Source: Sulfurimonas sp. (GTDB taxonomy: Bacteria; Campylobacterota; Campylobacteria; Campylobacterales; Sulfurimonadaceae). Taken from it: a DNA stretch of 64,000 nt. Every line of letters begins with the position of its first letter. Positions within the stretch are counted from its first letter, which is position 1. Of this stretch, positions 1-64,000 are shown one piece after another. Below the pieces are notes generated by a model that was not told the origin of the DNA, made no database searches, and saw nothing but the letters and a program-made list of their open reading frames with translations. A program made the position numbers and the translations under genes. The stretch is from contig JAUZRZ010000062.1 in NCBI GenBank assembly GCA_030949945.1, positions 1 to 64,000 of the forward strand. Direction: 5' to 3'.

Positions 1-1
1 G

Positions 2-401
2 ATATTAGAACAAGTAATATATATTTATTTTGACTGTGAATCTATTATTGTGGCTGAGAGGGTTCGGATTTTATTCCTAAATATTTTGTTGGCAAATTTG
101 ATTTACATCAACGAACATATGCGATAAATGAATTTTGGATAATGTGTGATGAGCAAGTTTTTATTTTATTATATATACTCCTTTAGAAATGGTTTTTTAA
201 ACCAAGCAGTAGGTCTCTACAGTTAAATCTTTGCACGATTACCAATGTTTAAAGAAATGATAATAAAGTTTCCTAAAAGAAGAACAAAACACAATCGGCA
301 ACTACTTCCAAAAAACTAGACCAGTTAATAGACCTCCACCATCAAGAACTAGAAAAACTAAAAACATAAAAGAAGCATCCTTATCTAAGATGTTTGTCTA
401 G
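2..401 (+). CDS. hsdS: Type I restriction-modification specificity subunit HsdS, 3' end only
   Basis: HsdS recognises the target sequence in a type I restriction-modification complex with HsdM and HsdR. The ORF track misses it because several one-base indels break the frame. By hand the pieces read as a second target-recognition domain and C-terminal conserved helix: KFDLHQRTYAINEF near 93-130, then NGFLNQAVG-like, KEMIIKFP, EQNTIGNYFQ (282-311), LDQLIDLHHQELEKL (319-360), and ASLSKMFV just before TAG at 399-401. An extra A in the run at 310-315 is compensated by a missing A near 361-364, so that stretch looks open but is mistranslated. The upstream half and hsdM lie outside the window. It is followed 10 bases later by fic and then hsdR. 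Confidence 0.75.
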
Positions 402-411
402 GAGGCGGTAT

Positions 412-1026
412 ATGATTTTAGAAAATAGGCTTAATATTAGCGATGCAGTTGAGTTGGCACGAGTAGAAGAGAGAGTGAGTAAATACAAGGCAAAACAACT
501 CTTTGAGAAAAAGGCTTTAGAGTGTTGTGAAGTGGGAAGTTTTGCAACGCTTTGCTTTATTCATACGAGCCTCTTTGGCGAGATTTACCCTTTTGCTGGA
601 AAGATACGAGAGGTAAATATCTCTAAAGGTGGTTTTCGTTTTGCACCTGTGAGCTATTTGGAAGTATCTGTCAAAAATATAGAGCAGATGCCACAAGATA
701 GCTTTGATGCCATCATAGAGAAGTATGTAGAGATGAACATAGCCCACCCATTTCGTGAGGGTAACGGTCGTAGTATGCGAATATGGCTTGATCATATACT
801 CAAGAACATGCTTAAAAAAGTGATAGATTGGAGCATAGTCGATAAGGATGATTATCTTCTTGCCATGGAGCGAAGCCCCATAAAAGATATAGAGATAAAA
901 TATCTACTCAAAGAGGCACTTAGCGATAATATAGATGACTATAACCTCTATATGCGTGGGATTGATGCGAGTTACTACTACGAGGGTTACATACTCTATA
1001 AAACAGAAGATATAAAAGAGGACTAG
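412..1026 (+). CDS. fic: Fic-domain protein adenylyltransferase (class III type)
   Basis: Fic enzymes transfer AMP from ATP to a hydroxyl side chain of a target protein. The complete Fic motif HPFREGNGRS is at residues 112-121 of a 204-residue product, with catalytic His113-equivalent at its start. Near the C terminus SYYYEG (187-192) fits the inhibitory (S/T)xxxE(G/N) motif of class III Fic proteins such as NmFic, so the enzyme is probably self-inhibited. I choose ATG 412 over the track's TTG 394 because AGGAGG (401-406) sits directly upstream, while TTG 394 lies inside hsdS. It abuts hsdR (TAG at 1024-1026, ATG at 1027), so it is co-transcribed with the restriction genes. Fic genes are common passengers in type I loci. 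The target is unknown; gyrase or topoisomerase IV are known targets of related bacterial Fics. Confidence 0.9.
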   Translation: MILENRLNISDAVELARVEERVSKYKAKQLFEKKALECCEVGSFATLCFIHTSLFGEIYPFAGKIREVNISKGGFRFAPVSYLEVSVKNIEQMPQDSFDAIIEKYVEMNIAHPFREGNGRSMRIWLDHILKNMLKKVIDWSIVDKDDYLLAMERSPIKDIEIKYLLKEALSDNIDDYNLYMRGIDASYYYEGYILYKTEDIKED

Positions 1027-4000
1027 ATGACATTTACTAAAGAGAGTGAATTTGAAAAAGCACTTATACAAGAGCTTAGTAAAAAAGGTTGGGAAGAGAA
1101 GATTATTAAAAACCCTACAGAAGAAGATTTACTTCAAAACTGGGCAAATATTCTTTTTGCTAATAACAAAGGTATAGATAGACTGGGTGATGAACCACTA
1201 ACCCTTAGTGAAATGCAACAAATCATCGAACAAATTAACACTTTAAAAACTCCTCTAAAACTTAATAGCTTTATCAACGGTAAAACAGTTTCTATCGTAA
1301 GAGATAATCCTAATGATGCACGACATTTTGGTAAAGAAGTAAGTCTTAAAATATATGATAGACAAGAGATAGCAGCAGGACAAAGTCGTTATCAGATAGT
1401 ACAACAACCCATCTTTAAAACAAAATCTAAAGATACTCAATGACCGCCGTGGTGATTTAATGCTACTTATAAATGGTATGCCAGTCATTCATATAGAACT
1501 TAAAAGAAGTGGGGTACCAGTTTCACAAGCCTGTAATCAAATAGAAAACTACTCCCGTTCGGGTGTTTTTACAGGTCTCTTTTCTCTAGTGCAAGTTTTT
1601 GTAGCGATGGAGCCAAATGAGAGTAAATATTTTGCAAATCCTGGCACGGATGGAAAATTTAACAAAGACTACTATTTTCACTGGGCAGATTTTAATAATG
1701 AACCTATAAAGGACTGGAAGAAGATAGCTTCAACACTTCTTAGTATCCCTATGGCTCATCAACTTATAGGTTTTTATACGGTAGCAGATAATGCTGATGG
1801 TGTTTTAAAAGTTATGCGAAGTTATCAGTACAATGGCGCTAATGCAATAAGTGATAAAGTTGCAAAGATTGATTGGAAAGATAAGAACACTCTTGGTGGT
1901 TATATCTGGCATACTACAGGTTCAGGTAAGACGATGACAAGCTTCAAGTCTGCCCAACTCATAGCAAACTCTAAAGATGCAGATAAAGTAATCTTCTTAA
2001 TGGATAGAATTGAGTTAGGTACACAGTCTCTTAATGAGTATAGAGCCTTTTCAGATGAAAATGAAGATGTTCAAGCTACAGAAAATAGAGGCATTTTAAT
2101 AACAAAACTAAAAAGTAGTGACCCAGCTAATACTCTCATTGTTACTTCAATTCAAAAAATGAGTAATATCAATGATGAAGATGGTGGATTCAAAGCCAAA
2201 GATATTGAACTCATAGGTAAAAAAAGGATAGTGTTTATTGTAGATGAGGCACACCGTTCTACTTTTGGGGATATGCTAATAACTATAAAAAATACATTTG
2301 AGAGTGCTGTCTTTTTTGGTTTTACGGGTACACCAATACAAGATGAAAATCAGAAGAAAGATAGTACTACTGCTACAGTGTTTGGTGATGAACTGCATCG
2401 TTATAGCATTGCTGATGGTATTAGAGATAGAAATGTACTTGGGTTTGACCCATACAAAATACCAACATATAAAGAAAAAGATTTGAGAGAAGCTGTAGCC
2501 CTACAAGAAGCAAAAGCAAAAGATGAAGAAGAAGCAGTAATTGACCCTAAAAAGGCAAGAAGTCTTTTATAAGTTTGTGAATGATGTGACAATGGCAGGA
2601 TACTTTGATGATGCAGGTAAATATAAAAAAGGGATTGAAGACTATATACCAAGGTCTCAGTATGAAAGAGAAGAACATCAAAATGAAGTAGTTAAAGATA
2701 TAGTTGAAAACTGGATTAGGATTTAGTCGGAATTCTAAATTTCATGCTATTTTTGCAACAAGTAGTATCCCACAAGCAATTACTTATTATCGTTTACTAA
2801 AAGCTAAAATCAAAGATGAAAAACTTGACTTAAAGATAACAGCTCTTTTTGATGCTAACATTGACAACGGTGGGGGTGTGGCATTTAAAGAAGATGGTTT
2901 AGTGGAGATAATTGAAGATTATAATGAGCAATATGAACAAGATTTTTCATTGGCAAACTTTCCTAAATTAGAAAAAGATATAGCTTCAAGACTAGCACAT
3001 AAAAAGCCTTATATCAATATAGAAAAAGAGACTAACAAGCAAATTGATTTACTAATAGTAGTAGATCAAATGCTGACAGGTTTTGATTCTAAATGGATAA
3101 ATACTCTCTACCTTGACAAAATGCTAGAGTATGCAAATGTTATACAAGCATTTTCAAGAACTAACAGACTTTTTGGAACAGATAAGCCTTTTGGTACTAT
3201 TCGTTATTATAGAAAGCCACATACAATGGAAGAGAATATAAATAAAGCTATCAAGCTATACTCTGGAGATAAGCCACTAGGATTGTTTGTAGATAGATTA
3301 GAAGATAATTTAAAAAGCTTAATCGTATTTATGGCGAGATTGATGAACTTTTTTGCAATGCTGGAGTGGTAAACTTTGAAAAACTTCCTAATGATTTAAC
3401 AGAGCGAGGAGAATTTTCAAAACTGTTTAAAGAGTTTAACGATGCTCTTGAAGCATCAAAAATTCAAAGTTTTCAATGGGATACACTAGAGTATAAATTT
3501 GATAAAAGAGTTATAAAGCTTGATTTTGATGAAAATACATATCTTAGTTTAGTTCAAAGATATAAAGAACTCTCAAGTGCTGGTGGGGAACTGGTGAGGG
3601 TGGCGAAGTTCCTTTTGATATTGATGGTTACATAACAGAGATTGATACACAAAAAATAGATGCTGACTTTATGAACTCTCGTTTTAACAAATATCTTAAA
3701 GTCCTTGTAAATGGTAATGAAGCAGATATTAAAAAAACATTAGATGAACTCCATAAATCGTTTGCCTCTTTAAGCCAAGAAGAACAAAAATATGCAAATA
3801 TATTACTTCATGATATTCAGAGTGGAAATATTACAATAGATGAAAACAGAACATTTAAAGAGTATGTAACAGAGTATCAAGCGAATGCTGAAAATTCTCA
3901 AATAGCAAGGTTAGTAGAGCTGTTCGGGTTAGATGGTACTAGAATAAAAGAGATGCTAAATAGTGACATTACAGAAACAAATCTTAATGACTATGGTCGT

Positions 4001-4157
4001 TTTGATGAATTGAAAAATAGTGTTGATAAGGCTAAGGCAAAAAAAATATTTTGAAGAGTTCGAGGGAACAGTAATAAAACCTTATAAGGTAAATCAGAAA
4101 GTATATAAACTGCTAAAAGATTTTCTCCTTAATGGAAACATTGATATAGGATTATAA
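1027..4157 (+). CDS. hsdR: Type I restriction enzyme HsdR (motor and nuclease subunit), broken by indels
   Basis: HsdR translocates DNA with its superfamily 2 helicase motor and cuts it. The track shows pieces at 1027-1443, 1460-2572, 2541-2726, 2704-3372, 3366-3635 and 3671-4054. Read together they give about 1040 residues, the usual HsdR length. The PD-(D/E)XK nuclease is at about residues 135-160 (RRGDLMLL then HIELKRSG), Walker A HTTGSGKT at about 297, and DEAH box VDEAHRS at about 407. The true C terminus continues past the 4054 stop in another frame (KYFEEFEGTVIKPYKVNQ) to TAA at 4155-4157. At least six single-base shifts occur near 1430, 2550, 2720, 3320-3365, 3600 and 4045. Homology is continuous across each, so sequencing error is likelier than decay. 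Confidence 0.9.
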
Positions 4158-4249
4158 ACTTATGCTTTGCAATATTTATCAAAGATATACAGATTTAAAA
4201 CCATTTGTTGTAAAAAAATGTTGTAAAACTTTAAAAACAGAAAACTTAA

Positions 4250-4267
4250 AGCCCTTGTTTAAGGGCT
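4250..4267 (-). terminator. Intrinsic terminator at the end of the DUF445 gene
   Basis: AGCCCTT (4250-4256) and AAGGGCT (4261-4267) form a perfect 7-bp stem with a GTTT loop. Read on the minus strand the stem overlaps the stop codon of the DUF445 gene and is followed by TTAAGTTTTCTGTTTTT, a fair U-rich tail. It could also terminate hsdR from the plus side, but there is no T run in that direction. Confidence 0.65.
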
Positions 4268-4899
4268 AAAGTAAGAAAGATGAGACTAATCCAATAAGCC
4301 CACCAAATACACCACCCCAAACAACAAGCCAGTCTAAGTGCTCTTTTATGAGTGTTTGAACTATCTCTTTTACAAGCTCTGGTGTGAGTTCATTTAGGCG
4401 GGAGTCTATGACGGACTCTATGGAGTTTAGCATATCCTCGTTAAGTGAAGAGTTTTGGAGATGCTTTTTGCATAGTGGCATTAAATGCTTCAGAGTTTAC
4501 TATTTTGATGACAGCTACTTTCATCTTAGATGAAAAAGGTTCACGAAGAGTCTCTAATGCTGATTCTCCGCCAAACATACCAAGCATTCCTCCAAAAGAG
4601 GATTCCATCACTGTTTTAGAAAGAGCATCAAACGCAGGGGTAAAGTCTGTATCTTGTATGATAGGTTCAAGGTTGATTTTTTGCTCTTCATTTGCAAAAA
4701 AGTTCTCTAGTTGTTCGGGAGTGAAAAATTCATTCATCATAAGATTTTTTATGGATGACTTAAAGGCTTCAAAACGCAGAGGAATAACACCACTTCCATA
4801 AAGAAGTGGTACTTTTTCAAAAAGCATATGAATGGCTAGTTGATTTGTAAGTGCTCCTGAGAGGGCAAAAAGACCTGTAAAAAGTAGGGCAGAGTGCAA
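4266..4899 (-). CDS. DUF445 family membrane protein, one frameshift
   Basis: Two ORFs (4441-4899 and 4266-4481) join across an A run near 4460 to give one protein: ALTNQLAIHMLFEKVPLLYGSG at the start, then an extended helical region, then a C-terminal membrane segment with GGVFGGLIGLVSSFLL. That layout, with membrane ends, a long helical middle and the TN-x-LAI-x-MLF motif, is the DUF445 (YheB/YjiN-like) pattern. The function is not established. The start is uncertain: the track begins at a TTG, but the same frame continues upstream as a hydrophobic stretch (LALILIGVSFLFVEL) with no obvious ATG, so the N terminus may carry another indel. A TATAAT-like box on the minus strand lies near 4960. 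Confidence 0.7.
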
Positions 4900-5006
4900 C
4901 TCTACAAAGAGAAATGAAACTCCTATTAGGATGAGTGCAAGTGTACATTTGTTATAATACTTATTATAGAATTTATTAGATCATAGGAGTAAAGGATACT
5001 CCATTA

Positions 5007-5405
5007 CTATTTTTTGTAAGGGTAAGTTTTCATCTTCAGCCCTTTTGTCGCATACTCCATCCCACCTAAGATATTTATAACCTTATAGTTGAGCTTTTGT
5101 GACATCCACGGTGCTATCATTGAAGTTCGACTTCCTGTATGACAGATGATGGCAAAAGGTTTTGTTGTATCAACTTTTTCATTTAACTCTTTTAAAAAAA
5201 CATTAAGGTCGTATTTCCCTTTTTCGTTAAAAAACTCTATGGGTATTGCACCTTTTAAAACTCCTCCATCCCTCCACTCGCCAACGGTTCTAATATCTAC
5301 AATAGGCAGTTGTGAGTCTAACATTTCTTGTGTCATATATGAGTTTTTTAGCTCTGCAAAAAGTGAAACAGAGATAAGCATCAATAGTAAAAGTATTTTT
5401 TTCAA
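5007..5405 (-). CDS. Periplasmic single-domain rhodanese
   Basis: The mature protein is one rhodanese-like domain with active-site loop CHTGSRTS, so a catalytic cysteine is present; such domains carry sulfane sulfur or act as sulfur-transfer proteins. The track extends to 5549, but the likely start is TTG at 5405-5403, preceded by GGAG with 7-base spacing. From there a clean signal peptide reads MKKILLLLMLISVSLFA, which places the domain in the periplasm. The extra 48 residues of the longer ORF look like shadow sequence of the divergent gene at 5462. Sulfur handling fits a sulfur-oxidising Campylobacterota, but the substrate is not shown by the sequence. Confidence 0.8.
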   Translation of the reverse strand: MKKILLLLMLISVSLFAELKNSYMTQEMLDSQLPIVDIRTVGEWRDGGVLKGAIPIEFFNEKGKYDLNVFLKELNEKVDTTKPFAIICHTGSRTSMIAPWMSQKLNYKVINILGGMEYATKGLKMKTYPYKK

Positions 5406-5461
5406 TTTGTTCTCCAAAATAAACTGTATAATTATAACAATAATATTTAAATAGGAATACA

Positions 5462-5833
5462 ATGGCAGCATCCGCAAAAGCGATAAACAATGCAAATAGA
5501 CTTCGTTACATTCGAGCACTTGAGCGTTTTCATAAAGGAATGATTTCATTTTTGATGAATACTCCTGAACTTACACATAAAAGTTTGAACAAAAAGATAG
5601 ATAATTCTGTGAAACTTCTCAAGAGAATTGATGAGATAGACTTGTATAAGGGTGAACTCAAAGATTTGCAAATTCTTGTTAAAAAAATTATTGGCTATAA
5701 AGATTCTGAGGATGATATAGAGAATATAAAAGAAGAAATTTTATATGCTTCAAATCAGCTTGATAAAAATAAAAATGCAAAACGCTATAAAAAAGATAAA
5801 CATGCGAACTCTATGTTTGATGACTGGGAATAG
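5462..5833 (+). CDS. Conserved hypothetical, helical, 123 aa
   Basis: A soluble, lysine-rich and predicted all-helical protein with no signal peptide, membrane segment or motif I recognise. It opens MAASAKAINNANRLRYI and ends in an acidic MFDDWE. A weak AGGAA precedes ATG 5462. It is nine bases upstream of a response regulator and in the same direction, so it is probably transcribed with the two-component pair. A regulatory or adaptor role is possible but unsupported. Confidence 0.65.
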   Translation: MAASAKAINNANRLRYIRALERFHKGMISFLMNTPELTHKSLNKKIDNSVKLLKRIDEIDLYKGELKDLQILVKKIIGYKDSEDDIENIKEEILYASNQLDKNKNAKRYKKDKHANSMFDDWE

Positions 5834-5842
5834 TGTAGTAAA

Positions 5843-6497
5843 ATGGCAAGAATACTACTCTTAGAAGATGATATAACTCTTGGAGATACTCTTTGTGAGC
5901 TTTTAGAGTCTGAGGGGTATGAACTCTCTCTTGTAAGACTTGGCAATGATGTCCTAGACTTAACACAAGAGCAAAGCTTTGAGTTAATGCTCTTTGATGT
6001 AAATGTACCAGACTATAATGGCTTTGAGCTTTTAGCGAGTCTTAGAGAGTCAGGTGACACTACCCCGTGTATCTTTTTAACCTCTTTAAATGACATCGCT
6101 TCACTCTCAAAAGGTTTTGAAGTTGGTGCTGATGATTATCTAAAAAAACCTTTTGACTTTGATGAACTGACTTGTTCGTATAAAAGCACTACTACGTAAA
6201 TCTTTTCAAGCTCAAGAGAATGAGATACACTATAAACATCTACTCTATAAGATAGCAACAAATGAACTTTTTGATAAGAATAAGCTTCTCGCTCTAGCAC
6301 CGCAAGAACAAAAACTAATGGCACTTTTTTTTAAACAAATAGACAAAACAGTAAGTAAAGAAGCACTACTCTTTGAGCTTAATCGAGAAAGCGAAGCAAG
6401 CGAGGGAGCACTACGGGTATATATTACTAAGCTACGTAAAGTTGGGCTTGAGATAGAGACTCTCAAAGGTACAGGGTACAGACTTGTTAGAGTATGA
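5843..6497 (+). CDS. OmpR-family response regulator, one frameshift
   Basis: Receiver domain (residues 1-115): acidic pocket LEDD, phosphoacceptor Asp at about 52 in MLFDVNVPD, and conserved Lys in LKKPFD. The track stops at 6199 because of a shift near 6165. In the next frame the protein continues as LLVRIKALLRK, then a winged-helix DNA-binding domain (ALAPQEQKLMALF, SEGALRVYITKLRK, IETLKGTGYRLV) to TGA at 6495-6497. That is the full two-domain OmpR/PhoB architecture, about 217 residues. Its stop overlaps the kinase ATG (ATGA), so the two are translationally coupled. Confidence 0.88.
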
Positions 6498-7551
6498 AAA
6501 AACAGCATTTTGGAAGTTTTTTAGTATTTACTTTGGAAGTGTAGCTATTCTCATCTTGGCTGCTGGCTATTTTTATTTTACAGAGCAGGAAAAGATACTG
6601 ATAAAAAAAGAGCATTTTTCTATGATTGAACATATTAGAAAAATTAAAATGAACCGACATGAAGCACATACCGATGGAATTACCCATACTGTAGTATATA
6701 CCCAAATCCCTGCGTTTAATATAAATAACTTTACTATTAAAGAGAACTATTTTGAAGCTTTTATCCCCTATAGTTGGGATAGTGGATATTACAGAGTTCG
6801 AAAAAATAAAGATACTTTTTATAAACTACTTTTTGATATTAAAATAAAAATTATTTTGATGCAAGCAGTTCTCTTACTACTCTTTGCAAGTATTAGTTAT
6901 TTACTCTCTTGGCGTGCACTGCGACCGATGCAAGAGGCGATAAATAAGCTAGATAAATTTTCCAAAGATTTGATTCACGACTTAAACACACCAGTCACAT
7001 CAATACTACTTAACACTAAAATACTAGAGCGAACAATAGAAGAATCAAAAGCACTTACTCGAATCAAAACAAGTGCCAATGAGATAGGTGAACTACATCA
7101 TAACTTAACAATACTCCTTCAAGAAGATACTTTTGTTATTCAAAATGAGAATGTTTTTGAGATAGTCGAAGATGTAGTCAATACTCAAAAAGGTATTTGT
7201 GAAGATATTCGCTTTATAGTTGAGCATAGTTATTTAGAAGAAAAAGTGAATAAAGATGCCCTAAAACAAATTCTGACAAATATAGTCTCAAACTCCTGTA
7301 AATATAATAAAAAAGATGGTATCGTAAAAATTTATGCAAAAAAGAGTTCTCTTTATATTGCAGATACGGGGATTGGTATAGAACAACCTGAGGCTGTATT
7401 TGAGAGAAAATATAAAGAGCATAAAAGTGGATATGGAATAGGGCTAGATATAGTAAAGCGCCTCTGTGATGCTATGGAGATAGAGATTTCACTCTCTTCG
7501 CAAAAAGAGAGAGGGACGCTTGTCGTACTAAAGTTTAAAAACTATATGTAA
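6494..7551 (+). CDS. Membrane sensor histidine kinase, partner of the upstream regulator
   Basis: An N-terminal transmembrane helix (about 5-28), a periplasmic region of roughly 90 residues, a second helix (about 115-138, ILMQAVLLLLFASISYLL), then a HisKA domain with H-box IHDLNTP (His near 161), N-box NIVSNSCKY, G1 ADTGIGI and G2 GYGIGLDIV. The track starts at TTG 6484, but the natural start is ATG 6494 overlapping the regulator stop; A6 there should be A7 to give MKKTAFWKFF. The sensor region is too short and diverged to name a ligand. The 3' end overlaps the convergent DUF1302 gene by 17 bases, so a missed indel in either end is possible. Confidence 0.85.
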
Positions 7552-8952
7552 TATCCATAAAAAGTTTGTCATTATTACTAATGGCATTTGCAAAAGGTCT
7601 ATCCGACTTTATAGCTGTGTCAAGGTAGTCAATAACTCCGATATTTGCAACTACTGCATCGGCTACATCATACTCTAAAGAGGCTCTAAAAAATCCACCA
7701 TATTGCCAGTTATGTCCAAACATACTTAGAAGTAGTGTCGCATTTAGTGTGTCATTTCGCATAGAGTGAGTTACTCTAAATGCAGTCTGTAGTTCATCTT
7801 CTTGAACATAATCAGGAACATATCCAATTGTCATTCCTGACATCTGCTTTTCATGATTAAAAATATGGCGATTAGCTAATTCAAGTGAGAGTACAGTATC
7901 TGAGATACCCATATAGTCTACACCTAGAAGTGCATCGAAGCGACTCTTCTCATCTTGTGTTGAGTTGTACTTTAAGGAGTCTATAAACGCAGCCTCACTT
8001 TTAAAAAGCCAACTTCCCTCTACTATGTTAAACGCAGTACCTAAGATCTGTATTTTTGAGACTACTCGTGCAGCATTTGGTAGAGTTCCCTCCAAGTGCC
8101 ATCTTGAGTCATATACATCAGCCCCATAAAAAGAGATGTCCCAGCCTGAGAAAACACCATTAAGAGAGAGGGCATACTGTGTATTATCCAGACGTGCTTT
8201 GGGGTTGGACTAACTCTATAAAAGGGTTTGGTGCATTTGGAAAAACTTTGTCTGCTGGAAAATACTCTCCAAAAGGGGCAGGTTCTAAGAAAATACGACT
8301 CTCAAAAATTGCCATAGCACGAGAGACTCCAGTCTCCAAAGTAATAGTCGAGTTTTGCCATAGATGTAGGTAAACGCAGATCTTCTATATCTGTCATACC
8401 AGGGAGTCTATTGTCAAGTGGATTGATAACATCGGTAATACGAATACTATCTGACTTTCCCCAAACTACAATTTGACGACCAACTTTGAGGTCTATATCA
8501 CGAGTGAGTCTTCCTTGTATATATGTATCATCAAAACGCAGCTGGGTACGGTATGCATTGAGTACATCATCATTAAAGGTCTGATTACTTACATCATAAT
8601 AGGCATCATAAAAACCATCACCACTTACTCTCATCTTCCAATCATCATTAAACTTGTAGTCAGCTTGTAAGAAGAGGGCAGTTTGTGCTTGATTTATCCC
8701 GCTATACTCTACACCATCCACACTATGGTCTCTGTAGCCATAAGCACTCTTAAAGGCGATGTTTCCACTTAATGTGAAGTTACTTGGTGTTTGAGACTCT
8801 TCTTCATCGGTGATTATCTCCTCACTGCTATCAAGTATCTCTTCATCAAAGCCTCCAAAGTCTAACTCTAAGTCTTCCTCTGCATGAAGCTCTATGAGTG
8901 AGAAAAGAAGTAATAAAAAGTAGCTAAGCTTACGAATTTTTCTCAAACTCAT
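7535..8952 (-). CDS. DUF1302-like outer-membrane protein, frameshifted
   Basis: The N terminus (8302-8952) has a signal peptide MSLRKIRKLSYFLLLLFSLIELHA, then an acidic linker (LDFGGFDEEI), then alternating strands typical of a beta-barrel (DDWKMRVSGDGFYDAYYD, LKVGRQIVVWGKSDSIRITDVINP). The VGRQxVxWG...VxNP pattern is characteristic of DUF1302 porin-like proteins. The middle lies in a second frame (8096-8301), and the C terminus (7535-8095) ends in aromatic MDITYSF, a classic outer-membrane barrel signature. It is the last gene of an operon with a LolA-like protein and an RND exporter, so it probably accepts or passes the same cargo at the outer membrane. The cargo is unknown. Confidence 0.8.
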
Positions 8953-8953
8953 A

Positions 8954-9736
8954 TTAGATACCGCGTTCTAATGTTCTTGTAGTAAAAAGAGACTCATCTA
9001 AGTCTTGATTGTATTTGATATTTGAAAATTTAAAAATAGACTTATGAAGCATTTTTTTACCTTTTTTTGTTATCATCTGCATCTCTTTTACTGTCCAGAT
9101 ACCATCAAGAAGTTCTAACTCTTTAACCATCATATACTTCAGTTTTTTCCCTTTTTTGATGTAGTTAAGTGCCTGAATGATAACAAAGTTATCTTGTCTT
9201 ACAAAAACAATACTTTTCTCATAACCTGTCTCTTCTACTGTTTTTTGAGTTTTAGGAGTAACAAGCATTTGCCATGTCTTATGCCCTTTAATAGTAGGCT
9301 CTTTCATAATTTTATAAGTATAATCTGAAACATTTCTACTTGTCATATCTGAGTAGGTAAAATCACTTCCCATAAAAGAAGAACTTTTATCACTTGAAGC
9401 GATACGTTTTACCTTGCGAAGTGCTGGAAGATAGAGCCACTGGTCATCATCAGCATTTGAATCTTCATAATCATATGTTAAAAAAGCTGTATTTTTTACA
9501 TCAGCAGGAGAGAGAAAAAAGAGAAGTTTGAGTGTATCTTCACCTCTGTTTTTTGTATAGACTTTTAAGTTACGCACTCTCTTTTTATTGCTTTTGTCTA
9601 TAAGTATCATCTTCATATCTGAGATGATATTGTCTCCCTCATCTCTATCGTGTACTTTTTGTGCTATCTCTTCGCCTGTTATGGCAAAGAGAGAAGTGAG
9701 TGTGAGTGTTGCGAGTAGTAGTATTTTTATAAACAT
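8954..9736 (-). CDS. Periplasmic LolA-like protein (outer membrane lipoprotein-sorting protein family)
   Basis: A 260-residue protein with signal peptide MFIKILLLATLTLTSLFA. The body matches the LolA_like family (PF17131): RDEGDNIISDMKMILIDK near the start, LKLLFFLSPADVKNTAFL, WLYLPALRKVKRI, and FMGSDFTYSDM. This fold carries a hydrophobic ligand across the periplasm. It overlaps the RND gene by one base at 9736 and is one base from the DUF1302 start, so the three are one operon. The arrangement suggests the RND pump loads this carrier, which delivers to the outer membrane. That route is inferred from family and context. Confidence 0.85.
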   Translation of the reverse strand: MFIKILLLATLTLTSLFAITGEEIAQKVHDRDEGDNIISDMKMILIDKSNKKRVRNLKVYTKNRGEDTLKLLFFLSPADVKNTAFLTYDYEDSNADDDQWLYLPALRKVKRIASSDKSSSFMGSDFTYSDMTSRNVSDYTYKIMKEPTIKGHKTWQMLVTPKTQKTVEETGYEKSIVFVRQDNFVIIQALNYIKKGKKLKYMMVKELELLDGIWTVKEMQMITKKGKKMLHKSIFKFSNIKYNQDLDESLFTTRTLERGI

Positions 9737-12117
9737 TATTTATCCTTTGTGATAAGAGTCAGAAGTGCTGGCCCTAAAATGATGTTGGCTAGTAGTGCTA
9801 TGAGAATAGCACCACCTGCAAGAATTCCGAAGTTTACAAGGTTACTTAAACTTGCAAACATATAAACAAAAAATCCAAGGCTCAGGACTACTGAAGTAGC
9901 AACAAGTGCTCGACCTGTTCCTACCATGGTCATCTCAACTGCCTCTTGTGTAGAGTAACCTTGATGATGATACTTTGCAAAGTTATGAAAGAAGTGGACA
10001 GTATCATCAACACTTAGACCTATAACGATGGCACCTACTAGCATAGTAAAAAGGTCAAGTGGCATATCTACAAGTGCCATAAAACCAAGTGCTATGATGA
10101 TAGGCAGAAGGTTTGGCAGCATACTTATAAGACCTATTTTAAAGCTCCCAAGTAAGATTACCATCATAATTGCGATAAGTACAAATGCCATAAGGTAAGA
10201 TGTAGCCATTGAGTCCATCGCTGCTACAAGTGTTCTTTGAAAGAGTGGTACCATACCTGTTATGGTTACCTCTGCATGATTTCCTAACTTTTCATGAAGT
10301 ATTTTTTGGAGTTCATCACTAATGGCAGTATATTCGCTCGCTTCCATCCAAGGGAGTTTAAATGTAACTCTAGCCTTGCTCATACTTGCATCGACAAAGT
10401 CCTCTAAGTCATCGCTACCAGAGTTTTCAAATAGTAAAAATTCTTGAGGGATAAGGGAATCATTATCAGTTATTCGGTAGTACTCGGGCTTGTTTTCATG
10501 TAGTGCTCTATGAATCTCTTTTAGAACATCCCCAACACTCCAACCCTTACCTACAAAGTGTGTATCGGTCTTAAATTTTTCTAGTTCATGAACTGCTATC
10601 ATCTATTTTTTGAAGTAAAACAGCATCATAAAGACCATTCTCTTTTTGTGTATCTATGATAACTTCCATAGTTACAGAGCCACGAAGTGCCTTATCTACT
10701 TTAAAAGTAGAGATTTTTATAGGGGAGTCATCTGGCTGCCATGAGAGTGTATCGTGTTTAAATGAGACTTTCATTGCTAGGTATATAAATGCAACCGCGA
10801 TGATAAAAGAGACAAGAACAATCTTTTTGCATGTAAAAAACTAAAATCAGCAATAGCTAAAAGAAAGTTATCCATTCTTTTTGATGCCTCAACTGCAGAG
10901 TGTTTTGGCTTAAGTGGAAGCACACTTAAAAGAGCAGGAAGTAAAACAATAGTGTTAAGGAGTGCAATAAGTACACCAAGTGCTCCAAAAACTCCTAGTG
11001 CTGCAATTGGCTCAAGTGAAGCAGTAGAAAAGGAGAAGAGACCAGCTGCTGTAGTGAGCGAAGTCATTATGATAGCTAAGCCAGAGTGTCCTAGTGAGTG
11101 GACAATAGCCTCATCTTTATCACCATGCTCATTAAAGTGTTTAAAAAACATAGAAAGAAGGTGAACTACTGCTCCTATACCAACGGCGAGTAAAAAGGAT
11201 GGAAGAATTTGTGTTGGAATAGTGATGGGAGTTCCAGCGATAGCCATAAAACCAATGGTAGTAAGTAGAGAAATAAGTACAATAAAGATAGGAAGTAGCA
11301 CAGCACTTAAACGCCTAAAGACAACAAAAAGAAAAATCATCATTATAAGAATTACAAGTTTTACAAATTTTTGCATATCTTTTTGTACTGACTGTTTATT
11401 GTAGTCATTTACAGCTAGTGAACCTGCTACATAAACACTAAAGTCATCGCTGTTAAACTCTTGTGCTATCTTATTAGCAGCTCGAACCATTTCACTCTTT
11501 GATGGGTCTGTTAAAAACTCTGCATGATTCTCTTGAGTCTCTTCTTCACCAAAACCTTCTAAATCATCTGCACCCTCAACACTCTCATAAGCACTCGGCT
11601 CTAAGATAATTGTTGTGAAGTTATGGGCTGTATTGTAGAGTAGATTTTCATACATTGCATTATTTAAAGCAGTTTTTTTGATCTTTGAGAGTTCTTTGTC
11701 TGTAGTAGGAAAGTTCTCCATAAGGTCTTCAACTATAAGACTATCACCTTCTCCACGAGTATTTCTTGCATTTATTAAAGAAGTTATGTCGTTAAGGTGG
11801 GGAACATTATGCTCTAGCTTATCGTGAAGTTTTTGTAGTTTAGTCAGAGTAGGGAGAGAAAAAATATCTTTTGCTTCTACTATCACCATGATTTTTTCAT
11901 CTTGACCAAACTGTTCTTTAAATGCTTCATAACGAATAAGAGCAGGGTCGTTAGCCTTTAAAAACCCTTCTGTTGAAGTATCAATAGTAATAAAACGCAG
12001 GTTGGAAATGATAACAATACTTATTAATAACATGACAAATATTGTTTTTTTCGCATTCTTAGTGATGGATTTACCCATCTTTTGCAGTTGTAATTCGCTA
12101 GAAGTTTTCCAGTTCAT
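9736..12117 (-). CDS. RND/MMPL-family exporter, two frameshifts
   Basis: Three ORFs (10777-12117, 10586-10774, 9736-10602) join into about 793 residues, normal for an RND protein with two MMPL halves. Each half has one N-terminal helix, a large periplasmic loop and a five-helix bundle: VKLVILIMMIFLFVVFRRLSAVLLPIF in the first half, and LLGSFKIGLISMLPNLLPIIIALG then VIGLSVDDTVHFFHNF in the second. The D-D pair in GLSVDDTVHF fits the proton-relay helix. Shifts lie near 10835 (joins FLHAKK to IVLVSFIIAVAFIYL) and near 10600. MMPL proteins usually move lipids or other hydrophobic compounds. It heads the export trio and is preceded by an inverted repeat covering its ribosome-binding site. Confidence 0.9.
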
Positions 12118-12120
12118 AAT

Positions 12121-12172
12121 GTTAGCCTTATAATTTAATATACTAATGTTAGTTAATTAAGATTAGGCTAAC
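12121..12172 (-). promoter_or_regulatory. Inverted repeat overlapping the RND gene leader and ribosome-binding site
   Basis: GTTAGCCT (12121-12128) and AGGCTAAC (12165-12172) are perfect 8-bp inverted arms, with additional GTTAG/CTAAC and CTAAT/ATTAG copies between them. On the minus strand the gene-proximal arm supplies the AAGG that looks like the Shine-Dalgarno of the RND gene (ATG at 12117). A dimeric repressor site or RNA switch is plausible; no regulator gene is adjacent. Confidence 0.5.
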
Positions 12173-12185
12173 GTTAAGAGGCATT

Positions 12186-12632
12186 TTAACCCATTTGAAC
12201 AGAATCAATCTCACCTTTAAACTCAATAATAGAAAAATTAACTTGATTGGCTATTGACTCAGGTGTATTTCTCCTTAATGCTGAATCTCTTAGGCGAATC
12301 TTGCGTGTTGGTTTATTATATTCACCAATTACATATGTTACTAAGATGTAAGGGTCTGTGTGCAAATCACAACTTGAAGATGTTGTTTCAATTTCTGGAA
12401 CACAATACTCAATCTCAATATCTGGATCTACCATTGACTTGTTTACAATCTCTAGTACTTTTTCCAATTTCTTATGAAGTTCTTCTTTTTCTTCTTCTAA
12501 CTCTTTTGGATCATTGAGAAGCATTAAAATTTTTTCTAATTTTTCTTTAATCTCATCTTCCATTACAGTTTCTTCTGTATCATTGAGAAGTGCTACCACC
12601 TCTTCAAGTTTAACTTTGATTTCTCGTTCCAT
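12186..12632 (-). CDS. Unknown tandem paralog B: three coiled-coil repeats plus a conserved C-terminal domain
   Basis: I do not recognise this 148-residue family. Residues 1-70 hold three copies of a roughly 24-residue helical repeat with core KLEEVVALLND, KLEKILMLLND and KLEKVLEIVNK, each preceded by an E/K-rich turn. The C-terminal part (about 85-148) carries DPYILVTYVIGEY, TRKIRLRDSAL, and a final SIIEFKGEID. There is no signal peptide. It shares architecture and about half its residues with the next gene upstream (12665-13098), and even the same ribosome-binding leader (AGGAGAATTATTATG), so the pair arose by tandem duplication. The RND export genes follow 69 bases downstream in the same direction. 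Confidence 0.8.
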   Translation of the reverse strand: MEREIKVKLEEVVALLNDTEETVMEDEIKEKLEKILMLLNDPKELEEEKEELHKKLEKVLEIVNKSMVDPDIEIEYCVPEIETTSSSCDLHTDPYILVTYVIGEYNKPTRKIRLRDSALRRNTPESIANQVNFSIIEFKGEIDSVQMG

Positions 12633-12664
12633 AATAATTCTCCTAAAATAGTTAATTATGAGCT

Positions 12665-13098
12665 TTAGCCCATTCTTATATCATCAGCTTCTTCTTTGAA
12701 ATTTTCAATAGAAAGAAGGATGTGTTTTGCTAAGTCCTCAGGTGAACTCTGTAGAGCTACTTTCCCTAAACTTACCTTACGTGTTCGTGTAGTATATTGG
12801 TCTTCACTATAGGTCAATAAAATGTATGGATCTTCTGAGACTGCATCTGCTGTTATATCAGGTATACAGTAGTTAACATCTACTTCAAAGTCAATCATTG
12901 CATCATTGGACAAGTGCAATAACCTCTTCTATTTTTTGATTTTAGTTCTCTTTTTTCCATTTCTATTTTTTCTGGATTATCTAGTAGGGCTAAAACTTTT
13001 TCAAGCTTCACTTTAACTTCTTTATCTAATACCACTGCATCTGAGTCATTGAGAAGTTTTACAACTTCTTCAAGTCTCTCTTTAATTTCAGTTCTCAT
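12665..13098 (-). CDS. Unknown tandem paralog A, two indels in the middle
   Basis: Same layout as paralog B: MRTEIKERLEEVVKLLND, EVKVKLEKVLALLDN and a third repeat that reads ELKSKIEEVIALV only after correcting an indel near 12940. The C-terminal half (ORF 12665-12919) carries DPYILLTYSEDQY, TRKVSLGKVAL, ILLSIENFKEE. A second shift near 12908 joins the repeats to SNDAMIDFEVDVNY. Corrected length is about 144 residues. It has a good extended minus-10 sigma-70 promoter upstream (13156-13184) and is the first gene of the operon that probably runs through the RND, LolA-like and DUF1302 genes. Function unknown. Confidence 0.75.
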
Positions 13099-13155
13099 AA
13101 TAATTCTCCTAAAATGATATAGCCAGAATAAAAATATTTACCTGTACTTGTCATA

Positions 13156-13184
13156 ATTCTAGCATAAAAACAAAATTGTATCAA
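13156..13184 (-). promoter_or_regulatory. Sigma-70 promoter of the paralog A operon
   Basis: On the minus strand TTGATA (13184-13179), a 17-base spacer, and TAGAAT (13161-13156) preceded by TG at the extended minus-10 position. It lies 58 bases upstream of ATG 13098. Confidence 0.7.
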
Positions 13185-13211
13185 TAAATTATAATAGATT
13201 ATAATCTTACA

Positions 13212-13244
13212 AAATATTTAAATAATATACTTATTTAAATATTT
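13212..13244. repeat. Perfect AT-only palindrome between the chemoreceptor and paralog A
   Basis: AAATATTTAAATAA (13212-13225) and TTATTTAAATATTT (13231-13244) are perfect 14-bp arms around TATAC. It lies between the MCP stop (13302) and the paralog A promoter. It may be an AT-rich terminator for the MCP gene or a regulator site; there is no G or C in the stem. Confidence 0.6.
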
Positions 13245-13301
13245 AACATTGGAAATTATGAGTGCAAAGTTAAGTTGTTAGCGTAAAGTTTTTGTTTGAA
13301 T

Positions 13302-15210
13302 TTAACCTTTATACTCTTCTTCTAACATACTGTCCATAAAACTAAAGAGTTCATCAGATGCTTCTTCCATTTTTTCAAAGTTAGCAACTATGGTGTCAGC
13401 ATTAGAAAGTGTCTCTGTCTCTGGGTCGTTATGCAAGAAAATAAGGTTAGCATTTACATTTTTATGGACTAAGGCATGTGGGGCTGCAATCTTAGAGAAT
13501 GCATTAGAACTTGAGAACCTCTCTTTTCCTTCTGAGTCATACCACATACCAAGATTACACTGATGAGAATTAACCTCTTTAAGAATTGGTTCAAGGGACA
13601 TTATGGAGTTGTAAGCACGAGCTTTATAGAGAATATGATCAATTTTTGCAAGAACTATAAAGGTACTGTTCTCCATGTGGTGAGAACTCTCTACTATATG
13701 AGTTGAGCCATCACTTAACTCTATTAAAGTTTGCTCAAACTCTTCTACCTTCTGGGTTGTTGTATCAACTGTCTCTTTCATACTCTCAGATGAGCTTTGA
13801 ATCTCATTCATACCTTGTTGGAGTGACTTAATACTCACTGAGATTTCACTTGTTGCCTTATGTGTACGTTCTGCTAGTTTGCGGACTTCATCAGCAACTA
13901 CGGCAAACCCACGACCATGCTCTCCCGCACGAGCAGCCTCTATAGCTGCATTTAGTGCAAGTAAGTTTGTCTGATCTGCGATGTCAGTAATAAGCTCAAT
14001 AACAGATGTAATACTATTAGTTTGGTTTGCTAACTCTTCTACACTAGCATTATTTATACTAACTTGTTCATTGAGATTGTGTAACTCCGCTACTGCTTGA
14101 ATAATATTTTCACGAGTGTTAGTTGATAAATCTGCAGCAGATTTTGTAGAGGCAGTAACTTCTTTAAGATTTTCAATATTAGTTTGAAGGTTCTTTTGAA
14201 TTACAGTTAAAGATTCTGAAACATTTCTACTACTTTGGCTTAGTCGTGCATTAAAAGTATCTCGCAGAGCTTTTGAGTGTTGTTCTTGCATGAAGTTTAT
14301 ACTACTCATTACACTATTAACTGCAACTACAAACTCTCCATCCATTCCCTCTGCTGATATAGCTTGGGAAAAATCACCATGTGAAGCATCTGTAATAGCA
14401 CGGTTTATTTCATTGATTAAGGTACTTGTATGTGCAATTAAGATGTTTAAACTTATACCCATCTGACCGAGTTCTGTATCTTTGTTGTTATTATCTGCTT
14501 TTTGTGAAAAGTCACCTTGTGCTGAGAGAGAAATAAGATGTGTAAATTTGTTTATTCCATTTGTAACTGACTTTTTGATAAGAGTTGCAAGTATGAGAAC
14601 AAGAAAGCCAATTATAATTCCTGATACAAGTACTAAGTACTTGCTAAAAAATATTTCCCGCTCTAAGCCTTCAGAATCTTCTTTGAGTTGCGCTTGTTTA
14701 AGATTGACTAACTTTTTAAAAGCAACTCTTGATCTGTTGGCATAAGGTGTAAGTTCTGTTTTATATTTTTCTATAGAGTGTTGGCGCATCGTTTTTAATC
14801 TGTTCTTTAGAAAAACTCAGCATCATAGATAATGAGTTTTCTAAAAATAACATAGTGCTTGATTGTGCTTTTTTAACCATTTCTAAAGAGCTAGCGTCTG
14901 TTGCCATAATATCTTTTAAATGATCAAACTCTTTACGAATATTTTCAATACTTGATTTTAGTTTCTCAATATCTTTTTGATAGTCACCACCAAGCATAAT
15001 ATCTCTTGTCGTTCTACTCACATAGTTCATGTTTTTTTCAATTTTTAAAACACTAAATCCAGCACTCATAGAGTTGTGACGAAGATGCGAATACTCACTT
15101 TCAATATTGGACATAGCCCAAAAAACAAATATGGTTGCACAAAAGATAGCAACAGTTGCCATGGTGATTAGGTAGTTCATCTTTTTCTTAATACTCATAC
15201 TCTCAAACAT
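13302..15210 (-). CDS. Methyl-accepting chemotaxis protein with C-terminal CZB zinc-binding domain, one frameshift
   Basis: ORFs 14761-15210 and 13302-14789 join near 14785 into about 636 residues. N-terminal TM helix (about 12-32), a four-helix-bundle periplasmic sensor ([24 protein letters not shown]), a second TM helix ([20 protein letters not shown]), HAMP, then the signalling hairpin with the invariant tip [20 protein letters not shown] and [15 protein letters not shown]. After it comes a CZB domain: an early His ([12 protein letters not shown]), CNLGMWY, and a later HALVH, the zinc-binding 3His/1Cys set. CZB receptors sense zinc or oxidants such as hypochlorous acid. A consensus sigma-70 promoter precedes it. 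Confidence 0.92.
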
Positions 15211-15238
15211 ATAAATCCCTTTATTTTTAAGTAATTTT

Positions 15239-15267
15239 ATTATAACCGAAATATTTTAAAAGTCCAA
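15239..15267 (-). promoter_or_regulatory. Sigma-70 promoter of the chemoreceptor gene
   Basis: On the minus strand TTGGAC (15267-15262), a 17-base spacer and TATAAT (15244-15239). It lies 29 bases upstream of the MCP start, which also has AAGGGA as ribosome-binding site. Confidence 0.75.
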
Positions 15268-15314
15268 TTATTAAGTAATTTATTCTTAGAAAAGGAGCCA
15301 TTAGTCACTACTTC

Positions 15315-15323
15315 TGTTATAAT
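15315..15323 (+). promoter_or_regulatory. Extended minus-10 promoter of gdhA
   Basis: TGTTATAAT (15315-15323) is a TGn-TATAAT extended minus-10 box, 40 bases before the gdhA ATG at 15364; AGGA at 15354-15357 is the ribosome-binding site. No clear minus-35 box is seen, as is common in Campylobacterota. Confidence 0.6.
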
Positions 15324-15363
15324 ACAATTACAATTAAACTAAGTAATAAAATTAGGATTATAA

Positions 15364-16719
15364 ATGTCAATAACAAGCGATACAATAAAAAAATTTGTGA
15401 AAAATGATTGTCCAGAAGATGACATTTTTTATCAAGCGATGGAAGAGGTTATCTGTTCTATTTCACCTCTACTAAAATCAGATGATAGATATAAGAAGTA
15501 TGCAATACTTGAGCGTTTAGTTGTACCTGATAGAATTATCAAGTTTAAAGTTGCATGGTTAGATGATAATAATGAAATACAGGTAAATACAGGTTTTCGT
15601 GTTCAGTTTAACAATACACTAGGACCCTATAAAGGTGGACTGCGTTTTCATCCAACAGTAAATGAGGGGATACTAAAATTTTTAGGGTTTGAGCAGATTT
15701 TAAAAAACTCTTTGACAGGCTTGCCAATAGGTGGTGCTAAAGGTGGAAGTGATTTTAATCCTAAAGGAAAAAGTGATTTTGAAATAATGAAGTTCTGCTC
15801 ATCATTTATGGTCGAACTCCATAAGTATATTGGTCCACGCATAGATGTACCAGCTGGCGATATAGGTGTTGGAGGGAGAGAGATTGGATATCTTTTTGGT
15901 GAGTATAAGAAAATAACTTCTTCACATCAGGGAGTCTTGACAGGAAAACCTTTTGTATTTGGTGGCTCACTTATGCGTCCTGAAGCTACAGGATATGGGG
16001 CTGTTTATTTTACTCAAAAGATGCTTGAGATAGAAGCAAAAGAGCCACTAGAAGGCAAAATATGTACCGTTAGTGGTGCAGGAAATGTTGCTCTTCATGT
16101 AATTGAAAAATTACAACAAATTGGTGCTATACCAGTAAGCTGCAGTGATTCTAAAGGTACTTTATATGATTCTCGTGGTCTTGATTTAGCACTACTCAAA
16201 GAACTTAAACTTGAGCGTCGCGTTTCACTTGAAGAGTATGTGAAAACACATGAGAGTGCGAAGTACACTCCAGTGAGTGAGTATCCTGAGCATGCACATG
16301 CAGTATGGGATATTCCATGTTATGCTGCGTTTCCTTGTGCTACACAAAATGAGTTAAATGAAACAGATGCACACAACTTGATAACGAATGGGTGTGAGAG
16401 TGTAACTGAGGGTGCAAATATGCCTTCAACCCTAGAAGCAACGGCAGCGATTTTGTCACATAAGTTATGTTTTGCTCCAGCTAAAGCAGCAAATGCAGGG
16501 GGTGTAGTTGTAAGCTCATTTGAGATGTCTCAAAATGCAGCAATGACTCGATGGACTTTTGATGAGGTTGATGAAAAACTTAAGCTAACTATGCAACAGA
16601 TATGCACACGTGTTGCCTTAACTGCTAAGGATTATGGAGTAGAAGGAAACTATGTAGATGGTGCAAATATCGCAGGCTTTAAAAAAGTAGCTGATGCAAT
16701 GATTGCAGAGGGTATCTAA
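15364..16719 (+). CDS. gdhA: Glutamate dehydrogenase, hexameric small-subunit type
   Basis: An intact 451-residue enzyme for ammonia assimilation: 2-oxoglutarate, ammonium and NAD(P)H to glutamate. Conserved motifs are PYKGGLRFHPTVN (substrate-binding Lys near 93), LPIGGAKGGSDFNPKGKSD (catalytic Lys near 125), VPAGDIGVGGREIGYLFGEY, and the Rossmann turn VSGAGNVALHVIEKL near 235. Length and motifs fit the GdhA family, usually NADP-dependent. The MscS gene begins on the base after the stop, so they may share a transcript, though their functions have no obvious link. Confidence 0.96.
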   Translation: MSITSDTIKKFVKNDCPEDDIFYQAMEEVICSISPLLKSDDRYKKYAILERLVVPDRIIKFKVAWLDDNNEIQVNTGFRVQFNNTLGPYKGGLRFHPTVNEGILKFLGFEQILKNSLTGLPIGGAKGGSDFNPKGKSDFEIMKFCSSFMVELHKYIGPRIDVPAGDIGVGGREIGYLFGEYKKITSSHQGVLTGKPFVFGGSLMRPEATGYGAVYFTQKMLEIEAKEPLEGKICTVSGAGNVALHVIEKLQQIGAIPVSCSDSKGTLYDSRGLDLALLKELKLERRVSLEEYVKTHESAKYTPVSEYPEHAHAVWDIPCYAAFPCATQNELNETDAHNLITNGCESVTEGANMPSTLEATAAILSHKLCFAPAKAANAGGVVVSSFEMSQNAAMTRWTFDEVDEKLKLTMQQICTRVALTAKDYGVEGNYVDGANIAGFKKVADAMIAEGI

Positions 16720-18543
16720 ATGTTCTTGTATACGGTTTTTACTTTTTTTTATAATTTTTAGCATATCTGTTTTTGCAACAAATATTAAGTATAGCCCATT
16801 TATTTTATCTCAAATGAGTATAGTAGAAAGAATGAATGATAGTAATGCAACGCAAGCGAGTATTGCAAAATTATTAAAAGAACAAAATAGTTTATATGAA
16901 AAGACCGTGAATTCTATTATGTCTAATAAAAATAAATTTATTCAAAATATAGAACTTTATGAAGATGAAATATTTTCCGCTCAAGAAAGTAATGATGATT
17001 AATAAACGAGCAGGTAATAAGTTTGCAGTTTTACGTGATGAAGTTGCTTTGAAAATTTATCTTGTTTTACGTTCTCAAAATAGAATGTTTAAAGCAATAC
17101 TGCTTGCTTTAGATTCTAATACTATCGAAGCATATGAGAAAAAACTTAATGATATTGTGGGAGTGAATCAAAAAGAGATACAAACATATTTTCAAAAAGA
17201 TTATACTGAGTTCCTTGCAATAGATAGCGATAGTAAAATTTTACAAATAGCGAAAAAAAATATCCATGATTTGTCTGTTTTACAGAGTGTAAACTCTGAC
17301 TTAGTCAGTTATATTTATAAATTTAGTACAAAAATGTATAGATTAAATAAGTATTCTAAATATCATCTTATCTCTGTTGTTATATACATCAACTCATTAG
17401 CAGTAGTTGAGGTGCTCAATCCTATCTTAGAGCCTTATGGATTAAGTGTAATTAAATTAATCTCAATGCTCTTACTTATTGTGATGATATATTTCTTTAG
17501 AAAAGTGGTTTATGTTTACTTGGAACGTTATATTTTATCTCTTGAGTTACTGAGCCAATACTCTAAGGAAATCTCTCAAAAAATTAAATCTTCTATAGAG
17601 TCATTAGTAATAGTGATAAATATAAATATGATTATTTATGTTTACAATGATTTTAGTTCCGTTGAACTAATTTCGAGATTTTTTAATATGATATATGGAT
17701 TTTACTTTACATTAATTCTCTATAAGGTAGTAAATACTGTGGCTCGAATTAAACTCGCTAGTGTCACAAGTGCTAAGTCAAAAATCAAAAATGATTTAAT
17801 AAATGTTGGTCTTAAAATCATCAACTTTATCATTTTAGTAATAGGACTCCTTAATACTGCTCTTTTTTGCAGGAGTGAACTTAACTGCTGTTCTCTCTGG
17901 TCTTGGTATTGGTGGTTTTGCTGTTGCATTTGCTGCTAAAGATACCATCTCGAACTTTTTTGGAACACTCTCTATACTTTTTTCAGATGTATTCTCACAA
18001 GGAGATTGGATAGAGATAGATGGGAATCAAGGAGTTGTCGTTGAGATAGGTCTGCGTGTTACAACTATACGCACCTTCGATAATGCACTTATAGCCATCC
18101 CAAATGGAACCTTTGCTTCTAAAGATGTAAAAAACTGGGATAAACGCATACTCGGGCGTCGTATAAAAATGCACATTGGTGTGAAGTATGACTCTAAAAG
18201 TGAAGATATAAAAAATGCGATACAAGAGATAAGAGTGATGCTTGATAAACATCCACAAATTGCAACAAAAGCAACAAAGTATTCTCACCATAACGAGAGA
18301 ACTCATACCGCTAAACTTGTCTCAAAAGATGACTTAGAAGGGGTGAAAAACAACTTGCTTGTTTATCTCGATGAGTTCTCAGACTCAAGTATAAACATCC
18401 TAATATACTGCTTCTCAAAATCTGTCAAATGGGCTGAGTGGCTAGAGACAAAAGAAGATGTAATGCATAAGATAATGGCTATTTTAGAGAAAAACAATTT
18501 AGAATTTGCTTTTCCTTCACTCTCTATTTATAAGGAAAAATAG
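16720..18543 (+). CDS. Large MscS-family mechanosensitive channel, three frameshifts
   Basis: Reading ORFs 16703-17002, 16959-17939 and 17875-18543 together gives about 607 residues. ATG 16720 follows the gdhA stop directly; an extra T in the T8 run (about 16743-16750) separates it from the signal-peptide frame (IIFSISVFA). A roughly 180-residue periplasmic helical region (QSEL and LLKEQN repeats) precedes several TM helices. Next is the pore helix TM3, GLGIGGFAVAFAAKDTISNFFG, and the beta domain (FSQGDWIEIDGNQGVVVEIGLRVTTIRT). The length and periplasmic domain resemble long MscS proteins (YbdG/MscK-like). Shifts lie near 16748, 16990 and 17870. Confidence 0.9.
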
Positions 18544-18670
18544 AACTTTACAACTGATATTACAGACTTTTCTCCTTATAGTCCGTAACACAAGTTAATG
18601 TAGATTCTAAAGCTAAGTTTCAGTCTATTTGGATAGAATAATTTTACAAAATTCCATATAAAGAATATCT

Positions 18671-19288
18671 ATGCAACAGACACAATCAAGAATCAACCTT
18701 TATGCACTCCTCTCTCGCATCATGCTCCAAGAGTTAGATGTGGAGATGTTACAGATGATAAAAAATGATGAAAACATCTTAGACTTTTTCCCAACTTTGA
18801 AAAAATGGGCTCCTCTTAATGAGTTAGCAGAGCAGAAACTTTTAGAAGAGGTCATCAACCCTGACTTTGTAAACCTTTCTGTTTTACATCTTATCCCTTA
18901 TGAAACTTTTTATACACGAGAAGATCAAATGATAGAAACAGGTGGGGCAAACCCCGTAACTGACATCTACTCTGCTTATGACTTTATGGTTGACTATGAA
19001 GTGGCTCGTACACTCTCATCAGATCATATAGGTGTTGAGTTAGAGTTTATGCACCATTTAGCAAACGCAGAGCTTCAAGCACTTAAAGATAATAACAATG
19101 ATGCTGTAAAAGAGCTTAGAGAAACACAACATGAGTTTTTAAACAAGCACCTCTTGCAGTGGGCACCTCTGTATTTTATAAATATGAAATACGAAGCGAG
19201 AACACCACTCTATTATGATGCAGCTGAGATGGCTTTGGAGTTTATACTGAGTGATAATGAGTATTTAACAAGTGAGATTAGTGCATAA
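18671..19288 (+). CDS. TorD-family cytoplasmic chaperone
   Basis: A 205-residue all-helical protein with the TorD/DmsD signature: LIPYETFYTRE (about 77-87) and SDHIGVELEFMHHLANAE (about 117-134). Such chaperones bind the twin-arginine leader of a molybdopterin oxidoreductase and protect it during cofactor insertion. The next gene, a polyferredoxin, starts on the following base. No molybdoenzyme is in the window, so the client is elsewhere; formate dehydrogenase, nitrate or sulfur/polysulfide reductases are the usual candidates. Start ATG 18671 is the first in frame. Confidence 0.85.
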   Translation: MQQTQSRINLYALLSRIMLQELDVEMLQMIKNDENILDFFPTLKKWAPLNELAEQKLLEEVINPDFVNLSVLHLIPYETFYTREDQMIETGGANPVTDIYSAYDFMVDYEVARTLSSDHIGVELEFMHHLANAELQALKDNNNDAVKELRETQHEFLNKHLLQWAPLYFINMKYEARTPLYYDAAEMALEFILSDNEYLTSEISA

Positions 19289-20250
19289 ATGTTACAGTTA
19301 AACGCGGGACTTTGTGTTCGTTCACTAAGTGTAGAGAGTGAATGTAACAAGTGTGAACTTGTATGTCCAACTACGGCTATTGCTATTGGTGAGAGTAACC
19401 TTCCTGCTATTAATTTTTCAGAGTGTGTTACTTGTGGAGCTTGTACTGCGATATGTCCTAGCGAGGCACTGACCCTAGATGAGTTTGATGCAACGAACTT
19501 CTTTTTGATTTTGTTGAAGATGATGATACCCTTTTATCTTGTCGTAAAAATGTTCCTTGTATTTCTGCTCTTAGTATAGAGCATATTATCTCTTTAGCAG
19601 TGCTAAAAAAAGAGTTAGTATTTGATATGGGCTATTGTGGGGATTGTGATATTGCGCACACTTGTCATAAACAGATACTCTCAAACTATGAAGAAGCTAC
19701 ATATCTTTTAGAAGCTATGGAGAGTGAAGCGGTTATAAAGTTAGAAAATATTTGTTACACGAACGAGTCTAAGAGTTCTAAACGCAGGGACTTTTTAAAT
19801 GCAGCAAACCTCAAAACAGTAGCAAAAGTGAAAAAAAGTTTCGAGGATGAAGTACAAAAAGCGAGTGATGAACTCACAGAACATACTTTAGAAAAAACAG
19901 ATATAGCACTTCTAAGACGTAAAACAATTCCAAATCGCCGTAAGATATTTTTTACTGCGATAAAAAGAGCAATAAAGCCCTCACAGTTTCATATAATAGA
20001 TGCTACTGAAGTTAGCTTTACTTCTCAAAAACTGATGGATGAAGAGGCTTGCACCGCATGTCAGATGTGTTATCGTGTCTGTCCAACGGGTGCTCTTGTC
20101 TCAGATGTGAAAAACTCTAAAATAGACTTTGATCCATTTTTATGTATAAAGTGTCATATTTGTCATGATGTATGTGAACCAAATGCTATTACCTTAGCTG
20201 ATTCATATAATGTCAAAGAGTTTTTGAGCCAACAGTACAAAACCTTATGA
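19289..20250 (+). CDS. Multi-cluster 4Fe-4S ferredoxin-type protein, one frameshift
   Basis: ORFs 19289-19579 and 19600-20250 join (shift near 19495-19505) into about 320 residues. The N-terminal domain has CNKCELVCPTTAI and CVTCGACTAICPSEAL; the C-terminal domain has CTACQMCYRVCPTGAL and CIKCHICHDVCEPNAI. So there are four 4Fe-4S-type motifs as two 2[4Fe-4S] modules at the ends. The middle has additional cysteines (SCRKNVPC, CGDCDIAHTC). No signal peptide is visible, so it is cytoplasmic. It likely passes electrons to or from the TorD client or helps its maturation. Its stop overlaps the ATG of the next small gene (ATGA). Confidence 0.85.
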
Positions 20251-20381
20251 GTTTTAATGTTCGCCGTTGTGATGAATGTGATGTGGTTTTTAGTACAAAT
20301 AGTGCGGATAAAATGTGTTATAGATGTAAGTGTGAAGAGGAAGAAGCACGAGAACTTTGGGGTATTACAGATGATATGTAA
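20247..20381 (+). CDS. Small cysteine-rich protein, 44 aa
   Basis: Too short for the ORF track. It reads MSFNVRRCDECDVVF at the start, CYRCKCEEEEA in the middle and ends GITDDM, stop TAA 20379-20381. The cysteines form CxxC (8, 11) and CxxCxC (24, 27, 29), a zinc-ribbon-like or rubredoxin-like knuckle. The ATG overlaps the stop of the ferredoxin gene (ATGA), which argues for translational coupling and a real gene. I do not recognise a family. A metal-binding accessory for the TorD/Fe-S module is a guess. Confidence 0.65.
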   Translation: MSFNVRRCDECDVVFSTNSADKMCYRCKCEEEEARELWGITDDM

Positions 20382-20396
20382 AAAGGAAAAAATAGC

Positions 20397-21155
20397 ATGA
20401 TGAATGATGACAACCAGATTTCTCGCCAAACAAAACTCTTTGGGTTTATAGGTGAAGAGGCTGGAGTAAGTAGATTTAGCGCAATTATGAACTAAAAGTT
20501 CAAAGAAAATAGTGATGACACTATGATAATACCTATGAACATTCGTGAGGATGACCTCTACTTTACTGTGAGTAATATGAAAAAATCACAGGTAAATGGT
20601 GCTGTAATATCTAGCGAATATGTTACAAAAGTTGTAGATATTTTAGATACTAGCTCTGAGATGGTTAAACGCAGCGGTATGTGCGATATTTTATACCGTG
20701 AGGGTGAAACTCTTCGTGGAGATATTTTTAGTGTACGAGTTTTGAGTGAACACCTAAAAGATATGATGGTAAATAAAATTGCAATCATTGGAACAAACCA
20801 TTATGCAAAAGCATTTTCACTTTTAGCTTGTGGTTTTAATGTGAGTTATTTTAATGATTCACTCGAAGAGTTAATGAGTTTTACACAAGAGTTAGAGTTA
20901 AAAGATGCTGACATAAATCGTATCGCTAGTGATATGAGCAGTGACTTTTCAGATTTTGATGTAGTTCTTGACTTTTCTGATATGGCATCCCTATCTATGG
21001 TGAGTGCATTAGCAAAGTTATCTATGGATATGAAAAACAACAAACAGTTCTCTGTTTTAAAAAACAGAGCCTTAGAGTTAAACGCAGAGTATGTAAGTTA
21101 TGATGGAATTATCGAGAAACTTACTGCAAAAGCATATATAGAAATTAAAAAATAG
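20397..21155 (+). CDS. Shikimate-dehydrogenase-like protein, probably non-catalytic, interrupted by an in-frame TAA
   Basis: The protein starts MMNDDNQISRQTKLFGFIGEEAG (AGGA at 20384-20387), continues VSRFSAIMN, then meets TAA at 20493-20495 in the same frame and resumes KFKENSDDTMIIPMN. The track begins only at 20523. The N-terminal half resembles the AroE substrate domain (LFGxIG...HN..F...), followed by a Rossmann-like segment NKIAIIGTNHYAKAFSLLACGF. The AroE NVTxPxK catalytic stretch reads NGAVISSEY, so the catalytic Lys is missing. The fold assignment is tentative. The stop may be a miscalled Lys or Tyr codon. It lies in the TorD/ferredoxin operon. Confidence 0.55.
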
Positions 21156-21165
21156 AGGAGAGAGT

Positions 21166-21594
21166 ATGAATGAAGATTTAAGTGATTTAAGAGCAGAGTT
21201 TGATAAGTTTGTAAAACAAGAGTGTGCTATCGGTGAAGATGGACAGATAGAGCAAAACAGAGATGGAGGTGATCAGGTTGATGAAGAGCCAACTCCTCAG
21301 TTTGTTGATGCTCTGACAGAGCGACTTTTAGCACCTGCAATTAGTGGTGTTTACCTCTCTCGTATAGATATTAAACGTGTGGCTGAAGCTATTGATGAGT
21401 CTATTCCCATTAAAGAACGCACGAAAATGGTAAGAGCACTTTTTCGTCATACAACAAAAAAAGAGTATTTAAGTGATGCCTTTACTGAGATTACAAAACA
21501 TATTAATGGTCGTATTATGATTTACAATGAACTAGCTGAGGCTTTTCCTGCTTCAAAGTCTATTTTTGATGCTCATGTTTCTCAAAGCAAATAA
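21166..21594 (+). CDS. Conserved hypothetical, 142 aa
   Basis: An intact soluble protein with an acidic, disordered-looking first third (GEDGQIEQNRDGGDQVDEEPTP) and a helical remainder (LLAPAISGVYLSRIDIKRVAEAIDE, KMVRALFRHTTKKEYL). GGAGAG before ATG 21166 is a good ribosome-binding site. It lies 10 bases after the AroE-like gene, so it belongs to the same operon. No family is recognised; the absence of a signal peptide puts it in the cytoplasm. Confidence 0.7.
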   Translation: MNEDLSDLRAEFDKFVKQECAIGEDGQIEQNRDGGDQVDEEPTPQFVDALTERLLAPAISGVYLSRIDIKRVAEAIDESIPIKERTKMVRALFRHTTKKEYLSDAFTEITKHINGRIMIYNELAEAFPASKSIFDAHVSQSK

Positions 21595-21595
21595 A

Positions 21596-21670
21596 ATGTC
21601 TAAAATGTTTGAAACTATAATAAATGATTTTGAAGAGATAGAACCCTCTTCTGATCCTTTAATGGTATAA
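21596..21670 (+). CDS. Possible 24-codon ORF
   Basis: ATG 21596 follows the previous stop by one base and reads MSKMFETIINDFEEIEPSSDPLMV before TAA 21668-21670. Coding-like composition and tight packing favour translation, but a true longer gene truncated by an indel cannot be excluded. Confidence 0.35.
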   Translation: MSKMFETIINDFEEIEPSSDPLMV

Positions 21671-21680
21671 AGATTTTGAG

Positions 21681-21875
21681 ATGTTAGATAATACAAAACG
21701 AGCAAATATTAAACATGGTGACTCTGTTGCTATAGTTCTAAAACAAGACCAAGACACAGGTCGTTTAACTGATGGTATTGTTCGTGACCTTTTAACGAAG
21801 TCTGTTTCTCATCCTCACGGTATAAAAGTAAGACTTATGAGTGGAGAAGTAGGGCGGGTTAAAGAGATATATTAA
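21681..21875 (+). CDS. ywbE: YwbE family protein
   Basis: A 64-residue protein matching the YwbE (DUF2196) family along its length: KHGDSVAIVLKQDQDTGRLTDGIVRDLLT and HPHGIKVRLMSGEVGRVKEI. It looks like a small beta-barrel (SH3/KOW-like) and the GEVGRV ending suggests nucleic-acid binding, but the function is not established. It sits 16 bases upstream of pyk. Confidence 0.85.
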   Translation: MLDNTKRANIKHGDSVAIVLKQDQDTGRLTDGIVRDLLTKSVSHPHGIKVRLMSGEVGRVKEIY

Positions 21876-21891
21876 CTACTAAAGGTATTTT

Positions 21892-23329
21892 ATGAAAAAA
21901 CGTACAAAAATTTTAGCCACTGTTGGACCTGCTAGCGACTCTTTAGATACTCTTGTTGAGCTTATAAACGCAGGGGTTAATGTCTTTCGTTTAAATTTTT
22001 CTCATGGTACTCATGAACAACACCTTATAGTCCTACAAAGAATCCGTAAAGCTATGGATGTTACGGGACTTATAGTTGGTATACTTCAAGATATAAGTGG
22101 TCCTAAGATTCGTATAGGAGAGCTTCAGTGTGACTTCTCTTTAAAAGAGAATGATACACTTATCTTTAGTACTAAAGAGATACAAGGCTCGCAACTCTCA
22201 GACAACACTTATCAAGTAAGTATAAATTATCCTCAAGTTTTAAAACAGTTGAACTTAGGTGATTACATCTATCTTTATGATGGGATTATTCGTACAAAAG
22301 TTATAGAACTAAATGAAACTGAGGTCAAGGTTACAGTTGAAAACTCTGGTATGCTCTCTTCGAAAAAAGGTGTTAACTTTCCAAATACAAGACTTGGAGT
22401 AGATGTCCTAACAAGCTAAAGATAAAAAAGATATAGAGTGGGGTGTACAAAATGGTGTAGACTTTATGGCTATCTCTTTTGTTCAAAATGCACAAGATAT
22501 GAAAAATGCAAGAGCAATAGTAAAAAGTCATGGTGGCGAGCAAAATCTTATTGCAAAGATAGAAAAGTTTGATGCAGTTGAAAATATAGATGAAATTATC
22601 GAGAATAGTGATGGTTTAATGGTTGCTCGGGGTGATTTAGGTATAGAAGTGCCATACTATGAAGTGCCAAACATTCAAAAAATGCTTATAGCTAAGGCAA
22701 ATGCAGCTAGTATTCCTGTTATTACGGCAACTCAGATGCTCCTTTCTATGACAAAAAATGAAAGAGCAACACGTGCGGAGATAAGTGATATAGCCAATGC
22801 TGTTATGGATGGAACTGATGCAGTTATGCTCTCAGAAGAGAGTGCTGTTGGAGAATATCCAATACTCGCTGTTGAGACAATGTTTCAAACTATTAGAGAA
22901 ACTGAAAAGCTCTATAAGTACTATCGTTATGAAGGTTATGTTAATAAAGACATCGGAGATACTATAAGTGAGTCAGCAGTAAGACTAGCACGAGATGTAG
23001 ATGTAAAAGGTATCTTTGCAATAACATCTTCAGGTGCTAGTGCTCGTAAACTTGCAAGATATAAACCAAAAAAGAGTATTTATGCCATTACTCACAATGC
23101 ACAGGTACGAGGACAAATGAGTTTAATATGGGGTGTCATTCCTTTAATGTCAGTAGAAAAAGCATCTTTATCTAATATCTTAAACTCATTTATGAGGAGA
23201 GGCTTAAAAGAGGGGTCGATAAAAAAAGAGAACTCTTACATACTTACAGCAGGTGACCCAATAGGTAAAGCAGGTTCTACAAATATGATACGAGTTATCT
23301 CAAGTGAAGATATGAAAGAGTTTAGTTAA
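21892..23329 (+). CDS. pyk: Pyruvate kinase, one frameshift
   Basis: ORFs 21892-22419 and 22466-23329 join into about 478 residues. It converts phosphoenolpyruvate and ADP to pyruvate and ATP. Motifs: KILATVGPAS near the start, VFRLNFSHGTHEQH, ILQDISGPKIRIG, then after the shift DFMAISFVQNAQD, the active-site signature IAKIEKFDAVENIDEII, GLMVARGDLGIE and ITATQMLLSM. One extra base near 22415 (AACAAGCTAAAG instead of AACAGCTAAAG) turns LTAKDKKDIEWGVQNGVDF into a stop. The rest is perfectly conserved, so this is error. Its end overlaps the convergent pgpA by four bases. Confidence 0.94.
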
Positions 23330-23832
23330 ACTAAGCTCTGCAGATATAGGTACCCTTGCCAAAGAGCAGCTGTGGAGATACCCGCTGCAACTCCTGCGAT
23401 TATGTCATCACCCATAACACCTACACCACCTTTAGCTTCTCTGTCTATTCGACCGATGATAGAGGGTTTTGTAATATCGAAGTATCTAAAGAGCACAAAT
23501 GCTAAGAGTGATTGGATTAAAAAACCATTTTCTAGTTGTGTTACTTCGTTCATGGTAACACCAACTGCAGGTGCAATACTGAGTGCTAACCACATCCCTA
23601 CAAGTTCATCTATAACAATATTTTGAGAGTCATGTGTTTTACTTGCCTCTTCGTACTTGTTTATAGCTTTAATGGCTATGAGTGTGATAAGTACAGTTGC
23701 TAAAAAGAGTGTGTTTGTATCGAAGTAGATAAGGATAAGCATTCCAAGAGGCAAGGAGAGTAGTGTTCCAACTGTTCCAGGTGCTTTTGGTGCAAGCCCA
23801 CTATATCCAAGTGTTAAAAAAAACCAGTTCAT
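23326..23832 (-). CDS. pgpA: Phosphatidylglycerophosphatase A
   Basis: An intact 168-residue membrane enzyme that removes phosphate from phosphatidylglycerophosphate to give phosphatidylglycerol. The signature LGYSGLAPKAPGTVGTLLSLPLG is at residues 8-30, with IVIDELVGMWLAL (about 72) and FRYFDITKPSIIGRID (about 115-130), all PgpA hallmarks including acidic metal ligands. Four hydrophobic segments are present. It lies nine bases after the ATP-sulfurylase-like gene on the same strand. Confidence 0.92.
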   Translation of the reverse strand: MNWFFLTLGYSGLAPKAPGTVGTLLSLPLGMLILIYFDTNTLFLATVLITLIAIKAINKYEEASKTHDSQNIVIDELVGMWLALSIAPAVGVTMNEVTQLENGFLIQSLLAFVLFRYFDITKPSIIGRIDREAKGGVGVMGDDIIAGVAAGISTAALWQGYLYLQSLV

Positions 23833-23840
23833 TGTTGTCC

Positions 23841-25031
23841 TTATGTGAGTGAAGATGTCTTATAAAGTTTCATAAGTTCAAGATAAAAATCTCTCTCAGT
23901 ATGCTCTTCAAGTAGACCTTTTGTAGCAAAGGTGTCATAATAAAGCTTTTCTAAGTTTTTAAACCTATCAGGATAAAGTTTTGAGAGTAAAAAAGCACTA
24001 ATCTCTTTTCTAATAAGAACGGCAGGAGGTAGTAGTCCAGCTTCAAGAAGTTGAAGTATAGAGTCAGAATGGTACGATATTTGGTTATGTTGACCATGAG
24101 GACAGGTGTTTTTACTCACAAGTGTTGTACACTGATTACAGTAAACATACTCACTTGCAATTTCAATCTCTATATCTATCCCAATAACACGGTCGATAAT
24201 TGACTTATTTGAGTTACAGTCATAAAACATTCCAAGACCTGCATGATTACGACCAATAGTGAGTCTATCACAACCATAGTTATTTGCGACAATAGCATCA
24301 AGAATAATTTCATTATAGCCTGCAAAGATATAAGAGTTTTCTAAAGGTACAATAATAACGCGATTTTTTGGTAAAAAATTATTGAGATAGTATTCTAGTG
24401 CTTCATATCTTAAATCATAAGTAATATTACTGCTAGCATAAGGCTTTAAAAGAAAAATTACGAGTAAGTCAGTACTGTCTAGCGTCTGGCGAATGAGGCG
24501 TTCATGCCCACGATGCAGAGGGTTTGCAGCCATAACTAAAGAGCTTGTATGTTTAGCATCTACTCTTTTTTTTGCATTGAGAATATCAATCTTACCCTTG
24601 TTTGGTTTTGTTTTAAGAAGTTTATACTCTCCACTAAGTGCCCAAGAACCGAGTCTTTTCATTGTAGCTTGAACACCAGGGTGTGTAGAATCATCGGTTC
24701 CATATATATGCTTGACTCTAACATGTGGGTCTATTTGAAAAGTTTCTTCTACGTGGAGGGTTGCGAACTCTTCACCCTCACATAATAAAAGAATCTCTTC
24801 TCCAACTTTTAAAGAACTAATAATCTCTTCATTCTTCTTCCCTGATGGTGCAAGTATAAATGGAAAAGGAAATGATTTTCCATTTATAAGACCAGTCTCT
24901 AGTACAAGTTTTGACTCTGCTTCAGACATAAGTTTTCTAACAGGTGCTAGTAAACCATCTGCTACAAGTTCAAGAACAGAAGCCGCTTCTTTATCTATAT
25001 AAAGTGTTTTATTTTTTCTTAATGATGTCAT
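23841..25031 (-). CDS. Divergent ATP sulfurylase (sulfate adenylyltransferase-like)
   Basis: A 396-residue protein of ATP sulfurylase length and layout: N-terminal PUA-like domain (FPFPFILAPSG, THPGVQ), catalytic domain with the HxGH motif NPLHRGHERL (about 172-181), GRNHAGLG (about 245-252), and the zinc-knuckle-like CNQC...CPHG near 300-317. Canonical enzymes have QTRNP, GRDHAG and ISGTxxR; here these are MAANP, GRNHAG and ISYHSDS, so the sulfate-binding Arg and other key residues are changed. It could be a sulfurylase of altered activity or another adenylyltransferase. Its start overlaps the 3' end of a pseudo-receiver regulator by 23 bases. Confidence 0.75.
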   Translation of the reverse strand: MTSLRKNKTLYIDKEAASVLELVADGLLAPVRKLMSEAESKLVLETGLINGKSFPFPFILAPSGKKNEEIISSLKVGEEILLLCEGEEFATLHVEETFQIDPHVRVKHIYGTDDSTHPGVQATMKRLGSWALSGEYKLLKTKPNKGKIDILNAKKRVDAKHTSSLVMAANPLHRGHERLIRQTLDSTDLLVIFLLKPYASSNITYDLRYEALEYYLNNFLPKNRVIIVPLENSYIFAGYNEIILDAIVANNYGCDRLTIGRNHAGLGMFYDCNSNKSIIDRVIGIDIEIEIASEYVYCNQCTTLVSKNTCPHGQHNQISYHSDSILQLLEAGLLPPAVLIRKEISAFLLSKLYPDRFKNLEKLYYDTFATKGLLEEHTERDFYLELMKLYKTSSLT

Positions 25032-25903
25032 ATTTTTTGCGTTTTTCCCATAGACTTTTACGACTAATACCGAGTTTTTTAGAAAGTTCTGTATCTGGAT
25101 ATTTATCTTGATAGTTCAGAACAATAAATTTTACATAATCTTCAATAGGTAAAATTTCACCCTTATCAAAAACATTATTTTCATTTTTTATTTCTAAAAC
25201 TGGATGTGCAAACTCTTCGCTATCTATCTTTTCAGTACTAGATATAATGATTTGTTTTCCTGCGATAAGTTCACAGAACTGTTTTTTATCATTTTTCTTG
25301 AGTACTTGAAAATCAATAATATAGATAAGCGTATTTTGTGGTAGCAACTCAACTTCAGCTAAAGATTTAGAATTACTAAGTGTAATAAAATGTATTGGTA
25401 AGTTGTGTTTTTGTGCATATTCAAAGGCAAAAGCATCGGAATACTTTTGAAAACTTGAGCTTACAAAAAGTGGGAGTTCTAAATTATCAAGAGGTTTTTC
25501 ATGTTGTGCATTTAAAAATGTATGTGTTAGGTACTTTTCATATGCTGCAGTACGGCGTTTTAACTTCTCATAATCTTGATAGTGATTTATTTTTCGGATA
25601 AGCTCTTCTATCATAAAAGGTTTGAGTATATAGTCTTTTGCTCCTGCTACTAGTGGTTTAGAAACAGTATCATTACTGATGTATGAAACCATAAGTATAA
25701 TGATAGAGCTTTTAAATGTCTCAATAACAGGAATAAAATCTTGTCCATTGATATTTGTAGAGAGTAGAACTAACATCATAGTTATTACTTCTAATGGCAT
25801 CTTTTGTAGAGGTACACATTTCACAAATATGACCTATCTCACCTAGTTTTGTTGCTATGCTTTGTGCTAAATAAACTTCATTTTCTATAATTAGTATCTT
25901 CAT
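25009..25903 (-). CDS. Fis-type DNA-binding regulator with degenerate receiver domain, one frameshift
   Basis: ORFs 25721-25903 and 25009-25824 join near 25770. Residues 1-120 have receiver topology (MKILIIENEVYLAQSIATKLGE ... GAKDYILKPFMIEEL), but after correction the phosphoacceptor position reads DVVLLSTNINGQDF, Ser in place of Asp. The middle (about 135-245) resembles a shrunken AAA+ core with no Walker A. The C terminus is a Fis-type helix-turn-helix, ELSKKLGISRKSLWEKRKKYDI. This resembles NtrC-type regulators that lost ATPase and phosphorylation. It starts one base after the ispDF stop and overlaps the sulfurylase-like gene, so it may control that operon. This role is inferred. Confidence 0.75.
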
Positions 25904-25904
25904 G

Positions 25905-27029
25905 TTATCCTATCATCTTCCAGTTAAAATATTTTAAATTTGCATTTGAAGTGACTGCAACACCTTCTTCTCTACCAACAAATCCAAGCTTTTCAGTTGT
26001 TGTTGCTTTTACATTGACTCTTGCACTATCTAGTTGAAGTATCTCAGCTATACAGATCTCATTTGCATTTTATACTTAGCAATACGAGGTTTTTGGGCTG
26101 CAATAGTTATATCAACATTTATTATTACAAAACCAAAATTGTTTAGTTTTGTAACAACTATTTTTAGTAATTCTTTGGAGTCTATACCCTTATACTTTTC
26201 ATCGTTATCAGGAAAGAGCATACCTATGTCTCCCATTCCTGCAGCACCTAAGAGTGCATCTATTAAAGAGTGTAGGGCTACATCTCCATCACTATGTGCT
26301 AAAAAGCCATACTCAGAGTCTATTTTTACACCACCTAGCCACATTTCGCCTTTTGTATCAAAGGCATGGACATCAAAACCATTGCCACTTAAAATATCAC
26401 CAGAGGGTGCATCTAAGCAGGGAATTTTATTTAAGTCTTGAATGTAAGTAATCTTATGTGCATCTTCATCACCTAAGATAAAAGTACGATTACCACCATT
26501 AGCAACAATAGCACTACTCTCATCTGTAAACTCTTCATCTGTTTGAAGTGCATCTCTTAAAACATCGGTGCGAGAGAGTTGCGGTGTCTGAACTCTTTTG
26601 ACTTTTTCTCGGTCAATTGTTTTTCCATCATACACTATTGTATCTGTTACATTAAGGTATGGCACAACTGTATCACTTTGACCTTTTTGAGCGATGATAT
26701 GCTCTAAAAACTCTTCACTCACACAAGCTCGAGCAATATCACTTACTAATACATATTTACTCTCTACTGCATTAAGTGCATTTTTCAAAGATTCTTGTCT
26801 TGTGTTGCCACCTTGGACAAAAATGATAATTTGCATAGTTCTTCATAAAAACTATATCTTGGGCTGATGAGACAATAATAATTGTTGAGAATTTTTCTGT
26901 GTTTTGGAACTTTTGTGCTACAAATTGCCACAGTGGCTTATGATTTATACGCAACCAATGCTTTTTAACACCCATAGAAAAACGGCTAGAGTTACCAGCA
27001 GATAGTAGTACCAAAGATATATCAGACAA
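25905..27029 (-). CDS. ispDF: Bifunctional IspD/IspF isoprenoid synthesis enzyme, frameshifted
   Basis: The fusion covers MEP-pathway steps 3 and 5. IspD domain: [19 protein letters not shown] at the N terminus, then [28 protein letters not shown] and RVQTPQLSR. IspF domain: [19 protein letters not shown] (metal ligands D, H), [33 protein letters not shown], and [18 protein letters not shown] read in a third frame past the track end, to TAA 25907-25905. The fusion is typical of Campylobacterota. Shifts lie near 26830 and 26050. The start is TTG 27029 with GGGAG upstream. Essential enzymes with intact motifs again indicate sequencing errors. Confidence 0.92.
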
Positions 27030-27211
27030 AAAAACACTCCCAACTAAAATGTGTTACAAAATTATACACTCTATAAACTTTTTGTATCTTAAAGGAAGTT
27101 TATTTATCCCCATATTTATATTAAATAAATAGATAATCTATTAACTTTAGCTTAGATTAACTTTATTTGATTATATTACGATATATTATATAATTTTACT
27201 AGGAGATATTA

Positions 27212-28637
27212 ATGAGAAGTGCATGGTTAAAAGAGCGAGAAAACGATCCCGTCAGAACACAAATGTTTTATGCGAAGAAAGGTATTATAACAGGTGAGAT
27301 GGAGTATGTTGCGAAGATTGAAGATTTATCTCCAGAATTAGTACGTAGTGAAGATTGCTCGTGGACGTATGATTATTCCTGCAAATGTAATGCATGAGTC
27401 GTTAGAGCCAATGGCTATTGGTATTGCAAGTAAGTGTAAGATAAATGCAAATATTGGTTCATCTGCAATTGCAGCTGACATCGAAGATGAAGTTGAGAAA
27501 ATGAAAGTTTCTCAAAAGTATAAAGCAGATACTGCTATGGACCTCTCAACTGGTGGAGATTTAGATGAAATCCGTAAAGCAGTTATTGGTGCTTCTAAGA
27601 TTCCTATTGGAACTGTGCCTATTTACCAAATTCTTCATGATGTTGGAAATAAAATCGAAGACCTTACTATAGAAGTAATGTTAGATGTTTTAGAGCGTCA
27701 AGCAAAACAGGGTGTTTCTTACTTTACAATTCACGCAGGTTTTTTACTAGAGACTATGCCAAACATTGCAAAACGTAAAATGGGTATCGTATCTCGTGGT
27801 GGTTCTTTAATGGCTGCATGGATGATGCACTACCATAGAGAAAATCCTTTTTATACTGCATTTGATGATATTCTTGACATTTGTGCTAAATATGATGTTT
27901 CTTTATCTCTTGGTGATTCACTTCGTCCAGGTTGTTTAGCTGATGCTTCAGATGCTGCACAACTCGGTGAGCTTAAAGTGCTTGGTGATCTTACATTAAG
28001 AGCATGGGAAAGAGATGTTCAAGTTATGGTTGAAGGACCAGGACATGTGCCTATCAACCAGATTGAGCGTAATATGAAGATTCAAAGAGAACTTTGTCAT
28101 GAAGCTCCTTTTTATATTCTAGGACCCCTAGTTACTGATATTGCAGCTGGATATGATCATATCTCTTCTGCTATCGGTGCAGCTGTAGGTGGATGGCATG
28201 GAGCAGCAATGCTTTGTTATGTAACACCAAAAGAGCACTTAGGTCTTCCAAATGCAGATGATGTACGTGAGGGAATTATCGCTTACAAAATTGCCGCTCA
28301 TGCAGCGGACATTGCAAGAGGTCGTAAAGGTGCTAGAGATATTGATGATGCTATGAGTGATGCTCGTTATACATTTGACTGGGAAAAGCAGTTTGAATAC
28401 TCTTTAGATGGTGATAGAGCTCGTGAATACCATGATGAAACTCTTCCACAAGATGTATTTAAAGAAGCTGAATTTTGTTCTATGTGTGGACCAAAATTTT
28501 GTTCTTACAAGATAACTCAAGATATTATGGATAATCCTGAAGGAATCCAGAGAATTATTGATGAGTCAAAAGCCAAAGAAGCAGAAGAAGCTAGCAGCTT
28601 TAGCATAAACCCAAACTTAAAGTACAAAATATTTTAA
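27212..28637 (+). CDS. thiC: Phosphomethylpyrimidine synthase ThiC, one frameshift
   Basis: ThiC rearranges aminoimidazole ribotide to the thiamine pyrimidine by radical SAM chemistry. ORFs 27212-27397 and 27348-28637 join at 27345, where GAAGATTGCT should be GAAGTTGCT, giving [17 protein letters not shown]. Motifs: [59 protein letters not shown], and the C-terminal cluster [13 protein letters not shown] (CxxCxxxxC). About 474 residues. AGGAGA precedes ATG 27212. The leader (27030-27211) is AT-rich and shows no TPP riboswitch. Confidence 0.95.
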
Positions 28638-28666
28638 ATAAGATAATATTTGTCTTATTTAAATAT
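28631..28666 (+). terminator. AT-rich hairpin over the thiC stop codon
   Basis: TTTAAATAAGA (28633-28643) and TCTTATTTAAA (28653-28663) are perfect inverted arms around TAATATTTG; the thiC stop is inside the first arm. With almost no G or C and no following T run this would be a weak terminator. Confidence 0.4.
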
Positions 28667-28702
28667 GATAGTATTCAAAAAATCAATTAAAGGAAAATTT
28701 TA

Positions 28703-29881
28703 ATGACTGAAGAAATTGTAAAAACAGCATTAGCAAAAGTAATGTATCCAGGTTTTACTAAGGATATTGTAACTTTTGGTTTTGTAAAAGATATAAATAT
28801 TGATGGAACTACAGTAAACTTTACTGTAGATATTACATCAAATGCACCAGAAGTTGCACAAGAGATTAAAGATAAATCAGCAGAAGTACTAAAAGTTGCA
28901 GGAGCGACTACAGTTAACTGTAATATTCAAGCACCTGTAATACCTAAAGAGTCTTCATCTCAAGGGAAGAATATTGCACCACAAGTAAAAAACTTCTTGA
29001 TGGTAAGTTCAGGAAAAGGTGGAGTTGGAAAATCAACTACATCAGTAAATATCGCTATTGCCTTAGCTGCTCAAGGACTTAAAGTTGGTCTTTTAGATGC
29101 AGATATTTATGGTCCAAATATCCCTCGTATGGTTGGTTTAAACTGATGTTAAACCTGAAGTAACTGGAAATAAAGTACTACCTCTTAAAGCATATGGTAT
29201 TGAAATTATGTCTATGGGTTCACTTATGGATGAGGGTCAAGCTTTAATCTGGCGTGGGTCTATGATAATGAAAGCAATCTGAGCAGTTCTTGCGTGACAT
29301 TTTATGGTCAGAATTAGATGTTCTAGTTATTGATATGCCACCAGGAACTGGTGATGCTCAGCTTACTCTTGCTCAGTCTGTACCTGTTACAGCTGGTCTT
29401 ACAGTAACAACTCCACAAAGTGTTTCCTTAGATGACTCACGTCGTTCACTGGATATGTTTAAAAAATTAAATATTCCTATAGCTGGAATTGTTGAGAATA
29501 TGAGTGGATTTATCGCTCCAGATACTGGTGTTGAATATGATATTTTTGGTAAAGGAACATCCCAGCCAATGGCGGATGAGTTTGATACTAAAATAATCGC
29601 CGAAATTCCAATCGAGCCAGGTATTCGTACTGGTGGAGATGAAGGAAAACCTATTATATTTGCTAACCCAACTTCAGAGTCTGCAAAACGCTTTATCGCT
29701 GCTGCTGCTTCTGTTTGGGCAACAATTGAAGAGATTAATGCAAATGGTGGAGTTGATAACAAAGGTGTTCAGCCTACAACTCCTCCTGGTGTATCAGCTT
29801 GTTCAACTGCCTGCTCCAGCTAAAGAAGCTCCTGCAGCATCTAATGATGAAAGTTGTGGAACTGGATGTGGTTGTCACTAA
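28703..29881 (+). CDS. mrp: Mrp/ApbC Fe-S cluster carrier ATPase, three frameshifts
   Basis: An N-terminal MIP18-like domain (residues 1-85, [19 protein letters not shown]) is followed by a P-loop ATPase: deviant Walker [18 protein letters not shown] (about 100-116), [12 protein letters not shown], and [14 protein letters not shown]. The protein loads Fe-S clusters on apoproteins. Extra bases near 29143 (GGTTTAAACTGATG), 29278 and about 29812 split it; the last hides a C-terminal tail [25 protein letters not shown] with several cysteines. ATG 28703 has AAGGAAA upstream. Corrected length is about 392 residues. It lies downstream of thiC, itself an Fe-S enzyme. Confidence 0.93.
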
Positions 29882-29949
29882 GACAAGCCATCAATTGCCT
29901 TCTAGGTATAAAACTAAGCCATGATTATCACTTTTTGTATATTGGATTT

Positions 29950-31813
29950 TTATCTAAAGTTCTCCATCTCGCTCATCTCTTTTGTATATTCAACAATTTT
30001 ATTTCTACCTGTTGTTTTAGCAACATATAAAGCTGTATCAGCATATTTAATACATTTCCATATAGTATCACCATCTTCAGGAAATCTTGCAATTCCTATA
30101 CTTAATGTTTTATGGATAGTTTCACCATTACCAACTTCAAAAACAAGTGCTGCAAATGCTTGGTGAATCTTTTGAGCTACCTGTAGTGCTCCTTCTTTAC
30201 TGGCATTGTGAAGCATAATAATAAACTCTTCACCACCATATCGAATTGCTAAGTCAGCTTCTCTGATACTACCTAATAGAAGTTTACCAATCTCAACTAT
30301 AACCTTATCTCCAATATCATGCCCATAAGTATCATTAACCATTTTAAAGAAATCAACATCAAGCATCATAACACTATAAGAGTTTTTTTCACGAGTAGCT
30401 TGACTCATTAAAGTATCAATAAACTCTTCTAAAAACCTTCTGTTGTAGAGACCAGTCATCGCATCACGAAGAGAAGTGTCTCTAAGTTTAGACATTAAAA
30501 TTCTTACTCTCAATAACTGGTTTAGCCGCTTCAAGGTAGTTTCGTATATTTGATATTTTAGATGTTATTGCATTGATTTTGTCTTCTGAATTACTTGTAA
30601 TTGAAATTGCTGATAGAATTTTCTTCATTGATAGTAAAAGGGATACAAGTATAGTATTGTCCATTTGCATTACAATATTGGCATAAATTAACAAACTCTG
30701 AAGATATAACATCTGTTTTTGTCCTATGTGCACGACATAAATCTGCTCTTTTATCTACTTCATCATAACATATACTTGCGGTAGCATTACTAAAGATAAG
30801 TTTTCTACTGTTTTGTAGTGTATCAATTTCATAAAAGCTAAAACTCTCTACTTTAAACTTATTCGTAAGTATATCAATAATTCTATTATAGACTACCTCT
30901 TTTGAAGCATCCCTCTCAATAGTCTTTTTAAATTTATAAATATCAGACAACTCTCCAATAATCGTTTTTGCCTCATGAAGTGGATCTGAAGAGGAGACAC
31001 AGCCCTGAGGGATAAAGGTGGAGAGATTGTATTTTATATCACCAAATGTCTCTTGCATCTTTTTAAAGAGGGTATTGAGCTGTGTAACTATCTGCTTACC
31101 ATCACCGCTAACAGTTGTGCTAAACTCATGTGTAAAGTCTCCACTGTATGCTTTTGTAATTCCCTCTTGCATGTTTGAGAAAAGTTTCATATATGGTGTG
31201 ACATAGTGGTTAATTAGGATAAGTACAATAATTATAAAAAGAATATTTATTCCAAGTATTTTTAAAATAGTAAAAAATCCCAGCACTTCGCATACTAGTA
31301 ATATCAAACTCCATACTTATAGCACCGAGTGTATCCCCATTTTTAACATCATGACAGCTAATGCAGTTCGTTCCATTGTTGTACATTGAAGCCTTGTAAG
31401 GAATAGTTACACGCAGAAGGATTTTGTCTGTATGCTCACTAACTTCAGTTATCATCTCTCCAGTTGCTAAAACTTTAGTATCTATAGCATCTCTGAGTGT
31501 TTCGTTACTAAAGCCTTTTCCATACTGTTTTACAACATTATCCGAACGTACTATCCATACGGCATGAACATCATTATAGTTATTTGAAATTTGGTTAAGA
31601 AAGTATTGGCGTTTATCCATGATACCATTTACCATATGTGCAGTCAGACCATCTTTTACAACGGCTGCAGTCATGGAGGCTTTTCTCAATTGCACCTTTT
31701 ATACTATAGTCTCTAAAATTTAAAGAGACATTGATAATAGTAGCACCACCAAGGGCAAGTAGCATAAGGGTTACAATGAAAAGTAGTTTTGACTTTGTTT
31801 GCATGAGACTCAC
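29950..31813 (-). CDS. Diguanylate cyclase with periplasmic CxxCH (c-type heme) sensor domain, several frameshifts
   Basis: Four track pieces (31613-31813, 31210-31695, 30591-31307, 29950-30534) form one protein of about 620 residues. N-terminal TM helix (LLFIVTLMLLALGGATI), a periplasmic domain ending in CISCH (about 146-150) as a c-type heme attachment motif, a second TM helix (INILFIIIVLILI), HAMP-like region, a GAF-like region with several cysteines, then a GGDEF domain with RYGGEEF near 527 and DALTGLYNRR-like DAMTGLYNRRFL. The intact GGEEF signature predicts c-di-GMP synthesis, likely gated by redox, O2 or NO at the heme. Start GTG 31813 or ATG 31804. Confidence 0.85.
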
Positions 31814-31915
31814 TTTATAGTTAGATTTCTTATAGTAAGATTTCTATTAATTAATCTTCTATAATAACAAAGAAAATCTAAAGATAGAGTGAAATATTAA
31901 AAATATAAGTAAATA

Positions 31916-33728
31916 TTATTCTACTGTTACACTTTTGGCTAAATTTCGTGGCATATCTACATCATTACCAAGTCTAACTGAAATCTCTAAAGAAAAAGTT
32001 GAAGAACAACCATCATCTCAAAAAACTCTAACATATAGTGACTACACTCATTAATTTTAATAAAATCATCCGCTTTATCAAAACCTGAGGAGCTAATTGC
32101 ACAGATAGTACTGTCTCTAGCACTTAACTCTTCGACATTTGACTTTGCTTTTTCATAGAGTAAATGTTTTGGAAGGAGGGCAATAGTGAAAAGTTCAGGG
32201 TCAGCGAGTGCAATAGGTCCATGTTTCATCTCTCCACTAGGATAACCCTCAGCATGAAGATAGGAAATCTCTTTGAGTTTTAAGGCACCCTCTAAGGCTA
32301 AAGGATAAAAAACATCTCGACCAATAAAGAAAAAACCATGACCATGTAAGTAGCGTTTTGAGAGTCTTTTTATCTTCTCATGCATATCATCATCAACCTT
32401 AACAGATGCAGGTATTTCTCTAAGAAGTTTAATCTGTTTGGCTATATCTTGAGGAGTTAAGTGAGCTATTATGTTTTGCAAGATAGAGTGCTAACATCCA
32501 AAACAGAGTTACCTGTGTTGCAAAAGCTTTGGTTGAAGCAACACCTTTTTCAACTCCAGCACGGGTTAAAACGCAAGCATCAGCTAAACGAACCATCGAA
32601 GAGTTGTCTACATTACAGATAACAAGTGTTTTTAATCCTGCAGCTTTAGCCATCTTGAGTGTTTCAAGTGTATCTGCAGTCTCCCCACTTTGAGAGATAA
32701 CTACAAAGAGTGTATCTTTTGTCATTATTGGATTTCTATATCTAAACTCAGATGCTACTTCAATAGTTGTTTTTATCTTTGCATAACGTTCAAAAAGATA
32801 TGAGGCTGTAAGGGCAGAGTGATAAGAAGTTCCACAAGCACAAAGTTTTATCTCTTTAATACCATCAAAGAGTGAGTCCTCAAGTTCATCAAATAAAATT
32901 TCATCATCACTAAGACGACCAAGAAGTGTATCTGCGATAACACTACTTTGTTCATAAATCTCTTTTTCCATAAAAAAACGAAAACCATCTTTTTGTGCAG
33001 AGAGTTTATTTGTTGAGAGTTTTACAAATTGTGCTTCTTTTTTTATATCATCCTTATCAAAAATAGCTAACTCTGTAGGTGTTACATAACCGTAGTCTCC
33101 ATCTTCAAAATAATTTACATCAGAGCACTGCCCAATAAGTGGAGTATCTGAAGAAGCAAAATATTTTTCATTTTCAGCATTGATACCTACAAGCATTGGC
33201 GAACCATGTTTTGCAAAAAAGATGGTTTCACTCTCTCCTTTGTCACAAGGAGAGTTGCATAAGCACCTTGAAGTTGAGAGATGGTTTTTTTAAAAGCTTC
33301 AAAGGCAGAGTCAGCAGTTTTGAGGTTTTTTTCAAACTGATGGACTATTACCTCTGTATCTGTTTGGCTTAAAAAAACTACTCCATCGGCTATAAGCTCT
33401 TTTTTTAACTCAGCATAATTTTCTATGATACCGTTATGAACAACATAAGACTCACTTCCTATATGAGGATGAGCATTGAGTTCAGTTGGTTTTCCATGTG
33501 TTGCCCATCTAGTATGACCAATACCAATAGCAAAACCTTGCGATATATAATTTTTGTTTTCTCTTCTAAGTTTACAAGTTTACCTATAGCTTTAAAACTA
33601 TCAAATTTACCATTTTGTAGTACTGCTATCCCAGCTGAATCATAACCACGATATTCAAGCTCTTTAAGCCCGCTTAGTAGTATCTCTTTAGAGTTCTTTT
33701 TCCCTAGGTATCCAACTATTCCACACAT
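31916..33728 (-). CDS. glmS: Glutamine-fructose-6-phosphate aminotransferase GlmS, several frameshifts
   Basis: GlmS makes glucosamine-6-phosphate for peptidoglycan and LPS. The N-terminal glutaminase begins [11 protein letters not shown] with nucleophile Cys2 and [11 protein letters not shown]. Two SIS isomerase domains follow: [51 protein letters not shown], and in the second [39 protein letters not shown]. The conserved ending, [11 protein letters not shown], lies in a third frame, with TAA at 31918-31916. Corrected length is about 604 residues. Its ATG overlaps the 3' end of glnD by 13 bases, so no leader exists for a glmS ribozyme. Confidence 0.94.
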
Positions 33729-36267
33729 ATAAAATCCTTATTTGTTAACATATCATATATTAGTTGGGTATTATTACATATCTCACTCTGTTTATCCATT
33801 AAAAAGCTGTCTCTTACCTTGTATTTACTCGAATGTATCTTTGCTGTAACAATATTTATATCTAAAACATCAAAACAGTGCATAACATAAGCTAGTAATC
33901 CATTTTGGTTTTTTGTGTGTATAAGTATTTCTGCATGTGTTAAAGAGTGCTCAAAGTCTATACTAATTTCATCCCTTCTTATCACTACATCTTTAAACTT
34001 AGTCTCTTTACTCATATCAAACGCAGCAGCTATTTTATCTTCTACTAAAAAAATCTCACTCTCATCAATCTTTTGAATAAACTCTATTTTAAAATATTTT
34101 ATATCATCAAAGAGAGTAGTGATTTCCATACTTGCAACACTAATATGAGAGAGAGACGCAAGTAAATAGCCAAGGTTTAGAGGAATTTTTCTATATATTT
34201 CAATAGTTAAAGAGTCTTTATTTGTTACTGTAAAACTATACTCTTTTGTTTGACGTGCTTTTTGTGCTACTTCAATGATGTCTTGAGGGGAGCGTTTGAA
34301 AAAGAAAAGATTTGATTCTATGTTGAGTATCTTTTTTTGTAATGCCACGAGGAAGTTGTGTAAAAGTAGAAAGGTTTTGAACTCGTTTTTCTATTATGAG
34401 ACGTTTTTTAGCATCTGTAATTCTATGTCTGTTTTGAGCCACTTCAAGGGCACTTTTATATAAATCAAAAAGAAGTTTAGAGTTAAATGAGTTATATGTC
34501 TCTCCTCCTACTCCATTAATGTCAGCATAAGTTAAAATGTATAGCATATTGAGATTTTTTATATCTCCAAGCTTAGACATAAACCTATAGAGTGTTTTTT
34601 CATTATATATATTCTCTTTAAAAGCAACATTACTCATAAGTATATGGTGTTTGACAAGGATAACAGCTCTCTCTTGCATCTCTTGACTCATATGCATCTG
34701 TTTGAGAAAAGGGATAATGAGTTTAGCTCCAACCTCTGAGTGATCTTGTTTTCTTCCCTTACCAGTATCGTGAAAAAGTGTAGTGATCTTTACAATGAGT
34801 TTTTCATCTTCACTAAGCTCATCATGAAGTAGTTCAATAAAAGTTTCTTTTATATTTTCAAGTGATTTTATGCACTCAAGTGAGTGAATATCTACAGGGT
34901 AGTGGTGGTACCCATCAAACTGAGGCATATGAAGTACTTTTCTAAAGTTACCAAAAAGTTCGTGAAGAATCCCTGCATCATAAAATAGTTTTAAAAAACA
35001 GTAAGTATGTCTTCTCTTGAGAAGTTGTTTAAGTAGAGCATAAGTACTTTGACTCAAGGGGTGTGAAATTTTACTGTATGTTAGATTTGATAATACCCCA
35101 GAGTCAAATTTATAGTTTTTATCTTCAAGTGTGAGGAGAAGTTTTAAGAGTTCATTATTGTGATGAATTTTTTGTTTATATGAAATATAGACACGACCTC
35201 CAAATGTATAAAGTCCTTTAGCTATACGACTTTGTCTTAGTTTTGTTATCATTTTTTCATCATAGAGATAGGGTCTAATCATTTTTTTTGTAAATATACG
35301 GGTAAAGTTGTCTATTCTCCAACCTGCTGCAATGACCTTTGTGGCAAGTTTTATCTGGTCTTTAAATCCAAGCATCTTAGCAACACTAGGAATATACTCT
35401 AGTCGGAGTGTGTCTTCTTGCTTATTTGTGATGAGATGCAAGGCACTTCTCACTCGAAACATCAACTCCAAAGAGATTCTAAACTCTTTGTATGAGGCTT
35501 CACTATAGACGACACCAACAAGTTCTTTGATGTTGTCAACACCATAAATAGTATGTGCAATCCAATACAGAAGTTGTGTATCACGAAGTCCCCCAACACT
35601 CTCTTTTATATTTGGCTCCATTGAGATAGGATACTTTTTACGGCGAACTTGAGCCTCTTGTACTTTAGCAATCAAAAATTCTTTTTGATTATGGAGTCTT
35701 ATTTTTGTGAGTTGTCGCTGTGTTTCTTGCCAAGTAAAGGCAGAGCCGATGATAAGACGCGACTCCATTAAAGAGGTGCGAATCGTTTGGTCTTCATTTG
35801 CTGCACGGAAAAAGATCGCTAGTTTCATGTACACGATGACCTAGTTTTAAACCAGCATCAAGGGCGAGATAAAACAGTTTTTCTATGATGAGTTTAACAT
35901 TGTAACCCTCTATATCCTCATAGACTATGAGTAGGTCAATATCACTATGAACACAGAGTTGTTCACGTCCATAACTACCAAGTGCAACAATAGCAACAGG
36001 AATAGAACTTCTCATTGGCAAATAGTCACCAAAAAGACGTCGCAGTACTGTTTTATACATAAGTGATATTATAGAATCTAGTTTTTTGGTGTGTTGTACA
36101 AGAAAATCTTTTCCTTGATTTCTTTCAAACAAAAAAGGAAGAGACTCTTTATACTCATTAATGTAGCGTTTAAAAAGCTTACTGAGTTCAAAGTCAGTTG
36201 CATTTGTACCAATAATATTTTCAATCTCAGGGGTAGGTTCATATCTTAATTCTCTTTTAAGTGTCAA
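33716..36267 (-). CDS. glnD: PII uridylyltransferase/uridylyl-removing enzyme GlnD, two frameshifts
   Basis: GlnD senses glutamine and modifies PII proteins. ORFs 35794-36267, 34272-35834 and 33716-34348 combine to about 850 residues. Domain order: nucleotidyltransferase with [17 protein letters not shown] (about 98-114), a helical linker, an HD domain with [11 protein letters not shown] and [17 protein letters not shown], and two C-terminal ACT domains ([35 protein letters not shown]). The start is TTG 36267 ([10 protein letters not shown]) with a weak ribosome-binding site. Shifts lie near 35815 and 34335. Coupling to glmS links nitrogen status to glutamine-consuming amino-sugar synthesis. 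Confidence 0.93.
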
Positions 36268-36353
36268 AGCACTTATATATTTTGCTTATTATAGTATAGT
36301 TATTCTAAACACGATATAATCTGAAAAATTTAATGAATTTAATGGAATGAAAT

Positions 36354-36641
36354 ATGACAATAACAAAAAGTGTAACATTTATAGCAAAAAAAGGCAGTGA
36401 AGAAAAAATGAAAGAGCTACTATCTGCCATGGTAATTCCGAGTAAGGCAGAAGATGGATGTCTTTTTTATGAAATATTTCAGTATGAAAAAGAACCACAA
36501 CGTTTTATGGCAGTAGAGACTTGGGAGAATGAAGCGGCACTAGATGGACATAAAGCTTCAGCTCATTATAGTGTTTACAAGTCAAGTTATGAGCCATACT
36601 GTGATGATAAGTACAGTGATGAACTAGAAGTTTTAGGTTAG
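36354..36641 (+). CDS. ABM-domain protein (YgiN/LsrG-like fold)
   Basis: An intact 95-residue protein with the dimeric alpha/beta barrel of the antibiotic-biosynthesis monooxygenase family: KSVTFIAKKGSEEKMKELLSAM, GCLFYEIFQYEKEPQRFMAVETWENEAALDGHKAS. Members include quinol monooxygenase YgiN and the phospho-AI-2 isomerase LsrG. Fold is clear; activity is not. It is four bases upstream of a class II aldolase gene and two genes from an LsrK homolog, which makes an LsrG-like role worth testing. TATAAT at 36315-36320 is a likely minus-10 box. Confidence 0.8.
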   Translation: MTITKSVTFIAKKGSEEKMKELLSAMVIPSKAEDGCLFYEIFQYEKEPQRFMAVETWENEAALDGHKASAHYSVYKSSYEPYCDDKYSDELEVLG

Positions 36642-36645
36642 TAGG

Positions 36646-37821
36646 ATGAAGAATTTATTTGATAGTCAAAAAGCTAAAACATGTACGAATGACTTAGACC
36701 TTAGAGTATATACTTCAAATCTTTTAGGTCAAAGTGATGAGTTAGTCCTCCATGGTGGGGGGAATACTTCTGTAAAAACAATAATTGATGGTGAAGAGAT
36801 ACTTCTTGTTAAAGGGAGTGGTTGGGATTTAGTTAGTATACAGCCCAAAGGTTTTGCTCCAGTGAAGATGAAAACTCTTTTGGAGATGGCAAAGCTAGAG
36901 AGTCTGAGTGATAGTGATATGGTAAGTGGACAAAAAGCAGCGATGATAGATAAAACTGCTCCAAACCCGTCAGTTGAAGCGATACTCCATGCACTTATTC
37001 CTTATAAGTTTGTTGATCATACCCATGCGGATGCTGTTGTTACTATTTCAAACTCGAAGAATGGTTTAAGAGATATAAAAAAAGTTTTTCCAAATTTTCT
37101 TGTAGTTGATTATGTAATGCCAGGATTTATTTTAGCACATACTATTTATGAGATGACTAAAGATTTAGACTGGTCGAGTATTGATGGGATAATTTTGCAT
37201 AATCATGGGATTTTTACTTTTGATAATGATGCAAAAGAGTCGTATGAAAAAATGATAGAAGCAGTATCTCAAGCAGAGGTTTTTTTAGCACAAAATGCTA
37301 ACCTTCACATATCAAGTTCGTACTCATCAAGTAAATGTGATATGCAAAAGATAGTAGAGGTACTCTCAAAAGCCAAAGGGTATAAGGTGTCACTCAATAT
37401 AAATCAGTCTCCATTAGCGAACTACTATGCTTCACAGGAAAATTTACGTGAGTTTGCTTCTCGTGGTGTTTTAACACCTGAGCATATAATTAGAACTAAA
37501 AGAGTACCTCTTATTATGGAAGATACTGATTTAGAAGCTGGTGTTGAGAAATATATGAAAGAGTATGAGGCATACTTTAAAGAGTTTGCAGATGATGAGG
37601 TGATGTTAAACGCAGCACCAAACTATATGGTCATAAAAAACACAGCTGTTATTAGTTTTGGTAAAACTCCAAAAGAAGCAAATATTGTGAATGATATAGT
37701 TGAACATACTATGAGAGCAGTACTTAGAGCTGACAAGCTTGGTGGATATAAAAGTATAAGTGTAGCAGATAGTTTTGCTATGGAGTACTGGGAACTCGAA
37801 CAGGCTAAGATAACAAAATAG
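36646..37821 (+). CDS. Class II aldolase/adducin-domain protein, 391 aa
   Basis: Resembles the aldolase half of bifunctional aldolase/short-chain dehydrogenases and rhamnulose-1-phosphate aldolases: DLRVYTSNLLGQSDELVLHGGGNTSVK at the N terminus, LLVKGSGWDL, APNPSVEAILHALIPYKFVDHTHADAV (metal-binding His pair HTH near 125), and IILHNHGIFTF (third metal His). The usual C-terminal dehydrogenase domain is absent. Such enzymes split a phosphorylated sugar or deoxysugar into dihydroxyacetone phosphate and an aldehyde. Its place between an ABM protein and a sugar kinase suggests a kinase-then-aldolase pathway. The substrate is not identifiable. Confidence 0.88.
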   Translation: MKNLFDSQKAKTCTNDLDLRVYTSNLLGQSDELVLHGGGNTSVKTIIDGEEILLVKGSGWDLVSIQPKGFAPVKMKTLLEMAKLESLSDSDMVSGQKAAMIDKTAPNPSVEAILHALIPYKFVDHTHADAVVTISNSKNGLRDIKKVFPNFLVVDYVMPGFILAHTIYEMTKDLDWSSIDGIILHNHGIFTFDNDAKESYEKMIEAVSQAEVFLAQNANLHISSSYSSSKCDMQKIVEVLSKAKGYKVSLNINQSPLANYYASQENLREFASRGVLTPEHIIRTKRVPLIMEDTDLEAGVEKYMKEYEAYFKEFADDEVMLNAAPNYMVIKNTAVISFGKTPKEANIVNDIVEHTMRAVLRADKLGGYKSISVADSFAMEYWELEQAKITK

Positions 37822-37847
37822 TATTTTGATTTGAGTAACAACATACC

Positions 37848-37920
37848 GCCTACGTAAAGATACTTTGAGAGGACAAATCCTCCCTCTGGTCTGAGCCTCT
37901 AAAAGTATCTTTACTACGGC
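37848..37920 (+). promoter_or_regulatory. Long imperfect inverted repeat between the aldolase and kinase genes
   Basis: The arms are GCCTACGTAAAGATACTTTGAGAGG (shown here by ends only: 37848-37872) and 37896-37920, which pair nearly throughout; the core GTAAAGATACTTT/AAAGTATCTTTAC is perfect. The loop can form a smaller GAGGA-CAAA-TCCTC hairpin that competes with the outer stem. It lies 43 bases before the kinase ATG. It could be an RNA regulatory structure, a terminator/attenuator or a short palindromic element. Confidence 0.6.
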
Positions 37921-37962
37921 TACATTTTCTACAAATTGAATTATTTTATATGGAACAAACTA

Positions 37963-39536
37963 ATGAATGAAACAAAATACTTACTAGCAATAGATGCAGG
38001 AACAGGAAGTATTCGTGCTGTTGTTTTTGATACTAAGGGTAACCAGATAGCCGTGAGTCAAAAAGAGTGGACACATCTTGAAGAAAGAGGGTGTTTCAAA
38101 CTCTATGAGTTTTGATTATGAGAAAAATTATCTACTTGTTTGTGCTTGTATAAAAGAGTCTATTGCTGATGCAGGAATAAACGCAGAGGATATACTCGGA
38201 CTTAGTGCTACAAGTATGCGTGAGGGCATTGTACTCTACGATAAAGATGGTAGAGAACTCTGGGCTGTTGCAAATGTCGATGCTCGTGCAGGTAAAGAAG
38301 TGAAGTATTTAAAAGAGAACTTTTCTGGTGTTGAAGAGGAGTTTTATGCTTGGAGTGGTCAAACTTTTGCTCTTGGAGCATTACCTCGAATACTATGGCT
38401 CAAAAATAATCGTCCTGAAGTTTATGAAAAGGTAGCCACTCTCTCAATGATAGGAGATTGGATTTTAGCAAAACTGAGTGGAGTAATCGCTACTGACCCT
38501 AGCAATGGGGGAACAACTGGTGTTTTTTCTTTAAGTAAACGTGACTGGGATAAGAGTATGGCTACAAAAGTAGGTCTCAAAGATGATATTTTCCCTTCTG
38601 TGCTAGAAGTGGGTGAAGTAATGGGATTTGTATCTGAGAGAGCTTCAAAAGAGACAGGTCTGAGTCAAAGTACAAAAGTAGTTATGGGTGGTGGTGATGT
38701 ACAACTCGGTTCTGCTGGACTAGGAGTTGTAAAATCTGGGGACGTAGCTATTTTAGGTGGTTCATTTTGGCAACAAGTTGTAAATATACCAAAAGAGATA
38801 AAGCCTCCAAAAGATATGAGTATTCGTGTAAATCCGCATGTGATTTCTACTCTTTCTCAAGCAGAAGGAATTAGTTTTTTTAGTGGTTTAGTTATGCGAT
38901 GGTTTAGAGATGCATTTTGTGATATGGAAAAACTTGAAGCACAAAAAAGAGAGATGAATGTTTATGCTCTTTTAGAAGAAAAAGCAAAAGAAGTTCCTGT
39001 CGGCTCTTACGGGATATTACCAATATTTTCTGACTCAATGAAATATGGAAAATGGTATCACTCAGCACCGAGTTTTTTAAACTTAACTTTAGATGCAAGT
39101 ATCTCTAACCGTGCGAGTATGTTTAGAAGTTTAGAAGAAAACGCAGCGATAGTCTCTAGTATAAATTTAGAAAAGATAAAAGAGTTTAGTGGTATTGAAA
39201 TCAAAGAGATAGTTTTTGGTGGTGGAGCTAGTCGTGGTGGTTTATGGTCTCAGATACTTGCAGATGTGACAGGCTATCGAGTCAAAGTCCCTAAAGTTAC
39301 AGAAGCAACAGCTCTAGGTGCAGCAATGGCTGCTGGAGTTGGATGCGGAATTTATGCAGACTTAGAGAGTGCTGCCCATGAGTTGGTACGATGGGATAAA
39401 AGTTATGAGCCAAATATGACAAAATAAAAAAATATACGATGCTATAAAAATAAAATGGCAAAAAGCTTATGAAATGCAGTTAAAGCTAGTAGATGAAAAT
39501 ATTACGACTAGTATGTGGAAGGCACCTGGATTATAA
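37963..39536 (+). CDS. Autoinducer-2 kinase (LsrK) homolog of the FGGY family, two frameshifts
   Basis: The start [20 protein letters not shown] (ATG 37963) shifts at about 38090 into ORF 38078-39427, and the end shifts again at about 39427 into [26 protein letters not shown] with TAA 39534-39536. Corrected length is about 523 residues. From memory of E. coli LsrK, similarity runs end to end: [12 protein letters not shown]-like phosphate loop, [57 protein letters not shown], and the terminal TTSxWKAPGL. That favours AI-2 (DPD) phosphorylation over generic sugar kinases. No lsrACDB, lsrR or lsrF is in the window. Confidence 0.85.
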
Positions 39537-40252
39537 TGGAATATACAGTTTTTTTAGACATAATAGGAACAATTGCTTTTAGTTTAGCAGGGTATATTTT
39601 AGCTGCAAAAGCGAGATATGATATTTTAGGAATTTTAGTAGTCTCTTTTATTACTGCGTTTGGTGGGGGAGTTGTGAGAGATTTACTTACAAATAGAGTC
39701 CCCTTTATCTTTCATGAGACATATCCTATTAGTATTGTTTTAGTAACTGTTACTCTTGCATACTTGTTAAAACTTCATAAACATACTAAACTCACAGATA
39801 ATATAGTCTTTCATGTAAGCGATAGTATAGGTTTAAGTATGTTTGCATTTACAGGTGCTGTAGTTGGATTGGATGCAGATTTTAATCTGGCCGGTGTGGT
39901 CTTTTTGTCTTTTTTAACAGCAGTTGGTGGGGGAATTATCCGTGATATGATGATGAATAAAGTTCCCTTTGTCTTAACAAATGACTTTTATGGAACTATA
40001 GCTATTTTACTAGGGTTTTTAATCTGGATGATTGATAGCTTTTTTGTACTAAATACAATAGTGTCAGTACTACTACTTCTGTTTGGAACACTTATGCGTC
40101 TCTTAGCCATCAAGTACCAATGGAAACTTCCTAAGTTGAATATGCCCAGTACAGGTTTCTTGAAAGTTTCTCTTATAGCTGTAATCGATAGGAAGTCCAA
40201 ACTTTTGTGTTATCATCTCTCCCTCTTCATTAAAACAGAGATAATAAAGTAA
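39536..40252 (+). CDS. Trimeric intracellular cation (TRIC) channel family protein
   Basis: Seven hydrophobic segments with the duplicated signature of TRIC/UPF0126 (YadS-like) proteins: FSLAGYILAAKARYDILGILVVSFITAFGGGVVRDLL and FAFTGAVVGLDADFNLAGVVFLSFLTAVGGGIIRDMM. GGGxxRD is repeated in both halves. Start ATG 39536 overlaps the LsrK stop (TAATG). The family normally ends soon after YQWKLPKL (about residue 200). The extra 40 residues overlap the convergent thiF-like gene by 150 bases and look non-native, so an indel near 40140 probably hides the true stop. Confidence 0.82.
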   Translation: MEYTVFLDIIGTIAFSLAGYILAAKARYDILGILVVSFITAFGGGVVRDLLTNRVPFIFHETYPISIVLVTVTLAYLLKLHKHTKLTDNIVFHVSDSIGLSMFAFTGAVVGLDADFNLAGVVFLSFLTAVGGGIIRDMMMNKVPFVLTNDFYGTIAILLGFLIWMIDSFFVLNTIVSVLLLLFGTLMRLLAIKYQWKLPKLNMPSTGFLKVSLIAVIDRKSKLLCYHLSLFIKTEIIK

Positions 40253-40851
40253 ATCTTTTTTGACACTCATTCCAGCTAGAAAACGCAGGGCTAAATTTGC
40301 TTGTAGTGATGCTATATGCATAACGATGGGAGCAGCTATTCCTGCCGGTGTTTTTGTGACAATTTTAAAAGCATCATTAAAAGATGACTTATCTATAAAA
40401 CATACTTGACCATGAAAAGCTTCTACGCTTCCATATAACCAAGGCATATTAACTTTTTTTGCATATGTATTTATATCTCCACGTGTGGGAAGATTGTCAG
40501 TTGCATCTATGATTAAGTCCACTTCGATGTTCTTTTTACTCCAAGTTATAAAATCACACTCATGAGCGATAGCTTTAGCAAAGGGGCATTTTTTCTCTAT
40601 AATGTCAGCATTTATAACTGCCTTATTTTTCCCCTCATCACCCATAGTAAAAGCAATTTGACGGTGAATATTGTGCAGACTTACTTCATCAAAATCTATA
40701 ATATGTATCTCACCAATTCCACTAGAACCTAGTGCAAACGCAAGAGAAGAACCTAGTCCACCTGCACCTACAATCGCAATTTTTTTTGTTTGAAGGGATT
40801 TTTGTGTCTCTTCCCCCAAAGTTGTATCTGTCTATGAAAATAATCCATCAT
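40103..40851 (-). CDS. ThiF/MoeB/HesA-like adenylating enzyme, N terminus frameshifted
   Basis: E1-like enzymes adenylate the C terminus of a ThiS/MoaD-type sulfur carrier. The ATP site IAIVGAGGLGSSLAFALGSSGIGEIHIIDFDEVSLHNIHRQ is intact, with the catalytic-loop DATDNLPTR. The Cys-x-x-Cys zinc knuckles are not evident. The track starts at 40819; the true start is ATG 40851, giving MMDYFHRQIQLWG, the typical ThiF N terminus, with one extra G in the run near 40812-40816. That ATG overlaps the stop of the nitrilase-like gene (ATGA). The last 20 residues overlap the TRIC gene and may be wrong. Confidence 0.85.
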
Positions 40852-41646
40852 GATTTTGTCCTTTTATTTATTGCATCTCTAAAGCCCCAGGCACGACGTG
40901 CTTGAACAACCTCACTGTGTGTCATATCAACTATCATTAGTTCTTCTTTGTTTCCTAAGTGCGAGAGTATCTCTCCATGAGGTGAAGCTAGTACTGAGTC
41001 ACCATAAAATTTCCATGCAAACTCTTTATCTTGATACTCGCCAATTCTATTTGCTCGTAAAATATAGCAGTTACTTGATAAAAGCACGAATACTTATAAG
41101 AGCTTTCCATCTTTGGTAAGATTCAAAGGTTGCCACACTTGGAACTAAAATCGCATCTACTTTCTTCTCTTTGAGTGAGTGAAATATCTCATCAAAGTGT
41201 AGCTCAAAACCACTTATAACACCAAATTTAAAACCATCAATTTTAAATATCATGGGTGTTTGTATCGTTTGAATAGCATTTGAGAAAAATTTCTCTTCAT
41301 TCCAGTGACTATAGTTGATTAAAATTTGCTGTTGATAGTAAGATGTAGAGGAGGGTGCAAATTTTGCTACTGTTTTGTAAAGTTTATCTTTTTTTACAAT
41401 CACAAGAGGAGCAATAATTGTTATGCTGTATGTAGAGGAGAGCTCTTTTAGTATTTTAACCTGATGATTTCCCTGCTCTTTTATCATGCTAAGAGACATA
41501 TTTTGAAGTTCTTTAAAAAAAGGGTTTAAGACATACTCCCCTAAAAGTAGAACCTTTACACCTTTTTTATGTGCTATTCGGATGTTATTATAGAGTTTTG
41601 TAGAACTCATCCCTTGCGAGTTTAACTGAAGAACAGCTGCCTTCAT
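40848..41646 (-). CDS. Carbon-nitrogen hydrolase (nitrilase) family protein lacking the catalytic Cys, one frameshift
   Basis: ORFs 41071-41646 and 40848-41087 join near 41080 into about 265 residues. Family features: MKAAVLQLNSQG start, the Glu in LLGEYVLNPFF (about 37), Lys region NYSHWNEEKFF, and ILVPSVATFESYQRWKALISIRA then NCYILRANRIGE and SPHGEIL after the shift. At the catalytic elbow, where active members have C-Y-D/E-L-x-F-P-E, this protein has SGFELHFDE: the nucleophile Cys is Gly (codon GGT rather than TGT). It is either a non-catalytic member or a base error. It is in a run with xseB and metX. Confidence 0.8.
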
Positions 41647-41832
41647 TTAAGAGACTTTAATCTCTTGAATTTTTATTTTTGCATCTTGTAAAATTTTTTG
41701 TGCATCTTGAAGCTCTTTCATTCCACTTTCATAAGCTTTTACACTATTTTGAAGTGTGATTTCTGGACTCATTAATGTCTCAAGTGTTTTTTTTGCATTT
41801 GCAAGTTTTGTTTCAAAGTCTATTTTAGCCAT
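41647..41832 (-). CDS. xseB: Exodeoxyribonuclease VII small subunit
   Basis: A 61-residue helical protein matching XseB: DFETKLANAKKTLETLMSPEITLQNSVKAYESGMKELQDAQKIL. Several XseB copies bind each XseA large subunit. The start overlaps the metX stop by eight bases, and the nitrilase-like gene starts right after its stop. This ordering after metX is commonly seen in Campylobacterota (from general knowledge). Confidence 0.88.
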   Translation of the reverse strand: MAKIDFETKLANAKKTLETLMSPEITLQNSVKAYESGMKELQDAQKILQDAKIKIQEIKVS

Positions 41833-42931
41833 TGAGTATATCCTTTATATAAGTATCAAATTTATCAAGCTCTACAAGAAAAGCATCATGCCCATAGTCA
41901 CTATCTATGTCTATATATGCATGATTTGTATTGCCTACTGCTAAGAGTTCATCTGCTAACTCTTTCATCTCAAAATTTTTAAAAAGTACATCATTTTTAA
42001 AACTAATAAGATGCAGTTGTGTTGTTACTCTTTTGAGTGCTTCGCCTAGCGAGTCAAAGCCACGAGCAAGATCATAAATGTTTATAGCTTTTGTAATGTA
42101 GAGATAGGAAAGAGGGTCAAACCATTTAGTAAAGCTATAGCCGTTGTACTCTAGGTACGACTCTACTTGAAACTTTCCAAAAAGTTCATATAGACCATCT
42201 GTTAGGGCATATTCACGTCCAAACTTTTTTCGCATAGATTCGTGAGATAAAAAACTTATGTGTCCTGCCATACGACCAACTGCCATGCCTGATAAGCCCT
42301 GTTCTTTAATTATCTCAGGGTCATAATAGCCTTGTTTAAAGTCTGGGTCTTTGAGTATAGACTCTTGTGCTACTTTGTTAAACGCTATAGCCCAAGGCTG
42401 TGTTGCGTGTGTTGCTGCTAAAGAGATGATTTTGTTCGAGAAGTTTGGATAGTGTATAGCAAACTGCAGGGCCTGCATCCCACCCATGCTCCCACCAATA
42501 ATTGCCTCTACTCTATGAATATCAAGTCTATCAAATAAAATGCGTTGTGCTTTTACCATATCTTTAATGCTCACTACGGGAAACTTATATCGGTACTCTG
42601 TATGATGGGGATGTTGGGTACTCATGGGACCAGTTGAGCCAAAACAAGAACCAATTACATTGGAGCAGATAACAAAGTACTTATCTGTATCTATAGCTTT
42701 TTTACTTCCTATAAGTCCATCCCACCAGCCTGACTTGTTATCATCCTCATACATACCAGCAGCATGATGACTTCCAGTGAGGGCATGACAAATTACTATA
42801 ACATTACTCTTGTCTTCATTTAGAGTACCGTATGTTTCATAGGTAATATCATAAGGCTCTAAAATACGCCCACTCTCTAAGTAGAGTGGATTTGTAAAAT
42901 GTTCAGTATGTGTTTGTAGGTTTAACGACAA
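41825..42931 (-). CDS. metX: Homoserine O-acetyltransferase
   Basis: An intact 368-residue alpha/beta hydrolase of the MetX family. Motifs: ICHALTGSHHAAGMYE, NVIGSCFGSTGPMS, the nucleophile elbow IGGSMGGMQALQFA (Ser near 146), and the C-terminal DSDYGHDAFLVE with the catalytic His. It activates homoserine with acetyl-CoA for direct sulfhydrylation by MetY, whose gene lies 46 bases upstream. Some members use succinyl-CoA; the sequence alone does not exclude that. Confidence 0.93.
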   Translation of the reverse strand: MSLNLQTHTEHFTNPLYLESGRILEPYDITYETYGTLNEDKSNVIVICHALTGSHHAAGMYEDDNKSGWWDGLIGSKKAIDTDKYFVICSNVIGSCFGSTGPMSTQHPHHTEYRYKFPVVSIKDMVKAQRILFDRLDIHRVEAIIGGSMGGMQALQFAIHYPNFSNKIISLAATHATQPWAIAFNKVAQESILKDPDFKQGYYDPEIIKEQGLSGMAVGRMAGHISFLSHESMRKKFGREYALTDGLYELFGKFQVESYLEYNGYSFTKWFDPLSYLYITKAINIYDLARGFDSLGEALKRVTTQLHLISFKNDVLFKNFEMKELADELLAVGNTNHAYIDIDSDYGHDAFLVELDKFDTYIKDILNG

Positions 42932-42977
42932 GTGATAGTACTCCGTAAAATAATAGTGTTATTTTAGCACAAATGGC

Positions 42978-44253
42978 TTAAACCCAACTCTGTTCAAGTG
43001 CTTGTTTGAGGTCAGCTATAAGATCAGCAGTGCTTTCTAGTCCAGCTGATATACGGATCATTCCTGCTGGAACGCCACAAGCATTTAGCTCCTCTTGTGT
43101 TAGTTGTTGGTGTGTTGTAGAGGCTGGGTGAGTGATAATAGACTTTGAGTCACCAATGTTTACAACCAAAGAGTATAACTGTGTCGCATTAACAACTTTA
43201 GTGGCAATTTCAAGATTATCCACTTCAAAACTCAGTAACCCACTTGAAAGTCCATCTTTAAAATATTTTTGTGCATTTTTATAGTTACTATTTGATTTAA
43301 GCCCCGGATAGTTTACTTTTTTTACTAAAGGATGAGACTCTAAAAACTCTGCGATAGCTTGTGCATTTTTAGAATGCTCTTTCATTCTAAGAGATAAATG
43401 CTCAAGTCCTTGAATAAAAAGCCATGAGTTAAAAGGAGAACTTACAGCACCTATATCACGAAGGAGAGAGAGTCTTGCTCGAAGGGTAAAAGGAGGTAGA
43501 CCAACATCAACATAAACAAGTCCATGGTAAGAGGCATCAGGCTCGTTAAAGTGTGCATAGCGAGGATTCTCTTTTAGTTTTTCTAAAAGTCCTTTTCTTT
43601 CAACAAGTATCCCTCCAATAGCTAATCCCTGTCCTGTAGTATATTTACTAGCACTGTGCACGGTAATATCTGCTCCATACTCAAATGGACGGCATAAGAA
43701 TAGGTGTTGCAACGGTGTTGTCAACTACTGTTAAAACTCCATGTTTATTTGCTATTTTTGTGATGGCTTCTATGTCTGCTACATCAATACTAGGGTTTGT
43801 TAATGACTCGAAAAAAATAACCTTTGTTTTATCATCTATAAGTTTTTCAATACTATCTGGGTCTTGTACATCAAAATATCTAGACTCAATACCAAAACGT
43901 TTAAGAGTATGTCCTGTTTGGGTTAAACTTCCACCATACAACTGTTTAGCACAGACGATATTATCTCCTGCTTCAGCAGCATTTACAATTGCAAAAAATA
44001 TAGCACTCATCCCACTACTTGTAGCAATAGCAGCCTCTCCACCTTCTAGCTCTGCAAAACGTTTTTCAAATACATCTGTTGTAGGATTGTTAAGTCTCGT
44101 ATAAATATTACCAAGTTCTTTAAGTGCAAAAAGATTTGCAGCATGCTCTACATCACGAAACTCATAAGCCGTACTCATATAAATAGGAACAGCCATCGTT
44201 CTTTGTGTATCTTTTTCATATCCTGCATGTAGTGCTATTGTTTGTAAATCCAT
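42978..44253 (-). CDS. metY: O-acetylhomoserine aminocarboxypropyltransferase (sulfhydrylase), one frameshift
   Basis: ORFs 43681-44253 and 42978-43724 join near 43695 into about 425 residues. PLP enzyme that makes homocysteine from O-acetylhomoserine and sulfide. Motifs: LHAGYEKDTQRTMAVPIYMSTAYEF, GGEAAIATSSGMSAIFFAI, VDNTVATP, PLP Lys in HSASKYTTGQGLAIGG (about 200), and SIITHPASTTHQQL. Use of sulfide for methionine fits a sulfur-metabolising organism. AGGAAAAC precedes ATG 44253. It forms a unit with metX. Confidence 0.94.
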
Positions 44254-44264
44254 TTTGTTTTCCT

Positions 44265-44706
44265 TTAAGTATTGAGTATTTCATCTTTTGTAGTTTGTAA
44301 AAATTCTAAGATATTCTCTTGATAGGCGATAGTATCAGCATCATGAGAGAGTAAGACAAGGGGTTTTAATGCTTTTATATCTATTTTTTTTTGCATATCT
44401 TGGAACAATTTTGAGCTCCTTTAAGATACTTTGAACAAGCGAGTCAATATCTAAACGATTCTCTTTGGCTTTTTGGATGAGTTCTTTTGTAGAAATCATT
44501 AAAAGGTCAGATCTCTCTTCATCTCCATTATATATGTTCATTCCTATATCTTTGACAACTATATAACTCTCAACTGGTGGCTTTTCATTTGCAACAATAA
44601 GCAGTGCAAAAATTTTAGCACGAAATTCTAAAGAGCCATGATGATGCACAAAAAACTCACGAAAAGCACTAAAAAAATGATGTTTAAGTCGAAATCCAAG
44701 TCGCAT
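44265..44706 (-). CDS. Conserved hypothetical, one frameshift
   Basis: About 147 residues after joining ORF 44341-44706 to a second frame: the A run near 44390 hides KIDIKALKPLVLLSHDADTIAYQENILEFLQTTKDEILNT, ending TAA 44267-44265. The N-terminal part (LGFRLKHHFFSAFREFFVHHHGSLEFRAKIFALLIVANE) is basic then helical. No signal peptide and no family that I recognise. It sits 11 bases upstream of metY in the same direction and diverges from yebC. Confidence 0.7.
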
Positions 44707-44783
44707 AGTTATTCCTTAATCATTATTATACAATGAAACGCTATAATTGCACAATAAATTGAAGTCGAAAATAAGGAATTTTT

Positions 44784-45494
44784 ATGGGTAGAGCGTTTGA
44801 GTATAGAAAAGCATCAAAATTAAAAAGATGGGGGGCTATGTCAAAGCTGTTCCCTAAACTTGGTAAAGTTATCACTATGGCTGCAAAAGAGGGTGGTGGT
44901 GATCCTGATATGAACCCGAAACTTCGTACTGCAATACTTAATGCTAAGGCTGAAAATATGCCTAAAGATAACATAGATGCAGCTATTAAACGAGCTACTG
45001 CAAAAGACCTCAAAGATATGAGCGAGGTAAACTTTGAAGGTAAAGCATCACATGGTGTTTTGATTTTTATAGAGTGTGCTACTGATAATAATACTCGTAC
45101 AGTTGCTAATGTAAAAAATATTCTCACAAAAAATGGTGCTGAGATGCTAAATAAAGGCTCATTAGAGTTTATGTTTTCTCGTAAAGCACTTTTTGAGTTT
45201 GATTTAAAAGAGGGAATGGACATTGAAGAGTTAGAATTAGAACTCATAGATGCTGGTCTTGAAGAGATTGAAGAAGAGGGAGGGGAGTGCTTAGTGACAG
45301 CTGATTATACAAGTTTTGGTACACTTAATACAGCTCTTGAAGCAATGGGAATTGAGATTAAAAAAGCAACATTAGAGCGTATTGCAAATACGCCTATTGA
45401 AATTAATGAAGAGCAACAAGTTGAGATTGATAAAATCTTAGAACGCCTAGAAGATGATGAAGATGTACAAAAAATATATACAAATCTAGCATAA
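44784..45494 (+). CDS. yebC: YebC/PmpR family regulator
   Basis: An intact 236-residue protein matching YebC/PmpR/TACO1 over its length: [63 protein letters not shown], and [20 protein letters not shown]. These are three-domain proteins reported as transcriptional regulators or as translation factors for proline-rich stretches. A weak AAGGAA precedes ATG. yigZ follows after a short gap on the same strand. Confidence 0.94.
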
Positions 45495-45501
45495 CTCTTT
45501 G

Positions 45502-46080
45502 ATGAAATATGTAAAAGATATTTCAAACAATATACTTGAAGTCAAGCAGTCAAAATTTATTGCTTGGCTTACTCCTTATTCTAGCTATAAAACCACCTTA
45601 GAAAAATTAAAAAAAGAACACCCAAAAGCAAGACATTTTGTTAGCGCATATAGATATATTAATGAATTTGAGCAGATAGTAGAACACTCTAGTGATGATG
45701 GTGAGCCAAAAGGCACTTCAGGAAAACCATCACTTATGGTACTTCAAGGACAAGAACTTATTAATTGTGCTGTAATAATAGTACGCTATTTTGGTGGCAT
45801 TAAGCTAGGTACTGGTGGATTAGTTCGTGCATATAGTGAAGCAGTTAATTTAGTTGTAGCTAAAGCTGATAAGCAGGAGTATAAAAAAGAGGTATCTATT
45901 AAAATTGAGATAGGATATAGTGATATACGTTTTGTTGAGTATGAGTGTTCGGTTTTAGGGATTGTGATTTTAGAAAAAAGTTTTGATATAAAAAATGTTT
46001 ATACTCTAAAAACTGACCATATAACAATGGAGCAGTTTTTAGAAAAAATACAAAGAGTAGTTAAAATTATAGAAGTTTAA
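45502..46080 (+). CDS. yigZ: YigZ/IMPACT family protein
   Basis: 192 residues from ATG 45502 (the track's TTG 45499 adds one Met). Characteristic IMPACT N-terminal domain: QSKFIAWLTPY, ARHFVSAYR, SSDDGEPKGTSGKPSLMVLQGQELINCAVIIVRYFGGIKLGTGGLVRAYSEAV. A smaller C-terminal domain follows. The biochemical role is unclear. It overlaps the convergent mshG stop by four bases. Confidence 0.9.
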   Translation: MKYVKDISNNILEVKQSKFIAWLTPYSSYKTTLEKLKKEHPKARHFVSAYRYINEFEQIVEHSSDDGEPKGTSGKPSLMVLQGQELINCAVIIVRYFGGIKLGTGGLVRAYSEAVNLVVAKADKQEYKKEVSIKIEIGYSDIRFVEYECSVLGIVILEKSFDIKNVYTLKTDHITMEQFLEKIQRVVKIIEV

Positions 46081-47322
46081 CGTCCTTGAACTGCATTTCC
46101 CATATCCCACATAGGTAAGAATATACCAAGTGCTAGTAAAATAACCATAGCTGCAATAAAGAAAAGCATAATAGGCTCTATAGCTTCACTTAATCCATCA
46201 ATAATAGCATCAAAACGCATTTTATAATACTCTGCAACTTTTTGAATCATAGCATCGAGTGTACCACTATCTTCACCTGCACGAACCATTTGTAAAATCA
46301 TATTCTCAAAAAGTTCTGTCTCTGCAAGACCTTTATTAAGTGTTCCCCCTTTTTCAACAGTAAATCTCACAGAAAGGAGTTTTTCTTTAAGAGGAAGATT
46401 ATCAATCATTTCAATAGCTGTATCGAGTGCTTCAGCAATAGGGATACCTGCACGAATTAGCTCAGAAAAGACAAGTGTAAATCTACTAAGTGTAGAGAAT
46501 TTAATAATATTTTTCATAATGATTAAACGCAGTAAAACTTGATGCCATCCAAATTTAAATTTTCTATTATTATTTATCATGTATTTAAATGCAACAATAA
46601 AGAGTACAATACCTGCAACAACATAAGGACCATAATTCACTAATAAATCAGAAAGTGTTAAGAGTATGATAGTAGGTAGGGGTAAATTTGCTCCAAGTTG
46701 TTCAAAAATATCTTTAAATTGGGGTACAACATAGCTAAGAAGGACACTAAAAGCTACTGCCATAGCTATCATTACATTTCGTGGATATGCCATTGCTTTT
46801 TTAAACTTAATGATATTGGCTCGAATCTCTTCTAAGCATATCAGCAAGAGCATAAAGTGACTCATCAAGATTACCTGTTTTTTCACCGAGTTGAACCATT
46901 GCGATAGTTAAGTTACCAAGTTCATATCGAAAATTTTCCATTGATGCAGAGAGTGCATGCCCCGCATTAATATCATCTGCTAGTTTTGTAAAAACAGTTT
47001 TGAAGGCTTTATCATCAGTTGCTTCTGCAATTTCTCTTAGAGAATCATGGATAGAAATACCAGCATTTGTCATAACAGCTAACTGCCTGATAGCAGATAT
47101 TAGCCCATCTTGTTTAATTTTTTTCTTACTAAAGTTTTTAAGAAGATCAGCTTTAAATCGCTTAAATTGTTCTTCTAGTGGTTCTGTATCCTCTACCACT
47201 TTAATGATAATTCCATTAAATTTTAATTTAGCAATACTATTTGCTTCTTTTTTATTTTCAGCATAAAATCCAAACTGCTCTTTTTTACCCTTAGTTAATA
47301 CTGTTGCTGTAAAATACATCAT
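46077..47322 (-). CDS. mshG: Type II secretion/pilus inner-membrane platform protein (MshG/CtsF, GspF family), one frameshift
   Basis: ORFs 46807-47322 and 46077-46886 join near 46830 into about 415 residues with two GspF repeats: FSKKKIKQDGLISAIRQLAVMTNAGISIHDSL ... LGEKTGNLDESLYALADML and LSRFTLVFSELIRAGIPIAEALDTAI ... VRAGEDSGTLDAMIQKVAEYY. Three TM helices lie after each repeat region (MIAMAVAFSVLLSYVVP, PYVVAGIVLFIVAFKYM, IMLFFIAAMVILLALGIFL). It anchors the assembly ATPase. ATG 47322 overlaps the mshE stop. This corresponds to MshG in MSHA loci and CtsF in Campylobacter transformation. Confidence 0.9.
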
Positions 47323-49057
47323 CCTTTAGCCACCTTTAATATTTCTTCAATACTTGTTATTCCATCTAATGCTTTTTGAATACCATTTGCAAAAATATCA
47401 ATAAAACCATCTTTTTTTGCTTGTTCTAAGCATTGCATCTTTACCTGCACCTTTAGCAATAAGAGTGGAGAGTTCATCTGTGATAGTCAGTACTTCACAA
47501 ATCATCTCTCTACCCATATAACCACTATCATTGCACTCTTTACAACCACTGCCTTTAAAAAACCTAGAACCTTCAGCAAAAACTCCATCTAGTTCTTCTA
47601 AAACACTTGAAGAGAGAACATCTTCTGTTTTGCAATGGACACATATTTTTCGTACAAGTCGCTGTGCTTGAATCGCTACAAGAGCACCAGAAATCAAATA
47701 ATGCTCAATTCCCATATCCGCCATACGAGGAATGGCAGAGATAGAATCATTTGTGTGGAGTGTAGAGATTACCATATGCCCAGTTAAGGCTGCTTTGATA
47801 GCAATTTCAAGTGTTTCTTGGTCTCGTATCTCTCCAATCATAATTTTATCAGGATCTTGACGAAGAATAGAACGCAAGGCATCTGCAAAGGAGAGACCTA
47901 CTTTAGCATTTACTTGTACTTGTTGGATGAGATTCATTCTATACTCAACAGGGTCTTCAACTGTAATAACCTTATCCTCAACATTTCTAAGCTCATTAAG
48001 AGCACCATACAGCGTTGTTGTTTTACCAGAACCAGTTGGACCGGTGACAAGAATAATACCATAAGGAGCACTAAGACCTTTGAGTAGTTTTTGATAACTG
48101 ACAGAATCCATACCTGCATCTTCAAGACGTACAAGTGCTTTTTCCTTGTCTAGTACACGCATAACTATGGACTCACCATAAAGAATTGGTAGTGTTGAGA
48201 TACGAAAATCAAACTCTCTATTACCAACTGTAGTTGAAAAACGACCATCTTGAGGTTTTCTTTTTTCTGCAATGTCTAAGTTTGCTAAAAGTTTTAACCT
48301 AGATGCGAGAGGAGGGTAAATTTCTTTTTCAAAGATAAATGTTTCAACTAGTTTACCATCTATACGAGAACGGACAACACAGTTCTTTTGAGTTGGTTCT
48401 ATATGTATATCACTTCCACGACTATTAATACATGTTTTTAATACCACATCAATAAGTAGTAAAATTGAGGAAGCCTCTTGTTGCTCTTCTGCTGTACTAA
48501 TAGAGTTTAGTTCATCTTTTATCTTTTTGACTAAGTCTTTTACACTATCTTTTAATGCAATTTTATGCAAGTAAGAGCTAATCTGTTTTTTTGTACTCAG
48601 GGCAATTTTAACAATTTTTTTTTGGAAAAATTCTTTGAACAGACTCCTCGGCTTCTATATCTAAGGGGTCATTAAATGCGATAGTAACACTCATATCATC
48701 TTGGTAGACAGGAATTATATTATGCTTTTGAAGTTGGGCTAAAGGTACCTTAGCCATTAAGTGATAGTCCATATCTACTGAATCTAAATCAATAAAAGAC
48801 ATCTCTAGTTCATCAGCTAATTTCTCAAGAACTACTTTTTCATGTATGTAATCATAGTTTTCAATAATGGAAAGATTATAAACACCATCACGTACTTTTT
48901 GGACAATAAACCTAACAAGTCTATCCATGGTCATAAAGCCAGAGAGAGTAATATCGCGAAGGATTAAGTTTTCATCGATACCTTTTGCTAAAAGTCTATC
49001 AACTTGCCCTTTCATGATAGAGCCTTCTGATAGTAAGTCTGTTGTAATTCTATCCAC
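47319..49057 (-). CDS. mshE: Pilus/type II secretion assembly ATPase (MshE/CtsE, GspE family), two frameshifts
   Basis: Pieces 48608-49057, 47398-48570 and a C-terminal tail in a third frame (GFIDIFANGIQKALDGITSIEEILKVAKG, TGA 47321-47319) give about 578 residues. N-terminal MshEN-type domain, then RGSDIHIEP, Walker A GPTGSGKTTTLY (about 345), Asp box VEDPVEYRM, Walker B KIMIGEIRDQETLEIA and STLHTND. A CVHC...CKEC zinc motif follows, as in GspE/PilB. It powers pseudopilus extension. Shifts lie near 48600 in a T/A run and near 47405. It is translationally coupled to mshG by ATGA. Confidence 0.92.
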
Positions 49058-49065
49058 AGTGTCTC

Positions 49066-49608
49066 CTACCAGTAAACATGGCGTTTTATAGTTATTGTAT
49101 CATAAAATTCTTCTATAACAATTTTACTTAGTCTGTTCTCACGAACAAGATAGAGCTTGTAAGTTAATTTTTTATCATGTGGGTCTTCAAATAGATAAAA
49201 TACTCTTGGTTTGTGTTTACCTATTTTTGCATAAAGGTCAAACACACGAGAGAGAACATAGTCTGTTGTAGGTAAAGTGAACTCAGAGAGGTCATAATTA
49301 TCTACGAGTGCATGGTACAAAAGTTTCTTTTGCATTAAAATAACAGAAAAGTAAGCTGAATTGGCACGAGCCTCTTTGGAAAATTTTAGTACTGCTGTGG
49401 GAACAGCTAGTCTATCGATATAGTCAGAGTTTAAACATGAAAAAGCATAAAGTGATACAAACTCTTCATCACGTTTATTTTTTTTAAAATTATCAAATCC
49501 AATTTGACAAACTTCTTCATACTTACTGTTTTGATAAAGATTAAACATATTTTGTTTTATGTTGGCATAAAGGTTAAGTGCTAGCAAAAGAGTTAATAAG
49601 AGCTTCAT
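49066..49608 (-). CDS. Secreted hypothetical protein within the MSHA cluster, 180 aa
   Basis: Signal peptide MKLLLTLLLALNLYA, then a helical region with a TPR-like feel (NLYQNSKYEEVCQIGFDNFKKNKRDEEFVSLYAFSCLN) and a beta-rich tail (KLTYKLYLVRENRLSKIVIEEFYDTITIKRHVYW). The start overlaps the mshN stop by four bases. It has no counterpart in the classical Vibrio MSHA operon but occupies the position of CtsX between CtsP-like and CtsE genes in Campylobacter jejuni. Whether it is homologous to CtsX cannot be judged here. A periplasmic pilus accessory is likely from context. Confidence 0.7.
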   Translation of the reverse strand: MKLLLTLLLALNLYANIKQNMFNLYQNSKYEEVCQIGFDNFKKNKRDEEFVSLYAFSCLNSDYIDRLAVPTAVLKFSKEARANSAYFSVILMQKKLLYHALVDNYDLSEFTLPTTDYVLSRVFDLYAKIGKHKPRVFYLFEDPHDKKLTYKLYLVRENRLSKIVIEEFYDTITIKRHVYW

Positions 49609-50405
49609 CTGAATTTTCCTGAGTATATTTCGTCAAGTAGTATTCGTGCACTACTTGAATGTGACTGTTTGATATAGCTTTTTAGTGTAGAAATGGCTTT
49701 ATCTCTTTTTCCCATTTTAACAAGTGCTTTAGCAAATATTATCCAACTGGATTCTATCTCTTTATTTATTTTATTTGTAATAAGTGCATAGTTATATGCT
49801 TGTTGATAGTCTTTGAGTTCATAATATTTTTTAGCTACAAAAAGACTGAGTGCAGGATTGTTATTTTTTTTAAAACGAGCAATTATCTCATAAATATCAT
49901 TTTGTCTGTTTTGTCTTTTAATACTAATATGTTTTACATTCACTTCTTCTATATATTTTGGAGTGATTACTTGAGGGTGCTCGACTACTTCAACAATAGG
50001 TGCTTGTACTTTTTGTACATTTTGTTTAGTGCTAGACTCATTTTTATAATATGGCTGTATAGAGTTTTGCATTTTTCGCATAAAATCTAAAGATGGAGAT
50101 AAAACTACTTTTTTACTAGAAGGGGTATTGACTTGACTTTTATCTATTGTAGCTATAGGTTCAACTTCTATTATAGTTTTTGTAAGAATAGGAGGAGATA
50201 TTTTTTTGATTTTTGTTACTTCTTTAATAATAGGAAGAGTTTTTGGAACCTCTTTATTTTCTTGTGGTAGCACTTGTGAAGTACTTGAAAAAGAAAAAAA
50301 GATAAATATAATGATTATTATACTAATAAAGATACTTAGATGTGGAATATATGATTTAATTTTATATTTAAACCAGCGTTTTTCTAAATCGATTATATTA
50401 AGCAT
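49605..50405 (-). CDS. mshN: MshN-like TPR protein of the pilus assembly cluster
   Basis: 266 residues: a short cytoplasmic N terminus, one TM helix (about 22-42, LSIFISIIIIIFIFFSF), a proline- and lysine-rich periplasmic linker, then TPR motifs from about 170 (ALSLFVAKKYYELKDYQQAYNYALITNKINKE, SWIIFAKALVKMGKRDKAISTLKSYI). This is the MshN architecture and its position after mshM matches MSHA operons. It overlaps mshM by eight bases and the next gene by four. Confidence 0.75.
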   Translation of the reverse strand: MLNIIDLEKRWFKYKIKSYIPHLSIFISIIIIIFIFFSFSSTSQVLPQENKEVPKTLPIIKEVTKIKKISPPILTKTIIEVEPIATIDKSQVNTPSSKKVVLSPSLDFMRKMQNSIQPYYKNESSTKQNVQKVQAPIVEVVEHPQVITPKYIEEVNVKHISIKRQNRQNDIYEIIARFKKNNNPALSLFVAKKYYELKDYQQAYNYALITNKINKEIESSWIIFAKALVKMGKRDKAISTLKSYIKQSHSSSARILLDEIYSGKFR

Positions 50406-51207
50406 GAATTAAACCTGTATGAATTGCAGACATTTCAATTATTTTATTTGAAATTTGATTTGTTTTTATTGAAAAAAGTTGTTGATTAGATTCATAAGTT
50501 GCATATATGTCAAAGAGAGTGTAGAGTAATTTATTCGTATCTCTATAGTTTCCATTTGTAATGCTGTAAATTTTATTAACTGATTTATTTGTAAACATAT
50601 TAGCACTATCAAAACAGTTTGCTTTCATAAGTTTTTTTTGAATATAAATTTTTAGTTCACTACTAGATGCATTTTCAAGTTCTATAGTTTCCCATATTCT
50701 TGTTTGGAAATGCTCTTTTGCAATAATATCTTCTTTTTCCGTTTTATGAAGAGTAATAACAAATTTTACAGCTCGAGTATCCGATAAAAGACGAATCTTT
50801 TCCATTAATACCTCGGAGTACAGTTGTGCTTCATCTAAAAGTACTACAGGTATCTCATCTATCTCTTTTGATTCTACTATTTTCATAAATTGTGTGAAGT
50901 TTAATTCTCCACTATATTTTGTTCCAAATAAATCTTGTGCAAGTGTTTTATAAAATTCGCTTTCATCTAAAATTGGTGTTTGATAAAGATAAACTTTTTG
51001 AGATGAAGATAAGTCTTTATAAAGTTTATTTAAAAACATACTCTTACCTGTTCCTGGTCTTCCATACAAAAGTATCATTTTTAAAGGTTTTTTTATAGAA
51101 TCTTTAAGGGCTTGATATATGGTTGAGACACGATCAAGTTGAATATAGTCTTTAGCATTAACAATATCTAAGAAAACATTTTTAGAGTTGACAAAGATAC
51201 TATTCAT
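50398..51207 (-). CDS. mshM: AAA+ ATPase MshM/CtsP (ExeA-like)
   Basis: An intact 269-residue ATPase: Walker A LLYGRPGTGKSMFLNKLY (about 46-63), Walker B IPVVLLDEAQLYSE (about 120-133), sensor-like KFVITLHKTEK. The relatives MshM and ExeA help install the secretin, and Campylobacter CtsP is a nucleotide-binding protein required for natural transformation. No membrane segment is visible. It sits between the secretin gene (16 bases upstream) and mshN. Confidence 0.85.
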   Translation of the reverse strand: MNSIFVNSKNVFLDIVNAKDYIQLDRVSTIYQALKDSIKKPLKMILLYGRPGTGKSMFLNKLYKDLSSSQKVYLYQTPILDESEFYKTLAQDLFGTKYSGELNFTQFMKIVESKEIDEIPVVLLDEAQLYSEVLMEKIRLLSDTRAVKFVITLHKTEKEDIIAKEHFQTRIWETIELENASSSELKIYIQKKLMKANCFDSANMFTNKSVNKIYSITNGNYRDTNKLLYTLFDIYATYESNQQLFSIKTNQISNKIIEMSAIHTGLIHA

Positions 51208-51222
51208 ATAATGTACTTCCTT

Positions 51223-52890
51223 TTATTGTGCATCAGGATTTGTAAGCTTTGTAGGTACTTTTAAACCAACCTTTCCTGCATTCTCAACTGTTAGAGAATT
51301 TGTTTGTCCACTGTTTGAGAGTCTCTCTTTCATAAGCATATCATCAGTCATACCTTCATAGCCTAAATCTGCTAAAGATACAGTGTTATTAGATTTGTGG
51401 ATTATATGTGGTTCTATGATAATAACCAACTCTTCAACCTGTCTTAGCTTCTCTTCATATTTAAAAAGATAACTAAGTACTGGAATATCTCCTAGTAAAG
51501 GTACCTTATTCGTGTTAAGAGTATTCTTTGTAGTAATAAGACCACCAAGTATGATTCTATGTCCATCTTTAACCGTTACAACAGAAGAGAGTTGACGACG
51601 ATTTAAGTCAGGTGGCATAGTCCTGTTAGCATTATCTTGTTGTGCTATATCTATTGTAGTCTCTGAGAGAGATGGATTGATTTTGAGTGTAATGGTTTGA
51701 TCATCTGCAATTTCTGGTGTAATTGTTAGTAGTACCCCTGAGAATACCGATTGAACATTTTCATTTTGAGCTTGTGCTCCTGAAGTGCCACCAGCTAATG
51801 TTTGTGTACTTGTGATTTTATAAAAGTACTCTGTGCCTGCAGTAATAAGTGCTGGTTGATTGTTAAGTGTTAAAACCTTAGGATTTGAAATAGAATTCAC
51901 ATTTCCTTGTGTTTGAAGAAATTTAATAACTTCATTAAGTTTTGCCTGCCCCTTTATATTTACAATACTTGCAACTCTATCAATAGTGTTACCTGCTATT
52001 GCTGTAACTCCTGTTGCATCATAAGTGTCAACATTTTGACTACTAATATGATTTATAGATACATCAAAATTTTGCAGAGCATAAAGTTGTTGCCAGTCAA
52101 TACCTGTAGTTTTTCCTTCACTCATAGTAACAGAAAGCAGTTGAACATCTATTAGAACCTGAAGTTGTACTTTATCTTGGAGCTGTTTTAGATAGTTACT
52201 AAACCTTTTTAACTGTTTTGCCGTTGCTGTTACAGTGATAAGACCAGCATTTTTATTGATGATTGGTGCTGTAGCCTTATAAGAGTCATGAGGACGGTTT
52301 AAAATACTTTGAAATTCTAAGTCTAACTCTTCCCAAAATTTTACTTCATCAGTACTTTCTATTTTAATACCAGTTTGTGCACCAGCAGGAGTTGTACCAA
52401 GTTGACCGCCAGCTTGACCACCACCAGCTCTACTACCACCAGCTCTAGCACCACCAGCTTGACCACCAAGTCCACCTTGTGTTGCTGAGTTTGAACTAAG
52501 TGTCACATCTGTACTACCAGTACTTTTTCTTTGAGAAAGTATATAGTCAATCTCAAATACTTTAGTTGTTAAGTAAGAGATTTTAAGTAGATTGTTTTCT
52601 AATGAATATGAAAGATTATTTTCTGCAAGAATTATATCAAGAACTTCATCAATTGTTAAATTCTTTAGGTTTGTTTTATTTAACTGTGTATGTAAAAACT
52701 TTTCAGCATTTGGATCAGTTACTATGATACTAAAACCACACTCATCACTTAACTGTTCAATAAAGTCAATGATTTTAGTCTCTTTAACAGAGCTAATACT
52801 AAAGAGTTCGTATGAACAGTCTGCAATTGCACTTGTAGAAAGCAGAAGTGCTAAGAGTGTTGCTTGTATTGACATTTTTATATATTTCAT
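51223..52890 (-). CDS. mshL: Pilus secretin MshL/CtsD
   Basis: An intact 555-residue outer-membrane secretin. Signal peptide MKYIKMSIQATLLALLLSTSAIA, a secretin/TonB short N-terminal domain (residues 45-115), then a Gly/Ala-rich linker (about 135-175, GGARAGGSRAGGGQAGGQ), N-domain (SILNRPHDSYKATAPIINKNAGLITVTATAKQLKRF), and C-domain with VNSISNPKVLTLNNQPALI, LSSVVTVKDGHRIILGGLI, VPLLGDIPVLSYLF and VIIIEPHII. It forms the outer pore for the pilus or for DNA uptake. mshK lies nine bases upstream. Confidence 0.93.
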   Translation of the reverse strand: MKYIKMSIQATLLALLLSTSAIADCSYELFSISSVKETKIIDFIEQLSDECGFSIIVTDPNAEKFLHTQLNKTNLKNLTIDEVLDIILAENNLSYSLENNLLKISYLTTKVFEIDYILSQRKSTGSTDVTLSSNSATQGGLGGQAGGARAGGSRAGGGQAGGQLGTTPAGAQTGIKIESTDEVKFWEELDLEFQSILNRPHDSYKATAPIINKNAGLITVTATAKQLKRFSNYLKQLQDKVQLQVLIDVQLLSVTMSEGKTTGIDWQQLYALQNFDVSINHISSQNVDTYDATGVTAIAGNTIDRVASIVNIKGQAKLNEVIKFLQTQGNVNSISNPKVLTLNNQPALITAGTEYFYKITSTQTLAGGTSGAQAQNENVQSVFSGVLLTITPEIADDQTITLKINPSLSETTIDIAQQDNANRTMPPDLNRRQLSSVVTVKDGHRIILGGLITTKNTLNTNKVPLLGDIPVLSYLFKYEEKLRQVEELVIIIEPHIIHKSNNTVSLADLGYEGMTDDMLMKERLSNSGQTNSLTVENAGKVGLKVPTKLTNPDAQ

Positions 52891-52899
52891 TTTTCAATC

Positions 52900-53355
52900 C
52901 TACTTATTTAGAAATTTGAGTTTATTGCTATTACTCTTAGTTGAGAGTAGTAGTTGTTTTTTATGTTTACTTAAAAGTACAGACTTTGGACTTATTTCAA
53001 TTATTTTGTAGCCATTTACCATATCCCCTATTTTATACCATTCCCCACTAATCATAACTGAGTTATTCAAAATTGCACCAAGTGATAAAATTTTATTTAC
53101 AGTTTTTACCTTTTGTGCTTTTACTACCTTAGGACTTATGTCTTTTTTTGGCTGATTTTGTTTACTCGTCTTTAGTGGAGTTGTTCTGTTTTTTTCTAAA
53201 AAAACAAAAGGGTTTTTAAGTCTATAAATATCAGTTGATTTCATACCTACACGAGAAGGTTTTATTGCATTGACTTGTTGGTCAACCCAGTCGAGTTCAT
53301 TAGATAATAATATAGTACTAATCAGGATAGATAAAGTTAAAATATTTTTTTTCAT
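52900..53355 (-). CDS. mshK: MshK/CtsR-position periplasmic pilus protein
   Basis: 151 residues from ATG 53355 (AAA AAA AAT follow), overlapping the mshJ stop by one base (TAATG); the track's 53373 start adds six residues. Signal peptide MKKNILTLSILISTILLS, basic linker (PLKTSKQNQPKKDISPKVV), and a PilP-like C terminus: LGAILNNSVMISGEWYKIGDMVNGYKIIEISPKSVLLSKHKKQLLL. That type C-terminal beta domain binds the secretin N-domains. Positionally it is MshK in MSHA loci and CtsR next to ctsD in C. jejuni. Confidence 0.75.
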   Translation of the reverse strand: MKKNILTLSILISTILLSNELDWVDQQVNAIKPSRVGMKSTDIYRLKNPFVFLEKNRTTPLKTSKQNQPKKDISPKVVKAQKVKTVNKILSLGAILNNSVMISGEWYKIGDMVNGYKIIEISPKSVLLSKHKKQLLLSTKSNSNKLKFLNK

Positions 53356-54001
53356 TAGTATGTAATCCCCCAAACTGAAATATTTAAATCACTGTTTAGA
53401 CTATTTTGTGCCTTAATATTAAAATCATGTATATCGACAACAAGTTCACTCTTCTCGAGCGAGTTTATAAAAAGAAAAGTATTTTTATAGTTTGCTGTAG
53501 CACTAATACTAATATCCAATATATGCCCAAATGCACTGTTTGTTTGAGCATAAGTATTAGAAAAAGCTTTTATCTTCACATGATATTTTTGAGCATTTTT
53601 AGATATTGAGTCTAAATATTCACCCCATGTTCTTTCATCATAAATAAGTGATGATATCGTTTCTATTTTACTCTTTATGTAGGCATTATTGTCTTTGTGA
53701 GCTAGCATTTTTTTATTAGTTATTAGAATTTCTTTGTCGAGTTGAACTATTTTAGATTCTGGATTAGCTTGTAGATATAACCTGTCAGCATTAATTTTTC
53801 TATCTAAGTTCACTACATTTGACCTAACAGATTCAAAACTGTTAAATGAACTATCCCAAAAAAACATATATGCAAAAGCAAAAATACCTGCAACAATCAT
53901 CGTATAGATCATATAAGTATCTTTTTGTGTTTTTGTGCAAATATTTTATCTATATCATGTAGATAGTCTTCTATATTGAATTTTGGCAATATGTTTTTCA
54001 T
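53355..54001 (-). CDS. mshJ: MshJ/PilO-like assembly protein, one frameshift
   Basis: The track gives 53355-53912, but the real start is ATG 54001, overlapping the mshI stop (ATGA): MKNILPKFNIEDYLHDIDKIFAQKH, then after one missing A near 53935, DTYMIYTMIVAGIFAFAYMFFWDSS. One TM helix (about 34-52), a coiled-coil stretch (VVNLDRKINADRLYLQANPESKIVQLDKEILI), and a small C-terminal ferredoxin-like domain. This is the PilO/GspM layout. Corrected length is about 215 residues. Confidence 0.78.
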
Positions 54002-55533
54002 AATATATTCACCTTTAATTGAGAGAAATACAGTTTGTTTTCATCATCATAGTCTATACTCTCTAGCTCAAACTTAAATCTATTTTCATAAGTTTTTGTT
54101 AGATATTGGACTAGTTTAGTTATTTTTCTATCTCTAGACGAAACTAGATCAAGCTGAAATGTTTTAGTCGTATTTGTCTCACTGTATGAAAGAGATTCCA
54201 TTTTTACTCTAAACTTGTTCAAGTCTTTTGTCAGAGTAGCAAGTAGCTTTGCTTTCATAGGGTAGTTTACTTTAACATCGTGTATTTTTATAAGAGTATT
54301 TTTCTTTGTTATATATTCTTTTTTTTCTATTTCTAGCAGTGCAAGAGCTTTGGCCTTATCTGCTTCTTTATTCTTAATAGTAGATTGTCTAGTTATCTTA
54401 ATATTATGAATTTCTTTATACTCTTGTTTTAAGATGTCTTCTTGAAGAGTCTGTGCATATGTGAGAATCCAATATGTAATAGGGTATGCAAAGGCTAATG
54501 CAAGTGAGGCAGCTATTAATAAAATTAGTTTACCACTCTCTCTCTTTACAAATGCAGGAGGACGGTGATAGACAGTAAAGTTTGAGTCATATCTTTGATC
54601 CTCTCCTAACGTAGTATAAATATGCATTAGTGCATGAAGTTGATCAATATATATACCATTAGTTTCAAAACCATAATCAAAGTCAAATTCACTAGATTTA
54701 ATTTTGAGTTCGACTTCAAGCATTTCGTCAAGTTTTGTTACAGTCTCAAGTTGTGATCCAATATAAACATGATCAAAACTCTCTATATCAAAAGCACGTT
54801 TTGCATATGTTAAAATATCGTTAATATTTGCAAAGAGTTCTTTATAGAGCTTAATAAAGTACTCTTTAAAGTCACTATCTGTATCTTTTAAACTTTCATT
54901 TGTATAAAAATTTATAAAGCTAGAATACTCAATACGTTCACCATACAACTCACAAAAGCGTTCATGCATATCAATGAGGGAGTATTTAATTGATTTTGTA
55001 TAGATAAATTCTTTATCACCATAAATTGTGATAAATGCATCATTTTCTTGAAAATAAATGAAACAGTGTACTCCACCACTATCAATAATTTCTTTAGAAT
55101 AAAGAGACTTCAGTAAAAGTGGTGCTGGAATGATAACATCAAGATATTTTATTTTTTCTATAGTGTTAATAAAAGTTTGTGTTACTTCTAGTGGATCTAC
55201 TATAAAAACATGGAAGTGTCTATTGTCTTCATCAAGATTATTAAATGTTTCAATATATTGAATTTGATATTCAACAGCATTATCAAGTGCTAATTCATCA
55301 TATGCTTTGGAGTTAATAGCATCGAATAGATCTTCATCCGGAATATTCTTACTAATTTCAATTTGAGCATTAATAAACTCTTTTGTATTTAAGTAAGAAA
55401 TTGCAATTTGATCTTTTGAAAATTCTGGTGAATTTTCTACATTTAAAAAACTTGAAACACCATTGATGTATGTATCGTTATAGGGGTTAACTGATAATAC
55501 ACTGGAGAAAGAGTGTTGTGTTTGTGTGCTCAT
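53998..55533 (-). CDS. mshI: MshI: fused PilM-like and PilN-like assembly protein
   Basis: An intact 511-residue protein. Residues 1-300 look like a diverged ASKHA/PilM domain (VEYQIQYIETFN, FIVDPLEVTQTFINTIEKI, GGVHCFIYFQENDAFITIYG, DHVYIGSQLETVTKLDEML). A TM helix is at about 338-358 (LILLIAASLALAFAYPITYWIL), followed by a coiled coil and a PilN-type domain (MKAKLLATLTKDLNKFRVKMESLSY ... FQLDLVSSRDRKITKLVQYL). It is the first gene of the minus-strand pilus operon, 11 bases after the csd4-like stop. Confidence 0.82.
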   Translation of the reverse strand: MSTQTQHSFSSVLSVNPYNDTYINGVSSFLNVENSPEFSKDQIAISYLNTKEFINAQIEISKNIPDEDLFDAINSKAYDELALDNAVEYQIQYIETFNNLDEDNRHFHVFIVDPLEVTQTFINTIEKIKYLDVIIPAPLLLKSLYSKEIIDSGGVHCFIYFQENDAFITIYGDKEFIYTKSIKYSLIDMHERFCELYGERIEYSSFINFYTNESLKDTDSDFKEYFIKLYKELFANINDILTYAKRAFDIESFDHVYIGSQLETVTKLDEMLEVELKIKSSEFDFDYGFETNGIYIDQLHALMHIYTTLGEDQRYDSNFTVYHRPPAFVKRESGKLILLIAASLALAFAYPITYWILTYAQTLQEDILKQEYKEIHNIKITRQSTIKNKEADKAKALALLEIEKKEYITKKNTLIKIHDVKVNYPMKAKLLATLTKDLNKFRVKMESLSYSETNTTKTFQLDLVSSRDRKITKLVQYLTKTYENRFKFELESIDYDDENKLYFSQLKVNIL

Positions 55534-55544
55534 TAACTATTTTC

Positions 55545-56831
55545 CTATTTGAAATGAACCATTAACATGGAACAAAATTCTTCTTTTTTATAAAACTCAA
55601 CTCTATAAACTTTATGCTGCTTGTCAACTGAATAATTTTTATTCAAATCTCTCAAGGAGATAGTGACATTGCTTTCGTCAATATGACCTTTAGCTTGATA
55701 ACCAATAATGTTCACACGTTGTTTTTCATTTTTAATAACTTTAAAATCGGCAGTTACATAAAAATTTGAAGTATTTAAGAGGGAAACTTTCTTTCCGTCT
55801 ATTACAAAATCTAATTTATCTTGGCAATTTTCAGCTAAAGAAAAGTATTGTGGCTTTAACTGTGTCACTAACTTATTACCAATAAAGACCATATACCTGC
55901 CCTTTATTTTTTTAAGTTTTCCCAACGGATGTGAAAACTTAAATTCATTACTCTTTGATTTTATCGGAATATAGCTTAAAGATTTTTTTATATCAGTTAA
56001 ATTTAACAAAATATTACTATTTATACCTAAAGTACCGTAGTTTGTGAGTACTTTCGCCACTCCTTCTTCGCTTAACTCAAAGTTTCTTGTATATTTTATA
56101 CCCATTATTTTCATATACTCTTCAATAGCAAGAAGTTGATAGAAAACTTTTTGACTTAAATTAGAGAGGTTTTTACTTGTTTCAATAGCAAATGCAGGTT
56201 TTTGATTGGTAACACAAAAGTACGTGAGTGAAAGCTGCATGGCTTCATCATCATATTTGGTATTTGTATTTTTTACATCGAAACTATGATGGCGTTTGAG
56301 AAGTTTTTTATTCATATTAGTTTTGATTTTAATAGCAATATCATTTAAGTTTCCAAAAGGCTGCTCAATTTTTAAATCACATTGGTCTATAACACAAGTC
56401 TGTCCCCATGCATTAGGGTTAAAAATACTTCCTTGGTTCTTTTTTCTATAAAAACCATGTCCATCATGAAGGTTTAAAACTAAAGATACCTGTGGTGAAA
56501 GAATAGTCCTCTTTATCTCATCGATTATTTCTTTATCTTTATCTCCTGATTTAACAGAAGAAAACTTTCTATTCATATCCCCATGAATACCGCGTCTGTT
56601 TTTTATAATACTTTGAGAGTTTAAGTTTGGAACAATCCAAAGATTTTTTGATGTGATAGTATAGTTTGTTGCAAGTAGAGAAGCTGCGAAATAACCTCCT
56701 GGTTCATTTCCATGTATACCTGCAATGACTAATAGTGTAGTATTTGAATCACCACTTTCTTTTTTAATGAGTTGTATTTTAGCATCAAGTAGAGTACTTA
56801 AAAGTATAAAAAGTATAAAAAAATATTTCAT
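55545..56831 (-). CDS. csd4: M99-family D,L-carboxypeptidase, Csd4/Pgp1-like
   Basis: An intact 428-residue exported metallopeptidase. Signal peptide MKYFFILFILLSTLLDA; zinc-site motif GIHGNEPGGYFAA (about 38-50), NLHDGHGFYRKK with further ligand His (about 118-129), and the catalytic Glu in AFAIETSKN (about 213). The C-terminal half has two beta domains as in Csd4. These enzymes trim peptidoglycan tripeptides to dipeptides and set helical cell shape in Helicobacter and Campylobacter. The next gene starts on the base after its boundary and encodes the Csd6-like partner. Confidence 0.88.
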   Translation of the reverse strand: MKYFFILFILLSTLLDAKIQLIKKESGDSNTTLLVIAGIHGNEPGGYFAASLLATNYTITSKNLWIVPNLNSQSIIKNRRGIHGDMNRKFSSVKSGDKDKEIIDEIKRTILSPQVSLVLNLHDGHGFYRKKNQGSIFNPNAWGQTCVIDQCDLKIEQPFGNLNDIAIKIKTNMNKKLLKRHHSFDVKNTNTKYDDEAMQLSLTYFCVTNQKPAFAIETSKNLSNLSQKVFYQLLAIEEYMKIMGIKYTRNFELSEEGVAKVLTNYGTLGINSNILLNLTDIKKSLSYIPIKSKSNEFKFSHPLGKLKKIKGRYMVFIGNKLVTQLKPQYFSLAENCQDKLDFVIDGKKVSLLNTSNFYVTADFKVIKNEKQRVNIIGYQAKGHIDESNVTISLRDLNKNYSVDKQHKVYRVEFYKKEEFCSMLMVHFK

Positions 56832-57811
56832 CTATTTCTCTGTAATGATTTTTATTTTAGAATTGTGAAGTTTAAGTATAAGTACTTTTTCCCCTGTAAA
56901 TGAAAAGCTATTGGATTTATAAGTTTCAAAAAAAGTCACCTTATAAATATCATCAGTGCCAGGATATGGAATTACATTGATATCATTAAAGAGAATAGTT
57001 TTTGTTTCATTTTTTTTAAAAATTCTTGTTTTATATTTACTGAAATTATTTATATCCATCCCATCAAAACGTAAAAATTTTTCATCATAAAAGTTTAAAT
57101 AAGTGCTAATATCATTATATAGCCAAGCATATCGCCATGCATAAATTTGGGCAAGTACATTTGCAAGGGCTTCTTTAGAAACACTCTTTTGGCGTTTTTC
57201 TTCATTAATAATTAGGATAGTCTCTTTTATATCTATATGTCTGTCTAAACACTCGATACTAGGATTGTTGATAGCTATGCAACCTTTTGTGTAGCTGTCT
57301 CTATCTTGAGTTAAAGGAAGTCCATGAATCCAAATACCAGAACCATTTTTCGAAGGTATTTATCGTAAGAGTTTGGGTAAGATGTTACAAATGCCATAGG
57401 TCCGTAAAATGAGTCTACTTTAGAGAGCTTTTTGACAAGTTTATAAATACCAGTTGGTGTTTTTAAATCTCCTTCTCTTGCTTTATCACCTTTTATTTTA
57501 CCTGTAAATGCATTATAGTCTTTGATGATAGTGTAGGAGTTATTTGCATCTTTGGTATATAATGTAAGAGTAGAATTTGATTTATCACATGCTAAAATAT
57601 TTTTATATGATTCGATGTAGCCAAAATGTGTATCTATATCTTGAATATAATTATTCCAATATTTTTCATTTGCAAGGTCTAAATCCATCTGTTTTGCAAT
57701 GTTTTGGATGCCATTTTTTCTGTATTGAGTTAAGGCATTTGCATGAAGAGAATTATTGAGTAGTAGAAAAAAAAATGTTATACTCAATAACTGCATAGTT
57801 TTATTTTGCAT
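56832..57811 (-). CDS. csd6: YkuD-fold L,D-carboxypeptidase, Csd6/Pgp2-like, one frameshift
   Basis: ORFs 57311-57811 and 56832-57059 plus an intervening frame combine to about 326 residues. Signal peptide LLSITFFFLLLNNSLHA, a helical N-terminal region, then the YkuD domain: GDLKTPTGIYKLVKKL, GIWIHGLPL and, after the shift at the A run near 57350 (should be A6), YTKGCIAINN with catalytic Cys. The C-terminal part (RQKSVSKEALANVLAQIYAWRYAW ... VTFFETYKSN) fits an NTF2-like domain as in Csd6. Csd6/Pgp2 trims tetrapeptides to tripeptides, the substrate of Csd4/Pgp1. Confidence 0.85.
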
Positions 57812-58684
57812 TGTCGTAGCCTATCTCTTTTAAAAAGTTCACATCCTTTGTCCAGCCTTTTTTCACTACTACTTGTAGGTTTAAGTAGGCTTTTTTTGTG
57901 CTAAGTCTTTCTATCTTTTCTCTAGCAGCCTTACCAATACGTTTGATACAATCACCACCTTTACCAATGATTATTCCTTTTTGAGACTCTTTTTCAATGA
58001 TAATCATAGCCGTAATAACATCCACATGCTCTTCCTCGTCAATACTTTCAATGATTACATCAGACTCATAAGGAACTTCATCACTTACATTTTCAAATAT
58101 ACCTTCACGGATAAATCCTGAGTATATATCACGAACAAGCTCACTGGTTAAATCTTGGGGGTCAAAAAGAAAAGGGGACTCAGGTAAGTTTTTAGTTATG
58201 AGTTTGAGAAGGTCTTCGTGTCCTACTTTTTTAGGTATAGCTACAGGAACAAGTGCTTCAAAGTGGTCTGAAAATTGATTGTATGAGGCGATTGTTTTAA
58301 AAAGTTTTTCTTGTTTTACTTGATCTATTTTACTTATGACTATAATATGTTTAATCTTTTTTTGTTTAATTTTAGAAATTTTTGATAATGTTCTACACTA
58401 TCACTCACAGGTGCAAGATAGATAATGAGGTCACAATCACCCATCGCTTTGAGTGCTTCATCCATCATAAACTGGTTGAGTACTTTTTCGCGTTCATGAA
58501 GTCCTGGAGTATCTACAAAAATTATTTGTGTATCCTCAACCATAACTATTGCATTAGAACGTCGTCTTGTTGCATTTGCTTTTTGGCTAACCATAGCAAT
58601 TTTTTCACCTAAAAGTGAATTCATTAGAGTACTTTTTCCTGCGTTTGGACGCCCAATTAAAGAAACAAAACCAGCCTTTGTCAT
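57801..58684 (-). CDS. era: GTPase Era, frameshifted
   Basis: Era binds 16S rRNA and is needed for 30S maturation. GTPase domain: G1 [14 protein letters not shown] (about 10-23), G3 VDTPGLHER, and in the second frame G4-like [10 protein letters not shown]. The KH domain comes at the C terminus: [37 protein letters not shown]. The track breaks it into 58340-58684 and 57801-58025 with the middle ([38 protein letters not shown]) in a third frame. Corrected length is about 294 residues. Its stop overlaps the csd6 start by 11 bases. Confidence 0.93.
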
Positions 58685-58698
58685 ATAGTGCCTTTTAT

Positions 58699-60027
58699 TT
58701 ATAATATATATCTAGAGAGGTCATCATCTTCAACAACCTCGTCTAATTTTTCATGTACGAGTTCTTTGGTAATAGTAAAAGTTGAACCTTTATGCTCATT
58801 GGCATCAAAACTCACCTCTTCAAGTATATTTTCCAAAACTGTATGCAGACGTCTCGCTCCAATGTCTTCAGTGTTTTCATTTGCACGATGTGCAAGTTGT
58901 GCTATAGCTCTTATAGCATCATCCTCAAAGACAAGTTTCATTCCCTCAACACCTAAAAGTGCAATATACTGTTTGAGTAGAGAGTTTTGTGTTTGAGTGA
59001 GAATCGCATAGAGTGTCTCCTCTGTTAATGATTCAAGTTCAACACGCAGTGGAAAACGTCCCTGTAATTCAGGGATTAAATCACTTGGTTTACTAACATG
59101 AAATGCACCAGCAGCTATGAAAAGAATATGATCGGTATTGATAGTTCCATATTTAGTCGAGACACTGCTTCCTTCAACTATAGGAAGCAAATCTCTTTGT
59201 ACTCCCTCTTTTGATGGGTCGTTGCGTCCTTGGGACTTTTCACTTAGAGCAATTTTATCTATCTCATCAAGAAAAATAATACCACCATTTTCAGCACGAC
59301 GAAGAGCCTCTGCATTTATACTTGCTGAGTCAAGTAGTTTGTGTGCTGCTTCTTGTCGCAGAAGTGATTTTGCATCTTTTACTGTTACTTCTTTTTTATT
59401 GTCTTCTTTATTTATGCTTGCAAAAACTTTAGAAAATGACTCTTGCACTTTCGCCATTTCAGGGGGAAGCCCACTATCATCAAACTCAACGTTGAGTTTT
59501 GCTAAGTCGAGCTCAATTATTTTATCATCCATCTCACCAGACTCTACACGTGACTCCATTCCTTGAAGTAAACGCTGATAATCATCTTTTTTACTCTCAC
59601 TAGCTGATGAAGGAAGAGGGGGTAAAAGTTTTTCAACTATTTTATTTAATACATAGTTGTCAATTTTAGAGCTGTTTTCTTCTTCTTTTTCTGCTTTTAC
59701 AATACTGATAGAGTTTACAACTAAGTCTCGTATCATTGACTCAACATCACGACCAACAAAGCCTACTTCAGTATATTTACTCGCTTCTACTTTTATAAAA
59801 GGTACACTCATCATTTTGGCTAATCTGCGTGATATTTCAGTTTTACCAACACCAGTAGAACCAATCATAAGTATGTTTTTAGGCATGATTTCGTTTTGCA
59901 TTACCTCATCTAGTTGCATACGACGGTATCTTGTACGTAGAGCAAGTGCAATAGTCTTTTTAGCTGCATTTTGACCAATAACATACTGGTCTAAATATTT
60001 TACAATCTCTTTGGGTGTTAAGTTCAT
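58699..60027 (-). CDS. hslU: HslUV protease ATPase subunit HslU
   Basis: An intact 442-residue AAA+ unfoldase. Motifs: [29 protein letters not shown] at the N terminus, Walker [18 protein letters not shown] (about 55-71), [18 protein letters not shown] pore-loop region, Walker [15 protein letters not shown] (about 247-260), and the C-terminal [18 protein letters not shown] with ending YIL, which docks into HslV. Three bases separate it from hslV. It is translated cleanly with no indel. Confidence 0.96.
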
Positions 60028-60030
60028 CTT

Positions 60031-60570
60031 TTACTTGCTCTCTAATGTTAAAGTTTTAATGTTATGGTTTGTGTAGATACAGAGATCACCTGCGATATGA
60101 AGAGACTCTTTGACAAGTTCTTCCTCATCAAGCATAGAGTGTTTTTTAAGAGCTCGTGCTGCAGATATAGCAAAGTTTCCACCTGAACCAATAGACGCTA
60201 ACTCTCCATCTTCAGGTTCAACAACATCACCATTTCCCGTAAGTATAAAAATATGATCCTGATTCAAAACTATCATCATAGCTTCTAAGCGACGAAGAAC
60301 CTTATCTTTGCGCCAAGCCTTAGAAAACTCAACAACGGACTTTAAAATATCCCCTTTTTTGTTATCTAAAAACTCTTCAAACATATCAAATAGATTAAAA
60401 GCATCTGCAGTACTACCTGCAAATCCAGCAAGAATTTTACCATGGTGAAGAGTACGAATTTTAGTAGCATTACCTTTGAGAACTGAATCCCCAAAAGTAA
60501 CTTGCCCATCTCCGCCTATTACTGCTTTGTTTTTTGACTTGTATGCAAGTATAGTAGTAGCATCAAACAT
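60031..60570 (-). CDS. hslV: HslUV protease peptidase subunit HslV
   Basis: 179 residues from ATG 60570, preceded by AAGGAG; the track's ATG 60600 lies upstream of that ribosome-binding site and would overlap a small ORF, so I reject it. The N terminus [39 protein letters not shown] matches Campylobacterota HslV, with the mature threonine nucleophile in the ATT stretch. Further motifs are [24 protein letters not shown] and [15 protein letters not shown]. It forms the double hexameric peptidase core. Confidence 0.95.
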
Positions 60571-60572
60571 TA

Positions 60573-60656
60573 TTATTTGTCTCCTTGAGCCTGAATACAT
60601 TCAGTCTCAATTCCTCTCACTGAAGCTACACCTATCGATGAGATAAAAAAAGACAT
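60573..60656 (-). CDS. Possible 27-codon ORF between rplI and hslV
   Basis: ATG 60656 overlaps the last base region just after the rplI stop (one base gap) and the ORF reads [20 protein letters not shown] then IQAQGDK, stopping at 60575-60573, two bases before the hslV ATG. It fills the gap exactly, and the hslV ribosome-binding site is inside it. This packing suggests a translated coupling peptide or small protein; chance is not excluded. Confidence 0.4.
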
Positions 60657-60657
60657 T

Positions 60658-61107
60658 TTACTTCTCGCCTTGAACATCTACATGCAGAGTTGCATGAATC
60701 CCATGACCTAGTTTAAGGTCTAAGTCATGTTCTCCAACAGTTTTTATGACTTTTTTATCAGTGATATGCTTTTTATCAATAGCAATACCATGCTGCTCAA
60801 AAAGTGCATGAGCCACTTCCTCTTTTGTGATAGAACCAAAAAGGTGACCATTGTCTCCCATCTTTTTAGTGATAATAACTTCGGCTTTTTCAAGCTTAAG
60901 AGCATTTTCTTTTTGTAGAGCAATATCAGCAGCTAAGTTAGCAGCAGCTTCTTCTTCATCTTTTTTATGTTGTGCTAAAATCTCTGGAGTTGCAGCCTTA
61001 GCAAAACCTTTTGCAATTAAAAAGTTTTTACCATAACCATCTTTAACTTCTTTTACTTCACCTGCTTTTCCAAGACTTTTTACATCTTTTATGAGTAAAA
61101 CTTTCAT
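60658..61107 (-). CDS. rplI: 50S ribosomal protein bL9
   Basis: An intact 149-residue protein with the two-domain bL9 form. N-terminal rRNA-binding domain: VLLIKDVKSLGKAGEVKEVKDGYGKNFLIAKGFAKAAT; long connecting helix rich in Ala/Glu; C-terminal domain MGDNGHLFGSITKEEVAHALFEQHGIAIDKKHI. It starts one base from the FTR-rhodanese stop, so it is in the argG-to-era operon run. Confidence 0.97.
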   Translation of the reverse strand: MKVLLIKDVKSLGKAGEVKEVKDGYGKNFLIAKGFAKAATPEILAQHKKDEEEAAANLAADIALQKENALKLEKAEVIITKKMGDNGHLFGSITKEEVAHALFEQHGIAIDKKHITDKKVIKTVGEHDLDLKLGHGIHATLHVDVQGEK

Positions 61108-61844
61108 TATCTTTCAATTTCTCCACTGTAAGAAACTATACCACCTGTAAGATTTCCTAGTTTTTTATAACCTAAATCAGGCATAATTCGAGCTACATGA
61201 GCAGAACGGCTACCTACATGACAGTAAAGAATAATATTTTCATCTTTGTCTAGTTTTGCTTCTTCGAGTGTTTGATAAAAACTACTTGTTGGTACTAAAG
61301 AATCAGCACCTTTTATGTGACCCATTTCCCACTCCATATGCTCTCTTACATCAACAAGTTTAAAGTCAACCATACCGAGTTCTCTAGCTTCAAGAAGTGC
61401 TACAAGCTCATCAGAATCAATTTCTGCTTGGTTTACAAGTGTTTCACACTCTTCTTTAGTCAAGCCTCTTGAGTGAGTATGAACAGCTTCTTCTAGTCCT
61501 AACTCAGTTCTTTTTGCAGCTGCAAACTCTGGAGTACAGAAGATACCACAGTGACAAGAACCAGTTTGGGGAATCTCTTTTTCAATAGCAGGTGTACAAG
61601 GACAAATTCTATCATCAACTGATTTAAATTTTCCATCTACCTCTTCTACCATAAAGCAGGGACAAAAAAGTTTGTTGTACATCATCTTGTTTCGAGCAAG
61701 ACCCATTTGTACACCTTCGTTTACATCTTGTTGTGGGTTATATTCCCAACCAAATTGTTTAATTACTTTATCTGTAAATTTTACAGTTTTTTCCATTCTC
61801 TCTATAAATTCAGGTGAATTCATATCTATTTTAATCATACTCAT
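61107..61844 (-). CDS. Ferredoxin-thioredoxin reductase catalytic domain fused to rhodanese
   Basis: An intact 245-residue protein. Residues 1-110 match the FTR catalytic (beta) chain: CPC at 61-63, CPC at 81-83 and CHC at 97-99, the ligands for one 4Fe-4S cluster plus the redox-active disulfide; loop lengths between pairs are slightly longer than in plant FTR. Residues about 150-245 are a rhodanese domain with [20 protein letters not shown] and active loop [10 protein letters not shown]. No FTR variable subunit is nearby. The fusion suggests disulfide/persulfide exchange with ferredoxin as electron source. The start overlaps the argG end by 14 bases. Confidence 0.88.
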
Positions 61845-63081
61845 TATTTAACTCCTCTTTTTTTCCAGATATTATATGACGAAGTGCATTTAAACGAATA
61901 AAGCCTTCTGCATCTTTTTGATTATAAACTTCATCTTCTTCAAATGTTGAATGCTCTTCTGAGTATAAAGAGATATCAGATTCACGTCCTACAACTTCAA
62001 CATTTCCTTTATAAAGTTTCAATTTAACAGTTCCTTGTACATACTTTTGAGTTGTATCAATAGCTGCTTGTAGCATTTCACGTTCCGGTGAGAACCAAAA
62101 GCCATTATAGATAAGTTCAGCATACTTTGCAATCATTCCATCTTTCATATGTGCTTCTTCACGGTCTAGACAAATTGACTCAATTGCACGGTGTGCTTTT
62201 AGCATAATTGTCCCACCTGGAGTCTCATAACAACCACGAGCTTTCATACCAACAAAACGATTTTCTACGATATCAATTCTACCAATACCATGTTTATTAC
62301 CATATTCGTTTAGTGTACGAAGCATTGTTGCAGGGCTTAACTCTTTCCCATTAAGTGCAACAGGGTCACCATTTTTGTAGCTAATAGTTATATACTCTTT
62401 CTCATCAGGAGCATTCTCAGGAGAATTTGACCATAACCACATTGACTCCTCTGGTTCATTCATAGGATTTTCTAAGTGAAGACCCTCGTATGAGATATGA
62501 AGAAGGTTTGCATCCATAGAGTAGGGGCTAACAGTTGGATTACCCTCAGCATCTAAATGTTTTGCATCGATTTCTATTCCATGTTTTCTAGCATATGTTA
62601 AAAGTTTTTCACGAGAGTTAAGGTCCCACTCTCTCCATGGTGCGATTACTGTGATGTCAGGATTGAGTCCAAGATAGCCAAGCTCAAATCTTACTTGGTC
62701 ATTTCCTTTTCCTGTTGCTCCATGACTAACAGCATCTGCCCCCATTTTTTTTGCTATTTCTATCTGTTTCTTAGCGATAAGTGGACGGGCTATAGAAGTT
62801 CCTAAAAGATATTCACCCTCATAAATAGCATTAGCTCTAAACATTGGAAACACATAGTCTTTAACAAACTCTTCTTGAACATCTAAAATAAAAATATTTT
62901 CTGGTTTAATTCCATTAGCAAGTGCCTTTAGTCGAGCAGGTTCAACCTCTTCTCCTTGACCGAGATCAGCCGTAAAGGTAATAACTTCAGCCTTGTACTC
63001 TTCTTGTAGCCATTTTAAAATAACACTAGTATCAAGTCCTCCAGAATATGCGAGGACTACTTTTTTTACTTCTTTCTTCAT
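61831..63081 (-). CDS. argG: Argininosuccinate synthase
   Basis: An intact 416-residue enzyme joining citrulline and aspartate with ATP. Motifs: [18 protein letters not shown] (ATP P-loop, about 9-26), [31 protein letters not shown] (about 123-138), [19 protein letters not shown], and [17 protein letters not shown]. It probably leads the minus-strand operon FTR-rhodanese, rplI, hslV, hslU, era. A palindromic element lies 78 bases upstream of its ATG. Confidence 0.96.
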
Positions 63082-63158
63082 ATGATAACCTTATAATAGA
63101 GTAATAATTAACGCGATTATATCAAAAAAAATGTGAGATAATGCTTATAAGAAACTAG

Positions 63159-63232
63159 GAGTCTGTCGGGTTAATCTAATTGAATAGAAAATTTCAGCTT
63201 TTTCAGTTAAATTAGATTAATCCGACAGACTC
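63159..63232. repeat. 74-bp palindromic element with 23-bp inverted arms
   Basis: Arms at 63159-63181 and 63210-63232, starting GAGTCTGTCGGGTTAATC, match with a single G/A difference (a G-U pair in RNA). The 28-base centre is AT-rich. It lies between the argG start and the flaG stop. It could be a MITE or remnant of insertion-sequence ends, or a flaG terminator; no T run follows on either strand and no clear target duplication is seen. Confidence 0.7.
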
Positions 63233-63289
63233 TTAAAGTAGAGTAATTATATAAGAGTAAATGAAGATTGATTTAAAGGATAGAACTTT

Positions 63290-63673
63290 TTACCCTTTAG
63301 AGTCAAATAAAATACCAGTAACTTCTTGCATTTTTGGAAGAAAATCTTGTGCTTGTTCAGCTGGAAATCTTCTAATCATTTTACTAGTTTGTGCATCAAT
63401 AACAGAAACATAAAATATATCTTGTGAATCAACACCAAACTTTAGATTAGTATTCATAGGCTGAAGGGCTTTATTGAGCTCTTTTACTAAAGTTTCAACA
63501 TCTTTTGAAGAATTAATCTTTCTTTCAGAACTTGATACTTCTTGTTGTAGTTCCTTTACAATATTTTGTTCTTGTGTCTGTGTTTGAACATTTTCTTGAG
63601 CAACTTTTGCCTGAGTTTGAGGTGTGATTACCTGTGATTGTTGCTGTTTTGCTACATTTGCTATGCCATCCAT
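63290..63673 (-). CDS. flaG: FlaG family flagellar protein
   Basis: 127 residues. A Gln/Thr-rich disordered N-terminal half (QQQSQVITPQTQAKVAQENVQTQTQEQ) is followed by the FlaG domain: VETLVKELNKALQPMNTNLKFGVDSQDIFYVSVIDAQTSKMIRRFPAEQAQDFLPKMQEVTGILFD. FlaG influences filament length in polar flagellates. AAGGAG precedes ATG 63673 and a sigma-28 promoter lies 40 bases upstream, consistent with late flagellar expression. Confidence 0.9.
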   Translation of the reverse strand: MDGIANVAKQQQSQVITPQTQAKVAQENVQTQTQEQNIVKELQQEVSSSERKINSSKDVETLVKELNKALQPMNTNLKFGVDSQDIFYVSVIDAQTSKMIRRFPAEQAQDFLPKMQEVTGILFDSKG

Positions 63674-63712
63674 GACGTGCTCCTTAAGCTTTAAGTATAG
63701 ATATTAGAAGTA

Positions 63713-63739
63713 ATATCGACTGAATATTTTGAAACTTTA
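63713..63739 (-). promoter_or_regulatory. Sigma-28 (FliA) promoter of flaG
   Basis: On the minus strand TAAAGTTT (63739-63732), an 11-base spacer, and GTCGATAT (63720-63713), against the FliA consensus TAAAGTTT-N11-GCCGATAA. The minus-35 box is perfect and the minus-10 box has two differences. It sits correctly for flaG at 63673. Confidence 0.85.
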
Positions 63740-63794
63740 ATAAAATTTATACTTTTTTTGGATTTCTCTCTTTTTTTATGATAGTCTTGCATTA

Positions 63795-64000
63795 ATGAAA
63801 GATTATATAAACCTATTAAAATCACATCCAGTACTACTAAGACTCTCATCAATTCAACTTATTTCATATTTTGGTGCATGGTTCTCAAATGTAGCGATTT
63901 ATACACTACTTTTAGAGATGAATGTAAGTGCTAAAGTTGTAGCATTTGTTGCAATGTTACATTTTTTAGCTGGAGTGATTCAGGCTCCCATTTCAGGTGT
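63795..64000 (+). CDS. MFS transporter, N-terminal fragment cut by the window edge
   Basis: ATG 63795 opens MKDYINLLKSHPVLLRLSSIQLISYFGAWFSNVAIYTLL, then a second hydrophobic segment AKVVAFVAMLHFLAGVIQAPISG. The YFGAWFSNVAIYTLLLE stretch is typical of the first helix of MFS_3 (enterobactin-exporter-like) proteins. Only 68 residues are present, so the substrate cannot be named. It diverges from flaG. Confidence 0.75.
   Translation, partial: MKDYINLLKSHPVLLRLSSIQLISYFGAWFSNVAIYTLLLEMNVSAKVVAFVAMLHFLAGVIQAPISG

Follow-up and report, generated by a model that had tools for sequence, protein, structure and literature searches.

A conserved RND pump, LolA-like carrier and DUF1302 barrel operon in Sulfurimonas as a probable exporter of hydrophobic compounds

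The apolar monoterpene efflux system AmeABCD of Castellaniella defragrans joins an HAE3 RND pump, a DUF1329 protein of the LolA superfamily and a DUF1302 protein in one cassette, and mutants without ameABCD tolerate monoterpenes less well and accumulate more Nile Red (PMC6394551). By family, the same three functional parts as in the operon described here are found in P. putida as PP_0765 (DUF1302), PP_0766 (DUF1329), PP_2018 and PP_2019, but there the genes lie in two places, one more periplasmic protein is present and the phenotype concerns growth on Tween 20 (PMC10866462). In the aryl polyene system ApeL-ApeM-ApeN, delivery to the outer membrane likewise relies on a LolA-like carrier together with an RND transporter, though the system uses a LolB-like DUF3261 partner instead of a DUF1302 barrel and is tied to polyene synthesis (PMC8253772). 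A "lipoprotein-sorting" carrier also adjoins an MMPL pump in Bacteroidota, in an iron stimulon, but those operons contain ABC ATPases and a TetR regulator, and DUF1302 is not reported in them (PMC13103446, PMC10434189). Related RND pumps move lipid toward the outer membrane in HpnN and in the three-compartment BstA-BstB-BstC system, with other carrier and outer-membrane proteins and with known cargo (PMC10942540).

The operon studied here resembles AmeABCD in having a DUF1302 outer-membrane protein in the cassette (PF06980 above cut-off) and a LolA-superfamily periplasmic protein (PF17131, with a DUF1329 match and the 4z48 fold), whereas its carrier belongs to PF17131 with DUF1329 the weaker match, its pump comes first in the gene order and no hydrocarbon-degradation island is linked to it. 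No extra gene that could stand for AmeC (COG4447/Ycf48) lies within the trio at any close locus, except for a second pump in one (L057); because AmeC is missing, we regard the operon as a variant and not as a member of AmeABCD. AmeABCD is nevertheless the closest known system, and by analogy the operon probably works like it. The first-pass annotation had proposed a route distinct from Lol and Mla, and the engine does differ, as the carrier has an RND pump as its partner in place of LolCDE, and the Pfam families found are MMPL-type, LolA_like/DUF1329 and DUF1302, with no MlaC, MlaD or MlaA among them. However, the route is not of an unknown kind, because AmeABCD has the same three-part plan and ApeL/M/N an altered form of it; RND-plus-carrier routes are already represented by the AmeABCD, P. 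putida, aryl polyene and Bst sets. What this locus adds are new details, namely a conserved upstream repeat, the loss of the TM4 acid and an OlsF-bearing sister operon.

The window, by which we mean the whole stretch of 64,000 nucleotides analyzed, is contig C62 of a draft genome that is 83% complete, and the nearest kin of its carrier gene come from Sulfurimonas MAGs and single-cell genomes. Three genes follow one another on the minus strand: an MMPL/HAE3-like RND pump in two halves (9736..12117; Pfam and alignment of relatives), a LolA-like periplasmic carrier of PF17131 (8954..9736; Pfam and fold match, frame intact) and a DUF1302 outer-membrane beta-barrel (7535..8952; Pfam, barrel model and ITYSF end). 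The pump stop and the carrier start overlap by one base (TAATG, 9736), and one base lies between the carrier stop and the barrel ATG (8954/8952). On re-reading of the sequence, the coordinates, strand and one-base junctions given by the first-pass annotation were exact and its families were correct; the pump and the barrel, however, are not single open frames, which it had not seen.

Compared with relatives, the pump is read in the pieces 12117-10825, 10831-10601 and 10593-9739 with changing frames, which places its breaks at about 10825-10831 and 10593-10601, and the barrel is read to about 8310, then at 8318-8196 and at about 8203-7538. All relatives with enough contig harbor an intact pump of 793-801 aa and an intact barrel of about 390-494 aa. 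The same 16.6 kb also contains a broken response regulator, a broken chemoreceptor (13302-15210) and broken genes at 12665-13098, 16730-18540 and 19289-20378, giving about ten frameshifts within this segment against intact relatives (window 4269-20378). Because the relatives are intact and unrelated neighboring genes are broken likewise, the breaks in the pump and barrel likely reflect indel errors of the draft and not decay of the operon; the assembly being indel-prone, the split ORFs of the window should therefore be read with care. Genuine frameshifts, with pump and barrel as pseudogenes in this strain, would agree with the two breaks in each gene, but we rejected this highly improbable reading since comparable breaks occur in at least five unrelated genes within the 16.6 kb and the encoded pieces still share mostly 60-88% (pump) and 49-80% (barrel) identity with the intact proteins of close relatives. 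The window sequence was left unmended, and intact orthologues served for models and searches. Upstream of the pump, two paralogous small proteins of no known family are encoded at 12186-12632 and 12665-13098, and their kin sit between barrel and kinase in two related loci (L043, L054). An Rfam search of the window matched no RNA element.

The three-compartment arrangement suggested at first pass was supported by Pfam and fold matches for all three proteins. Pfam MMPL was detected above cut-off on two pump pieces (1.4e-25 on ORF 12117-10777 and 2e-16 on ORF 10602-9736). The best model for an intact pump orthologue was TIGR00921 (HAE3), at 227 bits against a cut-off of 351.9, while the HpnN models gave 167 bits against 751.85 (TIGR03480) and 72 against 1100 (NF052374), and the score was far under the BstA model cut-off. 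The DD motif is kept in TM10 of the pump and the acid is missing from TM4, which reads GIGAVVH in the operon pump versus AIGDSIH in a second pump that the same genome encodes. This second pump, also HAE3-like, is unlinked to the operon (C68:7420-9837, L074), and it is 79% identical to a second pump located inside the operon in another genome (G015, L057), one of two loci with tandem pumps at the operon, the other being L049.

The carrier, 260 aa in length, matches PF17131 LolA_like at 8e-57 and DUF1329 more weakly (40.6 bits against a cut-off of 23.1), and its N-terminus is hydrophobic and signal-peptide-like. Its structure model, of moderate confidence (pLDDT 67), matches the structures of P. 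gingivalis LolA3 (9tp6), a DUF1329 protein (4z48) and 3bk5; LolA3, the closest solved homologue, has a hydrophobic groove (PMC13103446). For the barrel, DUF1302 (PF06980) was found above cut-off on two pieces (1.5e-21 on ORF 8952-8302 and 9.4e-7 on ORF 8095-7535), and an orthologue was modelled with about 18 strands at moderate confidence (pLDDT 67), Foldseek returning porins and AlgE near 1e-11. Searching the solved structures with the barrel sequence yielded no match. The window barrel ends in ITYSF and the C-terminal aromatic SF is present in 11/11 aligned barrels, so that the predicted fold and the C-terminal aromatic signal together identify an outer-membrane beta-barrel.

A close carrier was found in 12 genomes of the genus, and the order pump-carrier-barrel is kept in 12/12 as far as the contigs reach. 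The order is also kept in a further genome of the genus (G189), in other families (G042, G043, G164 and G250) and in a gammaproteobacterial MAG (L053), with intergenic gaps mostly between -13 and +15 nt (16 loci). When 249 genomes were drawn evenly from the phylum, DUF1302 exceeded its cut-off in five, and all five copies adjoin a PF17131 carrier and a pump. Within the genus, the carrier and the pump lineage co-occur in 12/12 genomes versus 1/25 (Fisher p = 7e-9), two genomes having entered the count via partial pumps at contig edges. Pairwise distances among the three proteins correlate with rho 0.81-0.87 over 16 loci, a value to which genome kinship contributes. Chance grouping is excluded because the gene order is conserved across families, and the pump, carrier and barrel genes are inherited together; the rare co-occurrence that would have counted against the first-pass proposal was not what we observed. 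One exception is G047, in which the carrier stands alone (C88, L059:9229-10020) and the pump is on a different contig; this carrier is 56% identical to that of the window and adjoins a fructose-bisphosphatase gene. A linked biosynthetic gene, which had been suggested as a pointer to the cargo, did not emerge: the examined neighbors of the close loci comprise signaling genes (kinase, regulator, chemoreceptor), glutamate dehydrogenase and unrelated genes, with no cargo or lipid gene. The proA gene beside a distant copy in G001 was not accepted as a clue to the cargo.

Convergent with the barrel gene is a sensor histidine kinase (6484..7551, plus strand; Pfam HisKA and HATPase_c), whose orthologues occupy the same locus in several relatives. 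It is preceded by a response regulator on the plus strand (5843..6494), whose receiver domain and nearest, OmpR-type models were obtained by profile search; its frame is broken near 6170-6184, and the protein has 217-223 aa in relatives. On the minus strand at 12162..12177, starting 60 nt before the pump ATG, lies a direct repeat, TTAAC-N6-CTAAY (TTAACGTTAGCCTAAT), with an 11-nt period. In the window and in seven further loci (L043, L044, L047, L048 as a variant, L051, L054 and L055), the distance from the start of the repeat to the pump ATG is 60-63 nt. The repeat is absent upstream in G006, G032 and G031, three genomes in which we did not detect a close orthologue of the neighboring kinase. 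Against a consensus drawn from operon promoters alone, a copy with two mismatches also precedes the unlinked second pump, by 59 nt in the window's genome (G000) and by 61 nt in G019.

A relaxed form of the repeat pattern gave 10 sites in 16 genomes against about 8 by a first-order chance estimate. As the count is no higher than chance, we rejected it as evidence for a regulon, which therefore leaves position and neighboring genes to argue for one. Four of the five sites outside the pattern-building set precede an OEP-HlyD-MacB-ABC set (G000 C69), an OEP-MFP-AcrB set (G029), Wza/Wzz (G019) and kinase-regulator orthologues (G036), and sites beyond the window are located in L074 (9896), L111 (10245), L127 (8835), L130 (8791), L131 (9048) and L129 (9070). 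The repeat is possibly the binding site of the regulator of the neighboring two-component system, and its occurrence before several export systems and a kinase-regulator pair marks a candidate two-component export regulon. The Campylobacter DccRS regulon was sought in the literature as a precedent for the repeat, and only a general description of it was found.

We consider, with a probability of roughly 0.6, that the operon uses proton energy to export a hydrophobic or amphiphilic compound, its outward direction and class of cargo being inferred. Judging from its family, the RND pump would pick up its substrate in the inner membrane or at the periplasmic face of that membrane and pass it on to the LolA-like carrier. 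A hydrophobic groove in the carrier, expected from homology of the fold, would shield the cargo across the periplasm. The carrier would then deliver to the DUF1302 barrel, and the modelled barrel may release the compound outside or into the outer membrane. The neighboring histidine kinase and OmpR-type regulator would probably induce the operon via the candidate site about 60 nt before the pump, and the unlinked second pump and other efflux systems might be switched on jointly with it. Against export, no cargo gene is linked and the pump lacks the TM4 acid that its relatives among the second pumps keep.

Alternatively, the operon might supply lipid for building the outer membrane, regularly carrying an envelope lipid such as an aminolipid, a reading that we hold to be possible but unlikely. 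PF17131 carriers occur in the phylum in at least three settings: pump-carrier-barrel, carrier-OMP-RND, and together with FtsX/MacB permeases and an ABC ATPase. In the second of these, a sister operon with tight junctions, a PF17131 carrier is followed by a protein without Pfam family in the OMP position and by an HAE3-like RND pump, and in seven genomes OlsF, the bifunctional ornithine lipid synthase, comes directly after it (as at L063:8198-14609, L064:8149-14626, L065:8095-15124, L066:6364-12821, L093:3400-9832 and L094:8480-15263). The OlsF of L063 is above the NCBIfam cut-off, and the OlsF proteins of L065 and L094 have an additional GGDEF domain; the adjacency suggests an aminolipid as the cargo of the sister operon. 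Lipid delivery is also consistent with the hopanoids and sterols carried by the pump relatives HpnN and BstA (PMC10942540) and with OlsF in the window's own genome, where it stands alone. On the other hand, OlsF does not track the pump-carrier-barrel operon in the genus (7/12 vs 12/25, p = 0.73) and is missing from the near-complete operon-bearing genomes G032, G042, G164 and G250, for which reason ornithine lipid was rejected as the cargo of this operon, to which no lipid gene is linked. We consider it more likely that the operon detoxifies or secretes a hydrophobic compound than that it serves constitutive membrane building. At six loci (L072, L073, L100, L102, L103 and L106) the carrier gene adjoins genes for FtsX/MacB-type permeases, in most cases together with one for an ABC ATPase, and ABC engines accompany only the more distant carrier paralogues.

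A broader scheme, which we regard as doubtful, would have the linked pump without the TM4 acid and the unlinked, co-regulated second pump that has it share one LolA-like carrier and one DUF1302 barrel, both being switched on by the dedicated two-component system with AcrB-/MacAB-type pumps as one export regulon, while the sister conveyors would carry ornithine-type lipids.

The operon could also serve uptake, with the barrel admitting a hydrophobic substrate, the carrier ferrying it inward and the pump importing or assisting, and this we judge improbable. Sulfurimonas are mainly autotrophs, which counts against uptake, as do the lack of degradation genes linked to the operon and the fact that RND pumps of known direction mostly export. 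P. putida requires PP_0765 and PP_0766 to grow on Tween 20 (PMC10866462), and full growth on phenanthrene requires a DUF1329 gene according to work cited in PMC13101534, both of which would fit uptake, but the AmeABCD data point to export (PMC6394551). It is very hard to maintain that the operon sorts lipoproteins or assembles outer-membrane proteins with its carrier as a true LolA, as the Pfam name of PF17131 and the LolA fold would allow, since the engine is an RND pump and not LolCDE, the carrier family adjoins RND pumps in two operon types, and P. gingivalis LolA3, the nearest solved relative, barely binds LolB and is without the conserved arginine (PMC13103446).

It is poorly understood how cells move hydrophobic compounds across the periplasm in the absence of an MFP-TolC tunnel. 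If the operon is an exporter, as we favor, this compact three-gene set with its soluble carrier, conserved in free-living Campylobacterota, would provide a model in which RND-driven carrier transport can be tested, and the pairing with OlsF would give the sister system a direct candidate cargo.
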